A stretch of DNA of 54,169 nucleotides. It comes from Acidimicrobiaceae bacterium (GTDB taxonomy: Bacteria > Actinomycetota > Acidimicrobiia > Acidimicrobiales > Aldehydirespiratoraceae). The DNA is taken from NCBI GenBank assembly GCA_028819505.1, contig JAPPLH010000066.1:31060-85228 (forward strand), read 5' to 3'. Every line of letters starts with the position of its first letter. Position 1 is the stretch's first letter. This document shows, piece after piece, positions 1 through 54,169 of this stretch. Made by a program: the position numbers and the translations under genes. The notes under the pieces are model-generated. The model saw nothing but the letters and a program-made list of their open reading frames with translations. It was not told the DNA's origin and did no database searches.

Positions 1-2
1 CC

Positions 3-41
3 CAGGAGGCCTTCATCTCGGCCCTCACGCTGGACGGGTAG
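3..41 (+). CDS. C-terminal end of an upstream gene (partial)
   Basis: An open frame enters from the left edge and ends at a TAG at 39-41, giving QEAFISALTLDG as the last twelve residues. This is too short to identify. In many actinobacteria the gene before hrcA is hemW, so that is a guess from gene order only. The same ending recurs at 104-130 as ISALALDG followed by TAG, so the gene terminus has been duplicated between this stop and hrcA. Confidence 0.45.
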   Translation, partial: QEAFISALTLDG

Positions 42-130
42 CATCTCGGCCCTCGTGCAGGGGCTGCCGGGCATCTCGGGCCCTCGTGCAGGGGCTGCCG
101 GGCATCTCGGCCCTCGCGTTGGACGGGTAG
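14..130 (+). repeat. Four imperfect 28-31 base tandem repeats upstream of hrcA
   Basis: Four units begin with CATCTCGGGCCCTC or CATCTCGGCCCTC at 14, 42, 72 and 103. The first and last units share the tail GGACGGGTAG; the two middle units share GGGGCTGCCGGG. The outer units contain the final codons and stop of the upstream gene, so the array arose by duplication of a gene end and now fills the whole spacer before the hrcA start. No CIRCE inverted repeat is present in it. Confidence 0.75.
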
Positions 131-141
131 CATCTTCACCC

Positions 142-1134
142 ATGCTCGACGACCGCAAGGCCGCCATCCTCTACACCGTCGTTCAGGAGTACATCCGCAC
201 CGCCCAGCCGGTCGGTTCGGGCCGCGTGGCGCGCTCGCAGGGCATCGACGCTTCGCCGGCCACGGTGCGGAGCGATATGGCCGCGCTGTCCGACCAGCAG
301 TACCTGGTCCAGCCCCACACCAGCGCCGGACGGGTGCCCACCGCCAAGGGCTACCGCTTCTTCGTCGACCAGTGGCGCCGGCGCTCGCCTTCGCCCACCC
401 TCGATCCCGCCGACCGCCTCCAGGTCAACGACTTCTTCTCGGTCTCCCACGGCGGGTTCGAGTCGATCCTCAGCGACACCACCGGGCTGCTGTCGGATCT
501 CACCGACTGGACCGCGGTGGTGGTCGCGCCCAGCCCCGCGGCGGCCACCGTGCGCTCGGCCCAGTTGGTGGAACTGTCGGCCGGCACGGTCATGGTGGTG
601 GCGGTCATGTCCAACGGCGTGATCGAGAAGCGCACCCTCGACGTGCCCTCCGACACCTCGCCGGAGGTGGTGGCCGACGCGTCGGGGCGGCTGGCCCGCC
701 GGGTGGTGGGCCGGACCCTGGCCGACATCGACGACTGCGATCAGCCCGACGACAGGCTGCTGGCCGCGGCCATCGCCGCGCTGCGGGAGGCCCGCGCCCA
801 CCACGAGGTGTTCGTGGGCGGCACGTCCAAGCTGGCCGCCGCCTTCGACGCGGTGGAGCATCTCCGCGAGGTGCTGGGCCTGCTGGAGCAGCAGCTGGCA
901 GTGGTGACGCTGATGCGCAGGGTGATCGACGGGGGCCGCAGGGTGGCCATCGGCGAGGAGACCGGCATGCCCTCGCTGGCCGAGTGCTCGCTCGTGCTGG
1001 CCCCTTACAGCACCGGGGGCGCCGGCGGCGGGACGATCGGCGTCATCGGACCCACCCGGATGGACTACCCGCAGGCGCTGTCGGCAGTGGCGGCGGTGAG
1101 CCGGCGCCTCGGCCCGGCCCTGAACGAGGTCTGA
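142..1134 (+). CDS. hrcA: Heat-inducible transcription repressor HrcA
   Basis: HrcA is the DNA-binding repressor of class I heat-shock genes (groESL, dnaK regions), acting in the cytoplasm at CIRCE operators. The 330-residue product starts MLDDRKAAILYTVVQEYI and has the family's N-terminal winged helix, including the typical ASPATVRSDMAAL recognition helix and the TSAGRVPTAKGYRFFVD segment, followed by the GAF-like inserted dimerisation domain and a C-terminal GGGTIGVIGPTRMDYPQAL motif. An in-frame ATG at 55 would add 29 residues of repeat-derived sequence, so ATG 142 is preferred. It is followed by dnaJ and rsmE, the usual actinobacterial order. No CIRCE site is visible before this gene, so autoregulation through CIRCE is not supported here. 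Confidence 0.95.
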   Translation: MLDDRKAAILYTVVQEYIRTAQPVGSGRVARSQGIDASPATVRSDMAALSDQQYLVQPHTSAGRVPTAKGYRFFVDQWRRRSPSPTLDPADRLQVNDFFSVSHGGFESILSDTTGLLSDLTDWTAVVVAPSPAAATVRSAQLVELSAGTVMVVAVMSNGVIEKRTLDVPSDTSPEVVADASGRLARRVVGRTLADIDDCDQPDDRLLAAAIAALREARAHHEVFVGGTSKLAAAFDAVEHLREVLGLLEQQLAVVTLMRRVIDGGRRVAIGEETGMPSLAECSLVLAPYSTGGAGGGTIGVIGPTRMDYPQALSAVAAVSRRLGPALNEV

Positions 1135-1252
1135 GATGGCCGGTCGCTGGGAGCCGCGGCCGGCTCTGAGCGAGCATGGGGTCGAACTCCGCGAGTGCAA
1201 CGAGCACGTTGAACGTGTCCGGCTCGCGTCCCAGAAGACCTAGCTGCTGTAG

Positions 1253-2368
1253 ATGGCCGACCACTACGAGACGCTGGGGGTGGAGCGCGGCGCCACCGAC
1301 GAGGAGCTCAAGCGGGCCTACCGCAAGATGGCCCGCCAGTACCATCCCGACGCCAATCCCGACGATCCGACCGCAGAGGGCCGCTTCAAGGAGGTGAGGG
1401 CGGCCTACGAGGTGCTGTCGGATCCGGAGCGGCGCTCGCTGTATGACCGCTTCGGCACCGACGACGTCAGGGCGGCCGGCATGGCCGACCCGTTCAGCGG
1501 CGGCCTGGGCAGCATCTTCGACGCGTTCTTCGGCGGCGACTCGCCCTTCGGAGGCTTCGGCTCGGCGCGCCCTCAGGGCCCGCCGCCCGGCGAGGACCTG
1601 GAGGCCCACGTCGACCTCGATCTTCACGATGTGGTGTTCGGCGCCGAGCGGGAGGTGACGGTGCGCACCGCGGTGCGCTGCGAGTCGTGCGACGGCAGCG
1701 GCGCCGAGGCGGGCACCTCGCCGGTGAGGTGCTCCCAGTGCGGCGGCTCGGGGCAGGTCCGCAGGGTGCGCCAGTCGATGCTCGGCCAGATGGTCACCGC
1801 CGCGCCCTGCGACCTCTGCGGGGGTCTGGGCGAGATGATCGAGCAGGTGTGCGGCGACTGCGAGGGGCACGGCCGCAAGCTGGAGCAGCGCACCTACAGC
1901 GTGCAGGTGCCGGTGGGGGTGGACGACGGCACGACGCTGCGGTTGAGCGGCAGGGGAGCGGCCGGTCCCCGCGGCGGCGCCCACGGCGACCTCTACGTGC
2001 ACACCAGGGTCCGTCCCCATCCGCGGTTCCACCGCAACGGCAGCGACCTGGTCCACGAGTTGCACGTGCCGTTCACCCAGGCGGCGCTGGGGGCCCGGCT
2101 GGAGTACGAGACCCTCGACGGCGCCGAGAGCATCGTGGTCCCCAAGGGGACCGAGACGGGCGCGGTGGTGCGGCTGAGGGGCCGCGGCGTGCCCCACGTT
2201 CGCAGCCGGGGCCGCGGCGATCTGCTCGTGCAGCTGGTGGTGGACGTGCCCGACGATCTCACCGGCGAGCAGGAGGATCTGGTGCGCCGGCTGGCCGAGT
2301 TGCGGGGCGAGGAGGTCGCCGCGCCGAGCGAGGGCCTGCTGGGCCGGATCCGCACCGCGTTCCGGTGA
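1253..2368 (+). CDS. dnaJ: Chaperone DnaJ (type I Hsp40)
   Basis: Co-chaperone that delivers unfolded clients to DnaK and stimulates its ATPase. The 371-residue protein has the complete type I layout: J domain at residues 1-70 with the HPD tripeptide (QYHPDANPDD), a G/F-rich linker (FSGGLGSIFDAFFGGD), four CxxCxGxG-type zinc motifs (CESCDGSG, CSQCGGSG, CDLCGGLG, CGDCEGHG) and the two C-terminal substrate-binding barrels. It lies 118 bases after hrcA. That spacer contains a small CACGTTGAACGTG dyad near 1206-1218 but no strong ribosome binding site directly before the ATG. Many actinobacteria carry a second dnaJ beside dnaK-grpE; the hrcA-linked copy is conventionally DnaJ2. Confidence 0.96.
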   Translation: MADHYETLGVERGATDEELKRAYRKMARQYHPDANPDDPTAEGRFKEVRAAYEVLSDPERRSLYDRFGTDDVRAAGMADPFSGGLGSIFDAFFGGDSPFGGFGSARPQGPPPGEDLEAHVDLDLHDVVFGAEREVTVRTAVRCESCDGSGAEAGTSPVRCSQCGGSGQVRRVRQSMLGQMVTAAPCDLCGGLGEMIEQVCGDCEGHGRKLEQRTYSVQVPVGVDDGTTLRLSGRGAAGPRGGAHGDLYVHTRVRPHPRFHRNGSDLVHELHVPFTQAALGARLEYETLDGAESIVVPKGTETGAVVRLRGRGVPHVRSRGRGDLLVQLVVDVPDDLTGEQEDLVRRLAELRGEEVAAPSEGLLGRIRTAFR

Positions 2369-2471
2369 GCCGCACGCCTGCGTGGCGCTCGGGCCGGACT
2401 CGTGGAGTGACTCCACAAGAGGCACCCGACGACTCGGGGGCGGGTGTGGCGGCGCCGGTGGCGGCGGCCGG

Positions 2472-3191
2472 GTGAGCGGCCCGGAGCCGGCCGCTGGCGA
2501 CGCCCGGTCGGGCCCGCATGTGCTGGTCTCCGACGTGGATGCGCCGGTGCTGGCCGGCGACGACCGCCATCACCTCGAGCGGGTCCTGCGCCTGCGCCCC
2601 GGCGACCCTCTGACCGTCGGCGACGGAGCCGGCCGGTGGCGGCCGTGCCGCTTCTCCGGCGGGGTCGAGCCGGTCGGCGGGGTTGTGGCGGTGGCTGCCC
2701 CGAGGCCGGTGCTTGCTGTCGGCTTCGCGGTGCTGAAGGGCGGGCGCTCCGAGACGGTCGTGCAGAAGCTCACCGAGTTGGGGGTGGACCGGATCGTGCC
2801 GTTCGTGGCCGCTCGGTCGGTGGTGCGCTGGGACGGGGTCAAGTCGGCCCGGCGCCTGCAGCGGTGGCGGCGGGTGGCTCGCGAGGCGGTGATGCAGTGC
2901 CGCCGTCTGTGGCTGCCGGAGGTCGAGCCGGTGCGTGACTTCGGTGCGCTCGACCTGGGCGGGGCTGTGCTGGCGCTGTCAGCCGGTAGGCGACTGAGGG
3001 CGGATGAGAACTTCGTGCTGATCGGTCCCGAGGGCGGATGGACGGAGGCGGAGACGGCCGCGGTGCCGCGCCATGTGGTTCTCGGCCCGCACATCATGCG
3101 AGCCGAGACGGCGGCCATCGCTGCGGCGGCCGTGCTGGCCGCCCGCCGCAGCGGCCACCTGCCCGGGGCGGGGACTGTCAGCGGGGGTTGA
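2472..3191 (+). CDS. rsmE: 16S rRNA (uracil-1498-N3)-methyltransferase RsmE
   Basis: RsmE methylates N3 of U1498 in 16S rRNA of the 30S subunit using S-adenosylmethionine. The 239-residue product shows an N-terminal PUA-like RNA-binding domain (DDRHHLERVLRLRPGD) and a C-terminal SPOUT knot with the hallmarks KGGRSETVVQKLTELGVDRI and LIGPEGGWTEAE. The GTG at 2472 is chosen because the frame upstream to 2382 is glycine-rich filler and family members begin close to the PUA domain. It follows dnaJ by about 100 bases in the same direction, the standard hrcA-dnaJ-rsmE arrangement. Confidence 0.92.
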   Translation: MSGPEPAAGDARSGPHVLVSDVDAPVLAGDDRHHLERVLRLRPGDPLTVGDGAGRWRPCRFSGGVEPVGGVVAVAAPRPVLAVGFAVLKGGRSETVVQKLTELGVDRIVPFVAARSVVRWDGVKSARRLQRWRRVAREAVMQCRRLWLPEVEPVRDFGALDLGGAVLALSAGRRLRADENFVLIGPEGGWTEAETAAVPRHVVLGPHIMRAETAAIAAAAVLAARRSGHLPGAGTVSGG

Positions 3192-3207
3192 TGCCGCCGA
3201 CCTCGCC

Positions 3208-3334
3208 CGGTGCGTCGTCTGCGTCGTCTGTGTTCGCCGGTGCGTCGTCTGGGTCGTCCGCGTCGTCTGTTGCTCGCCGGTGCGTCGTCTGCGTCGTCTG
3301 GGTCGTCTGTGTTCAGCGGTGTGTCGTCTGCGTC
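3208..3334. repeat. GC-rich minisatellite, about 3.5 units of 30-40 bases
   Basis: Units starting CGGTGCGTCGTCTG occur at 3208, 3238, 3278 and 3317 (last with one change), each padded with further GTCGTCTG blocks. The array separates the convergent ends of rsmE (plus) and the small secreted-protein gene (minus). The last codons of that small gene (TQTTHR) are made from the repeat itself, so slippage here changes its C-terminus. Confidence 0.75.
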
Positions 3335-3588
3335 GGGGGCGTGGCTGTCGGGGTCGGGACGGCGCCGATGTCGCTGATCTTGAACCCGGTCGCCGGCGCG
3401 GGGCCGATCTCAGTGATCGCGTAGGGGGCGGCGCCGGACGAGGCCGATGCTGTGCCGGCGGCGGCGGTCGCTGCCAGCAGGGCCGCCAGCCAGGCGCCGG
3501 CCAGCAGCCGGCGCAGGCCTGCCGGGATGATCCTGGGGCCCGAGGCCGGGCGTCCTGCCGCGCGTGCTGCGCCGGTGGAGTCGGTCAT
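3313..3588 (-). CDS. Small secreted or membrane-anchored protein of unknown function
   Basis: A 91-residue product beginning MTDSTGAARAAG. A basic stretch followed by a hydrophobic core (AGAWLAALLAATAAAGTASA, about residues 30-49) looks like a signal peptide or single membrane anchor. The remaining 40 residues are Pro/Thr-rich (PTPTATPPTQTTHR). Its ATG overlaps the TGA of the upstream pseudokinase gene by the ATGA arrangement, so the two are almost certainly co-transcribed and translationally coupled. No family is recognised. The C-terminus runs into the minisatellite and may vary between strains. Confidence 0.55.
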   Translation of the reverse strand: MTDSTGAARAAGRPASGPRIIPAGLRRLLAGAWLAALLAATAAAGTASASSGAAPYAITEIGPAPATGFKISDIGAVPTPTATPPTQTTHR

Positions 3589-4871
3589 GACGACTCGCCG
3601 GGGTTGAGGAGCTTGGAGCCTGCTGTGGTGTAGACCCTCAGCAGATCGCACCGGCCGTGGGCGACCGCGTCGGCGCCGGTAGGGGAGTCCACGCTCCAGC
3701 GCTCCGGCAGCGAGATGGTCTCGCCCGGGTCCGGCCAGGCGTCGAACAGCACGACCCCGCCGGTGCTGGGACGTACGATCGCCGCGGTGGCCTGCCCGTC
3801 GCAGTCCCAGTCGCCGACCTCCACGAAGTCGCCGGTGGCGCCTATGGCGTAGCGGCGCCCGCCGTGCTCGACGACGGCGGCCGCCTCCCGCACCGACACG
3901 GCGGTCCGACCCGGTCCGGCGGTCGGGCCTGGCAGGCCTGCCGGGCCGGGAACCGGCTCGGTGATCGGGTCTGGCAGGGCGACCGGGCCCGGCTCGGCGA
4001 CCGGGCCAGGATCGGTGACCGGGTTCCGCCCCCGGGGCGGCCCGGACTCGGCGGGACGGCTCGTTCCGTCGACCGGGTCGTGCCCCTCGGTCCGTTGTCG
4101 ACTCGCGCCGGCGACCTCGCCAGGGGCCTCGTCCTGTGCCGGTGCCGGGTCCGGCAGGGGTGGCTCCGGGTCTCCGCCACGGGCCCCGATCACGAAGGCC
4201 GCGCAGACTGCGGCCGCTGCCGCGGCGGCCCTGAGGAGCAGCTTGGGCCGGCAGAGCCGCCTGACGCCATCGAGGACGCCACCGCCCGCGACCCGGACCG
4301 GCGCGGCTCGGGCCGGTCGCCTGGTCGCGAGCGTGTCGAGCCGCCGGGACAGTTCGCGGGCGCTGAGCGTTCCAGTCCGAGCCGCGTCGGCCAGTGAGAA
4401 CAGCTTCCCGGCGAGTGCTCCCCTGCCCAGCGCCGGGTCGTGGCAGAGGTCGGCCAGCGCGGCCAGGTCGGCGTCGCGGTTCTCGGGGGTGGCGTCGGCC
4501 GCCGAGGCCAGACCGCACAGCACGGGGAGATCGTTCTCGCCGTGCAGGATGTGGGGCGGGGTGAGCTGGAGGTGGGCGACGCCCAGCTGGTGGAGGTCGG
4601 CCACCACCGCGGCCAGGGCGGCCATACCCGCGGCCCGTTCGGCCGGGTCGGTCAGCGGCCGGGAGGCCCAGGTGTCGGAGTTGACGAACTCGGTGTGGAG
4701 CGCCCGGCCGCCGTCCGCGGTGTCGACGAGGTCGACGAACCGCACCAGGCCCGGATGGTCCAGTCGCTTCAGAAGATCCGCCTCCCGCTGGATCTCTGCG
4801 GCCCGTTCCACCGGGACCTGCTTGACCGCGATCAGCCCCCGCTCGGACCGGCTGACCGTCACCGCGGCCAC
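3585..4871 (-). CDS. Membrane-anchored protein kinase-like protein, predicted pseudokinase
   Basis: The 428-residue product has a Ser/Thr-kinase-like fold. Residues 10-45 contain the AVK lysine (K17) and a plausible C-helix glutamate (E30). The catalytic loop reads HLQLTPPHIL instead of HRDLKxxNIL (Q102 for Asp, H107 for Asn), and the metal-binding DFG is replaced by LCG at 118-120. A transmembrane helix follows at 211-230, then a Pro-rich linker and an outer domain with GDWDCDGQATAAIVRPSTG, resembling FG-GAP/VCBS repeats. The loss of both catalytic aspartates argues for a signalling scaffold rather than an active kinase. The GTG start is the only standard start in this frame, and the glycine-rich loop seems short. 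In a neighbouring frame, ATG 4930 begins MIEGLLRDYDTEVGRDWGG, so a frameshift near 4875 may have removed the true N-terminus. Confidence 0.75.
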   Translation of the reverse strand: MAAVTVSRSERGLIAVKQVPVERAAEIQREADLLKRLDHPGLVRFVDLVDTADGGRALHTEFVNSDTWASRPLTDPAERAAGMAALAAVVADLHQLGVAHLQLTPPHILHGENDLPVLCGLASAADATPENRDADLAALADLCHDPALGRGALAGKLFSLADAARTGTLSARELSRRLDTLATRRPARAAPVRVAGGGVLDGVRRLCRPKLLLRAAAAAAAVCAAFVIGARGGDPEPPLPDPAPAQDEAPGEVAGASRQRTEGHDPVDGTSRPAESGPPRGRNPVTDPGPVAEPGPVALPDPITEPVPGPAGLPGPTAGPGRTAVSVREAAAVVEHGGRRYAIGATGDFVEVGDWDCDGQATAAIVRPSTGGVVLFDAWPDPGETISLPERWSVDSPTGADAVAHGRCDLLRVYTTAGSKLLNPGESS

Positions 4872-5034
4872 GGCCCGCCCCAGTCTCTCCCGACTTCCGT
4901 GTCGTAGTCCCGCAGTAGACCTTCAATCATGCACATAGCAGTAAAATACACGACATGGAACGATGTTGCAACTGAGGTGCTGCGAAATGTGGTGACGGCA
5001 CTGCTGGGCCGGGCCCGGCCGGTAGCCTTGGACG

Positions 5035-6450
5035 GTGGCCGGACCGCAGATCGTGGCTGTCGCGTCGGGATCTCCGGCCGAGCGGGCGGGGCTGAGGCCC
5101 GGAGACGAGGTCGCGGCCATCGCCGGGGAGGCGCCCCGCGACGTGATCCGCTGGCAGCTTCTGAGCGACGGGGCCGAGGTCCCCCTCGAAGTGCGGCGCG
5201 GCGGCGGGAGATTCACCGTCGTGGTGGCCAAGCAGGAGGGCGAGCCTCTCGGAGCGGAGGTCGACTCGGCCGTGTTCGACGGGGTGCAGACCTGCGACAA
5301 CCACTGCGAGTTCTGCTTCGTGCACCAGATGCCGCGGGGCATGCGCCGCTCGCTGTACCTCAAGGACGACGACTACCGGCTGTCGTTCCTCTACGGGAAC
5401 TTCACCACCCTCACCCGGTTCACCGAGCTCGACTACGAGCGGGTGGTGACCGAGCGGCTGTCGCCGCTGTACGTGTCGATCCACTCCACCGACCCCGACG
5501 TGCGGGCCGCGATCCTCCAGAACCGCCGCGGCGCGGTGTCGCTGCGCTGGCTGCGGCTCCTGCTCGACGCCGGCATCGAGGTTCACGGCCAGGTGGTGGT
5601 GTGCCCCGGGGTCAACGACGGCGACGTGCTGGCCGACACCCTCGCGGGCGTGCTCGACCGCTTCCCGGAGCTGCGAACGCTGTGCGTGGTGCCCCTAGGG
5701 CTGTCGAGGTTCAACCGCCAGCCGAGGATGCGGCGCCACACCCGGGCCGAGGCGGCCGCCGTCGTCGACCTCGTAGAGGGCTGGCAGGCCGTGTTCCTGC
5801 GGCTGCTCGGTCGCCGCCTGGCTTTCGTGGCCGACGAGTACTACCTCATGTGCGGGCGCAGCTTCCCGGCCGCGGAGCACTACGAGGGCTTCGACATGCA
5901 CGAGGACGGCATCGGCATGGCCCGAGCCTTCGAGATCGAGTTCTCGGAGGTGGGCCACGCGCCCACCCCGCCGCGTCCGGGCTTCTTCGCCTGGGTGGAC
6001 GGCGCGCCGGCCGACGGCTACCGCGCTCCCCGCCAGGGCTCGCCCGCCGAGGTGGTGGCCGGTCCGGGCGGCTCGCCCGTGCAGGTGTCGCTCGGTCCGC
6101 GCCGCGCCGGCCGGACCGCGCCCGTGGCGGTGCTCACCGGCACCCTGGGCGCGGCGGTGGTGTCGCCGCTGGTGGAGTCGCTGGGCCGCAGCGACGCGCG
6201 CGTGGTACCGGTCGAGAACCGCTTCTTCGGCGGCAACATCGGCGTGACCGGGCTGATGGTGGGCGAGGACGCGGCCCGGGCCCTGGCCGGCGAGCCCGAG
6301 GGCCACCGCTACCTGCTGCCCGACGTGTGCCTCAGCCGGGGCCGCTTCCTCGACGGGATGACCACGCAGGAGCTTCCCCGCCCGGTGGAGGTGGTCGCCA
6401 CCCACGGGCGGGCGCTGCGACAGGCGCTGGACCAGAGGCCGAGCGGGTAG
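5035..6450 (+). CDS. PDZ-containing radical SAM protein, DUF512 family
   Basis: A 471-residue member of the DUF512 radical SAM family, whose reaction is not known. Residues 1-60 form a PDZ-like domain (SPAERAGLRPGDEVAAIAG). The radical SAM cluster motif is C87-x3-C91-x2-C94 (TCDNHCEFCF), followed by LYGNFTTLTR and the DUF512 C-terminal half with FFGGNIGVTGLMVG. In Gram-positive genomes this gene is commonly a neighbour of der, as here, which suggests a link to ribosome assembly or translation. The GTG start lies 6 bases after a TAGCCT -10-like hexamer at 5023-5028 with no ribosome binding site between, so the message is probably leaderless. Confidence 0.88.
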   Translation: MAGPQIVAVASGSPAERAGLRPGDEVAAIAGEAPRDVIRWQLLSDGAEVPLEVRRGGGRFTVVVAKQEGEPLGAEVDSAVFDGVQTCDNHCEFCFVHQMPRGMRRSLYLKDDDYRLSFLYGNFTTLTRFTELDYERVVTERLSPLYVSIHSTDPDVRAAILQNRRGAVSLRWLRLLLDAGIEVHGQVVVCPGVNDGDVLADTLAGVLDRFPELRTLCVVPLGLSRFNRQPRMRRHTRAEAAAVVDLVEGWQAVFLRLLGRRLAFVADEYYLMCGRSFPAAEHYEGFDMHEDGIGMARAFEIEFSEVGHAPTPPRPGFFAWVDGAPADGYRAPRQGSPAEVVAGPGGSPVQVSLGPRRAGRTAPVAVLTGTLGAAVVSPLVESLGRSDARVVPVENRFFGGNIGVTGLMVGEDAARALAGEPEGHRYLLPDVCLSRGRFLDGMTTQELPRPVEVVATHGRALRQALDQRPSG

Positions 6451-6572
6451 GGGCCAGTGGGGAGGAGTGCGGCGGGGCGCCCGGCGAGGCCGTGGCCCGA
6501 GCGGCCCGCGAGCGAAGCGAACAGGAGCGGGGAACACGGCGCCGGGGCGCGGGCCGGCGCCGTCCGCCGGAG

Positions 6573-7931
6573 ATGTCCGGCGCCGTCGTGAACCCGGTGG
6601 TGGCCGTGGTCGGCCGGCCCAACGTCGGCAAGTCGACGCTGGTGAACCGCATCCTGGGTCGCCGCGAGGCGATCGTCGAGGAGCGCCCCGGCGTCACACG
6701 GGACCGCAAGGCGGTCGACGCCGAGTGGCAGGGCCGCTGCTTCACGCTGCTCGACACGGGCGGCTGGAGCGCCTCCCGCGACGACCTCGACGCCAAGGTC
6801 AGCGCCCAGGCGGAGCGGGCGGTGCGCGAGGCCGACGCGGTGCTGTTCGTGGTGGACGCGTCGGTGGGGCCGACCGCCGACGACGAGCAGGTCGCCCGGG
6901 TGCTGCACTCCGCCGACGTGCCGGTGATGGTGGTGGCCAACAAGGTCGACCACGCGGCGCAGGCCGATTCGGTGTGGGAACTGCTGGGGCTCGGTCTCGG
7001 CACGCCCCACCAGGTCAGCGCGCTGCACGGCCGCGGCACCGGCGACCTGCTGGAGGAGCTAGTCGCCCGCCTCGACGCGGCCGGTGCCTCGACCGCGCCG
7101 GACGCGCCGCCCGGACCGGCCGCCGACCCGGCCGGCGGGGGCCTGGCGGCCGCTGCGGCCGAGGCGTTCTCGGTGGTGCTGGTGGGCCGGCCCAACGCCG
7201 GGAAGTCGACGCTGTTCAACCGGCTGACAGGCGAGGACCGCGCCGTCGTGCACGACCTGCCGGGCACCACCCGCGACGCCATCGACACTCTCGTCGAGAC
7301 CGACGAGGGACCGGTCCGGTTCATCGACACCGCCGGGATGCGCCGCCGGGCCCGGATCGACTCCGGCACCGAGTACTACTCGCTGGTGAGGGCCCTGCGG
7401 GCGGTCGACACCGCGGACGTGGCCCTGCTGGTGATCGACTCGTCGGTGGGTGTGACCCATCAGGACCAGCGCCTGGCCGAGCGGGTCGACGCCGCGGGCT
7501 GCCCGGTCGTGATCCTGCTCAACAAGTGGGATCTGGCCGACACCGGGACCCGCCTCGACCTGGGCCGCGACGTCCAGGACCGGCTGGGCTTCCTGGGCGA
7601 CCCGCCGGTGCTGCGCATCAGCGCCCTCAGCGGCAAGGGCGTGTCCCGGCTGTGGCCGTCGCTGAGCGCGGCGGTGGCCGGGTACCGCACCCGCATCCCC
7701 ACCAGGAGGGTCAACGACGCGGTGCGGGCCGCCCAGAGCGCCCAGCCCGCGCCGGCGGGGGCCCGCATCCTGTACGCCACGCAGGTGGCCACCGACCCGC
7801 CGACGTTCACGCTGTTCGCCAACCGCGCCCTGCCCCGCACGTACCTGCGCTACATCGAGCGCAGGCTGCGCGAGAGCTTCGACCTGGGCGCCACCGCGCT
7901 GAAGTTCCGGGTCCGCCGCCGCGACGAGTAG
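6573..7931 (+). CDS. der: Ribosome assembly GTPase Der (EngA)
   Basis: Der is the tandem-domain GTPase required for 50S subunit maturation. The 452-residue protein has two complete G domains: P-loop GRPNVGKS at residues 14-21 with DTGG and NKVD motifs, and GRPNAGKS near residue 206 with DTAG and NKWD motifs. These are followed by the KH-like RNA-binding C-terminal domain ending FRVRRRDE. The frame is open far upstream, but the segment before 6573 is an Arg/Gly/Ala-rich readthrough. ATG 6573 puts the first G domain ten residues from the start, as in other Der proteins. It follows the DUF512 gene by about 120 bases. Confidence 0.95.
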   Translation: MSGAVVNPVVAVVGRPNVGKSTLVNRILGRREAIVEERPGVTRDRKAVDAEWQGRCFTLLDTGGWSASRDDLDAKVSAQAERAVREADAVLFVVDASVGPTADDEQVARVLHSADVPVMVVANKVDHAAQADSVWELLGLGLGTPHQVSALHGRGTGDLLEELVARLDAAGASTAPDAPPGPAADPAGGGLAAAAAEAFSVVLVGRPNAGKSTLFNRLTGEDRAVVHDLPGTTRDAIDTLVETDEGPVRFIDTAGMRRRARIDSGTEYYSLVRALRAVDTADVALLVIDSSVGVTHQDQRLAERVDAAGCPVVILLNKWDLADTGTRLDLGRDVQDRLGFLGDPPVLRISALSGKGVSRLWPSLSAAVAGYRTRIPTRRVNDAVRAAQSAQPAPAGARILYATQVATDPPTFTLFANRALPRTYLRYIERRLRESFDLGATALKFRVRRRDE

Positions 7932-8055
7932 CCCGCCGTCCGGGGCCGGTCGGCGGCCCGGGCGGAGTCCTGAGCGGGTTCCGCACCCCTGGCGTCGCTC
8001 CGAGGCGGTACGATGGGAGCGGCAGTGGGCCACGAGACCGAGGGGAGGGGCGCCC

Positions 8056-9135
8056 GTGGTGACGATCGTTCTCGATCTTCTGGCCCTGAGCTGCGCCCTG
8101 GCCACGGTGTTCTACGTCCGCTCGTCCCGCCACCGCCAGCGGTTCGTCCGCCTGATCGAGGGCGACGCCGGCACCCACCCCGAGGCGCTGGCCCTGGCCG
8201 AGGCCGGCTACCGCAAGGACGTCCACGGCGCCGTCGTCTACGGCCTGCTGGTGCCGGTGGCGCTGCTGGTGGGCCGGGCGGGCCTCGACAACATCACCGT
8301 CGTGCTGGGCGTGCTGGGAGTGCCCGCGGTGATGTCGGTGTGGTGGGGGCGCTCCGCGCTCGAAGAGGTCCGCATGGCCCGCAACCGCTACGCGCTGGAG
8401 CGCCGGGCCGAGCAGGCCCTCGAGCAGGAGCAGCTGGCGCCCAAGGCGTGGGCGGCCCGGCTGGCGCCCGAGGAGGTGCCGGACTTCAGCGGGTTCGAGA
8501 TCGGCCGGGTCTACCAGGCGGGCTCGGGGCTGATGGCGGGCGACTTCTTCGACGTGCACCGGGTGGGGCGCCACCGGGTGGCCGCGGTCATCGGAGACGT
8601 GGCCGGCCACGGCATCGAGTCGTCGATCACCGCGTTCCAGGCCAAGTACCTGCTGAGGGTGTTCCTGCGCCAGTTCCGCGACCCGGCCCAGGCCTTCGAG
8701 GAGATCAACGCGCAGCTGTCGGCGGGAGACCGCAACGAGGAGTTCATATCGGCGTGCGTGGTGGTGTTCGACACCGAGGCCGGGACGCTGCGCTACTCGT
8801 CGGCGGGGCACCCGGCCGCGTTCCTGTTCCATGGGGAGGGCACCAGGCCGCTGCGCTCCACCGGCCCCCTGCTGATGCTCGACCCGCGGGCGACGTACTT
8901 CTCGCGGGAGATCCCGATGGCGTCGGGCGATCTGGTGGTGATGTACACCGACGGCCTGGCCGAGGCCCGCGCCGGTCGCCAGATGTTCGGCGAGAACCGG
9001 ATCATCCGCTCGGTGGAGCGCGACCTCAACGCGGCCCCCGACGTGCTGTGCAAGTCGCTGCTGGACGCGGCCAAGGACTTCGCGGGCGGCTCGATCGGCG
9101 ACGACACCGCCATCATGGCCATCCGCCGAGACTGA
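8056..9135 (+). CDS. Membrane PP2C-family (SpoIIE-type) serine/threonine phosphatase
   Basis: The 359-residue product has an N-terminal membrane part (hydrophobic segments at about 4-22, 57-73 and 79-97) and a cytosolic SpoIIE/RsbU-type PP2C domain from about residue 145. Metal-binding signatures are present: AGDFFD (161-166), IGDVAGHGIESS (179-190), YTDGLAEAR and a C-terminal GDDTAIMAI. Proteins of this build usually dephosphorylate anti-anti-sigma factors in partner-switching pathways. No sensor domain such as PAS or GAF and no sigma-factor regulator gene is next to it, so its partner is unknown. It starts with GTG and is followed four bases later by a small zinc-ribbon membrane protein, probably in one operon. 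Confidence 0.9.
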   Translation: MVTIVLDLLALSCALATVFYVRSSRHRQRFVRLIEGDAGTHPEALALAEAGYRKDVHGAVVYGLLVPVALLVGRAGLDNITVVLGVLGVPAVMSVWWGRSALEEVRMARNRYALERRAEQALEQEQLAPKAWAARLAPEEVPDFSGFEIGRVYQAGSGLMAGDFFDVHRVGRHRVAAVIGDVAGHGIESSITAFQAKYLLRVFLRQFRDPAQAFEEINAQLSAGDRNEEFISACVVVFDTEAGTLRYSSAGHPAAFLFHGEGTRPLRSTGPLLMLDPRATYFSREIPMASGDLVVMYTDGLAEARAGRQMFGENRIIRSVERDLNAAPDVLCKSLLDAAKDFAGGSIGDDTAIMAIRRD

Positions 9136-9139
9136 GCCC

Positions 9140-9352
9140 ATGGCCTGGTGCCGGTCCTGCGAGCGGTACCTGACTCCGGCCACGCTCACCGCCGAGGGCG
9201 GGTGCCCGGCCTGCGGCCGCGAGGTCCAGCACCCGGATGAGCGCCAGGCGGCGGCCGCGGAGCGCATCCCGTGGCACTTCTGGCTGCTTGTGGGCGGCGC
9301 CGCGGTCTACCTCGTGTGGCGGGCGGTGCAGGGTGTCGCCCTCCTGCTGTAG
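9140..9352 (+). CDS. Small zinc-ribbon membrane protein
   Basis: A 70-residue protein with two CxxC knuckles (C4/C7 and C22/C25: WCRSC and CPACG) forming a zinc ribbon, then one transmembrane helix at about 45-69 (WHFWLLVGGAAVYLVWRAVQ). Similar tiny proteins are frequent in Acidimicrobiia and have no assigned role. It lies 4 bases downstream of the PP2C phosphatase gene and so is likely co-expressed. The last gene before the tRNA, it marks the end of the conserved core block. Confidence 0.7.
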   Translation: MAWCRSCERYLTPATLTAEGGCPACGREVQHPDERQAAAAERIPWHFWLLVGGAAVYLVWRAVQGVALLL

Positions 9353-9370
9353 CCGCTAACCTCGCCTCTG

Positions 9371-9445
9371 CGGGCTGTGGCGCAGCTTGGTTAGCGCGTC
9401 GGTCTGGGGGACCGAAGGTCGGGAGTTCAAATCTCCCCAGCCCGA
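9371..9445 (+). tRNA. tRNA-Pro (anticodon GGG)
   Basis: A 75-base cloverleaf folds by eye: acceptor CGGGCTG with CAGCCCG, D stem GCGC/GCGC, anticodon stem TCGGT/ACCGA with loop CTGGGGG (anticodon GGG, reading CCC and CCU), five-base variable loop AGGTC, T stem GGGAG/CTCCC with loop TTCAAAT, and discriminator A. CCA is not encoded. The composition and gene content change directly after its 3' end, and an integrase gene lies 9 kb away, so the tRNA is a likely integration site. Confidence 0.95.
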
Positions 9446-9455
9446 CAAAAAAAAA

Positions 9456-9484
9456 CCTAGGTCAGAGCACATTTCTGATCTAGG
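9456..9484 (-). terminator. Strong hairpin with a T-tract on the minus strand
   Basis: CCTAGGTCAGA (9456-9466) pairs with TCTGATCTAGG (9474-9484) over 11 positions with one mismatch, around a 7-base loop. Nine A residues precede it on the plus strand. Read on the minus strand, this is a stem followed by nine T residues, a classical intrinsic terminator that would stop transcription coming out of the island before it reaches the tRNA. It might also help end tRNA transcription, but it lacks a plus-strand T-tract. Confidence 0.7.
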
Positions 9485-9738
9485 CTTACCTGTGGATAAC
9501 TCTCAGATCGGCCAAGCTTATAACGAAAATTCTAACGGACGATCCGTGAAGCTTCGTTATCCGACATGTCAGAACGGTTCTGAGAAGGCCATCGCGACGA
9601 GGCTGCGAGCGATCCGGCGCGAACGACCGTCGGGCCAACTTTTTGCCGTGAGAAGCAGCATTGGCCGGCTGGTGGCTCGTGATGTCGATGCTTTGGCGAA
9701 GGGAATCAACCGAAACGCCTGAATCGCTAAGGTGGATC

Positions 9739-9766
9739 TGACACTGGTGTAGTTACACTCCTGTCA
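9739..9766. promoter_or_regulatory. Nested dyad, possible operator
   Basis: TGACA and TGTCA form the outer arms and GTGTA/TACAC the inner arms of one 28-base inverted repeat. It sits about 60 bases before the small gene at 9825, at the head of the helicase transcription direction, which fits a repressor binding site. The regulator is unknown; the island's own XRE repressor is one candidate. Confidence 0.4.
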
Positions 9767-9824
9767 CCGCATTGGCGGGCCGGAGATCTCAGTCGGGCGC
9801 GCCGCTGCTGCCAGGAGATAGCCC

Positions 9825-10133
9825 ATGGACCAGTTGTTCAACCCAGACTCACCACCAATGGCGAAGGAGTGGGAGCGGCGCACCGTCTTCGACCGAGCAG
9901 CATCGGTCATCGAACGTCTTGAACAGGGCTACCGCAAAGGAGGGGCGAAGGCGTGGACCGATGTCTACGCGGCACTGCGGGCCAATGCTGACCACTACCG
10001 GAATCTTGGGATGACGCAATTCGCGGAACAACTTGATCTGTTGGCGGCTAGGGCCCGCGCAGTTGTTGCCAGGCACCAATTCCATGGACCGCCCCTACCG
10101 CAGACGCTGCATCGCTTATCAGAGGCGTTGTAG
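9825..10133 (+). CDS. Small helical protein of unknown function, upstream of the helicase
   Basis: A 102-residue product preceded by an AGGAGA ribosome binding site. It is predicted largely helical (FDRAASVIERLEQGYRKGG, FAEQLDLLAARARAVVARHQ), with no membrane segment and no recognised family. It lies 98 bases before the large helicase gene in the same direction and downstream of the 9739-9766 dyad, so it may be the first gene of that unit and a regulator or small subunit of the putative defence module. Confidence rests on the ribosome binding site and coherent composition. Confidence 0.5.
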   Translation: MDQLFNPDSPPMAKEWERRTVFDRAASVIERLEQGYRKGGAKAWTDVYAALRANADHYRNLGMTQFAEQLDLLAARARAVVARHQFHGPPLPQTLHRLSEAL

Positions 10134-10231
10134 TGAAGCACGCGAACGACAGGGGGTGCCGCGTCTCCCAAGAATTGTGCTCAGCGTGCGAGGCGAATCG
10201 GCGAAGCCGGATGTCTGGAGTGTCCTGAGAG

Positions 10232-13200
10232 ATGAGCCTGTTCGAGTCGGGAAGGACTTCGTTTCGGATCGCAGCTGATGGCTGGCGAGCTCCGCAGCGT
10301 GGAGCACTCGGTGCGCTTCTAGCTCATTGGACATTGACGCCCGCTGAACCTGCTCTCATCTCCCTACCAACGGGCACCGGCAAGACTGGCGTAGCCCTCG
10401 CAGCGCCCTTCGTGACACCGGAGCCCCCGAAGCGTGTCCTAGTGCTGGTCCCGTCGAGGGCGCTGCGAGAACAGACCGTTCCTCAGTTCGCGGACTTGGA
10501 TCTTCTGCGGAGCATTGGCGCCCTTCCCCACAGGCGTCGTCGTCCGAGGCTTCGAGTTCATAAGGTCACCGGGACCTCGACCGACTGGGACGCAGCGGCT
10601 GCTGCGGATGTCGTTGTTGCCATCCCGCAGTCAGTTAGTCCAGCCTCCGCTGCCGACGTGTCTGTCCCTCCGAGCGGGATGTTCGATCTTGTGATCGTGG
10701 ACGAGGCTCATCACGTTCCCTCGCTGACTTGGAGCGCGATTCTTGAGCATCTCGACTCTCGCTCTGCGTTGCTTCTGACAGCCACCCCGTTCAGGCTCGA
10801 CAATAAACGTCTGCCAGGAACGAACATCTTCCACTTCCCGCTTCGGCAGGCAATCGATCAGAGCTTCTACAGGCCCGTACGGCCACTTGTCCTTCCGCGG
10901 CCCGAGCCCCTTACGCACGAGACGAAGGACCGAATGATCCTCGATGAGGTCGTGCGGATCGCGGCGCGGCCTGAACATCGATCAAGTGCTCTGATGGTCC
11001 GCGCCTCTTCCATCCAGCGGGCACGTGAGCTTGCTGATCTGTATCGAGAGGCAGGTATCAACATCGAGCCGCTGACCCAGAAGACATCTTACTCCGACTA
11101 CGAGTCGATTACAGGGAGGCTCAAGGACGGATCTCTGCAGGCGGTCAGCGTCGTGGGGATGCTCGGTGAGGGATACGACCTACCACGTCTCCGCCTGGTT
11201 GCATACCACGACAAGCACAAGTCGTTGCCTGCGACCGTTCAACTGGTCGGTCGCCTCGCCCGGGTTAGTGAGGAATACCCCCAAGAGTCCGTCCTAGTGA
11301 CCGTTGACGATGGAGATGTGTATCCGGAACTTCAGTCGGTCGTGCGCGACCTCTATAAGGAGGATGCAGACTGGGCAACGATCCTGCCGGGGATCGTCGA
11401 CGCTGAGATTGAGGCGGACAAGGCGGTTCGTGACTTCGCTGATGCGCTTGAACTCAGGCAGGGGCGCATCGATCCCATGCATCTTCAGCCGATGCCAACG
11501 CCCACGGTCTTCGAGGTAGCTGAACCGCTCTGGAAGCCCGTCGCCGAAGGTACCTCGTTACCGGCCGAGCTTGATGTAGGGCGCTCTCTCGGCGGCGCTG
11601 AGATACTCACGGCACTCGTCGCCGACCACGGCAGACTCATTGTGCTGGTAACTCGCCGTCGCTCAACGCCAAGGTGGTGCATCGACCCATCGGTCGAGTC
11701 GATCGAGTACGGCCTGACCGTGATTTCGTATCGAGCGGCTCCTCGAATCGGTCTGCCAGCGCTTCTCTTCGTCGACGCGGAGGACAAACGCATCGGGGAC
11801 GCAGTCGTCAAGATTCTTAACGCCCCGGATAACGCCTCCGTTGTCGATCCTGAGCGACTCGACGGCTATCTCCAGAGTCTCCCGCGGATATCGGTGTCGT
11901 CGATTGGAATGCGGAACATCCTTGCAGGCACGAGAGGTACGGCCTACAAGACCAGAGCGGGCAGCAGCACTGATATCGATCTCGGCTCAATCGAGACAAC
12001 TCAAACGGCCCTAGGGCACGTGATGATGCAGATCCGCGTGAGTCAGGGTTCGACGACCGTTGGGGCCGCCTTGGAGAAGGGCAAGATTTGGCAGCGTCGA
12101 TACAAGACTCTGGTCGATTACGCCGCGTGGGTGACCGAGGCTGCGGAACTGCTCTGGTTCCCCCGAAGCGGCGACGGCTCGCCGCTCCTGCCTCAAGTCC
12201 CGCGGGGGAGAGCGATTAGCGAATGGCCGCTATCGATCCCCATCGCAGTCGAGATGAACCAAGCGGTCGCTGTTGGGGGCTTACAGTTGGTGACACCGTT
12301 GAACACGCTCATCGGTTCTGTGGAGGACCTTGAACTTCACGCTGGCGTCGATCCCACAGGCGGGTTGACCCTGCCGAATACCACCGCTCGGGAACTCCCC
12401 ATTGTCGCACTGATGACAGATCGAAGCCTCGGCACTCAGACCGTGTGTTGGACGGGAGTGCTGATCTGTGGCGGGGGAGCCGAGGAGCGTGGGACAGGAA
12501 TCCGCGTCAAGCACGGATACAGCGAAGATTTTGCTTTCACGGAGTTCCTGGACCGCTACCCACCGATGGTCTATTTTGCTTCGGGCGAAGCGGTCCAGGG
12601 CCGCGAGATTTTCGATGTGAACGGAGGGAATGCGGGCCGCTTCGATCATCGAGACATCGAGACGATCAATTGGAAGGCTCGGGGCGTAGACATCGAGTCG
12701 GAGACCCGCGAGACCGCCGCGCGCAAGGGGCTCGGTGTCTCAATTCACGAGGGCGTCGAGGAGTACCTGCGACAGCAACCTCGTCGCGCTGAGCACCGCT
12801 GGATCCTGTACAACGATGGCTCTGGAGAGATCGCCGATCACATTGTCATCGAGCACACGCCAGGCGGAGTAGTGCACCTGTCGCTCTGGCACTCTAAAGC
12901 AGCTGGTGGCGCTCCGTCTCTGAGGGTGAATGACCTTCAGGTTGTCGTCGGCCAAGCTCTCCGCAGTCGGTCTCGCTACCACGACCCGCAACTCTGGGCG
13001 AGTCTCCGCCGTCGCCTGACCGGCCAAGAGTCCCCCGCCGCGACCCTGGTCGACGGGAGCGATGGTCTCGCGCGGCTGTTGGTCTACCTCGGCGCACAAC
13101 GTTCGGGGATGAAGCGTCGAGGGCTTAGCTGGGAGCGCAGGCCAGCCTTGATGCACGGAGAGATCGGTATCGTGCAACCAGGTCTGTCGTCCTCTGCCCT

Positions 13201-13315
13201 AGCACACCCAACGTCCGCTCAGAGGAGCACGGCGGAGTCCATACATCAGTTGCTCGCGGTGTTCGCCGACACAGTTGCGACGACGGGTAGCCGTGCCCTT
13301 GTGCTTGCAAGCTGA
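10232..13315 (+). CDS. Large superfamily 2 DEAH helicase with nuclease-like C-terminus
   Basis: A 1,027-residue protein. The N-terminal 380 residues are an SF2 helicase: Walker A PTGTGKT (46-52), VDEAH (156-160), TATP (183-186), motif V GMLGEGYDLPRL (309-320) and motif VI QLVGRLAR (337-344). The middle 450 residues match nothing I recognise. Near residues 855-900 the segment NDGSGEIADHIVIEH, followed by LSLWHSK, resembles a PD-(D/E)xK nuclease core in which the last motif is HxK. This suggests a DNA translocase that may cut DNA. It converges on the sacsin-like ATPase gene with only 14 bases between stop codons. Base composition is visibly lower in GC than core genes. The most likely role is phage defence, but the family is not identified. 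Confidence 0.8.
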   Translation: MSLFESGRTSFRIAADGWRAPQRGALGALLAHWTLTPAEPALISLPTGTGKTGVALAAPFVTPEPPKRVLVLVPSRALREQTVPQFADLDLLRSIGALPHRRRRPRLRVHKVTGTSTDWDAAAAADVVVAIPQSVSPASAADVSVPPSGMFDLVIVDEAHHVPSLTWSAILEHLDSRSALLLTATPFRLDNKRLPGTNIFHFPLRQAIDQSFYRPVRPLVLPRPEPLTHETKDRMILDEVVRIAARPEHRSSALMVRASSIQRARELADLYREAGINIEPLTQKTSYSDYESITGRLKDGSLQAVSVVGMLGEGYDLPRLRLVAYHDKHKSLPATVQLVGRLARVSEEYPQESVLVTVDDGDVYPELQSVVRDLYKEDADWATILPGIVDAEIEADKAVRDFADALELRQGRIDPMHLQPMPTPTVFEVAEPLWKPVAEGTSLPAELDVGRSLGGAEILTALVADHGRLIVLVTRRRSTPRWCIDPSVESIEYGLTVISYRAAPRIGLPALLFVDAEDKRIGDAVVKILNAPDNASVVDPERLDGYLQSLPRISVSSIGMRNILAGTRGTAYKTRAGSSTDIDLGSIETTQTALGHVMMQIRVSQGSTTVGAALEKGKIWQRRYKTLVDYAAWVTEAAELLWFPRSGDGSPLLPQVPRGRAISEWPLSIPIAVEMNQAVAVGGLQLVTPLNTLIGSVEDLELHAGVDPTGGLTLPNTTARELPIVALMTDRSLGTQTVCWTGVLICGGGAEERGTGIRVKHGYSEDFAFTEFLDRYPPMVYFASGEAVQGREIFDVNGGNAGRFDHRDIETINWKARGVDIESETRETAARKGLGVSIHEGVEEYLRQQPRRAEHRWILYNDGSGEIADHIVIEHTPGGVVHLSLWHSKAAGGAPSLRVNDLQVVVGQALRSRSRYHDPQLWASLRRRLTGQESPAATLVDGSDGLARLLVYLGAQRSGMKRRGLSWERRPALMHGEIGIVQPGLSSSALAHPTSAQRSTAESIHQLLAVFADTVATTGSRALVLAS

Positions 13316-13329
13316 GCCCAGCGCGTGGT

Positions 13330-16300
13330 CTACTCGTCGTCGATCAACTGCTGCTCGTCATCGGTCGAAGCGAACCTATAGACGCGGGTCGTAGCGTCGC
13401 GCAGTCCCGAGAGGGTGATTGCACCTCGGTCGGTCGGCCGCAACTGCTCCAGGGGATCGATCACAACGCGGATGGTGGGCTGGGCTTCATCGCTCTCCTC
13501 AACGTTGGATACGACTACGAGAAAGAAGTCAGGCGTGGTGAGTGCTCGCTGTACTTCGGAGTCCGTTAGTGTCACTCGGTCCGGTTCGGCACCAGCGAAG
13601 ACCTTTAGTTCGTAGTACTTCTTCAGCTGATCGATGGCATCGGCACCGACCCCACGCTGGGTGCGCAGGTCGACGAGTTCGTCCTGGTCCGTGCCCAACA
13701 GCACTTGCAGAAGCTCGAATCCTATGTTTTCCTTGTCCAGGTCGGAGTAGCCGCGCAAGGCAGACCTATTCTGCGGTCTGCGGGAGCTGCCCTTAGGTTC
13801 CTTGAGAACGCGGTCGGAAGTTGCGCTCTCACCGGTGCGGTTCTCGATATCGGAGGATCCATGGTCAGTGCGTCCCTTCGGGTCGACAAGCATGAGTGCT
13901 TGAGGGTCCACGAGTACTCGGAGAGCGGTCCCGGGTGAAGACTGCCCTCGCTTTTCGTGCTTGTCTGCTCCAGAGCCGGATTGAGGAGCCTTGTTTGTCC
14001 TCTCTCCGGCGGGACCTTGAGGCGAGTGGTGCTTCTTCGCGACGTTCTCTCCCCACTCCGCAAGTCGAGCATCAAGTTCCGCCCTTTCCCGCGCAGCGAG
14101 TTCGCTGGCGAGCGCAACGCGTCGCGCCTTGATCCCTTCCTCGGCTTGATCGCACGCGGCTCGCCATGCTTGTGCGACGAGCCGCGCTTCGCCCTCGAAG
14201 AGCGCTGCTAACGCTCTGCCTCCCCCATCCACGCGAGAGAGCGCCGCTGGTTCTCTGACGAAGACCGTGGCACAGGTGGTATCGACCTTGGCGGTCACCT
14301 CGCAGTCGTATTCTCGTCCTGCAGCGCTAATCTCGAGCGAAAGAGACGGGAGTACTTTGACGGCGTACAGCGCCAGCCTGTCCCATGGCACGGTGAGGCC
14401 CTGGCCGAGTGCTGGGTCGTGGCGTTGTAGGTCGTCGTGCAGCAGTTCAAGCGACTCGCGAAAAAGCTCCGTTAAGTCCTGTTTTTCTTCCGCAAGTTCA
14501 GGATCGATCACTCGGGCTTCGTCGGCTCGGATTCTCGTGACGCGCAACGGTACGAGCAGCGAACGGAACTGTTCAATCCCGCCGCCCGGTCGCCAAATGG
14601 GAAGGCGATCACCGAGCCCGGCGGCGAGGACCGGGTCGTCGGTCGCGTAAACAGGGCGGGCACGCGTCCACCCTGCGCTCGTCCACAGAGCCAATCTTGT
14701 CAGCTTCCGGCGCTCGATTGTGTTCTGTTTCGCGAGGTGCGTGGCGAGTGTGCGCAGCGTCTCAAGCAGAATCGCCTCCTCGGCACGATCAGGTGCGTCT
14801 CGGCGACGGTATGCGATCTTCGCGAGGACCTCCAGGCAGTCGCTCGCGGAGGGTCGCCGCAGACGCAGCGCGAGCCACAGCGGCCCGCAATCCGAAATTG
14901 CGGGGGCGAACGCGCGATAATGTCCAAAGATCGGTGGCCCTGCGAGCACATTCTGGGGAGACAACCAGCCGAGATTCGTTAGTACGAGACGATGACGCGT
15001 GAATTCAGCTCTCAGTTGACTTGCGTTCAGGTCAGCGTCGCTGTCCGCATCGTTGAGGCCTCGTGCGATCGCCCGGTAGATGAGCGCAGCGTCGCGTCGC
15101 AGGTCCTCAGAAGAGATCTCGTCCTCGTCTGAGGCACTGCGAAGTTCCCGAAGCCGTGCTACGAGTTCGGATCGACTGGGATCACTTGAGACTCCAAGCG
15201 CCGTCAAGACCACGCGACGAATTGGCTGATCGAGGTCAGCATGCAGGTAGTCCCGGGAGTTGGGGCCATAGATTGCCTCGGTACCCGGCGTTCGAACGCG
15301 TAACTCAGCTGGCTTGCGTGGGGTGCCGCTCTCATCATCGAGCCAAGCAACATCTCCCGCCTGCGCAAGCCAGAAGGCAGGAACCCTCCCTTTACGTTTC
15401 CAACCGAAACTGTCATCTGCGGAATCGACTTCGGCGAATTCACTTAGGCGGCGGTCCCACGCTCGACCGAGTGCCGCCAATACGGCTCCTGCCCTCGTGC
15501 GTCGCAGCCTGACCCGGCGTTCCCGCGAGATGTCCGTGATTACTGCAATGAGATCGGGGCTCTCGATGTCCTCGAGTGTGTAGGTGGCGCCCCGCTCGCT
15601 CATGGCCGAAGCGCGAGCTTCTGGCCCATTCTCAACCTGCCGGGGCAGGCCACGCTCAGTCTTGCTTGGGTACCGTCGTCTCAGCTGTTCGTGCGGTTGC
15701 AGTCGAGGTGTTGTTTCGGCTCCCAACAATCGAAGGAAACGGAGAGCGCCGAGTCCCTCTCGTCCTGCTTGCGACCGGAGGGCCTTTGCGTAATGGTCGC
15801 TCAGCCATTCAAGTGCTGTCGTCTCGCCAGCTGCAACGGCGAAACTGTCCGGCTCCTTGTCAATCGCCCGTGGCAGGTATGCGTCGATAGGCCGAGTAGA
15901 GCCCGTGTCTACTTCACGATTCCGCCGTGATCGTGTGCGGGTCCTGTCACGTACATCTGCGGGCCGGGCAGTGCCAGTTCTGCCCCGACGCCGTGAGCCG
16001 TACCGGTACGACCTAAGCAGGACTGCACGGCCGACGTCGGGTCCAAGAGCCGCCCTGTCAACCGGGGCAATGTGCTCGAAGGCATCCCGGAGTGCTCGCA
16101 GCTGTTCATCTGTGAGGCTTGAGTCAATGCAGTGGCCCGAACGCCCCGCCTGGGCGATCCGGCGCACCACTTCATCGCTGTCGGAACTGTCGAGTAGAGC
16201 TCCGCATTCCCGTAGCCAAACGAGAACATCAGGAGCACCGTTCGTACCGGCCAAGTGAGCCGGGTGAAGCAACGTCGCAATGCCTAGCTGCTCAGCGAGA

Positions 16301-17982
16301 GGAGTTGTCTCCGCTGAGACCGATGTCATGGAGTCGCCGGCTGGAGGAAGGATCCGACGTCCGTCGCGCGCGATTACACACGGGAGGTGGAGCAGCCTGT
16401 CGTCTAGACCCTCCTGGAGTGCCGCAGCAACCAGGGCAATCGTCGACTCGACTGGCCGTGTTACATCTTCGAGAAGATCAAGCGCCTGTTCGGCACGTAC
16501 AGGCTCGGGAAGGCCAGCTCCGTGGCTCCGCCAGTCCTCGAGCACTGAACGCCATCTTCCGGCTTGATCCCTAACGCCGAAGGGGAGCGTCGCTCTAAGG
16601 CCGGCAAGCTTGGCGATCTCACCTTCTTGGAGGACTCCCTCAAGCCGCGATGTCTCCACAGCCAGCCGCGACAGGGCTACGAGTCCCTGTTCGGGCACGG
16701 GGAACGACAACCGGGCTGCAACTGCGTGTCTCGCCTTGTCGACAACGGCGGCCTCAAGGGCTCCGACGACAGGCGATGGACCCTTCTCTTCCTCAGCAGG
16801 CGGCAGTGGTATTGCCTGCCAGGTTGCTTGAGGATCGCGTTTGAAGCAGTCGAACACCGCCTGCGACCACACTTCCGCAACGAGGTCCACGAGAGCGGCG
16901 TTCCACGAGGTGTCGGCGAAGTCTGCCCGACTGGTGAGCGGGTCAAACTGGGCGTTTACGAAGAGTGGAGCACTTGTCGGAATCACGGGTAGACCCGCGT
17001 AGGTCTGACCGACCTCTGCGCGACGAAGCGGGATCGCTACCGAGACTGGAGTCGTGCGCTCTGTCGCCTTTCTTGCACGCTCAACCCCGGCTGGAGTGAA
17101 CATATCGGCGCGGTAGACGGCCCACGAGCGTCCGTCGTTCGCAATGGCGAACTCCCTCGACACCTCGGCTGGCCCTGAGCCTGGCTGCACGCTTTCGTCT
17201 TGGTGCCGTGAGATCTTGAGCTGGCGAATCGATTGGCTGTCGGGATTCCGTAGGGTCACACGCTCCACATGCCGGAGGAATAGCAACGCTGAGTCATCCC
17301 AGTCGTCGAGCCACGCCTCCAGATCCGCAGAACTCAGGGCCCCAGACTGCAAAGGAATCCGCAGCGTGGTCCATCCCGGCTCACGAAACCAGGTCGGCAG
17401 AGTGGGTGGTTCCACTGGGGCAATCGTCGGATCGCCGATTCGGACGTGATACGGGGCGCAGTGAACCTCAAGTGTCGTTGACAACGACTGCAGGGCAGAG
17501 AGTCCGACGCCGAAACGCCCGATGGTGCTTGCATCGCCCGCCTTAGTGCTCAACCACGGCGTTGCGAAGCCGAGTACGTGGGGAAGGCGTACCGGAGTGC
17601 CATCGTGGCTTACTAGCAACTCGGTCGGTCGGAGCAGGAAGCATACCTGCGAGGCCTTCACATCGTCGGCGTTCTGGACAATCTCGGCGAGACCCTGAAG
17701 TCGATCGCTTGAGAGCAGACTTCCACTGCTTCTAGCCCCATCGAGTGCCTCTACGATCGAGCCTGGGAGTTCCTCAAACAACTCGCCCAGGCGCTGGACT
17801 GCTGCTTGGGCTTCGTTGATATTCGTCGGCTCAAAGGCGGGACCCGAAGGGGCACGCCTTGGATCGAAGACTTGCTCAGCAGCCTCGACGGCATCCGCGA
17901 TACGCGCTTCAGTCACTTCACACGTAGAACTGGACTGGAATTGGACAATCCCTCGCAGCGAGGCAAGCGCGATCTGCGGCAC
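13330..17982 (-). CDS. Sacsin-like GHKL ATPase with DUF3883/nuclease-like C-terminal domain
   Basis: A 1,550-residue protein. Residues 90-230 carry a sacsin-type GHKL (Hsp90-like) ATPase: N-box EIVQNADD (E100, N104), the VSHDGTP aspartate (D127), and the lid TIGRFGVGLSAL (153-164). A long unassigned middle follows. After a charged linker comes a C-terminal domain (about 1430-1520) with GVGADAID, YYELKVFAG, VTLTDSEVQRAL and FFLVVVSNV. This pattern is typical of DUF3883/NO VEIN-type domains, which have a PD-(D/E)xK-like core. The gene starts 66 bases after the integrase stop and follows repressor and integrase on the same strand, so it may share their transcript. Large sacsin-like ATPases with helicases are recurrent in defence islands. 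Whether this exact pair is described is unknown to me. Confidence 0.82.
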   Translation of the reverse strand: MPQIALASLRGIVQFQSSSTCEVTEARIADAVEAAEQVFDPRRAPSGPAFEPTNINEAQAAVQRLGELFEELPGSIVEALDGARSSGSLLSSDRLQGLAEIVQNADDVKASQVCFLLRPTELLVSHDGTPVRLPHVLGFATPWLSTKAGDASTIGRFGVGLSALQSLSTTLEVHCAPYHVRIGDPTIAPVEPPTLPTWFREPGWTTLRIPLQSGALSSADLEAWLDDWDDSALLFLRHVERVTLRNPDSQSIRQLKISRHQDESVQPGSGPAEVSREFAIANDGRSWAVYRADMFTPAGVERARKATERTTPVSVAIPLRRAEVGQTYAGLPVIPTSAPLFVNAQFDPLTSRADFADTSWNAALVDLVAEVWSQAVFDCFKRDPQATWQAIPLPPAEEEKGPSPVVGALEAAVVDKARHAVAARLSFPVPEQGLVALSRLAVETSRLEGVLQEGEIAKLAGLRATLPFGVRDQAGRWRSVLEDWRSHGAGLPEPVRAEQALDLLEDVTRPVESTIALVAAALQEGLDDRLLHLPCVIARDGRRILPPAGDSMTSVSAETTPLAEQLGIATLLHPAHLAGTNGAPDVLVWLRECGALLDSSDSDEVVRRIAQAGRSGHCIDSSLTDEQLRALRDAFEHIAPVDRAALGPDVGRAVLLRSYRYGSRRRGRTGTARPADVRDRTRTRSRRNREVDTGSTRPIDAYLPRAIDKEPDSFAVAAGETTALEWLSDHYAKALRSQAGREGLGALRFLRLLGAETTPRLQPHEQLRRRYPSKTERGLPRQVENGPEARASAMSERGATYTLEDIESPDLIAVITDISRERRVRLRRTRAGAVLAALGRAWDRRLSEFAEVDSADDSFGWKRKGRVPAFWLAQAGDVAWLDDESGTPRKPAELRVRTPGTEAIYGPNSRDYLHADLDQPIRRVVLTALGVSSDPSRSELVARLRELRSASDEDEISSEDLRRDAALIYRAIARGLNDADSDADLNASQLRAEFTRHRLVLTNLGWLSPQNVLAGPPIFGHYRAFAPAISDCGPLWLALRLRRPSASDCLEVLAKIAYRRRDAPDRAEEAILLETLRTLATHLAKQNTIERRKLTRLALWTSAGWTRARPVYATDDPVLAAGLGDRLPIWRPGGGIEQFRSLLVPLRVTRIRADEARVIDPELAEEKQDLTELFRESLELLHDDLQRHDPALGQGLTVPWDRLALYAVKVLPSLSLEISAAGREYDCEVTAKVDTTCATVFVREPAALSRVDGGGRALAALFEGEARLVAQAWRAACDQAEEGIKARRVALASELAARERAELDARLAEWGENVAKKHHSPQGPAGERTNKAPQSGSGADKHEKRGQSSPGTALRVLVDPQALMLVDPKGRTDHGSSDIENRTGESATSDRVLKEPKGSSRRPQNRSALRGYSDLDKENIGFELLQVLLGTDQDELVDLRTQRGVGADAIDQLKKYYELKVFAGAEPDRVTLTDSEVQRALTTPDFFLVVVSNVEESDEAQPTIRVVIDPLEQLRPTDRGAITLSGLRDATTRVYRFASTDDEQQLIDDE

Positions 17983-18048
17983 GCGACTGACGCCCGCTGG
18001 TTACTTCAGCCGTTGTGCTCTTACTGACACCCCCAAGCGCTGGAGTCG

Positions 18049-19203
18049 TCATGGGGTGTCGCCGAAGATGGCGGTTCCGAAGGTGGCGGCGGCTTGGGCT
18101 TGCATGTCGGGTAGGACGTGTTGGTAGACGTCCATGGTGAAGGAGACGCTGGCGTGGCCGAGGCGTTCGCTGACGACTTTGGGGTTGACGCCCTGTTGCA
18201 GCAGGATCGTGGCGTGGGTGTGGCGCAGGTCGTGTAGGCGGATGCTGGGCAGGTCGATCTTGGCGAGGAGGCGTTCGAAGGTCTGGCTGATGAGGTCGGG
18301 GTGGATGGGCGATCCGTCGGGTTTGGCGAAAACGTAGCCGCCTTTGTGGCGGCGGCCGGTGCCCATGCGGTCTTCGAGCTGGTGGCGCCGGTGCAGCCGC
18401 AGCTGTGCGACGGTGTGGGGGTCGAGGTCGATGGTGCGGCGGCTGGTGGGGGTCTTGAGGTCGCTCTCGATGAGCTTGTACTCCACCGACAGCAGCTGCT
18501 GGCTGACGGTGAGCCGCGCGGTGTCGAGGTCGACGTTGCGCCATACCAGCCCGGCGATCTCTGCTCTGCGCATGCCGGTAGTCGCGGCCAGCAGAAACAG
18601 CGGATACAGGTAGTGGTCACAGATGGCGTCGAGGAAGGCGCGCAGCTCGTCGCTGGTCCACACGCTCATGGTCGGGCTGTTGCGGCTGGTGGTGGGCGTA
18701 TCGGCGAGGTCGGCGACATTGCGCACCACGGTGCCCTTGCGTTCGGCATCGGAGAGCGCGCCCTGGATGGTGATGTGGACGTTGCGTACGGTCTGGGCCG
18801 ACAGACCGCCTCCTGAGCCGTTGCGCTTGCCCTCGGTGAGCAGCCGGGCATAGAGCGTGTCGAGGTCTTCGGGCCGCAGCTTCTGTACGGGGATGTGTCC
18901 GATGTTGGGGTTGATGTGCAGGCGGATGATGCGCTCGTATGACTCGGCGGTGGACGGCTTGAGCCGGGCCCGCTTCGCCGGCAGCCACCGCTTGAGCATG
19001 TAATCGCCAAGGGTGATCTTGTCGGGGGAGCGGTAGTCGCCGTCGTGGACGCGCTTGATCAGATCTGCGAGGACCCTCTCGGCGTCCTTGCGGTTGTCGC
19101 CGGCGGCGTGCCAGCGCCGCTTGTCCTTGCCGGTGGCGGGGTCGACGCCCTCGTAGATGACGGCGTAGTAGCGGTTGCCCTTCTTGGCGATGTGGCCGCG
19201 CAT
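18049..19203 (-). CDS. int: Tyrosine recombinase / phage-type integrase
   Basis: The 384-residue protein has an N-terminal arm-binding region, a SAM-like core-binding domain (about 60-165: ITLGDYMLKRWLPAKRARLK) and a full catalytic domain. Active-site residues are all present: R212 (TTGMRRAEI), K250 region, H324 and R327 (LHDLRHTH), H350 (ERLGHASVS) and nucleophile Y360 (MDVYQHV). It should be an active enzyme for integration and excision of the element, plausibly at tRNA-Pro 9 kb away. The ATG lies 11 bases after the XRE gene stop with a GGGACGG ribosome binding site, so both are co-transcribed. Its GC content is core-like, unlike the neighbouring sacsin-like gene. Confidence 0.93.
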   Translation of the reverse strand: MRGHIAKKGNRYYAVIYEGVDPATGKDKRRWHAAGDNRKDAERVLADLIKRVHDGDYRSPDKITLGDYMLKRWLPAKRARLKPSTAESYERIIRLHINPNIGHIPVQKLRPEDLDTLYARLLTEGKRNGSGGGLSAQTVRNVHITIQGALSDAERKGTVVRNVADLADTPTTSRNSPTMSVWTSDELRAFLDAICDHYLYPLFLLAATTGMRRAEIAGLVWRNVDLDTARLTVSQQLLSVEYKLIESDLKTPTSRRTIDLDPHTVAQLRLHRRHQLEDRMGTGRRHKGGYVFAKPDGSPIHPDLISQTFERLLAKIDLPSIRLHDLRHTHATILLQQGVNPKVVSERLGHASVSFTMDVYQHVLPDMQAQAAATFGTAIFGDTP

Positions 19204-19214
19204 CGGTACCGTCC

Positions 19215-20024
19215 CTACGCCTGTGTTGCCGCGGCGACTACAGCGGCGTTGTCGATGTCGGCGTTAGTTGGGTTGTCAAGTTCCCGGCTTTCCTCGGGGG
19301 CCTCGTCGCTCCCTGTGTCGATAGGTGGCGCGGGATCAGATGTGGCTTCGGGTAGGTCGCGACCGGGCCCCAGCAAGCTGGGGTTGTTGGTCAAAGCTGC
19401 GATCATGCCTTTGACGGTCGTCTTGTCCAGCCGATCGAAGAAGGACTTCCACAGCGGGACGGAGTTGTCGAGGGCTTCGGCCATCTCGTGCAGGATCTGT
19501 GCGAGCATCCGTTCTCGGAGTTCGCGTATGACCTGAGGAGTCATCACGTCGGGATGACCGGTGAGAATCCGGCTGATCTCCTCCTCGGCCGTGTTCTCCC
19601 GCAGGCCGATCTCGCGCAGCCGTTCCTCGATGCAGGGAAGATGCTCGGCTCGGCCAACCAGCAGATCGATGAGGGCGAACAGCTGTCGGCCCGTGTTCTT
19701 GATCTCGCGTCGGTCGCCGGGCGGGGGCAGGAAGAACCATATGACCGGCACGTTTAGCGCCACAGCGAAGTCGACGAGTTCCTGGGCATCGAACTCTCGG
19801 TGCCTTCCGCCCTCCCATGCTCGCTCCAGGGCGGAGACACTCGCCTGGGTTGGTCTGCGGCCGGTGACGACCTCAAGACGGTCGGCGAACTGCTCCTGGG
19901 TCCAGCCGTTCTGCTCCCGAGCGATGCGCAAGTTGTACGACACGACGGCGTTCACGTCGACCGCGTCCCGCGGATCGCTCGGAGCGGGTTCGGGCTCAGT
20001 CGGTCGGGGCACAGGTACGAGCAT
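19215..20024 (-). CDS. XRE-family repressor of the integrated element
   Basis: A 269-residue product from ATG 20024 (MLVPVPRPTE). An upstream in-frame ATG at 20069 would overlap the divergent promoter. A Cro/C1-type helix-turn-helix covers about residues 26-70 (LRIAREQNGWTQEQFADRL, ASVSALERAWEG). FAVALNVPVIWFFLPPPGD then follows, a signature seen in actinophage and integrative-element immunity repressors. The C-terminal 150 residues are helical and acidic. It is transcribed divergently from the excisionase-like gene and upstream of integrase, so it most likely controls lysogeny or excision. Confidence 0.82.
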   Translation of the reverse strand: MLVPVPRPTEPEPAPSDPRDAVDVNAVVSYNLRIAREQNGWTQEQFADRLEVVTGRRPTQASVSALERAWEGGRHREFDAQELVDFAVALNVPVIWFFLPPPGDRREIKNTGRQLFALIDLLVGRAEHLPCIEERLREIGLRENTAEEEISRILTGHPDVMTPQVIRELRERMLAQILHEMAEALDNSVPLWKSFFDRLDKTTVKGMIAALTNNPSLLGPGRDLPEATSDPAPPIDTGSDEAPEESRELDNPTNADIDNAAVVAAATQA

Positions 20025-20054
20025 AGTCAACTCTGCCGTCGGGCTATACCAGCA

Positions 20055-20082
20055 TTGACAGGAAGCCATGGCTTGATACTAT
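20055..20082 (+). promoter_or_regulatory. Sigma-70-type promoter for the excisionase-like gene
   Basis: TTGACA (20055-20060) and TACTAT (20077-20082) are separated by 16 bases and point at the gene starting at 20121, which also has a GAGGAAG ribosome binding site. The interval to the divergent XRE gene is under 100 bases. The imperfect repeat TGCAAACG...ATGTGCA just after the -10 could be the repressor's operator. Confidence 0.6.
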
Positions 20083-20120
20083 CTGCAAACGTTGGTAGCA
20101 ATGTGCAGAGGAAGTGTCCA

Positions 20121-20417
20121 ATGAGCGAGGTGCCCGAACTCCTTACCATTGACGAGACCGCTCGAGTCATGGGGGTCAGCAAGAACACGGTCTACGCGGA
20201 CGCTAGGCGGTATCGGACCACCAACGGCGAGGAGGGGTTAGAAGTCGTGGACGCCTGCGGACAGATGCGAGTGCCACGTCGACGTCTGGAGGAGAAGCTG
20301 GAGATCAGCATCGACCACATCCCGCCGCCAAGGGTGCGCAAGGCCCAGGGTGGCCCAGAGCCACAGACCGGAGTTTGGCGGGTTGGCGGGGGTTCGGTGA
20401 CAGCAGATGGCCTCTGA
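20121..20417 (+). CDS. Excisionase-like helix-turn-helix protein
   Basis: A 98-residue protein starting MSEVPELLTIDETARVMGVS, with a MerR/excisionase-type winged helix-turn-helix (residues 7-50, including KNTVYADARRYR and a wing ending VPRRRLEEKLE). Proteins of this type act as recombination directionality factors or small regulators next to integrases. It diverges from the XRE repressor under a recognisable promoter. The C-terminal 35 residues are low-complexity. A role in excision is inferred from position and fold only. Confidence 0.7.
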   Translation: MSEVPELLTIDETARVMGVSKNTVYADARRYRTTNGEEGLEVVDACGQMRVPRRRLEEKLEISIDHIPPPRVRKAQGGPEPQTGVWRVGGGSVTADGL

Positions 20418-20476
20418 CGTGGGGTTTTGTGTCGCTGGGCGGTGTTTCGACAGGGATTTGTAGGGGCGACATATGG

Positions 20477-20505
20477 TTGACAGGCTGAAGGGTTGGCACT
20501 ATTGT
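20477..20505 (+). promoter_or_regulatory. Promoter of the truncated transposase gene (leaderless)
   Basis: TTGACA at 20477-20482 and TATTGT at 20500-20505 are separated by 17 bases. Six bases later a GTG (20512) begins the conserved transposase sequence VFVKTTRRRRG. The predicted transcription start coincides with this GTG, so the ATG at 20473 lies inside the promoter and cannot be the true start. Confidence 0.6.
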
Positions 20506-20511
20506 TGTGGT

Positions 20512-21018
20512 GTGTTCGTGAAGACGACCCGCCGCCGCAGGGGCGACAAAGTGTACGAGTACCTGTCTTTGGTGGAGTCGGTACGCGACGGTGCCAAGGT
20601 CGGCCACAACACGCTGTTGCGCCTCGGGGAGGTGACCGCTTTGCGCGAGTCGGGCCAGCTGGAGCGGATCGTGGCATCGCTGGAGTCGCATCTGCGCCGC
20701 GAGCGTGTCGACGCTGGCTCTTTGGCCGCGGTCGGGGCGCCCGCGGTCGGGGGTGTGGCCGCGGTGGCGGCGGTCTGGCAGCGGCTGGGGCTCGGCGGCT
20801 GGTTCGGCGAGGTCGGCGACCGGCGCGGCGCTCAGGCGCTGGGGCATGCGGTGTTCGCGATGGTGGCGAACCGGTTGGTTGCGCCTTGCTCGAAGCGGCG
20901 CCTGCCGGAGTGGGCGGCGTGCGATGTGGTGATGCCCGAGTGGTGGTCCGCTCCGTCGTCGGACCAGTACTACCGGGCCCTCGACGCGGTCGCCCGCGTT
21001 CCCGTGATCGACCCCTGA
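20512..21018 (+). pseudogene. Truncated IS1634-like transposase (N-terminal part only)
   Basis: The 168-residue frame from GTG 20512 matches the start of IS1634/IS4-superfamily transposases: VFVKTTRRRRGDK, YEYLSLVESVRDG, HNTLLRLGEVTALRES and LGHAVFAMVANRLVAPCSK. Intact enzymes are about 500-600 residues with a DDE core. Here the frame stops at SDQYYRALDAVARVPVIDP, before the catalytic domain. No second half, inverted repeats or target duplication were found. The remnant marks an insertion and deletion event at the right side of the integrase block. The 163 bases after it hold nothing recognisable. Confidence 0.75.
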
Positions 21019-21181
21019 CAGAAGCGAGTCCGGCTACACAGACTGACACCGCCGAAGACTGCTGCCGGGATCGGTGGCCAGGATCATCAGCGGCGTTCGC
21101 CGGCGCCCGACCCGCTTGCACCGTAGGCAGTGTTCTTGGCCCCGGTATTCGACTGGATGGGCAGAGAGCGTCTCGAGGCCC

Positions 21182-21841
21182 CTAGATGGCGGAGAGTCCG
21201 CCTGGGTCATTTCGCTCGCGCTCCAGTTCTTGGAGTTCCCGGGCTGCCGATCTTGCGAAGGCGACCAGTTCGTCGTAGGCCGCGTCGTCTAGATCGAAGG
21301 TGTGGCGACGGAGTTCATCGATGTAGTCCAGCGCGTCGGCCAGCAGGGAGGGCTTGAACCCGTCGTCCTTGGAGGCGGCCAGGTCGCACAGTTCAGTGAG
21401 GCTGAATCTCTGGGCCAGCGCTCGGAAGTCGATGTAATCGCGGGGCTCGGCTCGGCTGAAGAGGGCGAGGGTCTTGTTCGCGGCGAGTTCCTGGTCCGCA
21501 AGGATCAAGCCATCGGCGGTCTTGAGCGCGGGCATCATCTGGTAGTCGGTGGCCAGATCCACATGAGTGGAGTCGCTGTCGGACTCGATCAGCAAACGCG
21601 CGTAGGTGTCTGAGACCCTTAGCCGGGTCACCCGCAGCCCCGCTTGCTGCATTGCGGTCTCGAACGTGTCGAGCATCGGGGCCACTGGCTGCGGGTGGGC
21701 AGCGAAGAAGTCGAGATCGTCAGTCCCACGGTGCACCACACCGGTGACGATCAGCGCGCTGCCGCCTGCGAGCGCTACAGCAGCACCCTCGGGCAAACTC
21801 GCCACAATGCTGCGCACGCGGCGCTGCAGGTCGGTGAGCAC
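21182..21841 (-). CDS. Nucleotidyltransferase, AbiEii/DUF6036-type (toxin-like)
   Basis: A 219-residue protein with a minimal nucleotidyltransferase core: ALAGGSALIVTGVVHRGTDD (about residues 24-43) followed by LDFF, giving the GGS and DxD signatures, and later TDYQMMPALKTADG, LAANKTLALFSR and RDYIDFRAL. These are the features of AbiEii-like toxins and related DUF6036 proteins, which transfer nucleotides to tRNA or other targets. It begins 7 bases after a small gene that probably encodes its antitoxin. A second, different nucleotidyltransferase module lies at 30,041-31,449. Confidence 0.78.
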   Translation of the reverse strand: MLTDLQRRVRSIVASLPEGAAVALAGGSALIVTGVVHRGTDDLDFFAAHPQPVAPMLDTFETAMQQAGLRVTRLRVSDTYARLLIESDSDSTHVDLATDYQMMPALKTADGLILADQELAANKTLALFSRAEPRDYIDFRALAQRFSLTELCDLAASKDDGFKPSLLADALDYIDELRRHTFDLDDAAYDELVAFARSAARELQELERERNDPGGLSAI

Positions 21842-21848
21842 TGCCGCG

Positions 21849-22163
21849 CTAGTCGATGAGGCTTCGGTCGCGCAGCCACGCGCCCCAGGCGTCGCGCACG
21901 TGCGGCGTCAGCCACATCTCGTCCCACACTTCCAGGAGCCGGTCGAGGTCGATGTAGAAGCGCACGTCGTCGTCGAGGCCCTCAGTCATCACCCGCGCGT
22001 AGCAGGCTCTCAAGTCCTTGCGATCATCAAGGTCGTAGCTGTAGGGGAAGCTCCAGGCGACATGGCGCGGCAGGGTGACCCAGCCGCCGGCCTTCGGCAG
22101 CGAACGGTCCTCCATGTCGTCGGGGATGCACACAGGCCGCCCCGTCAAGGCCTTGGGATGCAT
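21849..22163 (-). CDS. Small protein paired with the nucleotidyltransferase, possible antitoxin
   Basis: The 104-residue product starts MHPKALTGRPVCIPDDMEDR and is rich in Trp, Asp and Arg (WSFPYSYDLDDRKD, VRFYIDLDRLLEVWDEMW). The start at 22163 is chosen because a TACAAT -10-like hexamer (22170-22175) lies six bases upstream, giving a leaderless transcript; ATG 22208 would precede it. No DNA-binding domain is evident and no family is recognised. Position directly before the AbiEii-like gene suggests it neutralises that toxin. A related decayed sequence (GRPVCIP) occurs at about 36,660-36,700. Confidence 0.6.
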   Translation of the reverse strand: MHPKALTGRPVCIPDDMEDRSLPKAGGWVTLPRHVAWSFPYSYDLDDRKDLRACYARVMTEGLDDDVRFYIDLDRLLEVWDEMWLTPHVRDAWGAWLRDRSLID

Positions 22164-22235
22164 GCCCACATTGTACGGCTGCCTGTGATTGGGAGTTGAA
22201 CTGCTCATGGGTTGGGGCGTGGTTAGGGTCTTGGC

Positions 22236-22958
22236 GTGGCGGACTTCGTTGTTGCCCGCAACCCCGACGATGCGTCGTCGTTGCCGTTCCTGGTGAGGCT
22301 GCCGCTGCGGTCCGGGCCAGTCGTGTTGAAGGTGCGCGACACCTGGCCCCGGACCTCGAAGGTGTACTGCCATCCCTCACATGACTGGCCGGCGGAGCCC
22401 TCTATCATCGAGCGGGTCGGGGTGCGGTCCTGTGTGCGCAGGGGCGCGACCATCGATCTGGTGCTGGATCGGGGAAGGGAGAACCGGTCCCAGTTCGTGT
22501 TCACCACGGCCAGGAACCGCCAGGTGGTGTTCTGGCAGTCGGCCCGCACCCGTAGCCAGGCCCGCCCCAACGTGTCGCTGCCGACTGCTCGGGCCTCGGG
22601 GGTCAAGAGCCTCGAGATCATCGTCGACAGCCATGAGCGGTACGCCTGGAAGTTCTCCCACCAGCAGGCCACCACCACTAGGCGGGCCCTGCATGCCGGC
22701 GACTACGCCGTCGAGTGCGACGGCCGGATCCTGGCCGCAGTCGAGCGCAAGAGTCTCGCAGATCTGGTGGCCACTATCACCGGGGGCAAACTGTGGTATC
22801 TGCTGGCCGGTCTGGGCTCGCTGGAGCGGGCCGCGTCGGGGTACTTGCCGCGCATCGCCCGGAACCGTTCGAGGGCCTCGCTGCGGCTGAGGCCGCGGCC
22901 GCTGGCGGTCATGGGTGCCACTGTAGGGGCCCGGCCGCAGCCGGAGTTCAGCTGGTGA
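22236..22958 (+). pseudogene. ERCC4-type nuclease with truncated C-terminus
   Basis: The first 200 residues look intact: an N-terminal DNA-binding-like region, then SLEIIVDSHERYAWKF, ALHAGDYAV and ILAAVERKSLADLVATITGG, the ERCC4 (XPF) nuclease core with the ERKS motif and D...GDY. In family members this is followed by about 70 residues beginning near RAAVVVEDRYS. Here similarity ends after LGSLERAA at about 22830, and an unrelated 40-residue tail follows. The DNA beyond this point reads better as the 5' end of an opposite-strand gene, so a deletion seems to have joined two gene starts head-on. The product is probably inactive. Confidence 0.6.
22703..22912 (-). pseudogene. 5' fragment of a short antitoxin-like gene
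   Basis: From ATG 22912 the frame reads MTASGRGLSRSEALERFRAM and continues sensibly for about 27 codons, resembling the start of VapB/Phd-type antitoxins. After that it runs through the antisense of the ERCC4 core and ends at 22703. A TACAGT hexamer (22920-22925) lies seven bases before the ATG, matching the leaderless pattern elsewhere in the window. I read it as the surviving start of a gene cut at about 22830. The family assignment is weak. Confidence 0.35.
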
Positions 22959-23403
22959 GGCCGAACGCGGCGGCGGCTTCGGGGCCTTCGAGGATGGCGG
23001 CGGCGGCTTCGAGGGCCTGTTGTTCGCTGGGTGCTGCTGCGGCCGCGGCGACGGCCTCCGCGAAGCGGGGGTGGGGCACGTGGAGGTCGGGGTCGGCCGG
23101 GCCCCAGTATTCGGCCTGGTGTAGCGCGAGGCACGCGAGCCGCACCGCGGCGGTCTCAGGGGTTGGGCCGCCGGTGATCTCGAGGCGTGCCGTCGAGTCG
23201 CGCTTGAACAGTTCTTGCAGCTCAGCGCGGCTCATTTGCGCGACGTAGGGGTCCTCGGAGTGTTCCGCGGGGGTGAAGACCAGAGTGCCGTCGTCGTCTT
23301 CGGTCACGACGTAGGCGCGGTGGTCGTCGCGGCCGACGCCGTTGAGCTCGGCCTGGCGGCTCTTGTCGAGGTGAACGAGCCGGCCGGTGCGGGTGGTGGT
23401 CAT
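22948..23403 (-). CDS. Unknown protein with AbrB-like N-terminus
   Basis: A 151-residue product. Residues 1-45 (RLVHLDKSRQAELNGVG, YVVTEDDDGTLVFTPA) resemble a swapped-hairpin AbrB/MazE-type DNA-binding domain as found in antitoxins. The rest is helical and Ala-rich (ALEAAAAILEGPEAAAAFG) without a family match. It lies just upstream, in its own transcription direction, of the antitoxin-like fragment at 22912, so it may be the remaining part of a toxin-antitoxin locus whose partner was deleted. No toxin gene is adjacent now. Confidence 0.5.
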   Translation of the reverse strand: MTTTRTGRLVHLDKSRQAELNGVGRDDHRAYVVTEDDDGTLVFTPAEHSEDPYVAQMSRAELQELFKRDSTARLEITGGPTPETAAVRLACLALHQAEYWGPADPDLHVPHPRFAEAVAAAAAAPSEQQALEAAAAILEGPEAAAAFGLTS

Positions 23404-23786
23404 CGGGAAGCTCTGGTTTTCGGTGGGGTTGTTGAAACCACGGTAGCAAATCCACAGGCCGGTGCGATAGCGGAACGATTCTCGGCGTCTGAGCGGCCTG
23501 TGTGGCGCTGCATGTTGCGCGTAGTCCGGGCGCCTCGGGGGAGGCCAGTAGAATGCGGTGTTGGCATGCGTGTAATTCGCTCTGCGAAGGCGTCGGCGGC
23601 GATCGACAGACTGCGGATGAAGGGCCGCGGGCGTCTCGCTATATGCACTATCTGATCGAGCCGTTCAAGGACGTGTCCCTCCACCCAGCCCAGACCAGCA
23701 TCCCCGAAGGGTCGCCGAACTCCTCCTCTACGCCACGCCACCATGTTGAAGGTGAGGCAGAAGCATGGCCCTACCGCATCAAGCGC
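23404..23786. other. 383-base gap, no supported gene
   Basis: Both strands were read. A 29-codon plus-strand frame from about 23567 (MRVIRSAKASAAIDRLRMKG) and an overlapping frame with MHYLIEPFKDVSLHP look like short pieces of former coding sequence, but neither has a start, length or family to justify a call. The stretch is probably decayed DNA between two toxin-antitoxin-like loci. Confidence 0.4.
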
Positions 23787-25235
23787 TCAAGGCCGTGTTG
23801 AGTGTTGTCTCCAGCCGAATTCGGACGGATTGTGCACTAGGCCCGACAAGAACTGCCAGGTTGGAGGCGTGAACGAGACTCCAGAGTTCTTCGCCTGCCA
23901 TGCAAGCAGCTCCGAAGTGACCCCGAATCTCGATCGGAGCGACCGAGCGGCACGCTCTTCGTTGCCTTCGTGGTCCAAGAACGCCTGACCAGCCATCTGC
24001 CGTGGCAAGAGCAACTCAGCTGCGAAGGCGCGAGCCCGCTGCTCAATGTGTTCGGCTGTCCTGCCGCCGAGAACTTCCACGAGCGGCAGAGCGCTCCTGC
24101 GATCAACCAGCAGGTGACAGATCTCGTGTGCCAGCGTCGCTCGCCTTCGGCCTGAGCTCGAGGCGTACCGTGCATCCAAGTTGACTAGCACCGCGGGACC
24201 GTGCCGCGGGCCCCAGCAGCCGATTGCGTCAATGTCCCCAAGCCCGAGATTGACATCAATGATTGGCACGCCCCAGGACTCAATGATCCTGTCGGGGTTC
24301 GCGCCCCCACCGCGGCGAACAGTCTCCGGCTTCGACCGCAGCCACTTCGCCAACTCGTGTCCCTGCGCGTACGGCCGTTCGTCATATAGGTCGGCGATTA
24401 CCGCCAGCGCTTCGTCAGAGACGCGATCCAGCGCCGAACTGTCGGACAGTTGGACTTCCCGGACCGCATCGAGAATGGGCCCCAGCGTGGTAGACGGTTG
24501 AGGACCGACGAGTCTGGCAGCAGCCAGAAGCTCATCGGATCGAGGCGCGCTCCAGTCGCGCTCGTCTTCGGCGTAGAAGGCAGACTCGATCTCAGCCACG
24601 AGTTCCGGCGGGTAACCGGTGGCTGCTTCGATCACTTTGAGTCGGTCGTGGGCTTCGCGTGTTAGCCACGACTCGACCGCCGTGCGCGACCGTTCGTCAG
24701 CTAGTCCGTCGAGCCGTGACGCAATGGCGTCTCCGACTTCGCTCAAGACACCCAGCAGCTCGTCAAACGGCGCTCTTGCCGTCGACGCCGTTGAGGCCGC
24801 CCAGCCGGAGTTGCCAGCTTTCACTATCCAAAGCGGCGGCATCACCGCTCCCTGCACGGCCTCCGCTAGGTCATGGGTCGTGCGATAAGCCTCAAGCTGT
24901 TGGTGCTCTATGTCGGAGCCCGGGGAGGGTCCTGAATCGATCGTCGCCTCGGCGGCTGCAAGCATCCGGGGGGCTGTGTCCAGAGCGACGCCGAGAGGAG
25001 CCCCGTCCTCGATCGCGAGGTACAGCCAGGACTCCGCGAGGAACTCGAGGAGTTCGACCCACGTCCATTCGAATCCAGCGTCCTCGTCCAAGCCGTGCCA
25101 GACGGCTCTACCCCGCAGGCTGACCCGTAGGCGCGCCCTAGTCGCTTCGGCCGCGATTGCCGTTGAGCGCCCAGGCTGCCAGGTCAGCGCGAACTCGATA
25201 TCGCCGTCGCCCGACCGGGCTACCAGTTCATCCAT
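23787..25235 (-). CDS. ImmA/IrrE-family metallopeptidase
   Basis: The 482-residue product begins at ATG 25235 behind a GGGAGG ribosome binding site. The C-terminal third is an ImmA/IrrE (COG2856) zinc peptidase: RRATLAHEICHLLVD with HExxH near residue 368, followed by EQRARAFAAELLLPRQM and a helix ending FGVTSELLAWQAKNSG. The N-terminal 300 residues are helical and unassigned. ImmA-type peptidases cleave repressors or antitoxins to switch on mobile elements or stress responses. The start overlaps the end of the preceding 140-residue gene by 16 bases, so the two form one unit, divergent from the DUF1156 methylase. Confidence 0.82.
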   Translation of the reverse strand: MDELVARSGDGDIEFALTWQPGRSTAIAAEATRARLRVSLRGRAVWHGLDEDAGFEWTWVELLEFLAESWLYLAIEDGAPLGVALDTAPRMLAAAEATIDSGPSPGSDIEHQQLEAYRTTHDLAEAVQGAVMPPLWIVKAGNSGWAASTASTARAPFDELLGVLSEVGDAIASRLDGLADERSRTAVESWLTREAHDRLKVIEAATGYPPELVAEIESAFYAEDERDWSAPRSDELLAAARLVGPQPSTTLGPILDAVREVQLSDSSALDRVSDEALAVIADLYDERPYAQGHELAKWLRSKPETVRRGGGANPDRIIESWGVPIIDVNLGLGDIDAIGCWGPRHGPAVLVNLDARYASSSGRRRATLAHEICHLLVDRRSALPLVEVLGGRTAEHIEQRARAFAAELLLPRQMAGQAFLDHEGNEERAARSLRSRFGVTSELLAWQAKNSGVSFTPPTWQFLSGLVHNPSEFGWRQHSTRP

Positions 25236-25642
25236 TGCCGCACCTCCCTCTCGCATCCTTGCCGTGCGGCGCGCTCCAACAGTTGTCGCTTGACGTTCCT
25301 CGCGTTGCCAGCGCGCGGGAACGTCTGCGGGTGTTCTGGAAACCCATGGTACGAGGTCCCCGGGTTCGTGGGTGCAGCTCGGTAGACCACGCCGTCGCTG
25401 ACTGCGTACAGCCGCTTGGGGTAGGGCCGGTCCCAGCGGGGAGGGGAGTAGGGGATCGCTTCTTCGAGGAGCGCCTGCGCGCTGGAGGCATCCATCGTCG
25501 AAGGGCACTTGCCCACCCGGATCCGCCCGACCGTGACGAACCCGGCGTGCTGCCTGTCCCAGTGGTGCTTGCGCTTCGGGTTCTCGTCCGGCTCGTACCG
25601 CCAAGTCATTCTCGGTCTGTTCGTCGCGTCGGCACCGGCCAT
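25220..25642 (-). CDS. Unknown protein coupled to the ImmA/IrrE peptidase
   Basis: A 140-residue basic, aromatic-rich protein (TWRYEPDENPKRKHHWDRQH, HAGFVTVGRIRVGKCP, TNPGTSYHGFPEHPQTFPR). ATG 25642 is supported by a TAGGCT -10-like hexamer (25650-25655) seven bases upstream, so the transcript is probably leaderless. The stop lies 16 bases inside the peptidase gene, implying translational coupling. No family is recognised. It may be the peptidase's substrate, an antitoxin-like partner, or a toxin kept in check by the peptidase; the sequence does not decide. Confidence 0.6.
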   Translation of the reverse strand: MAGADATNRPRMTWRYEPDENPKRKHHWDRQHAGFVTVGRIRVGKCPSTMDASSAQALLEEAIPYSPPRWDRPYPKRLYAVSDGVVYRAAPTNPGTSYHGFPEHPQTFPRAGNARNVKRQLLERAARQGCEREVRQWMNW

Positions 25643-25763
25643 GAAGCTGAGCCTATGGCACCGGTGCGATAGGCAGTTGGTCCGGGATGCGTTGAGGCGT
25701 CCATGACAGCGGCCGTGCGCGTCTCACCTTTGCGCCCTGCGTTGGCCGGTACGGTGGTTGCCT

Positions 25764-28532
25764 GTGACCGACCCGGCGTACCGGCCGAAGTTGATTGAGG
25801 TGGCGTTGCCGTTGGGGGCGATCAACCGCGAGGCGGCGCGGGAGAAGTCGATTCGGCATGGGCATCCGTCGACGCTGCATCTGTGGTGGGCCCGGCGGCC
25901 GCTGGCGGCGGCCCGGGCGGTGATCTGGGCGTCGTTGGTCGATGATCCCTCGGGGGACCCGTCATTGACGTCTGAGGAGCAGGAGGTCGAGCGCCGCCGG
26001 CTGTTCGACATCCTGGAGCGGCTCGTCAAGTGGGAGAACACCAACAACCCGGATGTGCTGGCCGAGGCCAGAGCCGAGATCGACCGGTGCTGGCCCGACG
26101 GTCCGCCGCCGATCCTGGACCCTTTCGCCGGTGGAGGGGCCATTCCGCTGGAGGCCCAGCGGCTCGGACTCACCGCGCTCGCCGGGGACCTCAACCCCGT
26201 GGCGGTGCTGATCAACAAGGCCATGATCGAGATCCCGCCCCGTTTCGCCGGGATGCCGCCGGTGCATCCCGATGTCGACAAGACCCTCACCACTTGGCAG
26301 CGGGCTCAGGGTCTCGCCGCCGACATCGAGACCTACGGACAGTGGATGCGCGACGAGGCCCAGAAGCGGATTGAACATCTGTATCCCGACGCTGAGGGGC
26401 CCGACGGCGAGATGCTGACCCCCATCGCGTGGATCTGGGCCCGCACCGTGGAATCACCTGATCCGAGCTGGTCGGGCCATGTGCCGCTCGTGGCGTCATG
26501 GACCCTCGCCAAACGCCCCGGCAAGCCCAAAGTGTGGATCGAGCCCGTCGTCGACCGCTGCGCCCAGACCACCAGCTACGAGATCCGACAAGGCGGCGAG
26601 CCTGCCAATGAGCGGACTGTGACCCGCGGCAACGGCGTATGCATCGCGACCGGCGCCGCCATCGACGGCGGCTACATCAAGTCCGAGGCCCGAGCCGGAC
26701 GCATGGGAGCGCAGCTGATGGCCGTCGTAGCGGAAGGTGAGCGAGGCCGGGTTTACCTCCCGGCCACCCCCGGCGATGAGGCCGCTGCCGACTGCCATGA
26801 GCCTGCCTGGAAGCCGGAGGGAAGCAATCCCGAGAAGCTGACGGGCGGCACCGTATTCGTGTACGGGCTCGATGAGTGGTGGAAGCTGTTCACGCCGAGG
26901 CAGCTCGTCGCGTTGACGACGTTCTCGGATCTGCTCGGCGAGGTTGCTGGGCGGGTGCGAGCCGACGCTGCCGCGGCAGGGATGGCGACCGATGGGCTGC
27001 GGCTGCGCGACGGCGGCAGTGGTGCTGACGCTTACGCGGACGCGGTGGTGACCTATCTGGCGTTGGGAGTCAGCAGGCTCGCTGACATGTGCAACACCCT
27101 GTGCCGGTGGGAATCCTCACGAACGCAGGTCCGCAATCTGTTCGGCCGTCAAGCGATACCAATGGTGTGGGACTTCGCGGAGAACAATCTGTTCAACGAC
27201 GCTGGCGGCGATTTTCGGACGTCTCTTAGAAGCGTCGCCCGAGCGCTGGAGCGGCTTCCCGCGGCTGGCACTGGCATCGGTCGGGTCGCTCAGCGGGACG
27301 CTCGGGCTCGTGTTCAGGAGTCTGCAGGAGCTGTGATCTCGACGGATCCGCCGTATTACGACAACATCTCATATGCGGATCTGTCGGATTTCTTCTATGT
27401 GTGGCTGCGACGGAATCTGGCCGACGTGTGGCCTGATGAGTGCTCGACGCTGTTGACGCCCAAGGGCGAGGAGTTGATCGCCAACCGGTATCGGGCGGGT
27501 TCGAGGGCGCAGGCCGAGTGGCACTTCGAGTCCGGCATGGCCGAGTTCATGGCTGATGTGGCCAAGCACCAGCCTGATGGCGTTCCGGCCACGATCTATT
27601 ACGCCTACAAGGCGACCGAGACGAAGGAAGGCGAGGTCCGAACAACCGGCTGGGACACGTTCCTGCAAGCCGTCATCGACGCTGGCCTGGAGGTGAACGC
27701 CACATGGCCGATGCGCACCGAGTTGGGCAACCGCCTTGTTGCCTCCGGCACCAACGCGTTGGCGTCGTCGATTGTTCTTGCTTGCCGGCCGCGGCGCAAG
27801 ACTGCGGCGCTCGCTACGCGCGGTGAGTTCGTTGCTGCGCTGCGCCAGGAACTGCCCGAGGCGGTGCGTGTCCTGCAGTCGGGGAACATCGCTCCGGTGG
27901 ACATGGCGCAGTCGACTATCGGGCCCGGGATCAAGGTGTTCTCCCGCTATGCGCGGGTGGTGGAGGCCGATGGGTCGTCGATGCCGGTGTCGGCTGCGCT
28001 GGCGATCATCAACGACGTGTTGGGCGAGGTGCTCGACGGCGAGGAGGCCGAGCTCGACGCCGATACCCGGTTCGCGCTCACCTGGTTCGCCGAGCATGGC
28101 TACAGCCCCGGTCCCTCGGGCGACGCCGACAGTGTGGCCCGGGCCAAGAACACCTCGCTGGCCGGCATCGAGACGGCTGGCATCGGTGAGGCCCGCGCCG
28201 GCAAGTTCCGCCTCTACGAGCGCAGCGAACTCGCCTCCGACTGGTCGCCGCTGCACGACGACCGGCTCACGGTGTGGGAGGCCACCCAGCACTTGGCCGC
28301 TGCCCTGGAGCGCTCGGAGTCGGAGGCGGCCGAGTTGCTGCACGCCCTCGGCGGTCACGGCGACCGGGCCCGCCAGCTCGCCTACCTGCTGTACCAAGAG
28401 GCCAACGACCGAGGCTGGGCATCGGAGGCCGGCGCCTACAACGGCCTCATCGCGGCCTGGCCCAGCCTGCGCACCGGCGCCGCCACCATCGCAGCCACTG
28501 CCGCGGCGCCGACCCAGCAGACCCTCGTGTAG
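25764..28532 (+). CDS. DUF1156 (COG1743) adenine-specific DNA methylase
   Basis: A 922-residue protein with the DUF1156 N-terminus ([38 protein letters not shown]), SAM-binding motif I DPFAGGGAIPLEA (about residue 117) and catalytic motif STDPPYYDN (about residue 527). It should methylate adenine N6 in DNA. COG1743 enzymes are the methylases of BREX type 3 (PglXI) and of DUF499-containing phage-defence loci, but no PglZ, DUF499 ATPase, DUF3780 or helicase gene accompanies it here. GTG 25764 is preferred over TTG 25758 because TACGGT at 25750-25755 lies eight bases before it. A stump of a second copy occurs at 49,014. Confidence 0.88.
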   Translation: MTDPAYRPKLIEVALPLGAINREAAREKSIRHGHPSTLHLWWARRPLAAARAVIWASLVDDPSGDPSLTSEEQEVERRRLFDILERLVKWENTNNPDVLAEARAEIDRCWPDGPPPILDPFAGGGAIPLEAQRLGLTALAGDLNPVAVLINKAMIEIPPRFAGMPPVHPDVDKTLTTWQRAQGLAADIETYGQWMRDEAQKRIEHLYPDAEGPDGEMLTPIAWIWARTVESPDPSWSGHVPLVASWTLAKRPGKPKVWIEPVVDRCAQTTSYEIRQGGEPANERTVTRGNGVCIATGAAIDGGYIKSEARAGRMGAQLMAVVAEGERGRVYLPATPGDEAAADCHEPAWKPEGSNPEKLTGGTVFVYGLDEWWKLFTPRQLVALTTFSDLLGEVAGRVRADAAAAGMATDGLRLRDGGSGADAYADAVVTYLALGVSRLADMCNTLCRWESSRTQVRNLFGRQAIPMVWDFAENNLFNDAGGDFRTSLRSVARALERLPAAGTGIGRVAQRDARARVQESAGAVISTDPPYYDNISYADLSDFFYVWLRRNLADVWPDECSTLLTPKGEELIANRYRAGSRAQAEWHFESGMAEFMADVAKHQPDGVPATIYYAYKATETKEGEVRTTGWDTFLQAVIDAGLEVNATWPMRTELGNRLVASGTNALASSIVLACRPRRKTAALATRGEFVAALRQELPEAVRVLQSGNIAPVDMAQSTIGPGIKVFSRYARVVEADGSSMPVSAALAIINDVLGEVLDGEEAELDADTRFALTWFAEHGYSPGPSGDADSVARAKNTSLAGIETAGIGEARAGKFRLYERSELASDWSPLHDDRLTVWEATQHLAAALERSESEAAELLHALGGHGDRARQLAYLLYQEANDRGWASEAGAYNGLIAAWPSLRTGAATIAATAAAPTQQTLV

Positions 28533-28591
28533 CCGACGGCGTAGCGTGAACTTCAATGAGAAACCCACCTATGGGGTGGGCAACTGCTTGA

Positions 28592-28629
28592 AGTTCCGAC
28601 CGCATCCCGGCAGCGACACCACGGCACCG
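28592..28629 (+). repeat. 38-base direct repeat, copy 1
   Basis: This 38-base segment (key core CCGCATCCCGGCAGCGACAC) recurs at 29847-29884 in the same orientation with two differences. The two copies enclose about 1.2 kb carrying a small minus-strand operon, which suggests a duplication-mediated insertion or an excisable segment. Confidence 0.75.
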
Positions 28630-29085
28630 CGGCTTAGCGGGGCGCGATCCGGACCACAGACTCGTGACCCAGCTCCCCACGATTGCGTCGCGTAAGCGTC
28701 CGGCATCGGAGCCTGTCAGCGGGATGTGGACATCGCTAGCGGGGTCGACCGCTCGGCTGACTCGAATGTTCGGGAAGGCACCCAACATGCCTTGACCGCC
28801 GCTCGTGGCCTTGGCCTGAAGGTGAAGCCTTGACCTCCCTGAACGCCGGGTGGGGCTGAGGCGAATCATGGGGAGTTCGACCGGGACACGAGAGCGGTCC
28901 ATGGCCGCAGGGACATGGACCCAGCCTGATACAGCTGTCGGCTGCTCATCCTCGTCTGGCTCGATTGTGCCGCCTGGGCTCGTTGGTTCGGGCCCGGCGG
29001 CAGCGTTCTGGGTGTCATCCGCTTGCGTGACGTCGTTGTCCTCTTCGGACTCTTGGGCCAGTTTCGCGCGCCGAGGGCCTCCGAA
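28620..29085 (-). pseudogene. Detached 3' part of the adjacent membrane-protein gene (candidate frameshift)
   Basis: A minus-strand frame entered near 29085 reads coherently without a start: [20 protein letters not shown], an acidic Pro/Gly-rich linker, then SGWVHVPAAMDRSRVPVELP and MLGAFPNIRVSRAVDP down to the direct repeat near 28630. The upstream 83-residue gene leaves meaningful sequence at the same place and ends in Arg-rich filler, so one frameshift would fuse both into a protein of about 230 residues with an N-terminal membrane anchor. No family is recognised. It could instead be a separate gene with a non-standard start. Confidence 0.4.
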
Positions 29086-29266
29086 TCTCCTGTCCCTCGA
29101 CCTTGACGTGGCGAAGCAGAGGCAGGCGCCACACGACGACCCGTCCCGTCTCGGCTTGTACGCTGGTCCGCAGGCTGAGCCCGAAGCTCAGCAGGGCTAG
29201 AGCTGCGGCTACAAGGATGGCGATATCGCGGACCGCGGCGGCGTACTGGCCCAGAATGGCGGTCAC
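29015..29266 (-). CDS. Small single-pass membrane protein, probably truncated by a frameshift
   Basis: An 83-residue product starting at GTG 29266, which overlaps the upstream gene's TGA as GTGA, so the pair is translationally coupled. A transmembrane helix ([20 protein letters not shown], about residues 13-32) is followed by [19 protein letters not shown]. The last 25 residues are Arg-rich and look out of frame; the frame used from 28620 to 29085 continues more sensibly. Function is unknown. Confidence 0.5.
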
Positions 29267-29751
29267 GCCTCGAGAGCCGGCACGAGCGGAGATGTCGCCT
29301 TTGGCGGGGCGTACAGCGCAGCGACATGCTTTCGCATGCGCTCCGGCACCGATGCCTGAACCCACCGCTGAGCGGCCACTTGGCCCTCCGACAGCGACTC
29401 GTAGCTTCCAACATCGTTGAGGACCACGCTCTCGGCGCCGTCCAACCGCAGATGCCTGCCGCTCCTGACCACCGTGCAGACGTCGGTAACGATGCTCAAC
29501 GACGCGTGACCTCTCGGTGCCACCCGGTCATCGACGATCAGCCCCGCCACCCACCACTCCTCGCCCGGCTTCGCCCAGGGCAGAAGCTGCGCAGACCGCC
29601 AGGAGGGGCCGGCCAGCACGGCCAGCGCGTGCTCGGAGTCTCCAATTTCGACTGGGCCCAAAGCCCAGAGGTCCTCCTGGTCCTTCACGGGCAGAAGCCT
29701 GAGATGCCCGTCCGGTGCGGTGTGACGATGCTGCCACCAAATGTCGGTCAT
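29263..29751 (-). CDS. Unknown soluble protein, first gene of a two-gene unit
   Basis: A 162-residue protein beginning [20 protein letters not shown], with a strong ribosome binding site (AGGAGCGAG) before the ATG and a TAGATT -10-like element about 35 bases upstream. It is rich in Trp and Val ([20 protein letters not shown]) and appears globular with no membrane segment. No family is recognised. It is followed by the overlapping membrane-protein gene. The unit lies between the two 38-base direct repeats, so it may have arrived as a package. Confidence 0.6.
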
Positions 29752-29846
29752 CTCGCTCCTGTGGTCAAGCGGATCCGATGTCCAATCTATCCGGCTGGGT
29801 CTAGCGCGGTGACGGCGTGGCGTGAGTCCCGCGCCATCGTGGGGTC

Positions 29847-29884
29847 AGTTCCGGCCGCATCCCGGCAGCGACACCACGTCACCG
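29847..29884 (+). repeat. 38-base direct repeat, copy 2
   Basis: Second copy of the repeat at 28592-28629 (two differences, same orientation). It abuts the 3' end of an aspartic-protease gene remnant, so the repeat may originally belong to the sequence downstream of that gene. Confidence 0.75.
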
Positions 29885-29896
29885 CCGCGGGGGTGG

Positions 29897-30036
29897 CTAG
29901 CCGGGGCGCACCTTCACGGGCAGCAGGCGCCGGTTCACGGGGTCGGCGGCGAGGTTCAGGCCCTCCAGCGTGTAGGCGCCGAGCAGCACAAGGCAGTCGT
30001 CGCCGCTGAACACCACCCGCGTGACGTCCTGTATTT
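29897..30036 (-). pseudogene. 3' remnant of a retropepsin-like aspartic protease gene
   Basis: On the minus strand, about 43 codons up to TAG 29897-29899 read DVTRVVFSGDDCLVLLGAYT, then LEGLNLAADPVNRRLLPVKV and RPG. The LLGAYTLEGLNLAADPVNRRL pattern is the conserved C-terminal strand of clan AA (retropepsin-like) proteases. The upstream part, with the catalytic D[ST]G, is missing; the sequence changes at about 30036, shortly after the end of the nucleotidyltransferase gene. It is a decayed, non-functional fragment. Confidence 0.6.
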
Positions 30037-30040
30037 CATG

Positions 30041-30739
30041 TCAACTGAGGATGTGCGCCGTGAGCCAGTGCGCGATCTCGGGCTGGCGGCCGGTCCAGTA
30101 GGACTGCACGGCATCGAGGGTGGCGTCGGTCCGGTCCAGCCCCTGCAACGACTCGGCCAGCCACGGGTCGTCGGCCACATCGGCGAACGACCCGATGGCG
30201 CGCACGATGTGGGGGACGCTCGGGTGGTCCATCGCGATGCCGTAGCGCCGGACGTACAGGCGTAGCGCGGTCTCCATCATCACTCCGGCGTCGGTCTCGA
30301 TGCGCATCAGGTCGTAGTAGTCGCGCAGCTCGCCGCGGTCGCCGACCACCTTGAGCTTGGTCGCGGCCACGTCCAGGAGCGAGCCGACGCTCAGGCCGTC
30401 GACACTCTGGCCCTCCTCGAGCGGAGTCTGGCCCCGCGCCCAGAGGAACTGGACGCCGACCCCGTCCACGCTGGCGCTGAGAGTCCCGGCCGCGATGTCG
30501 TCGACGGCCACCAGAGCGTCTCGCCGGAGTCTTCCGAGCACCGCTTCCGGCTCGAACCGCTCGTGGACGAACACGTCGAGGTCGCGGCTGCGGCGGTGCC
30601 GGAGATGCATCGCGAGGGCCGTGCCGCCCATGAGCACGCTGGAGGCGGGCGCCGCGGAGGCGACCTTCGGCCAGCAGGCGCGGGTGGCGCCGTCAACCAC
30701 ATCCGACCAGTGCTCGATCGAATCGTGCTCGGGGATCAC
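30041..30739 (-). CDS. AbiEii-type nucleotidyltransferase toxin
   Basis: A 232-residue protein from GTG 30739. It has the AbiEii fold signatures: VLMGGTALAMHLRHRRSRDL with DVFV (GGTALA and DLD), later GLSVGSLLDVAATKLKVVGD with the conserved lysine, and RGELRDYYDLMRI. Such enzymes are the toxin half of type IV AbiE systems and modify tRNA acceptor ends. The start overlaps the stop of the preceding regulator gene by four bases (GTGA). That order, antitoxin first and toxin second, is typical of AbiE. The longer open frame reaching 31732 upstream is antisense or shadow. Confidence 0.82.
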   Translation of the reverse strand: MIPEHDSIEHWSDVVDGATRACWPKVASAAPASSVLMGGTALAMHLRHRRSRDLDVFVHERFEPEAVLGRLRRDALVAVDDIAAGTLSASVDGVGVQFLWARGQTPLEEGQSVDGLSVGSLLDVAATKLKVVGDRGELRDYYDLMRIETDAGVMMETALRLYVRRYGIAMDHPSVPHIVRAIGSFADVADDPWLAESLQGLDRTDATLDAVQSYWTGRQPEIAHWLTAHILS

Positions 30740-31449
30740 TGCGGCTGCGTCCTCCGGTGAGCCAGGGCGTTGACGATCAGGTCTCGGGTGTGCCGCTTGG
30801 TGGAGCGCAGCTCCAGGCAGGCTCGCAGTGCCTCCGACGGCAGATGGGCCGAAGCCCACAGTGCCGCCAGAGCCGACGGGCCGTTGAGGAGCCGGTTGGC
30901 GATGTAGCGGGCGTCGTCGGGCAATCGCAGCCCGGAGGGGTCGGGATGGTTCCAGAACAGCGACCAGAACCGGGGCGGGAGCCCGCCCGTGTACACCGTG
31001 GGCGCAGGCCTGTCCGGGATCATCACACGCCGACTGTGGGCCGCCACCGCCCGGCAGGCCGGGGAGAGCACCTCCAGCGTCCAGACTCGCCGCTCCCGGA
31101 CCGCTCGCCGCCATGTCTCCGTCCAGGTCTGTCGGCGGATCGCGCCGAGAGCCTCGAGGTCGTCCAGCGCTCCGCGGGCCGAGGCCCACGACAGGCCCGA
31201 CGCCCGGGCCACGGCCGCCACGCTGTCGAGCCCGAGGTGCTCCGAGACAGCGGCCAGTACCCGTCGCTGCGAGCGGGTGAGACGCCCGTCTTCCGAGAGC
31301 GTCCGATCCGGGCTGCAGCGGCTCGCGGCCGCGGCGCGCACGAACTCTGCCACCGTCTCGCCCGAGGCTGCCGCGGTCGCCCGAATCCGTCGCATCTCCT
31401 CGTCGCTGACCCGCAGGCACAGCTGGTTCGTGCGCCGCTGCGGTGCCAT
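30736..31449 (-). CDS. AbiEi-like antitoxin/transcriptional regulator with ribbon-helix-helix N-terminus
   Basis: A 237-residue product from ATG 31449 (MAPQRRTNQLCLRVSDEEMR). Residues 8-45 look like a ribbon-helix-helix or plasmid mobilisation-type domain (LRVSDEEMRRIRATAAASGE), and 55-110 a winged helix (RLTRSQRRVLAAVSEHLGL, ASARGALDDLEALGAI). The remaining half may bind the toxin. A TACGAT hexamer (31456-31461) six bases before the ATG supports this start and a leaderless message. It is probably the autoregulating antitoxin for the nucleotidyltransferase that follows. Confidence 0.7.
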   Translation of the reverse strand: MAPQRRTNQLCLRVSDEEMRRIRATAAASGETVAEFVRAAAASRCSPDRTLSEDGRLTRSQRRVLAAVSEHLGLDSVAAVARASGLSWASARGALDDLEALGAIRRQTWTETWRRAVRERRVWTLEVLSPACRAVAAHSRRVMIPDRPAPTVYTGGLPPRFWSLFWNHPDPSGLRLPDDARYIANRLLNGPSALAALWASAHLPSEALRACLELRSTKRHTRDLIVNALAHRRTQPQ

Positions 31450-31755
31450 GGCAGGATCGTACCGTCCAGGCAAGCTTCTCGCGTTTATACAGCATTTCGC
31501 GAATGAGAGGCCGAGCGGACAGGCGAGCGTGACCGGCGCATACGACGCTGGAGGCCAAGGCGGCCTCTCTGCTGTCGGTGGCCGGTGCATGGGTGCAGGC
31601 GCCGAGTGACGCCCGAATCATCCCCACCCCGATCCTCGTGCTATACGTGATCCTGAACAAGCGCGTGCTCGCCGGGTTCACACGCTTGTCGGTCGCTGGC
31701 GCCGAACGATGACGGGCGCGATCGAAGACCACGACCGTCTCGGTGGGAGTATCTG
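31450..31755. other. 306-base divergent intergenic region
   Basis: It separates the AbiE-like unit (minus) from the HisD-family gene (plus). A TACGAT hexamer serves the minus gene, and a GGTGGGAG ribosome binding site precedes the plus gene. The palindrome TTCGCGAA (31494-31501) lies nearby and could be an operator. No further gene is supported. Confidence 0.4.
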
Positions 31756-33057
31756 ATGGCTGAAGTCCTCAAGGAAGCCACCTCCAAGGGCGCGCATGGT
31801 GCTGATCCGGCGCTGGCTGAGCGGGTTCGCGCCCTGATCTCGGATGTGGCTGAGCGCGGCGAGCAGGCGGTGCGCGAGATGTCGGTGACGTTCGACGACT
31901 GGGCGCCGGAGCGGTTCCGGTTGAGTGCGGAGCGAGTCGGCGAGATCGTGGCCGGCGTCGATCCCGCCACGGTGGAGGACATCTGCTTCGCGCAGTCCCA
32001 GATCCGCGACTTCGCGCAGGCCCAGCTCGATTCGATGGGCGATGTGGAGGTCGAGACCCTGCCGGGGGTGACGCTGGGCCACAAGCACATCCCGGTGTCC
32101 TCTGTGGGGGCCTACGTCCCGGGCGGCCGCTACCCGATGGTGGCGTCGGCGCACATGAGCGTGCTGACGGCCAAGGTCGCGGGCGTGCCGCGCGTCGCTG
32201 CCTGCACCCCGCCCATCGGCGGCAGTGTGCCGGCCGAGACGGTGGCGGCGATGCACTTGGCGGGCGCAGATGAGATCTACCTGCTGGGCGGGGTGCAGGC
32301 GGTCGCCTCGTTGGCGCTGGGGACCGAGTTCGTCGACCGGGTGGACGTGCTGGTCGGTCCGGGCAACGCGTTCGTGGCCGAGGCCAAACGCCAGCTCTAC
32401 GGGCGGGTGGGAATCGATCTGCTCGCCGGCCCCACCGAGACCCTCCTGCTGGCCGACGACACCGTCGACGGCGAGATCTGCGCCACCGACCTGCTGGGCC
32501 AGGCCGAGCACGGGCCCACGTCGCCGGCGGTGCTGCTCACGACGTCTCGCCAACTCGGGGTGGACACCCTCGCGGAGGTGCAGCGGCAGCTGGAGACCTT
32601 GGCCACTGCCGACGTCGCCTCGGTGTCCTGGGAGGACTATGGCCGGGTCGTCGTCTGTGAGGACAATGCAGAGATGCTCGCGCTCGCCGACGAGTTGGCG
32701 TTCGAGCATGTGCAGGTCATGACCGGCGACGACGACTTCTTCCTGGAGAACCTGAAGAACTACGGGGCGCTGTTCCTGGGTCCGATGACCAACGTGTCCT
32801 ACGGCGACAAGGTGATCGGAACCAACCACACCCTCCCGACGCAGGCGGCGGCCCGCTACACGGGCGGCCTGTGGGTCGGGAAGTTCCTCAAGACCGTCAC
32901 ATACCAGCGGATCACCGACCCGGCGTCGAGCGCCCTGATCGGGGAGTACTGCAGCCGGCTCTGCGCGATAGAGAACTTCGCCGGCCATCAGGCACAGGCC
33001 GACATCCGGGTGCGACGCTACGGCCGGGAGGCGGCTCTCGGCCGTGCGCTCGGATGA
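31756..33057 (+). CDS. HisD-family dehydrogenase, possibly sulfopropanediol 3-dehydrogenase (HpsN-like)
   Basis: The 433-residue protein has the histidinol dehydrogenase fold and metal and catalytic residues: [13 protein letters not shown] (Gln and His ligands), [12 protein letters not shown] (Glu-His pair), [14 protein letters not shown] (Asp) and [18 protein letters not shown] (His). No other his genes are near. Instead an SDR gene overlaps its stop. The paralogue HpsN, which oxidises 2,3-dihydroxypropane-1-sulfonate to sulfolactate, is linked to SDR dehydrogenases and has the same [16 protein letters not shown] style, so a catabolic role is more likely than histidine synthesis. This is inference; substrate residues were not compared. 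Confidence 0.72.
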
Positions 33058-33791
33058 GAACGGCAGTTGTCACCGGCGCCAGCGGCGGGATCGGCTCTGC
33101 GATCGCGCGACGCCTGGCGTCCGACGGCTCGACCATCATCGCGGGCTACCACTCGGCCGCGGACCGCGCCGGGCGCCTCGTCGCCGATCTGCCCGGCGCC
33201 GGCCATCGCGCCATGCGGATCTCCGTGCTGGAACCCGGCTCGCTCGCCGGGCTCGCTGATCACATCTCCTCCACTTGGGGCTGCCTCGATGTGCTCGTCA
33301 ATTGCGCCGGCGTAACCCGACCCGTGCCCCACAACGACCTCGACGCCCTCGACGACGACCTCATCGACCACATCTTCGCCACGAACTGGCGCGGCCCCTT
33401 CGCGGCGGTCAGGGCGCTGCGCGGCCTCCTCGAGAACTCCAGCGGTTCGGTCGTGGTCAACGTCTCGTCGATCGCTGCGGTCACGGGCCAGGGATCCAAC
33501 GTCGCCTACTGCGCGTCCAAGGCCGCCCTCGACAGCATGACCCGGTCGCTGGCCCGGGCTCTTGCGCCGCGAGTGCGGGTTGTCTCGGTGTCGCCGGGCT
33601 GGGTGCTGGGCGAGTACGCCGATCGCATGCCCGCAGCAGCACTCGAATCGCAGCGGGACGCGACCCCGCTGGGACGGCTGGCGACCCCGGAGGATGTGGC
33701 CGCCGCGGTGAGTGCGGCTGTCAGCCATCTGCCGTTCACGACCGGCGCGGTGATCCCCGTCGACGGCGGCCGGCCACTCGGTGCCCTGTGA
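33054..33791 (+). CDS. Short-chain dehydrogenase/reductase
   Basis: A 245-residue classical SDR: nucleotide-binding [16 protein letters not shown] near the N-terminus, NCAGVTRP, catalytic serine in [12 protein letters not shown], and YCASK (YxxxK). The C-terminus is typical ([22 protein letters not shown]). Its ATG overlaps the TGA of the HisD-family gene (ATGA), so both are made from one transcript and likely act in one pathway, for example interconverting polyol or sulfonate stereoisomers (HpsO-like). The substrate cannot be read from the sequence. Confidence 0.85.
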
Positions 33792-34106
33792 GTGGTCGCA
33801 GGCGTCTCTGACCTCGACGTCGGAGCCCAGGGAAGGCTCGGGTCGCGATGCGGTCGGCGAGCGCGGCAGCGCGTGCCGACGGCTTCAACAGGGCCGGGAA
33901 GGTCTCGTCGACGTCGACCGCGACCACCAGAGTGACCGCGGCAGGCGGGCTAGCCAAGCGCCGCCCGCGGCCGCCCCGGCCCGCCCGATACGAGCCGCCC
34001 CAACCCCGAACACCGCGCCCGCACCGCCCCCGCCCCCCGAACACGCCACCAGCAACCCGGCTGCCCGACACTCTCCTAGAATACTGAGCCCGACCCAAGG
34101 AGTCGC
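33792..34106. other. 315-base C-rich intergenic region with the restriction-gene promoter
   Basis: Mostly skewed, C-rich low-complexity DNA. On the minus strand a coherent-looking stretch (VVAVDVDETFPALLKPSARA) near 33870-33930 may be a decayed gene piece but has no start or family. A TAGAAT -10 element at 34077-34082 and an AAGGAG ribosome binding site at 34097-34102 precede the restriction endonuclease gene. Confidence 0.45.
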
Positions 34107-34847
34107 ATGCCTTCACAGCTTCCCGACTACGGCAACTCGGTGCGCGCTGCCGTTGCTGACTACTGGGAGGTACGGCGGTCGCAGGCTGACGAGTCCGAGA
34201 GCAGGGGTGTCGTCAACACGGGTATCCGGGCTGAAGTGACGGGAGGGCGCCACCTGGACGCTCTCCACGAGTTGGTAGTGAGCGTCTTCGTGGACGCTGG
34301 CATACCGGCTCGGTTGATCGATGTGAAGAGGCGCCCGATCGCCGGTTACTTCCGTCGTGACAAGAATTGGGACATCGTGGTGACGGTGGCGGATCGGGTG
34401 GTCGGCATCGTTGAGTTGAAGTCGATGGCGGGCAACAGCGGCAAGAATTACAACAACCGCACCGACGAGGCGCTCGGCCAGGCCGTCGACGTTTGGAAGG
34501 CGGTCGAGCGTGAGATCATCCGTCCGCTGCGACCGTGGCTGGGTTACTTCATGCTGCTGGAGGACAACGAGGCCTTCACCAAACCGGTCGCCCCGCGCAA
34601 GGCGGTGTGGGAGCCGGATCCGGCTTTCGATGGTGCCAGCTACGCGGATCGGTATGTGATCTTCTTCGAGCGGATGGTCCGTGAGCGACTGCTTGACGCG
34701 GCGTGTGTCGTCCTGGCTGACAAGGACTCTGCTGCGGTGACGTTCCCGTCGGAGTCAGTGAGCTTTCAGGCCTTTGCCGCGGCCATCCACGGCCGGTGTC
34801 TCCAGTTCATGGCCACGAACCCGGAGATCGACTGGTCAGCGGGGTAG
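34107..34847 (+). CDS. Type II restriction endonuclease, PaeR7I/XhoI family
   Basis: The 246-residue protein matches the PaeR7I/XhoI family: RRPIAGYFRRDKNWDIVVTV supplies the catalytic aspartate, VVGIVELKSMAGNSGKNYNN the ExK, and RTDEALGQAVDVWKA follows. These enzymes recognise CTCGAG and cut after the first C. It has its own promoter (TAGAAT) and ribosome binding site. The modification gene lies convergently 33 bases beyond its stop, so expression of the two is independent. The length fits intact family members, so the enzyme is probably active. Specificity is inferred from the family. Confidence 0.9.
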   Translation: MPSQLPDYGNSVRAAVADYWEVRRSQADESESRGVVNTGIRAEVTGGRHLDALHELVVSVFVDAGIPARLIDVKRRPIAGYFRRDKNWDIVVTVADRVVGIVELKSMAGNSGKNYNNRTDEALGQAVDVWKAVEREIIRPLRPWLGYFMLLEDNEAFTKPVAPRKAVWEPDPAFDGASYADRYVIFFERMVRERLLDAACVVLADKDSAAVTFPSESVSFQAFAAAIHGRCLQFMATNPEIDWSAG

Positions 34848-34880
34848 CGGCCGCAACCCGAGGGACGGCCGTCGAAGGGT

Positions 34881-36584
34881 CTAGGCCACGGCGGCGAGGA
34901 GGTCGGACCGGCTGATCCCGTACAGCTCTGCGGCTACGGCACTGGCTGCGGCCCGGTCTCGGCGTCTGAACGCCGCGGCGAGGGCAGCCGCGGCCGCCGC
35001 AGCGATTGCGTCGGGGGCAGGGACTCGTATCTTTCGGAGGTACTGGGCCTGGAATCGGTAGGCGCCGCCGCGCATCTTCACGCAGTAGGCGCCGACGAAC
35101 AGGTTGGCAATGTCCGACAACAGCAGTCCCCCCAGAACCTCTAGGTCCCATTTGTCGGACACTACGTAGTAGAGGTTGTGATGGGGGCAGAAGCCTCCTT
35201 CGTCGAGCACGGGGTGAGCTGTCGCCTTGATGTCGGGAAGCAGCAGCTTCGGTCGTGCCTGCAGTTCGAGATCGACCCGGTCGATCGTGCGGTACCAGGA
35301 GGCCGGCTGGCTGCGGGCCACGTACCGCTGTCTGATCCTGGTGCCGTGGCGCTGCAGATATGAGGCGAGGCCGGGGTACTCCTCGAGATCAACAAGGCAA
35401 CCGTCCTCCCACGGGTTCACGAGGAACCGTCCGCTCCATTGCGGCGCACCCGAGGAGATGTCACGAGCGGTCAGCATCGGCAGCAGACGGCAGCGCTCCA
35501 CTCCGGGAGCGTCCTTGACCACGAAGACATCGTCGCAGCCGGTGGCCAAGCCGATACCGACGCGGGTGCCTGTCTGCCAGTCCTCCAAAGGACCGAATCG
35601 CTGCTCGATGTCCGCTATCAGCTCCAGCGTGCCAGGCGAGCCCGTTGGCCAGTGGTTGCTGCCGGTGAACCACCCTTGGAGCGTCGCGGCGTCGAAGTGG
35701 CCTCCAACGAGCGCGGGTTCGCTGCGCTCGGCGAGCCACTGCGCGACGGTGCGGGCGTCGCTTTCGTCGAAGCCGTCTGCGGTTTCGACGACACGGGCTG
35801 GGCCCTGGGAGCCGTTGCGTAGCACGGTGATCGCCGGATAGGCCGACACCGTGTCCTCGAATGCGTCCACGCCGTGCATCACCACGACTGTGTCCACTGC
35901 GTACTCGGAAGCGACCAGTGCCCGTAGCCGCTCGCCGTACTGATTGTGCATCCAGCGGTCAGCGCAGATGAACGCCAGCCTTCCTTCGGGGCCGAGCATC
36001 GACAGGCCCTTCTCGAAGAAGCCCACATACAGGTCCGCTCGGCCCCGCATGGTGGCGCACTCGGACCGGTAGGCCTCGCTGACCTCTGCTGGAACGTCTT
36101 CGAGCCTGACATAGGGCGGGTTGCCGACCACGAAGCCGGCCTGCCGGGACCCGTCGAGTCCCGCGCCCAGCAGGAAGTCCCCTCGACTGACCCACTCCGA
36201 GCTGAGGCTCTCGGCCAAATCGGCCGGTTGGCCGAGTTCGACGAGCCGCGCGGCTACCGACCCGCGGGCGACATCGACGTTGCGGTCGAGCAGATCGAAT
36301 GCCCTGACGGCCGGCCCCAGGTCGGAAATCGATCGGCCATGCCGGTCGCAGGACTCCACCAGCCGCTCAACGATCGGAACCAGGAACGAACCGGTACCGC
36401 AAGCAGGCTCCACGATCACCGAAGCTCCCAGGTCAGCAGAGGCTTCGTAGCCAGCCAGGTCCAGGATCAAGTCGACCACCCAGCGGCGGGTGAACACCTC
36501 ACCGTGCGTTCCATCGGGATCGACGTTCCAAGTCGGCATCGCCCTGACGGCCTCCATCAACTTCGGCTGGCGGTACTGAGTCAT
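34881..36584 (-). CDS. Adenine-N6 DNA methyltransferase of the PaeR7I/XhoI-type system
   Basis: A 567-residue gamma-class (Eco57I/M.TaqI-like) methylase. SAM-binding motif I is [18 protein letters not shown], motif [15 protein letters not shown], catalytic motif [16 protein letters not shown], and the C-terminal target-recognition part ends [14 protein letters not shown]. Fused or adjacent specificity subunits are absent, as in type II M.PaeR7I, whose length is similar. ATG 36584 is chosen because the open frame upstream is remnant sequence with no methylase similarity. It should protect the host's CTCGAG sites, which occur in this window (for example near 2,576). Confidence 0.9.
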
Positions 36585-37003
36585 CGACACCGCCCCGGCG
36601 CCACTCAAGCTACACATGTTCCACTTCACGGAGGAGCACCCTAAGGACGCCATGTGACAGGGGATGCACACGGGCCGTCCGTCGGGTCCTGGGGATGGGT
36701 GCCCGGACCTGTTCGACGAGCGGGCGCTGGCGGCCAGTCTGTCCGGTCCCGCCGCCAACGACGAGGACGTTTGGGCCATGAACTGATCGGCGTCGTCGCG
36801 GAAGGTAAGAGGCCGCCGGGACCCCGCGGCGACGATGCGGTCCATGACCTCCTCCACCTCGACCGGGTCGCGGAAGGTGAGAGGCCGCCGGGACGCCGCG
36901 GGCCGCGGTGCGTGCGTGCGATGTCACAGTGTGGTGGCATGGTGGGCGCTCAGGCGGCGACGCCGGGCACAGTCCACAGACTTCGGCAGCGGGAGGATCC
37001 GAC
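36585..37003. other. 419-base spacer with decayed coding sequence and a tandem duplication
   Basis: On the minus strand the sequence near 36657-36700 resembles the start of the antitoxin-like gene at 22163 (GRPVCIP preceded by an HP dipeptide) and is probably a broken copy. Two 36-base direct repeats (36795-36830 and 36867-36902) have a 72-base period, which equals 24 codons and encodes SRRPLTFRD twice on the minus strand. A GGGAGGA ribosome binding site precedes the gene at 37004. Confidence 0.5.
36795..36902. repeat. 36-base direct repeats with 72-base period
   Basis: GTCGCGGAAGGTAAGAGGCC continues to GCCGGGACCCCGCGG in copy 1. Copy 2 differs at two positions. The period is a multiple of three and preserves a minus-strand peptide, indicating duplication within what was once a coding region. 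Confidence 0.65.
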
Positions 37004-37711
37004 ATGCTGAACAAACTTCGCAAACTCTTCGGGGATCCCGAGGCGGCAGCCCGCCTCGAGCAGCAGCGGGCCCAGGCGGCGGCCGCGGCCGTCCGCCGCG
37101 AGTGGGAGCAGGACTGCGCCGCGCTCGAGTCGGAGATCGAGGCGTGCCGGTCCTATGAGGATCTCGCCGACGAGTTCGACCCGGACTGCCCGATCGTCAC
37201 CAAGCGGGGCGAGGAGGTGCTGCTGATCGGACGCGGGGCCGCGCTCGTCGAGACCCGCCGCGCCCCCAAGACCCGCTACGGGGGCCACTCCCACGGGCTG
37301 TCGGTGCGGGTCACCAAGGGCGTCTACTACCGGCCCAGCGTGCATCGGGGCACGATAGAGGCCGCCCCCGAGGAGACCGCGGTGATCGACGGCGAGGACG
37401 GCGACGGCGTGTTCGTGGCGACCAACAAGCGCGGGGTGTTCCGCGGCAGCCTCCACACCCGCGAGTTCCGCTGGGACAAGCTGGTGTCGGCCACCCCCGA
37501 GCTGGTCGGCCGCTACTACGCGGTGATGATGCCGGTGGAGAACCGCCAGCGGGTGTCGGGGGTGCTCGTCGGGAGCGGCTCCGACGCCGACTTCGTGCTG
37601 CGCCGGATCATGTTCGGGGTGGCGCTGCACCAGGACCGCGGCGACGCCTTCATCGCCCGGATGGAGGCCGAACTGGCCGAACTCAGAGCCGCCGAGCCGC
37701 CTCCACTCTGA
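37004..37711 (+). CDS. Unknown cytosolic protein with PH-like segment
   Basis: The 235-residue product starts MLNKLRKLFGDPEAAARLEQ behind a GGGAGGA ribosome binding site. Residues 15-55 are a charged coiled-coil-like helix. A beta-rich part follows, with RGEEVLLIGRGAALVETRR and DGVFVATNKRGVFRGSLHTR. The TNKR...REF pattern is common in bacterial PH-like or SHOCT-associated domains of unknown role. There is no signal peptide or membrane span. It stands alone between the restriction-modification pair and the PucR locus. Confidence 0.65.
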   Translation: MLNKLRKLFGDPEAAARLEQQRAQAAAAAVRREWEQDCAALESEIEACRSYEDLADEFDPDCPIVTKRGEEVLLIGRGAALVETRRAPKTRYGGHSHGLSVRVTKGVYYRPSVHRGTIEAAPEETAVIDGEDGDGVFVATNKRGVFRGSLHTREFRWDKLVSATPELVGRYYAVMMPVENRQRVSGVLVGSGSDADFVLRRIMFGVALHQDRGDAFIARMEAELAELRAAEPPPL

Positions 37712-37972
37712 CCGGCCCGCCGCGACGGCTGGCTTGGCCCTGAGCCCTATGGGGCGTTCGTCCCTCACGGCATCCGCGACTGGAAGCTGCATCCTGACGA
37801 GTCGTCCGTCGAGCGGGTAGGGGAGGCCGCTGACCGGCTCGGGCGCCTGCAGCAGCGGGTGGTGCTCTCGCCACACCGCGCCCCGGCCCCCGCCACACCG
37901 CACAGACCCCCGGGGCCCGGCCGCGATCGCGTCCCAGGCGACAGCGACCCGCTTCCTGAAGGTCCGAGCGCG
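37712..37972 (+). other. Spacer with a possible amidase N-terminal fragment
   Basis: In the plus frame following the previous stop, WLGPEPYGAFVPHGIRDWKL and SVERVGEAADRLGRLQQR read as plausible protein. The YGAFVPHG piece is reminiscent of amidase-family N-termini. There is no start codon and the frame decays into Pro-rich sequence, so this is at most a remnant. Confidence 0.25.
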
Positions 37973-39496
37973 TCAGCCCGCTCGCGCGAGGTCGCCCTCT
38001 ACTTCAAGCGCCTTGATTGCGATCCAGAGCCGGGCCTGGTCCGCGAACTCACTCAGGTCATGGTCGGTCAGTCGCTCTATCTGTGAGATGCGGTATCGCA
38101 TCGAGTTGCGATGAAGGTGCAGCTTCTTGGCAGCCTCGGCCGCCGAGGCCGAGCATTCAAGGTAGGTGGCCAGCGTGTTGAGCAGGTCCGATCCGCGGCT
38201 GCGATCGTGCTCCAACAGGGGAGCAAGGAGACCAAGGGCCATCTCGCGAATCGGAAGCTCACGATTCACCAGCAGGAGCGTCGACAGGTTCAACGGCTCG
38301 CAGTCGCTGACGCCGGGGCCGTGAGTCGCAGCCTCCTTGGCCTCGAAGTAGCTGAGCCGCAGCCCGTTCGGCCCGGTGTGCGAGCCGCCGATGCCGACAC
38401 GCACCGCTGGATCGAAGGTGCCGAGACGCTCACGGGTGGCACGGGCGATCTCGTGAACCGGAGCCGACGACGGGACGATCGTGATGAGCTCGTCCCCGAC
38501 CAGGGCCCTCACCCTCGGGTTGTCTTCACGGTCAACCAGTTCCTGGGGACCCCAGGGCAGCGTCCTGATGCGGTTGTCCGGGTCGGTGAGCGCGGCCACG
38601 ATGACGGTCGCGGCCGTATCGAGGTCCACGCCGAAGGCTTCCAGGCGCCGGGTCGCATCCTCGTCCCTGAGGCGCTGCGCGAGCAGGTCCTCGACCACCT
38701 GGCCCACAAGCTCGCGTCGCCCGGTGAGCTCTGCTTGACGGCGAGCGAGTTCGAGACCGATGAGCGTCGCGGCGTAGGGAATCGCGTGCAGGTTGTACGT
38801 CGTGTCGCTGACCCGTACGCACAAGAACGCCACGACCTCCTCGGCGACCGCGATGGGGGACACCGACAGGTCTGAGTCTTCGTCGCTCTCGGGAGGCGAG
38901 CGAAGGTGAAGGACCTCCTCGATCGGCCAGAAGGCGGACTCGGGCGCACTTGAGAGCACGCGGCCATGAGAATCGATCACCGCCGCCGATCCGTGGATGA
39001 GGTTGCACAGGCTCTCGATCATCGGTCGCAGCCCGGCGCCGCTGAGCAGTACGGAGGCGAGGGCCTCGTGGATCTCGAGGCCTCGCTTGAGCAGCTCGTA
39101 CCGTTCGGCGATCGCCGATTCGGCGACCACGCGTGAGATCTCCGTGAACGGCGTTCCGTAGGGAACCTCGATGAGGGGAAGAGCCCGACGGCTGGCCGCT
39201 ACAAGCATCTGCGGCGGAACGAACGGGTGGCTCATGCCGGTGCCGAAGCCGATTGCCGCCGCGTCTGCGTCCGCCAGGCGCTCGACGAACTCCTCATACC
39301 GGTCATGGGGTCCTTCGAGGAGTCCGATCCCGGTCGTCAGGATCAGCTCCTTGCCCACGACGAAGGGGGTCGGGTCCGCGAGTTCTGTGGGCGCGACCCA
39401 GTCGATGGTGCGGCTGAGAGCAATGTCGTGCTGTGCCGTGTGCAAGGTCAGACCGTCACCGAAGGCTCTCAAGAGTTCGCGGAGTGTCAGCGCCAT
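37973..39496 (-). CDS. PucR-family transcriptional regulator
   Basis: The 507-residue protein begins MALTLRELLRAFGDGLTLHT. Residues 1-130 are the PucR-type ligand domain (IDWVAPTELADPTPFVVGKE, LILTTGIGL), the middle a GAF-like/GGDEF-related region, and the C-terminus the PucR helix-turn-helix with SASAAEAAKKLHLHRNSMRYRISQIERLTD. Such regulators activate purine, amide and other nitrogen-compound catabolism operons. It is divergent from the transporter and pxp cluster, sharing a 117-base interval with an operator-like dyad, so it is very likely that cluster's regulator. Confidence 0.9.
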   Translation of the reverse strand: MALTLRELLRAFGDGLTLHTAQHDIALSRTIDWVAPTELADPTPFVVGKELILTTGIGLLEGPHDRYEEFVERLADADAAAIGFGTGMSHPFVPPQMLVAASRRALPLIEVPYGTPFTEISRVVAESAIAERYELLKRGLEIHEALASVLLSGAGLRPMIESLCNLIHGSAAVIDSHGRVLSSAPESAFWPIEEVLHLRSPPESDEDSDLSVSPIAVAEEVVAFLCVRVSDTTYNLHAIPYAATLIGLELARRQAELTGRRELVGQVVEDLLAQRLRDEDATRRLEAFGVDLDTAATVIVAALTDPDNRIRTLPWGPQELVDREDNPRVRALVGDELITIVPSSAPVHEIARATRERLGTFDPAVRVGIGGSHTGPNGLRLSYFEAKEAATHGPGVSDCEPLNLSTLLLVNRELPIREMALGLLAPLLEHDRSRGSDLLNTLATYLECSASAAEAAKKLHLHRNSMRYRISQIERLTDHDLSEFADQARLWIAIKALEVEGDLARAG

Positions 39497-39503
39497 GAAT
39501 TGA

Positions 39504-39532
39504 ATTGTACATCTGCACATCAATCAAGTCAA
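39504..39532 (-). promoter_or_regulatory. pucR-type gene promoter with overlapping dyad
   Basis: On the minus strand TTGACT (39532-39527) and TACAAT (39509-39504) are 17 bases apart and the ATG follows after seven bases, giving a leaderless transcript. The imperfect palindrome TGTACATCTGCACA (39506-39519) covers the -10 and spacer, a position suited to autorepression. It may also serve the divergent transporter operon. Confidence 0.6.
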
Positions 39533-39613
39533 ACACTGTGCACTACGGCCCTATCGCCGGTTGCGAAGCTATTCATAGCATCGCCTCTCGCGAATTCCCA
39601 GGGAGGGACGACC

Positions 39614-40930
39614 ATGTCCACAAGACGACCCGTGGCGCTGAGAGTGCTCTCGGTGCTGCTGGCGACGCAGATCGTCGCCGCAGCATGCGGCGACGACGAT
39701 GACGACTCGGCTGTCGCGCCGCAGACGACCCAACAGGCTGACAGCACGGCCGCGGCGCCCGATGATGCGGCAGCGGCGGCTGATGAGCCGTCCGAGGAGC
39801 CTGAGCCGGCCGCTGCCCCTGATGACGAGGCAGCGGCGGCTGATGAGGTTGCCGCGCCCGATGATGCGGCAGCGGCGGCTGATGAGCCGTCCGAGGAGCC
39901 TGGGCCGGCCGCTGCCGCTGATGACGAGGCCGCGCCTGCCGATTGGGCGCCGTACCCGGTTGAGGTCTGGAGCGTTCCCGGTGACGCGACCAGCCCCAGA
40001 ACCGTGATGGACTACGTTCCAGTCGCAGCGACGCAGGCGTGGAACATCTGCGTTTCGTTCCCGCACATGAAGGACGCCTACTGGCTCGCAGTGGACTACG
40101 GCGCCGTGGAGGAGTCTCGACGCCAGGGCGTGAGCATGACGCTGGTCGAGGCCGGCGGCTACACCAACCTGGACACGCAGATCTCGCAGATCGAGGACTG
40201 TGTGCAGGGTGGCGCCGACGCGGTCGTCGTCGGTGCGATCTCCTTCGACGGGCTGAACAACCTGGTCGATGAGATCGCTGCGCAAGGAATCCCGGTCATC
40301 GATGTGATCAACGGGATGTCCTCGGAGAATCTGACGGCGAAGTCCCTCGTCTCGTTCGGTGAGATGGGCGCCAACGCGTGCTCATGGCTGGCGAATCATG
40401 TGGGCGATGAGGCCACATCCATTGCTTGGTTCCCCGGTCCGGCCGGTGCTGGCTGGGTCGAGGCCGGCAATGCGGGGTGTGTGGGTGCCCTCGAGGGGAC
40501 GTCGGTCACGATTGTTGACACGAAGTTCGGCGACACCGGCAAGGAGGCCCAGAGCATCCTGATCGAAGACGCCCTGGCCGCGAACCCGGACGTCGACTTC
40601 ATCGTCGGCACGGCCGTGACGGCGGAGGCCGCGACCTCCATCTTGCGCGACCGTGGCCTCGACGACGAGATCGGCGTGGTCTCGTACTACTTCACACCGG
40701 GGATCTTCGAGGGTCTCCAGAGTGGACGCATACTCGCCGCTCCGACCGACTCGCCTGTCATCCAGGCTCGCATCGCCATCGACCAGGCGGTTCGAGCCCT
40801 CGAAGGACTCGACTTCGAGGAGCACGTCGGACCGGCATTGTTCGTCGTCGATGTCGACACCATCGACACGTTCGACTCGACCTCGACGTTGGCGCCCCCG
40901 GGCTTCGATCCCGTCTTCAGCGTCGGCTGA
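39614..40930 (+). CDS. TorT-like periplasmic substrate-binding lipoprotein
   Basis: A 438-residue protein with a signal peptide and lipobox-like site (LLATQIVAAACGDDDD, C25). An Ala/Asp/Glu/Pro-rich linker of about 90 residues contains a duplicated 33-residue unit. The binding domain is of the periplasmic sugar-binding/TorT type: WNICVSFPHMKDAYWLAVDY, GGADAVVVGAISFDGL, IDVINGMSSENL. TorT itself senses TMAO, but here the protein is followed by an ABC ATPase and permease, so it most likely captures the substrate for import. The ATG is preceded by GGGAGGGACG. It is the first gene of the transporter-pxp cluster. Confidence 0.85.
   Translation: MSTRRPVALRVLSVLLATQIVAAACGDDDDDSAVAPQTTQQADSTAAAPDDAAAAADEPSEEPEPAAAPDDEAAAADEVAAPDDAAAAADEPSEEPGPAAAADDEAAPADWAPYPVEVWSVPGDATSPRTVMDYVPVAATQAWNICVSFPHMKDAYWLAVDYGAVEESRRQGVSMTLVEAGGYTNLDTQISQIEDCVQGGADAVVVGAISFDGLNNLVDEIAAQGIPVIDVINGMSSENLTAKSLVSFGEMGANACSWLANHVGDEATSIAWFPGPAGAGWVEAGNAGCVGALEGTSVTIVDTKFGDTGKEAQSILIEDALAANPDVDFIVGTAVTAEAATSILRDRGLDDEIGVVSYYFTPGIFEGLQSGRILAAPTDSPVIQARIAIDQAVRALEGLDFEEHVGPALFVVDVDTIDTFDSTSTLAPPGFDPVFSVG
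39755..39952 (+). repeat. In-frame 99-base tandem duplication in the lipoprotein linker
   Basis: GCGCCCGATGATGCGGCAGC starts at 39755 and again at 39854; the two copies are nearly identical over most of the 99-base (33-codon) unit. It lengthens the acidic linker between lipid anchor and binding domain. Confidence 0.7.
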
Positions 40931-40955
40931 CCACGCGAGCGGTGACGCCCGGGAA

Positions 40956-42500
40956 ATGCAACGTTCCACTACTCGGATTCCCTCCACAGCCGGCATCGAC
41001 GGTGATGTCCTGCTGGAACTCAGGAACGTCTCGAAGCGTTTCCCGGGCGTCTGCGCTCTCGATCAGGTCGACTTCGATCTCAGGGCCGGCGAGGTCCATG
41101 CCCTGTTCGGGGAGAACGGCGCGGGCAAGTCCACGCTGATCTCGATCGTCGCCGGAGCGCTCCGACCGACGGAGGGCGCCCTCGTCGTCGGTGGCGAGCC
41201 GGTCGAACTGCATTCTGTGCGGGATGCGCGCGGGCTCGGCATCAGCGCGGTCTTCCAGGAGTTCTCGCTGGTTCCTACGCTGACGGTGGCCGACAACCTG
41301 CTGCTCGGCTCCGAGCCGGGCACGCGAGGCCTCATCGATCGCCGGACGCTCCGAGCTGACGCTGACCGGCTGCTCCGCGACCTCGGATTCCCGCTGAAGC
41401 CCTCACAGCAGGTCAGTCGACTGTCGCGTGCGCAACAACAGATGGTCGAGATCGCAAAGGCGTTCCGATCCGACCTGCGTGTCCTGATACTCGACGAGCC
41501 GACCGCTTCCCTGACCGAGACCGAGGCGAGCCGACTGTTCGAGCTCGTCTGGGAGGCGCGGGGCCGCGGGCTCGGCGTCGTCTACGTCACTCACCGCCTC
41601 AAGGAGCTCTACCGATTGGCGGATCGAGTCACAGTGCTCCGGGACGGGCAGCGCGTGGACACCCTCGACCAGTCAGACGTCAGCGAGGATCGACTGCTTC
41701 GGCTCATGACCGGTCGCGTGATCGAGCAGGTGTTCCCCGACGTCGACACAACCCCCGAGGAGGTGGTGCTCCGAGTCCGCGATCTGACCACAGCGACGCG
41801 GTCCATTCTCAATGTGGACTTCGAAGTGCGAGCCGGTGAGATCGTGGGTTTCGCGGGGCTTGTCGGGTCCGGCAAGAGCAGCGCAGCCCGGGCCTGCTTC
41901 GGTGCCGAAGCCGTGCTGTCGGGCGCGATCGAACTTCACCGTCGCGATGTCACCGGCTCGACGCCGCGCCAGATGCTGCGCCGGGGGATGTTCTACGTGC
42001 CCTCCGACCGCAAGACCGACGGACTGCTGATGATGCGGAGCGTGCGCGAGAACGTCGCCCTGCCGTGCCTGTCTCTCGACCGTTTCTCGAAGCTGACACT
42101 GCTGCGAAGAGCCGCCGAACGCGAGGTCACCGACGAGGTGACCCGACGCGTCCGGCTCTACCCGCACGCCCTCGAGCGACCGGTGGAGCATTTCTCCGGA
42201 GGCAATCAGCAGAAGGTCCTGCTCGCGAAGGCCCTCGCACGCGACGTGGACGTGTTTGTGTTCGACGAACCGACGGTCGGCGTGGATGTCGGAACACGCG
42301 TGGCGATCTACAACCTCATGGCCGAACTCTGCGCAAAGGGCGCAGCGGTGGTCCTGGTGTCGTCGGACTTGCCCGAGATCCTCCACCTGACGCACAGGGC
42401 GTACGTGTTCCACCACGGGCGGATCGTCGACCATCTCGTCGGCGACGAGATAACCGAGGAGAACGTCCTTCGGAACTTCCTCGACAAGGGCGCGGCATGA
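40956..42500 (+). CDS. ABC transporter ATP-binding protein, ribose/sugar type (two ATPase domains)
   Basis: The 514-residue protein has two fused ATPase domains like RbsA. Domain 1 has Walker A GENGAGKST, a degenerate signature LSRAQQQMVEIAKAF and Walker B LILDEPTASLT. Domain 2 has GLVGSGKSS, FSGGNQQKVLLAKAL and VFVFDEPTVGVDVG. It powers import by the permease that follows with an ATGA overlap. ATG 40956 is chosen as the first start after the lipoprotein gene, 25 bases upstream. The substrate is defined by context (PxpABC, biotin carboxylase) rather than by the ATPase: probably a lactam, cyclic amide or related nitrogen compound. Confidence 0.92.
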   Translation: MQRSTTRIPSTAGIDGDVLLELRNVSKRFPGVCALDQVDFDLRAGEVHALFGENGAGKSTLISIVAGALRPTEGALVVGGEPVELHSVRDARGLGISAVFQEFSLVPTLTVADNLLLGSEPGTRGLIDRRTLRADADRLLRDLGFPLKPSQQVSRLSRAQQQMVEIAKAFRSDLRVLILDEPTASLTETEASRLFELVWEARGRGLGVVYVTHRLKELYRLADRVTVLRDGQRVDTLDQSDVSEDRLLRLMTGRVIEQVFPDVDTTPEEVVLRVRDLTTATRSILNVDFEVRAGEIVGFAGLVGSGKSSAARACFGAEAVLSGAIELHRRDVTGSTPRQMLRRGMFYVPSDRKTDGLLMMRSVRENVALPCLSLDRFSKLTLLRRAAEREVTDEVTRRVRLYPHALERPVEHFSGGNQQKVLLAKALARDVDVFVFDEPTVGVDVGTRVAIYNLMAELCAKGAAVVLVSSDLPEILHLTHRAYVFHHGRIVDHLVGDEITEENVLRNFLDKGAA

Positions 42501-43564
42501 ACGAGACCCTTCAGGACGAGGCGCCCGACCCGAGGACCGCTGAGAGCCGCGTCAAGCGGACACCGCTCGAATGGATCGAGTACGGGTTCGTCAAGATCGG
42601 CGTACTGCCCCCTCTGCTGCTCATCGCGGTCGTCGTGTTCTCCCAGATGTCCGAGAACTTCCTGGATCTCGGCAACTTCGAGAATGTCCTGCGCCAGCAC
42701 ACCTTCCTCATCATCGTCTCGCTCGGGCAGATGCTGGTGCTCGTCACCGGCGGCTTCGACCTGTCGGTCGGCACAGGCACCGCTCTGGTCTCGGTCGTGA
42801 CCGCGACCGTGATGGCCGACGTCTATGCCGGCGGATCCGGCTCCGTGACCTCCGCCGTCGCTGCCGGGATGATCCTTGGAGTTCTCGCCGGCGGCGGTCT
42901 GGGGCTTGTGAACGGCATCGGCGTCTCGATGTTCCGGGTATCGCCGTTCATCATGACGCTCGGCACTGCATCCGTCGCCCTCGGGCTCGCCCTCTACATG
43001 ACGAGCGGCGTCCCGGTGAGAGGGATACCGCCGAAGTTCTCCGACATTTTCGGCTTCGGGGAGTGGGCCGGCTTCGCGACGCCGATCTGGGTCACCGCGG
43101 CCGTCGTCGTCGTCGTCAGCGTGATCATGACCTGGACGCGGCTCGGTCGGTACTTCTATGCCATCGGCGGCAACGCCAACGCCGCGGTTCTGTCCGGCGT
43201 GAAGGTGAGACTGAATCTCACCTCTGCCTATGTCATCGCCGGTCTGTTGATGGGCCTGAGCGCAGTCCTGTTGACGGCGAGGCTCGAGACGGGCGAGGCC
43301 AACATCGGCACGAACCTGCCGCTCCAATCGATAGCCGCATGTGTGATCGGCGGCGTCTCGCTACGGGGCGGTATCGGGCGCACGTCGAGCGTCGTGCTGG
43401 GCGCACTGTTCATCGGGCTGGTGCAGAACGGCATGAACCTCGCCCGCATCCAGTCGTTCATGCAGATGATCGTCCTCGGCTCGCTGCTGATTGTGGCCGT
43501 CATCTCCGACCAGATCCGCCAGCGCTCGGTTGCCCGACTGGCATCCGCGGGAGTGCTGGGATGA
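42497..43564 (+). CDS. ABC transporter permease, ribose/sugar (RbsC) type
   Basis: The 355-residue integral membrane protein has about ten hydrophobic segments (for example PPLLLIAVVVFSQM, FLIIVSLGQMLVLVTGG) and the RbsC signatures GGFDLSVGTGTALVSV, LGLVNGIGVSMFRVSPFIMT and GGNANAAVLSGVKVR. A single permease gene, presumably working as a homodimer, fits the family. It starts within the stop of the ATPase gene (ATGA) and its own stop overlaps the start of pxpA, showing tight co-expression. Confidence 0.92.
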   Translation: MNETLQDEAPDPRTAESRVKRTPLEWIEYGFVKIGVLPPLLLIAVVVFSQMSENFLDLGNFENVLRQHTFLIIVSLGQMLVLVTGGFDLSVGTGTALVSVVTATVMADVYAGGSGSVTSAVAAGMILGVLAGGGLGLVNGIGVSMFRVSPFIMTLGTASVALGLALYMTSGVPVRGIPPKFSDIFGFGEWAGFATPIWVTAAVVVVVSVIMTWTRLGRYFYAIGGNANAAVLSGVKVRLNLTSAYVIAGLLMGLSAVLLTARLETGEANIGTNLPLQSIAACVIGGVSLRGGIGRTSSVVLGALFIGLVQNGMNLARIQSFMQMIVLGSLLIVAVISDQIRQRSVARLASAGVLG

Positions 43565-44358
43565 CCGAGAGGAGCAAAGAAAGCGTGACTCCAACGACAA
43601 CGATCGGTGTCAACTGCGACATGGGCGAGTCCTTCGGCATCTACACGCTCGGCTGCGATGAGGAGCTGATGTCTCACATCACAGCCGCCAATGTCGCCTG
43701 CGGCTTCCATGCCGGCGACCCCAGCGTGATGGCGGAGACCATCGCCGCCGCGAAGCGTCACGGCGTCGCGGTCGGAGCGCACCCGTCTCTGCCGGACCGG
43801 CAAGGGTTCGGGCGGCGCGAGATGAAGCTCCGCCCCGACGAGTTGGAGAGCCTCCTCACCTACCAGGTCGGGGCCCTCACCGGCTTCCTCGCCGCAGCGG
43901 GCATGGAGCTCCATCACCTCAAGGTGCATGGAGCGCTCTACGGGATGACGGCGCGGCAGTCCGACCTTGCGCTGACCGTCTGCGCGGTAGCGGCCGCCTA
44001 CGACGTTCCCGTCTACGGAATGGCGGGAACGATGCACGAGGAGTGCGCCCGACGCGCCGGCGTCGGATTCGTCTCCGAGTACTACTCGGACCTCGACTAC
44101 GCCGACGACGGGACGCTGATCATCAGCCGCACCCACGGCGCGGCCGAGCCTGAGTTGGCGGCTGAGCGAGCGCGCCGTGCGATCCGGGAGGGACTCGTGG
44201 AGTCGGTCGGCGGGGTTGATGTGGCAGTGCGGGCCGACACAGTGTGTCTGCACTCGGACACGCCCAACGCGGTCGAGCTCGCGGCAGCCGTCAGCTCAGT
44301 CGTAGCCGAAGAGAACGCCAGCCGACAGCCGGCGCCCCAAGGAGGACTTCAGCGATGA
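43561..44358 (+). CDS. pxpA: 5-oxoprolinase subunit PxpA (LamB/YcsF family)
   Basis: A 265-residue LamB/YcsF protein with the family blocks GVNCDMGESFGIY, ANVACGFHAGDPSVM, VGAHPSLPDRQGFGRREM, LHHLKVHGALYGM and VRADTVCLHSDTPNAV. PxpA works with PxpB and PxpC in ATP-dependent opening of 5-oxoproline to glutamate. In this cluster the BCCP and biotin carboxylase genes are inserted between pxpA and pxpBC, so the actual substrate may be another lactam or amide. Start and stop overlap both neighbours by four bases. Confidence 0.92.
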   Translation: MTERSKESVTPTTTIGVNCDMGESFGIYTLGCDEELMSHITAANVACGFHAGDPSVMAETIAAAKRHGVAVGAHPSLPDRQGFGRREMKLRPDELESLLTYQVGALTGFLAAAGMELHHLKVHGALYGMTARQSDLALTVCAVAAAYDVPVYGMAGTMHEECARRAGVGFVSEYYSDLDYADDGTLIISRTHGAAEPELAAERARRAIREGLVESVGGVDVAVRADTVCLHSDTPNAVELAAAVSSVVAEENASRQPAPQGGLQR

Positions 44359-44618
44359 GTCACGAGATCCGCTCGCCCATTCCGGGTGTCTTCTACCGAC
44401 GGCCTGCGCCGGACCAGGACCCCTATGTTGTGATCGGAAGCCGAATCGAGGAAGATACGCAGGTCGCTCTCGTCGAGGTCATGAAGAACTTCCACCCCGT
44501 CGTCGCTGGAGTGGTCGGCGTCATCGCGTCGATCGAGGTGGAGGACGGCGGCATGGTTGGACCAGGTGACGTCCTGATGACGGTGGACGAGGCCCCGGGC
44601 GAAGGTGCCGTGCCGTGA
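44355..44618 (+). CDS. Short biotin carboxyl carrier protein (AccB-like)
   Basis: An 87-residue biotinyl domain: SPIPGVFYRRPAPDQDPYVV, the biotinylation motif EVMKNFHPV with acceptor K44 (MKN instead of the usual MKM), and GVVGVIASIEVEDGGMVGPG. The N-terminal Ala/Pro linker of fatty-acid AccB is missing, as in carriers linked to YcsF/KipI/KipA clusters. It should carry carboxybiotin between the biotin carboxylase encoded next and a carboxyltransferase partner, perhaps PxpB/PxpC. Its ATG overlaps the pxpA stop, and its stop overlaps the accC-like GTG. Confidence 0.9.
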   Translation: MSHEIRSPIPGVFYRRPAPDQDPYVVIGSRIEEDTQVALVEVMKNFHPVVAGVVGVIASIEVEDGGMVGPGDVLMTVDEAPGEGAVP

Positions 44619-45973
44619 AGCTCCTGGTCGCGAATCGCGGGGAGATCGCCACGCGCGTCATCCGGGCAGCCACGGAGCTCGGCGTCGAGACAGTAGCGGT
44701 CTACTCCGAGGCGGACGCCGGCGCGCGGCATGTCGTGATCGCCACCGAGTCGGTTCTCATCGGGCCGCCGCCGGCGACTCAGAGCTACCTGAACATGGAC
44801 GCGATCGTCGCCGCGGCGCACGCCAGCGGCGCTGATGCCATTCACCCCGGCTACGGGTTCCTGGCCGAGAACGCCGCCTTCGCCCAGCGGTGCATCGACG
44901 AAGGCATCAGGTTCGTGGGCCCCGACGCGAGGGCGATCTCCCTCATGGGCGACAAGGCGGCCGCCCGCGGGACCGCCGTGTCGGCCGGGGTTCCCGTCGT
45001 GCCGGGAACCGAAGGCGGCGTCGCGAGCGTTGCTGAAGCCGAGCGTGCTTCGGAACGTATCGGGTTCCCTCTCCTCATCAAGGCGGCAGCCGGCGGGGGC
45101 GGCCGGGGGATCAAGATCGTGCATGACGCCGCGAGCCTCGCTGACGAGATGACCATGGCCCAGACGGAGGCCAGGGCCGCCTTCGGTGACGACGCCGTGT
45201 ACCTCGAGAAGTTCATCGCGCCGGCACGACACATCGAGGTGCAGGTCTTCGGGGATGGCTTGGATGCTGTCCACTTGTACGAGCGGGAGTGTTCGCTGCA
45301 GCGTCGCCGCCAGAAGCTGATAGAGGAGGCGCTGGCGCCCGGCCTCCCGGAAGATGTGCGGCGGGAGATGTACAGCGCGGCCGTCGCTCTGTCGCAGGCC
45401 GTCTCCTACGAGGGCGCCGGCACAGTCGAGTTCCTCGTCGACCAGAACACCAACGAGTTCTTCTTCATCGAGATGAACACGAGGATCCAGGTCGAGCACC
45501 CGGTCACGGAACTGGTGTGCGGCGTGGATCTCGTCCGGGAGCAACTCCATCAAGCGAATGGCCGGAACAGGAGTCTCGACCAGATGACTTCGACCCCTCG
45601 CGGGGCCGCCATCGAGATGCGCATCAACGCCGAGGATCCCGACAACGACTTCTTCCCCTCGCCCGGAACGATCACCGGCATGGAACTGCCGATGGGGCCC
45701 GGCGTCCGGATCTCGACCGCCGTGACGGCCGGGTCCGAGGTCTCGCCCTACTACGACTCGCTCATCGCCAAGATCATCGTGTGGGACGTCGACCGGCCCG
45801 CCGCGGTACGACGCGCGAAGCGAGCCATGGGCGAACTCCTAGTCGAGGGCGTCAAGACCACCGCACCGTTGATTGTCGACCTGCTCCAGACGCCAGAGAT
45901 GGCCGACGGCGTCTACGACACCGGGTTCGTCGAACGCTGGCTGGACAGCCGACAGGAAGGACCCCAACCATGA
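44615..45973 (+). CDS. Biotin carboxylase (AccC family)
   Basis: A 452-residue biotin carboxylase starting at GTG 44615. The three-domain ATP-grasp enzyme is complete: NRGEIATRVIRAATELGV at the N-terminus, SADAIHPGYGFLAEN, glycine loop KAAAGGGGRGIK, EVQVFGDG, ECSLQRRRQKLIEEA, FFIEMNTRIQVEHPVTE. It carboxylates the biotin on the BCCP using ATP and bicarbonate. No acyl-CoA carboxyltransferase (AccA/AccD) gene is present. In urea carboxylase the same domain works with KipI/KipA-like domains, which are encoded by the next two genes. Confidence 0.93.
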   Translation: MKLLVANRGEIATRVIRAATELGVETVAVYSEADAGARHVVIATESVLIGPPPATQSYLNMDAIVAAAHASGADAIHPGYGFLAENAAFAQRCIDEGIRFVGPDARAISLMGDKAAARGTAVSAGVPVVPGTEGGVASVAEAERASERIGFPLLIKAAAGGGGRGIKIVHDAASLADEMTMAQTEARAAFGDDAVYLEKFIAPARHIEVQVFGDGLDAVHLYERECSLQRRRQKLIEEALAPGLPEDVRREMYSAAVALSQAVSYEGAGTVEFLVDQNTNEFFFIEMNTRIQVEHPVTELVCGVDLVREQLHQANGRNRSLDQMTSTPRGAAIEMRINAEDPDNDFFPSPGTITGMELPMGPGVRISTAVTAGSEVSPYYDSLIAKIIVWDVDRPAAVRRAKRAMGELLVEGVKTTAPLIVDLLQTPEMADGVYDTGFVERWLDSRQEGPQP

Positions 45974-46860
45974 CCGGCACGGCCTCAGCGCGTTACAGCT
46001 TCGGCGGGGATGACCACGTATTCGTCGAACTCGACGGGGAGATGAGCCTCACCGCCAACTTCAAGGCGATGGCCATCACCCAGGCGCTGGAAGAACGGCG
46101 ACTCGACGGGGTCATCGACATCTGTCCCGCCAACGCCTCCTACCAGATCCGCTTCGACCCACTGGTGCTTCCACCGACCGATCTTGTGGAACTCCTGAAG
46201 CAGATCGAGTCGGATGTCGGCGACGCGACCGACATCCAGCTCGACACCTCCATCGTCGAGGTCCCGGTTCTGTACAATGACCCGTGGACGCACGAGACCC
46301 TGATGCGCTTCCGGACCCACCATCAGACCCCCGACTCGACCGATCTCGAATACGCCGCCGAGATCAACGGCTACACGAGCGTCGACTCGTTCGTCGAAGC
46401 GCACTCGGGATCGCCCTGGTTCACTTCGATGGTCGGGTTCGTGGCCGGGCTGCCGTTCCTGTTCCAGATGGTGCCGCGCGAGCGCCAGCTGCAGGTCCCG
46501 AAGTACCCGCGGCCGCGGACGGACACTCCGAAGCAGGCGATCGGCTACGGCGGGTGCTTCACTGCGATCTACAGCGTGCGCGGCGCCGGCGGCTACCAGC
46601 TGTTCGGGATCACTCCAGCGCCCATCTACGACCCGACACAGCAGCACCCCGACTTCGAGGACTTCATGGTGTTCTTCAAGCCCGGCACGATTGCGAAGCT
46701 CGAACCCATCGATCGCGCTGCCTACGACCGGATCGTCGAGCAGGTCGAAGCCAGGGCCTTCCGATTCAAGCAACGGCCAGTCAGGTTCTCACTAGGCGAG
46801 TTCCTGAACGATCCCGACGCCTACAACGCCGGACTGCTGGAGGTGCTCCGTGGGAGTTAG
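45970..46860 (+). CDS. pxpB: 5-oxoprolinase subunit PxpB (KipI/AHS1 family)
   Basis: The 296-residue product has allophanate hydrolase subunit 1-like (AHS1/KipI) features: VFVELDGEMSLTANFKAMAI, FDPLVLPPTDLVELL, VEVPVLYNDPW, PWFTSMVGFVAGLPFLFQM, IGYGGCFTAIYSVRGAGGYQ and LFGITPAPIYD. It is somewhat longer than B. subtilis KipI, with an extra C-terminal segment (EARAFRFKQRPVRFSLGEF). It pairs with PxpC. The pair is homologous to the carboxyltransferase domain of urea carboxylase, relevant because BCCP and biotin carboxylase genes directly precede it. ATG overlaps the previous stop. Confidence 0.9.
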   Translation: MTGTASARYSFGGDDHVFVELDGEMSLTANFKAMAITQALEERRLDGVIDICPANASYQIRFDPLVLPPTDLVELLKQIESDVGDATDIQLDTSIVEVPVLYNDPWTHETLMRFRTHHQTPDSTDLEYAAEINGYTSVDSFVEAHSGSPWFTSMVGFVAGLPFLFQMVPRERQLQVPKYPRPRTDTPKQAIGYGGCFTAIYSVRGAGGYQLFGITPAPIYDPTQQHPDFEDFMVFFKPGTIAKLEPIDRAAYDRIVEQVEARAFRFKQRPVRFSLGEFLNDPDAYNAGLLEVLRGS

Positions 46861-47818
46861 AGTCCTGAAGCCCGGGATGTCGACCACGATCCAGGATCGT
46901 GGCCGCTACGGCTACTACAGCGTCGGCATCCCGCCATCCGGGTCGCTCGACCAGTTCTCGTCGTTCGCCGCGAACCTCCTCGTGGGCAACCCCGATGAGG
47001 CTGCCGTTCTCGAGTGCACCTACCTGGGCCCGCAACTGCTGTTCGAGGCGCCCTGCGTCGTCGCCGTGACCGGGGCGGACCTCCCGCCGTTGGTCAACAG
47101 AGTCCCGAGACCCCTGTGGGAGAGCTTCGAGGTGTCCGAGGGCGACGTGTTGTCTTTCGACTATCTGACCGCAGGTGCCCGCGCCTACATCGCCTTCTCC
47201 GGGGGGATCGACGTGCCCGAGGTGTTGGGCAGCCGCTCGACCTACACGCTGGGCAGCATGGGCGGGATCAACGGCCGCGTTCTCGCAGAGGGAGACTGGA
47301 TCGCTCTCGGACCGGTTGACGGATCACGCGTCGGACGCGCCGTGCCTGAGGCTCTCCGGCCCACTCACCCGTATCAGCGCGAGATCCGAGTGATGATGGG
47401 CCTGTTCGACCATCGCCTGACGGCCACCGGGCGCGAGACCTTCCTCGGCACCGACTGGCGCCTCACCCCGGTCGCGGACCGGACCGGCTTCCGCTACCAG
47501 GGCGCCGAACTCGAGTTCAAGGATCGGACGCCGCCGTTCGGGGCTGGAAGCGACCCGTCCAACATCGTGGACGCTCCGTACCCCATCGGATCGATTCAGG
47601 TGCCCAGCGGCATCGAACCGATAGTCCTCCACCGTGATGCCGTGTCCGGAGGCGGATACTGCATGGTGGCCACGGTCATCGGCGCCGACATGGACGACGT
47701 CGGCCAGTCTCCACCGAACATCACGACACGGTTCGTGGAGGTGGACCTCGAGACAGCCCTCCAGGCTCGGCGAGACCGGGAGGCGCGGTTCGCCCGCTTG
47801 CGTGAAGAGCTGGCATGA
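46850..47818 (+). CDS. pxpC: 5-oxoprolinase subunit PxpC (KipA/AHS2 family)
   Basis: A 322-residue AHS2/KipA protein: VLKPGMSTTIQDRGRYGYYS, VGIPPSGSLDQFSSFAANLL, VGNPDEAAVLECTYLGPQLL, YIAFSGGIDVPEVLGSRSTY and TPPFGAGSDPSNIVDAPYPI. With PxpB it forms the second half of the oxoprolinase or of a urea carboxylase-like carboxyltransferase. GTG 46850 lies 11 bases inside pxpB, and the stop overlaps the bioB start by four bases. Confidence 0.91.
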   Translation: MGVRVLKPGMSTTIQDRGRYGYYSVGIPPSGSLDQFSSFAANLLVGNPDEAAVLECTYLGPQLLFEAPCVVAVTGADLPPLVNRVPRPLWESFEVSEGDVLSFDYLTAGARAYIAFSGGIDVPEVLGSRSTYTLGSMGGINGRVLAEGDWIALGPVDGSRVGRAVPEALRPTHPYQREIRVMMGLFDHRLTATGRETFLGTDWRLTPVADRTGFRYQGAELEFKDRTPPFGAGSDPSNIVDAPYPIGSIQVPSGIEPIVLHRDAVSGGGYCMVATVIGADMDDVGQSPPNITTRFVEVDLETALQARRDREARFARLREELA

Positions 47819-48840
47819 AGGCGGCGACCGTGACGTCCAGCAACTACCGCACGATGTTGCGCCAAGCCGAATCTGCGCTGATCGACGAGCGCCGGATGCT
47901 GACCGCTCCGGAGCTGTCCCGCCTGGCGGACGTCGAGGACGACGGTGTGCCCGCGCTGGCGTCGCTTGCGCACGAAGTGCGGCTCGAATGGTGCGGCCCG
48001 ACCGTGGAGGTCGAGGGCATCCTCTCAGTGAAGACCGGCGGGTGTCCCGAGGACTGTCATTTCTGCTCCCAGTCCGCGCGTTTCGAAGAGGCAATGCCCG
48101 CGACGCCCTTTCTGGACGCCGACGAGGTACTCGCAGCCGCCCGCGAGACTGTCGGCACCGGAGCGTCGGAGTTCTGCATCGTGCTCGCTGTGCGCGGCCC
48201 CGATGAGAGGATGATGACCAGGATCCTGGAGATGGTTCCCATGGTCCAGGAGGAGACTGGCCTCAACGTGGCGGTCTCGGCCGGGATACTGGATCGCGAC
48301 CAGGCCGAGCGGTTCGCGGCCGGTGGCGTGCATCGGTACAACCACAACCTCGAGACGGCCAGGTCGTTCTTTCCGGCGATCGCGACTACCCACACCTGGG
48401 ACGACCGCTACCGGACATGCGAACTCGTCCGGGAGACCGGCATGGAGCTGTGCTGCGGCGCGCTCCTGGGCATGGGCGAGAGCGTCGAACAGCGAGTCGA
48501 GCTGTTGCTTCAGTTGCAGTCGCTGGACCCGACAGAGGTTCCTCTCAATTTCCTCAATCCTCGCCCCGGGACTCCGCTGATGCTCAGGCGACCCATGCGC
48601 CCCCTCGAGGCCATCCGCTGGATCGCCCTGTTCCGGCTCGGGCTGCCGGGTGTCATCCTGCGGTACGCGGGCGGCCGCGAAGTGACGCTGCGCGAGCTCC
48701 AGGCCATTGGGATGACGGCCGGGATCAACGCTCTCATCGTTGGCAACTACCTCACGACGCTCGGCAGGCATCCCGACGAGGACCTGAGGATGCTCGAGGA
48801 TCTCGGCATGCCGGTCGGGGCACTGACAGGGATCATCTGA
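47815..48840 (+). CDS. bioB: Biotin synthase BioB
   Basis: A 341-residue radical SAM enzyme that inserts sulfur into dethiobiotin. The radical SAM cluster ligands are C77, C81 and C84 (GGCPEDCHFCSQSARF). ASEFCIVLAVRGP, HRYNHNLETARSFFP, MELCCGALLGMGES and VILRYAGGRE supply the conserved cysteines and arginine for the auxiliary [2Fe-2S] cluster. The N-terminal 50 residues are longer than in E. coli BioB, as common in actinobacteria. ATG overlaps the pxpC stop, so biotin synthase is produced together with the biotin-dependent enzymes of the cluster. No bioF, bioA or bioD is in the window. Confidence 0.92.
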   Translation: MKAATVTSSNYRTMLRQAESALIDERRMLTAPELSRLADVEDDGVPALASLAHEVRLEWCGPTVEVEGILSVKTGGCPEDCHFCSQSARFEEAMPATPFLDADEVLAAARETVGTGASEFCIVLAVRGPDERMMTRILEMVPMVQEETGLNVAVSAGILDRDQAERFAAGGVHRYNHNLETARSFFPAIATTHTWDDRYRTCELVRETGMELCCGALLGMGESVEQRVELLLQLQSLDPTEVPLNFLNPRPGTPLMLRRPMRPLEAIRWIALFRLGLPGVILRYAGGREVTLRELQAIGMTAGINALIVGNYLTTLGRHPDEDLRMLEDLGMPVGALTGII

Positions 48841-48842
48841 AG

Positions 48843-49010
48843 GTGGGGGCACGGTGTGCAGGCTGCGGGCAGCCGTCCTGCGCTGGATGCCTCGCCCCGC
48901 TCGAGACGCCGAGGTACTGCGGAGCCTGCGGTGCGCTACTTCGGGTGCAGGTCTCGCCGTTGGGTTGGAACACGTCCTGTCGCCGGTGCCGAGCATCGGA
49001 GTCGTCGTGA
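48843..49010 (+). CDS. bsaP: Biotin synthase auxiliary protein BsaP
   Basis: A 55-residue Cys-rich protein beginning at GTG 48843, two bases after the bioB stop. It has CAGCGQPSCAGCLAPLETPR, YCGACGALLRVQVSPLGW and SCRRCR. This matches the short protein encoded beside bioB in actinobacteria (mycobacterial Rv1590-type, BsaP), which helps maintain the auxiliary iron-sulfur cluster of BioB for turnover. It supports an actinobacterial origin of this bioB. It is the last gene of the cluster. Confidence 0.8.
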   Translation: MGARCAGCGQPSCAGCLAPLETPRYCGACGALLRVQVSPLGWNTSCRRCRASESS

Positions 49011-49013
49011 CGC

Positions 49014-49169
49014 ATGTCTCGGCCCAAGCTGATCGAGGTGGCCTTGCCGCTGGCGGCCATCAACCGTGAGGCAGTTCGGGAGAAGTCGATCCGGCACGGG
49101 CATCCGTCGACGCTGCATCTGTGGTGGGCGCGGGCCAAGCTTCAATTGGCAGCAGGACGCCCCCTATAG
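49014..49169 (+). pseudogene. 51-codon stump of a second DUF1156 DNA methylase
   Basis: From ATG 49014 the sequence [20 protein letters not shown] continues with [20 protein letters not shown], nearly the same as residues 6-45 of the complete methylase encoded at 25764. Similarity stops at about 49135; the frame then reads through the left arm of a palindrome ([10 protein letters not shown]) to TAG 49167-49169. The remaining 870 codons are absent. It is a broken gene left at the junction between the biotin cluster and the lyase gene. Confidence 0.85.
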
Positions 49170-49189
49170 GGGCCATTCTGCTGCCAGTT
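49144..49189. terminator. 46-base near-perfect palindrome at convergent gene ends
   Basis: AATTGGCAGCAG (49144-49155) mirrors CTGCTGCCAGTT (49178-49189), and the centre is CCCCTATAGGGG. By eye 19 of 23 positions pair by Watson-Crick rules and two more as G-T. The two TAG stops of the converging frames (plus 49167-49169, minus 49166-49164) are in its centre. It probably acts as a bidirectional transcription terminator; there is no T-tract. An alternative is a scar of a palindromic mobile element. Confidence 0.7.
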
Positions 49190-50030
49190 CGTGTGTCCGG
49201 GGTACTTGCGGGGAGCGGTCGGGGACGCGGGCGAGCACTGAGCGGGCCTGGCGCACCACTGCGGCGTCGATGAATTTGCCGTCCAGCGCGGCCACTCCCC
49301 GTCCCTCGGCGGTGGCCGCCTCCAGTTCGGCAATCACCGCCTCGGCGTGGGCGACCTCTGCCGCCGTCGGGGTGAACGCCGCGTTCACTGCGGCCACCTG
49401 CTTGGGGTGGATCACCGACCGCCCGCCGAAGCCGAGGCGGCGCAGCGACTCGCTGGTGGCGGCCAGCCCCTCGTCGTCGTCGAGGTTCGTGAACACCGGC
49501 CCGCACGGCGCAATCAGCCCGACGCCCGCTGACGCCACCACCACGCGGGTGCGGATCGGCCACATCTCCATCCCGTCGGGCGACGGCTTCATGTCCAGGT
49601 CGGCGGCCAGGTCGGCCTCGCCCAGGGCCAGGCGCACCACCCCGGGAACCGAGGCGACCTCGTACACCTTGAACACGCCCTCGGCCGACTCGATGAGCGC
49701 CATGACCGGGCATCCGCCGAAGTCGGCGGCACAGGCGTCGGGGTCGGCTTTGGGCACCACCACCCCGGCCGGACCGATGCCGTCGGCCAACAGCGACCGG
49801 ATCATCGCTGCGTCGATGTCGAGGAGGTCGGGACGGTTGTTGACCCGCACCCACACCGGCGCGCCGGGGCTGGCCCGCAGCCAGCTCGCCACCGCCTCCC
49901 GGGCGGCCGGCTTGGCCGCCTCGGCGACGGCGTCCTCCAGGTCGCAGATGACCTCATCGGCCCCTGAGGCAAGGGCCTTGTCGAAGCGCTCCGGGGTATC
50001 GCCGGGAACGTACAGCGAAGTGCGGGTCAT
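49164..50030 (-). CDS. HpcH/HpaI aldolase / citrate lyase beta-like protein (CitE family)
   Basis: A 288-residue protein starting [20 protein letters not shown], with [58 protein letters not shown] and [20 protein letters not shown]. These are the magnesium and CoA-ester binding blocks of CitE-like lyases, which cleave or form citramalyl-, malyl- or related CoA-esters. The last residues (HELAAEWPL) are encoded by the palindrome, so the natural C-terminus may have been replaced. No other citrate lyase subunits are present. Confidence 0.88.
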
Positions 50031-50144
50031 GGCGGTATCGGCTCCTCGCGATCGGCTCCTCGCGGCCTGCAGACCGCGAGGCTATGGACACTTTGGGTCA
50101 CCTGGGCCGACTGAGGTCTCTGTGCATGGGTACGGTCGGTGGCT

Positions 50145-52058
50145 GTGGACGTACCGCAGGAAGCCGTCGAGGCGCTCCGTGGGGTCGTCTCGGCGATGCC
50201 GGGCGGCGGGGAGAGCCGGCCCGGCCAGTTCGAGATGTGCGAGGCGGTCGCGTCCGCCTTGGACCGGGACCGGCATCTGGTGGTGGCGGCCGGCACCGGC
50301 ACCGGCAAGTCGATGGCCTACCTGGCGCCGCTGGCAGCGGGCGGGAGGAAGGCGGTCGTGGCCACCGCCACCAAGGCCCTCCAGGACCAGCTCGTGGACA
50401 AGGATCTTCCCCTGCTCGCGGAGGCGCTGGGCTTGCCGCTCAAGTTCGGCGTGCTAAAGGGCAGGTCGAACTACGTCTGCCGCAAGAAGCTCGCCGATCT
50501 GGCCGCGGCGGCCGGCAGCGGGCAGCAGCAGTTGATCGCCGCGGACTCCGCCGCCGAGGCCGGGCGCATCCGCGAGGAGATCAGCCGGTTGGCTACGTGG
50601 GCCGATGCGACCGCCGACGGCGACCGGGCCGGGCTCGACTTCGAGCCGTCGGTGCGGGCCTGGGAGGCGGTGAGCGTGTCCGGTCGGGAGTGCCCGGGCG
50701 CGGCGAACTGCCCGTCGGGGCCGGAGTGCTTCGCCGAGCAGGCCCGCGACAGGGCTGCTGAGGCGGATGTGCTGGTGGTGAACCACGCCCTCTACTGCCT
50801 GCACGTGTTCACCGAGGCGGAGATCCTGCCGCCCCACGATGCGGTCGTGCTCGACGAGGCCCACACGCTCGAGGACATCGCAGCCGGCGCCGCCGGCGTG
50901 TCGATCACCGGCGGCCGGTTCAGGCACGCGGCCCGGGCGGTGAGGGCCGTGGTGGGGCGCTCGGCGGCGGCCGACGGCGTGGAGGAGGCCGGCGACATTC
51001 TGCGGGACGCTCTCGACCCGCACCGCGACACGCTGCTGACGTCGCTTCCCGACGACCTGGTCGAGACGGTCGCGCTGTGCCGGGGACGGCTGGGCGCGGC
51101 CGGCGCCGAGGCCCGCGATGCGGAGGGCGACGAGACGCGGCGGAGGATGGCCCGGCGGCTCCTCGACGCCCTCGCCGGGGATCTCGCCCGAGCGTCCGAC
51201 CCCGACAGCGAGGACGCCGTCTGGGTGGAGGGCTCCACCAGGAATCCGGTCTGGCGGACCGCGCCCGTCGATGTCGGCCCGATGCTGGAGGAGCGGCTGT
51301 GGACGCGCACTCCGGCGGTGCTGACCAGCGCGACCGTCCCCGTCAACCTGGCCGGCAGGCTCGGGCTGCCCGACGACGGCCACGACAGCCTCGACGTGGG
51401 CAGCCCGTTCGACTACCGCAGCCTCGGCCTGCTCTACTGCGCGAAGCATCTGCCCGGCCCCAGAGCCCCCGGATGGGCGCAGGCCGTGCAGCGGGAGATC
51501 GCCCGGATGGCTGTCGCAGCCGGTGGGCGCACTCTGGCGCTGTTCACCAGCTATGGGGCCATGAGGGGCGCCGTCGAGGCTGTGCGGGAGGCGACGGGGC
51601 TGCGGATCTACTGCCAGGGCGACCTACCCAATCGCGAGCTGATCGGCCGGTTCGCGGCGGAGGAGGAGAGCTGCCTGTTCGCCACGATGACCATGTGGCA
51701 GGGCGTGGACGTGCCGGGCCGGTCGCTGTCGCTTGTGGTGGTGGACCGCATCCCGTTCCCGCGGCCCGACGAGCCGCTGATGGTCGCCCGTCGCAAGCGG
51801 CTCGGGCCGCGCTGGTTCGGCGAGATCGACGTCCCCCGGGCGGCCACGCTGCTGGCCCAGGGCGCCGGGAGGCTCATTCGCTCCGCTCAGGACCGGGGCG
51901 TCGTGGCGGTGCTCGACTCGCGGCTGGCGACTGCCCGTTACCGCCAGGACCTCCTCCGGGGCCTGCCGCCGCTGCGCCGCACCATCGACCTCGCCGAAGT
52001 CGAGGAGTTCCTCTCCGACATCCGCCACTCCGCCGAAGCCCCCCGCCCATCACGGTGA
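50145..52058 (+). CDS. dinG: DinG/XPD-type ATP-dependent DNA helicase
   Basis: A 637-residue superfamily 2 helicase. Walker A AAGTGTGKSMAYLAP is near the N-terminus, and a four-cysteine iron-sulfur domain follows (SNYVCRKKL then SGRECPGAANCPSGPECF). VVLDEAHTLED is the DEAH box, TSATVPVNLAGRLGLPDD motif III, and GAGRLIRSAQDRGVVAVLDS motif VI. DinG unwinds D-loops, R-loops and forked DNA 5' to 3' during repair. GTG 50145 is preferred over 50139: TACGGT at 50131-50136 lies eight bases before it, the same spacing and nearly the same sequence as before the DUF1156 gene. Confidence 0.9.
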   Translation: MDVPQEAVEALRGVVSAMPGGGESRPGQFEMCEAVASALDRDRHLVVAAGTGTGKSMAYLAPLAAGGRKAVVATATKALQDQLVDKDLPLLAEALGLPLKFGVLKGRSNYVCRKKLADLAAAAGSGQQQLIAADSAAEAGRIREEISRLATWADATADGDRAGLDFEPSVRAWEAVSVSGRECPGAANCPSGPECFAEQARDRAAEADVLVVNHALYCLHVFTEAEILPPHDAVVLDEAHTLEDIAAGAAGVSITGGRFRHAARAVRAVVGRSAAADGVEEAGDILRDALDPHRDTLLTSLPDDLVETVALCRGRLGAAGAEARDAEGDETRRRMARRLLDALAGDLARASDPDSEDAVWVEGSTRNPVWRTAPVDVGPMLEERLWTRTPAVLTSATVPVNLAGRLGLPDDGHDSLDVGSPFDYRSLGLLYCAKHLPGPRAPGWAQAVQREIARMAVAAGGRTLALFTSYGAMRGAVEAVREATGLRIYCQGDLPNRELIGRFAAEEESCLFATMTMWQGVDVPGRSLSLVVVDRIPFPRPDEPLMVARRKRLGPRWFGEIDVPRAATLLAQGAGRLIRSAQDRGVVAVLDSRLATARYRQDLLRGLPPLRRTIDLAEVEEFLSDIRHSAEAPRPSR

Positions 52059-52119
52059 AGCGCTAGCAGTTCGCCTGAGGCCCGCCCGGGAGGAGAAGGG
52101 GGCTCAGGCCTATGTGGGC

Positions 52120-52518
52120 TTATGCGGGTTCTGGAGCTGGGGTGACGATCTGGATCAGGTTTCCGCAGGTGTCATCGAAGACGGCCATCACGACGGTGCC
52201 GACGTCGGTGGGCGGCAGGGTGAATCCGACGCCGGCGGCGCTCAGCCGCTCGTGCTCGGCATGGACGTCGTCGACGGTGAACTGTGCTGATGGGATCCCG
52301 TCGGCGGTGAGGGCGTCGCGTGATGTCTTGGCGGCCGGGTGTGCGGCGGGTTCCAGGAGCAGCTCCGGCCCGTCGGGCTGCTCCGGGGAGACCACGGTGA
52401 GCCACGAGTAGTCCCCGACGGGCATGTCGTGGTGCTTCTGGAATCCGAGGACCTCGGTGTAGAAGGCGAGGGCCTTGGCCTGGTCGTCGACGATGACGTT
52501 GGTCAATGTGATCCGCAT
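52120..52518 (-). CDS. VOC-family (glyoxalase/bleomycin-resistance-like) protein
   Basis: A 132-residue single-chain VOC fold: ITLTNVIVDDQAKALAFYTE, VLGFQKHHDMPVGDYSW, LTVVSPEQPDGPELLLEP and VMAVFDDTCGNLIQIVTP, with paired beta-alpha-beta-beta-beta modules. The family includes isomerases, dioxygenases and antibiotic-binding proteins; the substrate is unknown. ATG 52518 has a TAGAGT hexamer (52527-52532) eight bases upstream, matching the leaderless pattern. Confidence 0.88.
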   Translation of the reverse strand: MRITLTNVIVDDQAKALAFYTEVLGFQKHHDMPVGDYSWLTVVSPEQPDGPELLLEPAAHPAAKTSRDALTADGIPSAQFTVDDVHAEHERLSAAGVGFTLPPTDVGTVVMAVFDDTCGNLIQIVTPAPEPA

Positions 52519-52602
52519 GTGCGCAGACTCTAGTGAGCGACGCTGTCGGTGGGCGCTCGACCATGCGAGTCGTACCGCCTAGCTGTCGCTGGGAGGGGTT
52601 GG

Positions 52603-52839
52603 TCAGGACGCCTCGGCTTGAAGAGTTCGGTCGACGGCGCGGCGGATCCAGGATGAGACGGATCGGTCGTCGGCGTCGGCGGCGGCCTTGACCCGTTCGA
52701 GCATCTCGGGCGGGAACCGCACCGGCACAGGATCGGTCATCCGCTGCCTCCGCCGCCGGGCAGGCCCCTGTGGCTCCTGGTTCTCAGGCTTGCTGTAGAA
52801 TTCGTGTTCCTCTTCGGGGGTCATCTCTGGATGGTTCAT
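52603..52839 (-). CDS. Ribbon-helix-helix antitoxin (BrnA-like)
   Basis: A 78-residue protein. The N-terminal half is charged (MTPEEEHEFYSKPENQEPQG, RRRRQR). The C-terminal half is a ribbon-helix-helix domain: DPVPVRFPPEMLERVKAAAD then RSVSSWIRRAVDRTL. Its ATG overlaps the stop of the toxin-like gene before it (ATGA). Toxin first, antitoxin second with overlap is the BrnT-BrnA order. It should bind the toxin and autoregulate the pair. Confidence 0.75.
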   Translation of the reverse strand: MNHPEMTPEEEHEFYSKPENQEPQGPARRRRQRMTDPVPVRFPPEMLERVKAAADADDRSVSSWIRRAVDRTLQAEAS

Positions 52840-53144
52840 CGGTCCTCCAGGTAGCGGGCTGCCAGGTGGGTTGAGGCGACATAGCAGCCGATGGGCCTGC
52901 ACTTGGCCGGGTTGCCGGACTGAGCGGGCGAGAGGGGCACCACCAGCACCGTGCCGCTGACGCGTGCGACCATCAGCCAGTGCGCCGGGGGCTTGGCCGG
53001 GTAGAACAGCGGATCGCTGCGCCACACGTCGAACACGTCGTCGACCCCCAGCGAGCCGTGCTTGTACAAGTGTGCGATCTGGCTGGTGATCTCGAAGGGG
53101 TCATCGTCGTCGAGGAGGTCTGGATCGAGCGGGTTCGAGGTCAT
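52836..53144 (-). CDS. BrnT-like toxin
   Basis: A 102-residue protein starting MTSNPLDPDLLDDDDPFEIT. FDVWRSDPLFYPAKPPAHWL, followed by VARVSGTVLVVPLSPAQ and RPIGCYVASTHLAARYLED, resembles BrnT-type RNase toxins (short beta-rich fold, RelE-like), though with low similarity. A TAATAC hexamer (53151-53156) six bases before the ATG indicates a leaderless transcript. Co-transcription with the downstream ribbon-helix-helix gene is the main support for a toxin role. Confidence 0.6.
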   Translation of the reverse strand: MTSNPLDPDLLDDDDPFEITSQIAHLYKHGSLGVDDVFDVWRSDPLFYPAKPPAHWLMVARVSGTVLVVPLSPAQSGNPAKCRPIGCYVASTHLAARYLEDR

Positions 53145-53177
53145 GGTACTGTATTACAAACAACTACACAAGGGACG

Positions 53178-53211
53178 GGGGAGAGCGGCCCCCGGAGGGG
53201 CGACTCTCCCC
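53178..53211. terminator. GC-rich hairpin, possible terminator
   Basis: GGGGAGAG (53178-53185) pairs with CTCTCCCC (53204-53211) around an 18-base loop that can itself pair (CCCC with GGGG). It lies directly after the stop of the small helix-turn-helix frame in its transcription direction, separating it from the toxin promoter. No T-tract follows, so termination activity is uncertain. Confidence 0.45.
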
Positions 53212-53244
53212 GGGTAGAAGGTGGACATGAGTCCTGACCGCACG

Positions 53245-53397
53245 TTAGCGCCAGCCAGGGGCCCTCGTGTGTTCGGAGGTGCCGAGGATCAGGCCGATGC
53301 GAGACCACGAGGTTCCAGCCTCTAGCGCTGCTGCAACAGCCCCGGTGACGTCTTGCTCGCTTCTGTCCCTCTCTCGCACCGTCGTCTGCCTTGTCAT
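53245..53397 (-). CDS. 50-residue helix-turn-helix protein
   Basis: A short minus-strand frame from ATG 53397 to TAA 53245 encodes MTRQTTVRERDRSEQDVTGA, VAAALEAGTSWSRIGLILGT and SEHTRAPGWR. The AALEAGTSWSRIGLILGTS part is a clear helix-turn-helix of the kind ending in a recognition helix (usually SRQAAxxRF). Here the recognition helix is altered and the protein ends soon after. It may be a genuine tiny regulator or a truncated one. The palindrome TGTCATGACA at its start could be its own operator. Confidence 0.5.
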   Translation of the reverse strand: MTRQTTVRERDRSEQDVTGAVAAALEAGTSWSRIGLILGTSEHTRAPGWR

Positions 53398-53539
53398 GAC
53401 ATCACAATCTCAAGACATCAATTCTCACCGCAACCAGCACCAGGCCTCATCCACGGGGCAGCGGGAGTTCGTCGCGGCCACAACGGTGTCTCTGAGATGT
53501 GCTGGACACCGGGGTCAGAGGTCTAGCAGGCTTAGCCCC

Positions 53540-54091
53540 ATGAGCGCAGCGGCCCGTCCTGATCGTCCTATTCCGAACAGCTATTGGGTTCGGGAGGGGC
53601 GGTTCGCGGCGGGGGAGTATCCGGGGGCGTTGGACCCGCGGGAGGCGGCGGCCAAGGTGCGGGCGCTGATGGAGGCCGGCGTCGACTGCTTCATCGACTT
53701 GACGCAGCGGCGCGACGGGCTGGCCCCGTACGAGCAGGTCGCGCTCGCGCAGGCGCGGGCTCTGGGCCGGTCGGTGCGGCGGGAGAGCCATCCGATCACC
53801 GACATGTCGGTGCCGCGCCGGGCCGCGGAGATGGCGGCCATCCTCGACGCCGTCGACGACGCCCTCGGTGAGGGTCGCACGGTGTATGTGCACTGCTGGG
53901 GCGGGATCGGCCGCACCGGGACGGTGGTCGGCTGCTGGCTGGTCCGCCACGGGCTCACCGGCCAGGGGGCCCTCGATCAGATCGCGGTGTGGTGGCAGCA
54001 TGTGGAGAAGAGCCGGTGGTACCGCAAGTCGCCCCAGACCCTCGATCAGCGGGCGTTCGTGGAGCGGTGGGCCGAGCCCGGCCGCCGCTAG
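53540..54091 (+). CDS. Dual-specificity-type protein tyrosine phosphatase
   Basis: A 183-residue cytosolic protein: SYWVREGRFAAGEYPGALDP at the N-terminus, VDCFIDLTQRRDGLAPYEQ, the general acid-loop region ITDMSVPRR, and the CX5R signature in VYVHCWGGIGRTGTVVGCWL. The cysteine and arginine of the active site are present. Family members act on phosphotyrosine or on phosphoinositides and nucleotides; bacterial substrates are mostly unknown. ATG 53540 is chosen because the open frame upstream to 53267 runs antisense to the helix-turn-helix gene. The final 78 bases of the window after its stop hold no gene. Confidence 0.88.
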   Translation: MSAAARPDRPIPNSYWVREGRFAAGEYPGALDPREAAAKVRALMEAGVDCFIDLTQRRDGLAPYEQVALAQARALGRSVRRESHPITDMSVPRRAAEMAAILDAVDDALGEGRTVYVHCWGGIGRTGTVVGCWLVRHGLTGQGALDQIAVWWQHVEKSRWYRKSPQTLDQRAFVERWAEPGRR

Positions 54092-54169
54092 CCTGCGTCG
54101 CAGGACCGGAGCGACGCCGGTGGGCGGGGTGAGCGCCAGGGACCGTTTCGGGGGCTGTCTGGTGGGGCT

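Follow-up and report, generated by a model that had tools for sequence, protein, structure and literature searches.

The window analysed here, a 54,169-nucleotide stretch of an Acidimicrobiaceae genome, carries a convergent pair of large genes downstream of a tRNA-Pro gene, one encoding an SF2 helicase with a nuclease-like C-terminal domain and the other a GHKL ATPase of the TmtA family. These genes probably represent two independent single-gene anti-phage systems within a tRNA-Pro defence island. The original prediction had combined them into one undescribed anti-phage module. This two-gene reading is not supported, since the ATPase matches a named family and the helicase and TmtA families do not stand side by side at any locus examined outside the genus.

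Architecture of the locus

The features of the locus are as follows.

9371 to 9446, plus strand: tRNA-Pro(ggg), the likely island insertion site
9825 to 10133, plus strand: small ORF of 102 aa (ORF call)
10232 to 13315, plus strand: SF2 (ResIII/RadD/HsdR-like) helicase with a C-terminal nuclease-like domain, 1,027 aa
10283 to 11320, plus strand: helicase core, residues 18-363 (ResIII, Helicase_C; PADLOC Cas3 model to residue 363)
12593 to 13312, plus strand: helicase C-terminal domain, residues 788-1027, with residues invariant in 17/17 aligned members
13330 to 17982, minus strand: TmtA-family GHKL (sacsin-like) ATPase with a NOV_C/DUF3883-like C-terminus, 1,550 aa (PADLOC PDLC03968)
13333 to 13782, minus strand: NOV_C/DUF3883-like domain, residues 1401-1550, with invariant D1448, E1458, K1460 and E1476
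17461 to 17691, minus strand: GHKL ATP-binding motifs EIVQNADD and GRFGVGL, residues 98-174 (NCBIfam NF047352)
18049 to 19203, minus strand: tyrosine integrase ORF of the island (Pfam Phage_integrase, 8e-24)

The ORF call confirmed the predicted gene positions and protein lengths and the 14 bases (13316-13329) between the two stop codons, and the small gene ahead, the upstream tRNA and the adjoining integrase were all located. The ATPase length assumes a mechanically assigned GTG start, with a second in-frame GTG possible at residue 23. The two large genes face each other and form no operon, and 378 bases separate the end of the tRNA from the small ORF. As predicted, the pair is richer in AT than its surroundings, with a GC content of 0.612 for the helicase and 0.618 for the ATPase (0.599 for the small ORF), compared with 0.662 for the integrase and 0.739 for the upstream core (5035-9135). 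Comparison with the congener G010 gave dN/dS values of 0.18 (helicase) and 0.31 (ATPase), which indicate that both reading frames are under purifying selection; for the small ORF, such selection is weakly shown by a value of 0.16 that rests on just three nucleotide differences.

The island also contains HmaB, an XhoI-like restriction endonuclease and methylase, and AbiEii-like genes, and it is plausible that both proteins are anti-phage components of a defence island. In congeners the same tRNA-Pro is followed by different genes. No att duplicate marking the far end of the island was found within the window when up to three mismatches were allowed. The small ORF is present in two of 51 genomes of the family, the window's own and G010, and thus was seen only in genomes having both large genes. 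A search of 422 sequences gave it no hit at E<1 beyond these two genomes, it has no family match above cut-off in the profile libraries, and its membership in any system is unproven.

The ATPase is a TmtA-family protein

The PADLOC check identified the ATPase as TmtA, with a full-length match to PDLC03968 of 1484 bits that spans residues 25-1542 of 1550 and profile positions 7-1485 of 1486. We take TmtA to be the gene of Tiamat, the single-gene system of Millman et al. 2022. The window ATPase shares the GHKL N-terminus of TmtA; at 66.2 bits this region exceeds the cut-off of 50 for NF047352, the sacsin ATP-binding domain of NCBIfam, in agreement with the motifs originally noted. The motif columns are invariant in 5/5 aligned rows, and sacsin is matched in the PDB. 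The remaining TmtA models match the ATPase only in part, mostly N-terminally, placing it in one branch of a loose family, and the C-terminus of the phage-tested Tiamat protein may therefore differ from that of the window ATPase. A literature search on the name TmtA returned other meanings among the matches listed.

The predicted DUF3883-like C-terminus was upheld by residue conservation. D1448, E1458, K1460 and E1476 are invariant in all 30 rows of an alignment comprising the window and 29 of 39 TmtA loci (broken and partial loci excluded), and in 11/11 rows of a second alignment. The resulting G-x-D...ExK...T-x-x-E pattern is common to the TmtA branch and to DUF3883/NOV_C (PF13020). The Pfam model itself matched 4/30 family members (best 1.3e-5), with no match in the window ATPase up to E=1. 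DUF3883 is termed a novel REase domain in PMC3710099. Of the 50 structures listed as fold matches to the modelled TmtA protein, those with the highest probabilities are the restriction enzymes Eco15I (N-terminal domain, 0.99), DpnI (0.95), NaeI (0.72) and PvuII (0.57), all with E values of 0.018-0.73, below significance, in a list that gives no indication of which part of the model aligned.

The helicase family has a distinct C-terminal domain

The SF2 core of the helicase was recovered as predicted, with ResIII at residues 18-188 (6e-21) and Helicase_C at 249-345 (8e-7). PADLOC-DB 2.0.0, NCBIfam 20 and Pfam gave the family no match that is both strong and specific outside this core. The HamB, Cas3, RadD, HsdR and PbeA models gave the window helicase local matches only, none full-length or above cut-off (PbeA, 41.9 bits; RadD, 45.9 against a cut-off of 720; EcoAI R, 41.3 against 550). 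Across 13 family members the best E values were 4.4e-16 in PADLOC and 8.1e-15 in NCBIfam, the coverage being known for the window's member only. The closest named relatives are the repair and restriction motors RadD, XPB and EcoAI R. The window helicase shares its SF2 core with type I/III restriction R subunits and RadD/XPB, but these models fall far under their cut-offs and it possesses a C-terminal domain of its own. The PADLOC candidate PDC-S71 is matched by the C-terminal GExAD..HxK region of 8/17 members (best 3e-6), although only locally, over 58 residues in the window helicase.

This C-terminal domain is conserved, with E824, G865, E866, A868, D869, H887, K889 and Q908 invariant in 17/17 aligned members. 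The predicted nuclease-like domain thus stands in part: D869 is present, but the motif reads GExAD...HxK in every member rather than (D/E)xK, and the histidine in place of D/E could mean that activity is changed or lost. A low-confidence half-model (residues 396-1027, mean pLDDT 59.5) places the domain's elements in an alpha-beta-beta-beta-alpha order, which fits that of PD-(D/E)xK folds as far as so weak a model can be read. Foldseek with this half-model returned no significant match (best E 0.16), and a profile search of the C-terminus against the PDB had no hit with an E value of 10 or less. Profile comparison of the helicase and ATPase C-terminal domains gave a probability of 0.3 on a scale of 100, and their common origin was rejected.

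Plasmids carrying members of the helicase family come from Bacteroidota, proteobacteria, actinobacteria and haloarchaea, and the family also occurs in E. coli. Fifteen E. coli genomes have a match, which covers at least 80% of the query in 14/5,426. Of three E. coli chromosomes viewed, two have an hsdR-hsdM-hsdS operon with the helicase starting 6 bases past hsdS, and one has restriction-modification pseudogenes upstream of the helicase. Annotated defence-type neighbours (Abi, AbiE, SIR2, TIR, type I M) occur in 5/13 plasmid regions viewed (L048, L049 and L242-L244), and the other eight name none. The E. coli position and these plasmid neighbours lead us to infer a restriction-type defence role. 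Tentatively, the family may constitute a restriction-like defence that is undescribed and very widespread, acts on its own and can also join a type I R-M-S operon at its downstream end as the fourth gene.

No linkage of the two families was found outside the genus

A pattern scan, which misses divergent relatives and covered mostly draft genomes, gave 49 loci. Ten (L095-L104) were dropped as partial matches, mostly to the sacsin-like N-terminus, leaving 39, of which 38 lie outside the genus and one (L056) is G010, counted apart; 28 of the 39 have 5 kb or more on each side. A further 125 pattern matches on viral contigs yielded no confirmed TmtA. The neighbour survey used 108 of 137 ORFs, after removal of 21 whose context was truncated, from the same genus or nearly a duplicate, and of eight overlapping or doubtful ones by eye. 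Neighbours include type I methyltransferases and a CBASS cyclase. No gene family besides TmtA is shared by more than four loci; no conserved partner gene was thus seen, and the idea of a conserved third partner was set aside.

No member of the helicase family neighbours TmtA at any of the 38 loci outside the genus, some flanks being short; at L094, a different helicase gave a core-only match. The three full-length plasmid TmtA genes (L053-L055) likewise have no family member nearby. Only 2/38 of these genomes carry the helicase anywhere, and in neither does the stretch examined contain TmtA. Conversely, TmtA is near 0/27 other helicase loci (20 + 7), full flanks being available for part of them. 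The TmtA relative of G482 is a fragment that runs to the edge of its 3.2 kb contig, which does not show how far it lies from the helicase of that genome.

Only two genomes, the window's own and G010, were found to have the pair; in both the genes are adjacent and tightly convergent, and they are kept at 97% and 93% identity. Over 9.0 kb, starting at the tRNA and running past TmtA, G010 is 95% conserved; this block ends within the integrase (window position 18453, the last ~405 integrase bases being matched), and the content past it differs. In the congener G005, the TmtA relative is broken and a close helicase is absent. Adjacency, convergence and such identity in both pair-bearing genomes would also be expected of a young module.

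Discussion

In a single two-gene module, the TmtA-like ATPase would sense and the helicase-nuclease would execute, by analogy with the MORC/paraMORC GHKL ATPases of restriction systems. The MORC survey describes such ATPases near SF2 helicase-nucleases, some paraMORC3 proteins with a C-terminal restriction-fold nuclease, and an SF2 helicase, including ones fused to restriction-fold nucleases, in about 70% of MORC neighbourhoods (PMC2292703). The adjacent, convergent arrangement in both pair-bearing genomes favours this reading. However, the MORC-helicase linkage recurs across lineages, whereas no such recurrence was found for TmtA and the helicase outside one genus, from either family's loci, and the genes are convergent and therefore not co-transcribed. 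We consider a single module unlikely.

A lineage-specific merger, in which two solo systems became functionally linked in this genus only, for example through shared regulation or the 102-aa protein, would account for the conserved block with different content after it and for a small gene found only alongside both large ones. Yet only two genomes are involved, for which common inheritance of the island is explanation enough, and the small gene lacks a family match above cut-off; a merger is quite improbable. A non-defence role, in which the ATPase would be related to sacsin and chaperone-like, and the helicase a RadD/XPB-like repair enzyme, both serving mobile-element upkeep, draws on the sacsin match, the repair and restriction motors among the helicase's relatives, the relatives on conjugative plasmids, and the eight of 13 plasmid regions that name no defence-type neighbour. 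We regard it as very unlikely in view of the TmtA match, the restriction-operon position in E. coli, the defence genes in this island and near TmtA elsewhere, and the patchy distribution among E. coli genomes.

Two independent systems would act in distinct ways. MutL, Hsp90 and MORC proteins close upon ATP binding. The GHKL domain of TmtA may similarly sense an invader-linked trigger and close on binding ATP, bringing onto DNA its putative C-terminal nuclease, a NOV_C/DUF3883 domain of the PD-(D/E)xK kind. The helicase would be a solitary restriction-like enzyme: its SF2 motor would load onto invading DNA and translocate along it, and its C-terminal GExAD/HxK nuclease-like domain would cut. 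The analysis shows the genes, their domains, conserved residues that resemble active sites, the TmtA membership of the ATPase and the lack of linkage at the loci examined outside one genus; for both proteins, we infer action on DNA, DNA cutting, triggers and phage protection.

One supposed two-gene system is thus replaced by two separate statements, one on the helicase family and one on the D-ExK site of the TmtA branch. Of the two, the helicase family is less well known: its nuclease-like C-terminus is conserved, and no specific name for it was found in the libraries searched. For TmtA, whose mode of action papers call unknown or poorly understood, the conserved NOV_C/DUF3883-like D-ExK site offers a possible mechanism.

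The gene set beside tRNA-Pro

The original prediction combined a helicase and a GHKL ATPase into one candidate undescribed two-gene anti-phage system. Its three open reading frames (ORFs) were all borne out where it had placed them, preceded by a tRNA gene and adjoined by a tyrosine integrase ORF.

9371-9446: tRNA-Pro(ggg)
9825-10133: 102-residue ORF
10232-13315 (+): SF2 helicase, 1,027 residues
13330-17982 (-): GHKL ATPase, 1,550 residues
21182-21841: AbiEii-like gene of the island
23787-25604: M78 (ImmA/IrrE-like) peptidase gene of the island, 605 residues
25758-28532: HmaB (DUF1156 adenine methylase), full length, 1100 bits
34074-36661: XhoI-like restriction-modification block (also L045 15048-17663 and L249 6711-9323; window versus congener G010, 81%)

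The helicase and ATPase genes are convergent, with 14 bases between their stop codons, and have a GC content of 0.61-0.62, compared with 0.74 in the upstream core and 0.66 in the integrase. The 102-residue ORF, which gave no family matches above cut-off, was found in just the two pair-bearing genomes among 51 genomes of the family compared.

The ATPase is a TmtA member

By its sequence, the ATPase is a member of TmtA and the known half of the pair. The PADLOC-DB TmtA model PDLC03968 covers residues 25-1542 at 1484 bits, while six further TmtA models give weaker, partial matches, mostly N-terminal. We equate TmtA with the gene of Tiamat, a single-gene system. Excerpts from the literature describe the mechanism of Tiamat as unknown or poorly understood. 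The GHKL motifs reach the NCBIfam sacsin cut-off, and a profile search of the PDB found sacsin (5v47, 4.6e-5).

The C-terminus carries the pattern G-x-D...ExK...E, and D1448, E1458, K1460 and E1476 are invariant in all 30 aligned rows. Pfam NOV_C, the new name of DUF3883, matches 4/30 TmtA-family members (best 1.3e-5) and gives no match to the window ATPase up to E=1. Going by the Pfam name, plant NO VEIN likewise combines GHKL with NOV_C, possibly through common descent. An excerpt of PMC3710099 presents DUF3883 as a novel REase domain. Residues 351-1550 were modelled with AlphaFold (mean pLDDT 78.6, pTM 0.45), and a Foldseek search with this model returned no hits below E 0.001; among the 50 matches listed, the highest probabilities belong to restriction enzymes (Eco15I N-terminal domain, 8q5o; DpnI, 4kyw; NaeI, 1ev7; PvuII, 1pvu), the aligned part of the model being unspecified. 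This ranking supports, but does not prove, a nuclease reading of the C-terminus. Judged from their domains, the TmtA protein may act as an ATP-driven clamp with a nuclease, and the helicase protein as a translocating nuclease.

The two families occur apart

A search for TmtA loci returned 49, of which 10 partial matches, mostly to the sacsin-like N-terminus, were removed. Of the remaining 39, one (L056) belongs to congener G010, and a helicase-family HMM found a true member solely in this locus and the other G010 stretches; weaker matches, in L094 and in the removed loci L102 and L104, were to other helicases. In 28 of the 39, each flank extended for at least 5 kb. The three full-length plasmid TmtA relatives likewise have no helicase-family neighbour. 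A whole-genome search of the 38 genomes outside the genus with the helicase C-terminal profile gave matches in two. TmtA is absent from the 19 kb fetched around the helicase in one (G467) and from the helicase's entire 9.9 kb contig in the other (G482), whose TmtA, a fragment, sits at the end of another contig (3.2 kb), at a distance from the helicase that separate contigs cannot reveal.

Within the class, the helicase profile matches 4/395 genomes: the window genome, G010, G398 and G031, whose copy contains an internal stop. A profile of TmtA relatives (A2) matches 13/395, at full length only in the window genome and G010, the other 11 reaching at most 88 bits. The PADLOC TmtA model matches 30/395, with these same two genomes alone near 1485 bits and the next at 210. 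G031 and G398 also hold weak TmtA-like matches, on other contigs than the helicase. In congener G005 a TmtA relative is interrupted by a stop (two frames, 54-58% identity) and the helicase is missing; two ORFs next to this relative appear AbiE-like by eye.

Since no pairing was found in the other loci or genomes examined, the helicase-TmtA linkage is, on present sampling, confined to a single island lineage. The proposal of a single two-gene system is not supported, with a helicase-family neighbour at 0/38 TmtA loci outside the genus and TmtA at 0/27 helicase-family loci (0/20 and 0/7, some with short flanks).

The island and its insertion site

The content downstream of tRNA-Pro(ggg) differs among the congeners compared, and in G007 and G009 the tRNA end is still repeated over 43 bases; the tRNA is thus a likely hotspot of integration in this genus. 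A second att copy was sought and not found. After the tRNA, the window matches G010 at 95% over 9.0 kb, up to a point within the integrase gene. Past this point G010 continues directly into the XhoI-like block, whereas the window first holds the integrase remainder, a regulator, the AbiEii-like gene, the M78 peptidase gene, HmaB and a second AbiEii-like ORF. Relatives of the AbiEii-like gene lie close to TmtA in two other loci (L075, L079), and the window's own genome contains three near full-length HmaB-like genes (C133, C138, C17).

The XhoI-like block is 91% identical in DNA between G010, an Acidimicrobiaceae genome, and G482, a Chloroflexota MAG, which suggests its transfer between phyla. 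G482 also has a helicase-family gene about 4 kb upstream of the block.

A widespread helicase family

In the window helicase Pfam recognises the SF2 core alone, and across 12 family members it finds no shared C-terminal family; PDC-S71 only touches the C-terminus, in 8/17 members. The best E-values among 13 members, 4.4e-16 (PADLOC) and 8.1e-15 (NCBIfam), are too weak for the family to have its own model in either library. Matches occur in 89 plasmid records, 26 with coverage of at least 80%, and identity is 24-27% for the best 30 of the 89. The first six plasmid regions viewed come from alpha-, beta- and gammaproteobacteria, Bacteroidota, actinobacteria and haloarchaea.

Seventeen aligned C-termini have E824, G865, E866, A868, D869, H887, K889 and Q908 in common. 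A weak model predicts the order alpha-beta-beta-beta-alpha, with D opening a strand and HxK closing the next. PD-(D/E)xK enzymes have this order and residue placement; however, the helicase family has histidine rather than an acidic residue before xK in 17/17. A fold search with the weak model gave no significant matches.

In E. coli, 15 genomes have a helicase-gene match, 14 at >=80%, and three of the chromosomes were inspected. On two of them (L207, L208) the gene begins 6 bases past hsdS of an R-M-S operon that adjoins an integrase and tRNA-Leu; the L208 copy is broken into two frames. A 421-residue hypothetical gene follows the operon and helicase gene in both (L207 7702-18700, L208 7699-18699). 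In the third (L206), at tRNA-Phe, R-M pseudogenes lie upstream. Named defence-type genes neighbour the helicase in 5/13 plasmid regions viewed (Abi, type I M, AbiE with SIR2, TIR, AbiEi); in the other eight none was named. Around TmtA, type I methyltransferases occur (the top model matches 5/108 ORFs), as does a CBASS cyclase. These neighbourhoods indicate that the two families each occur among defence genes, separately. The helicase half is a widespread family that lacks a strong specific match in PADLOC, NCBIfam and Pfam, and it is the part of the pair worth following up.
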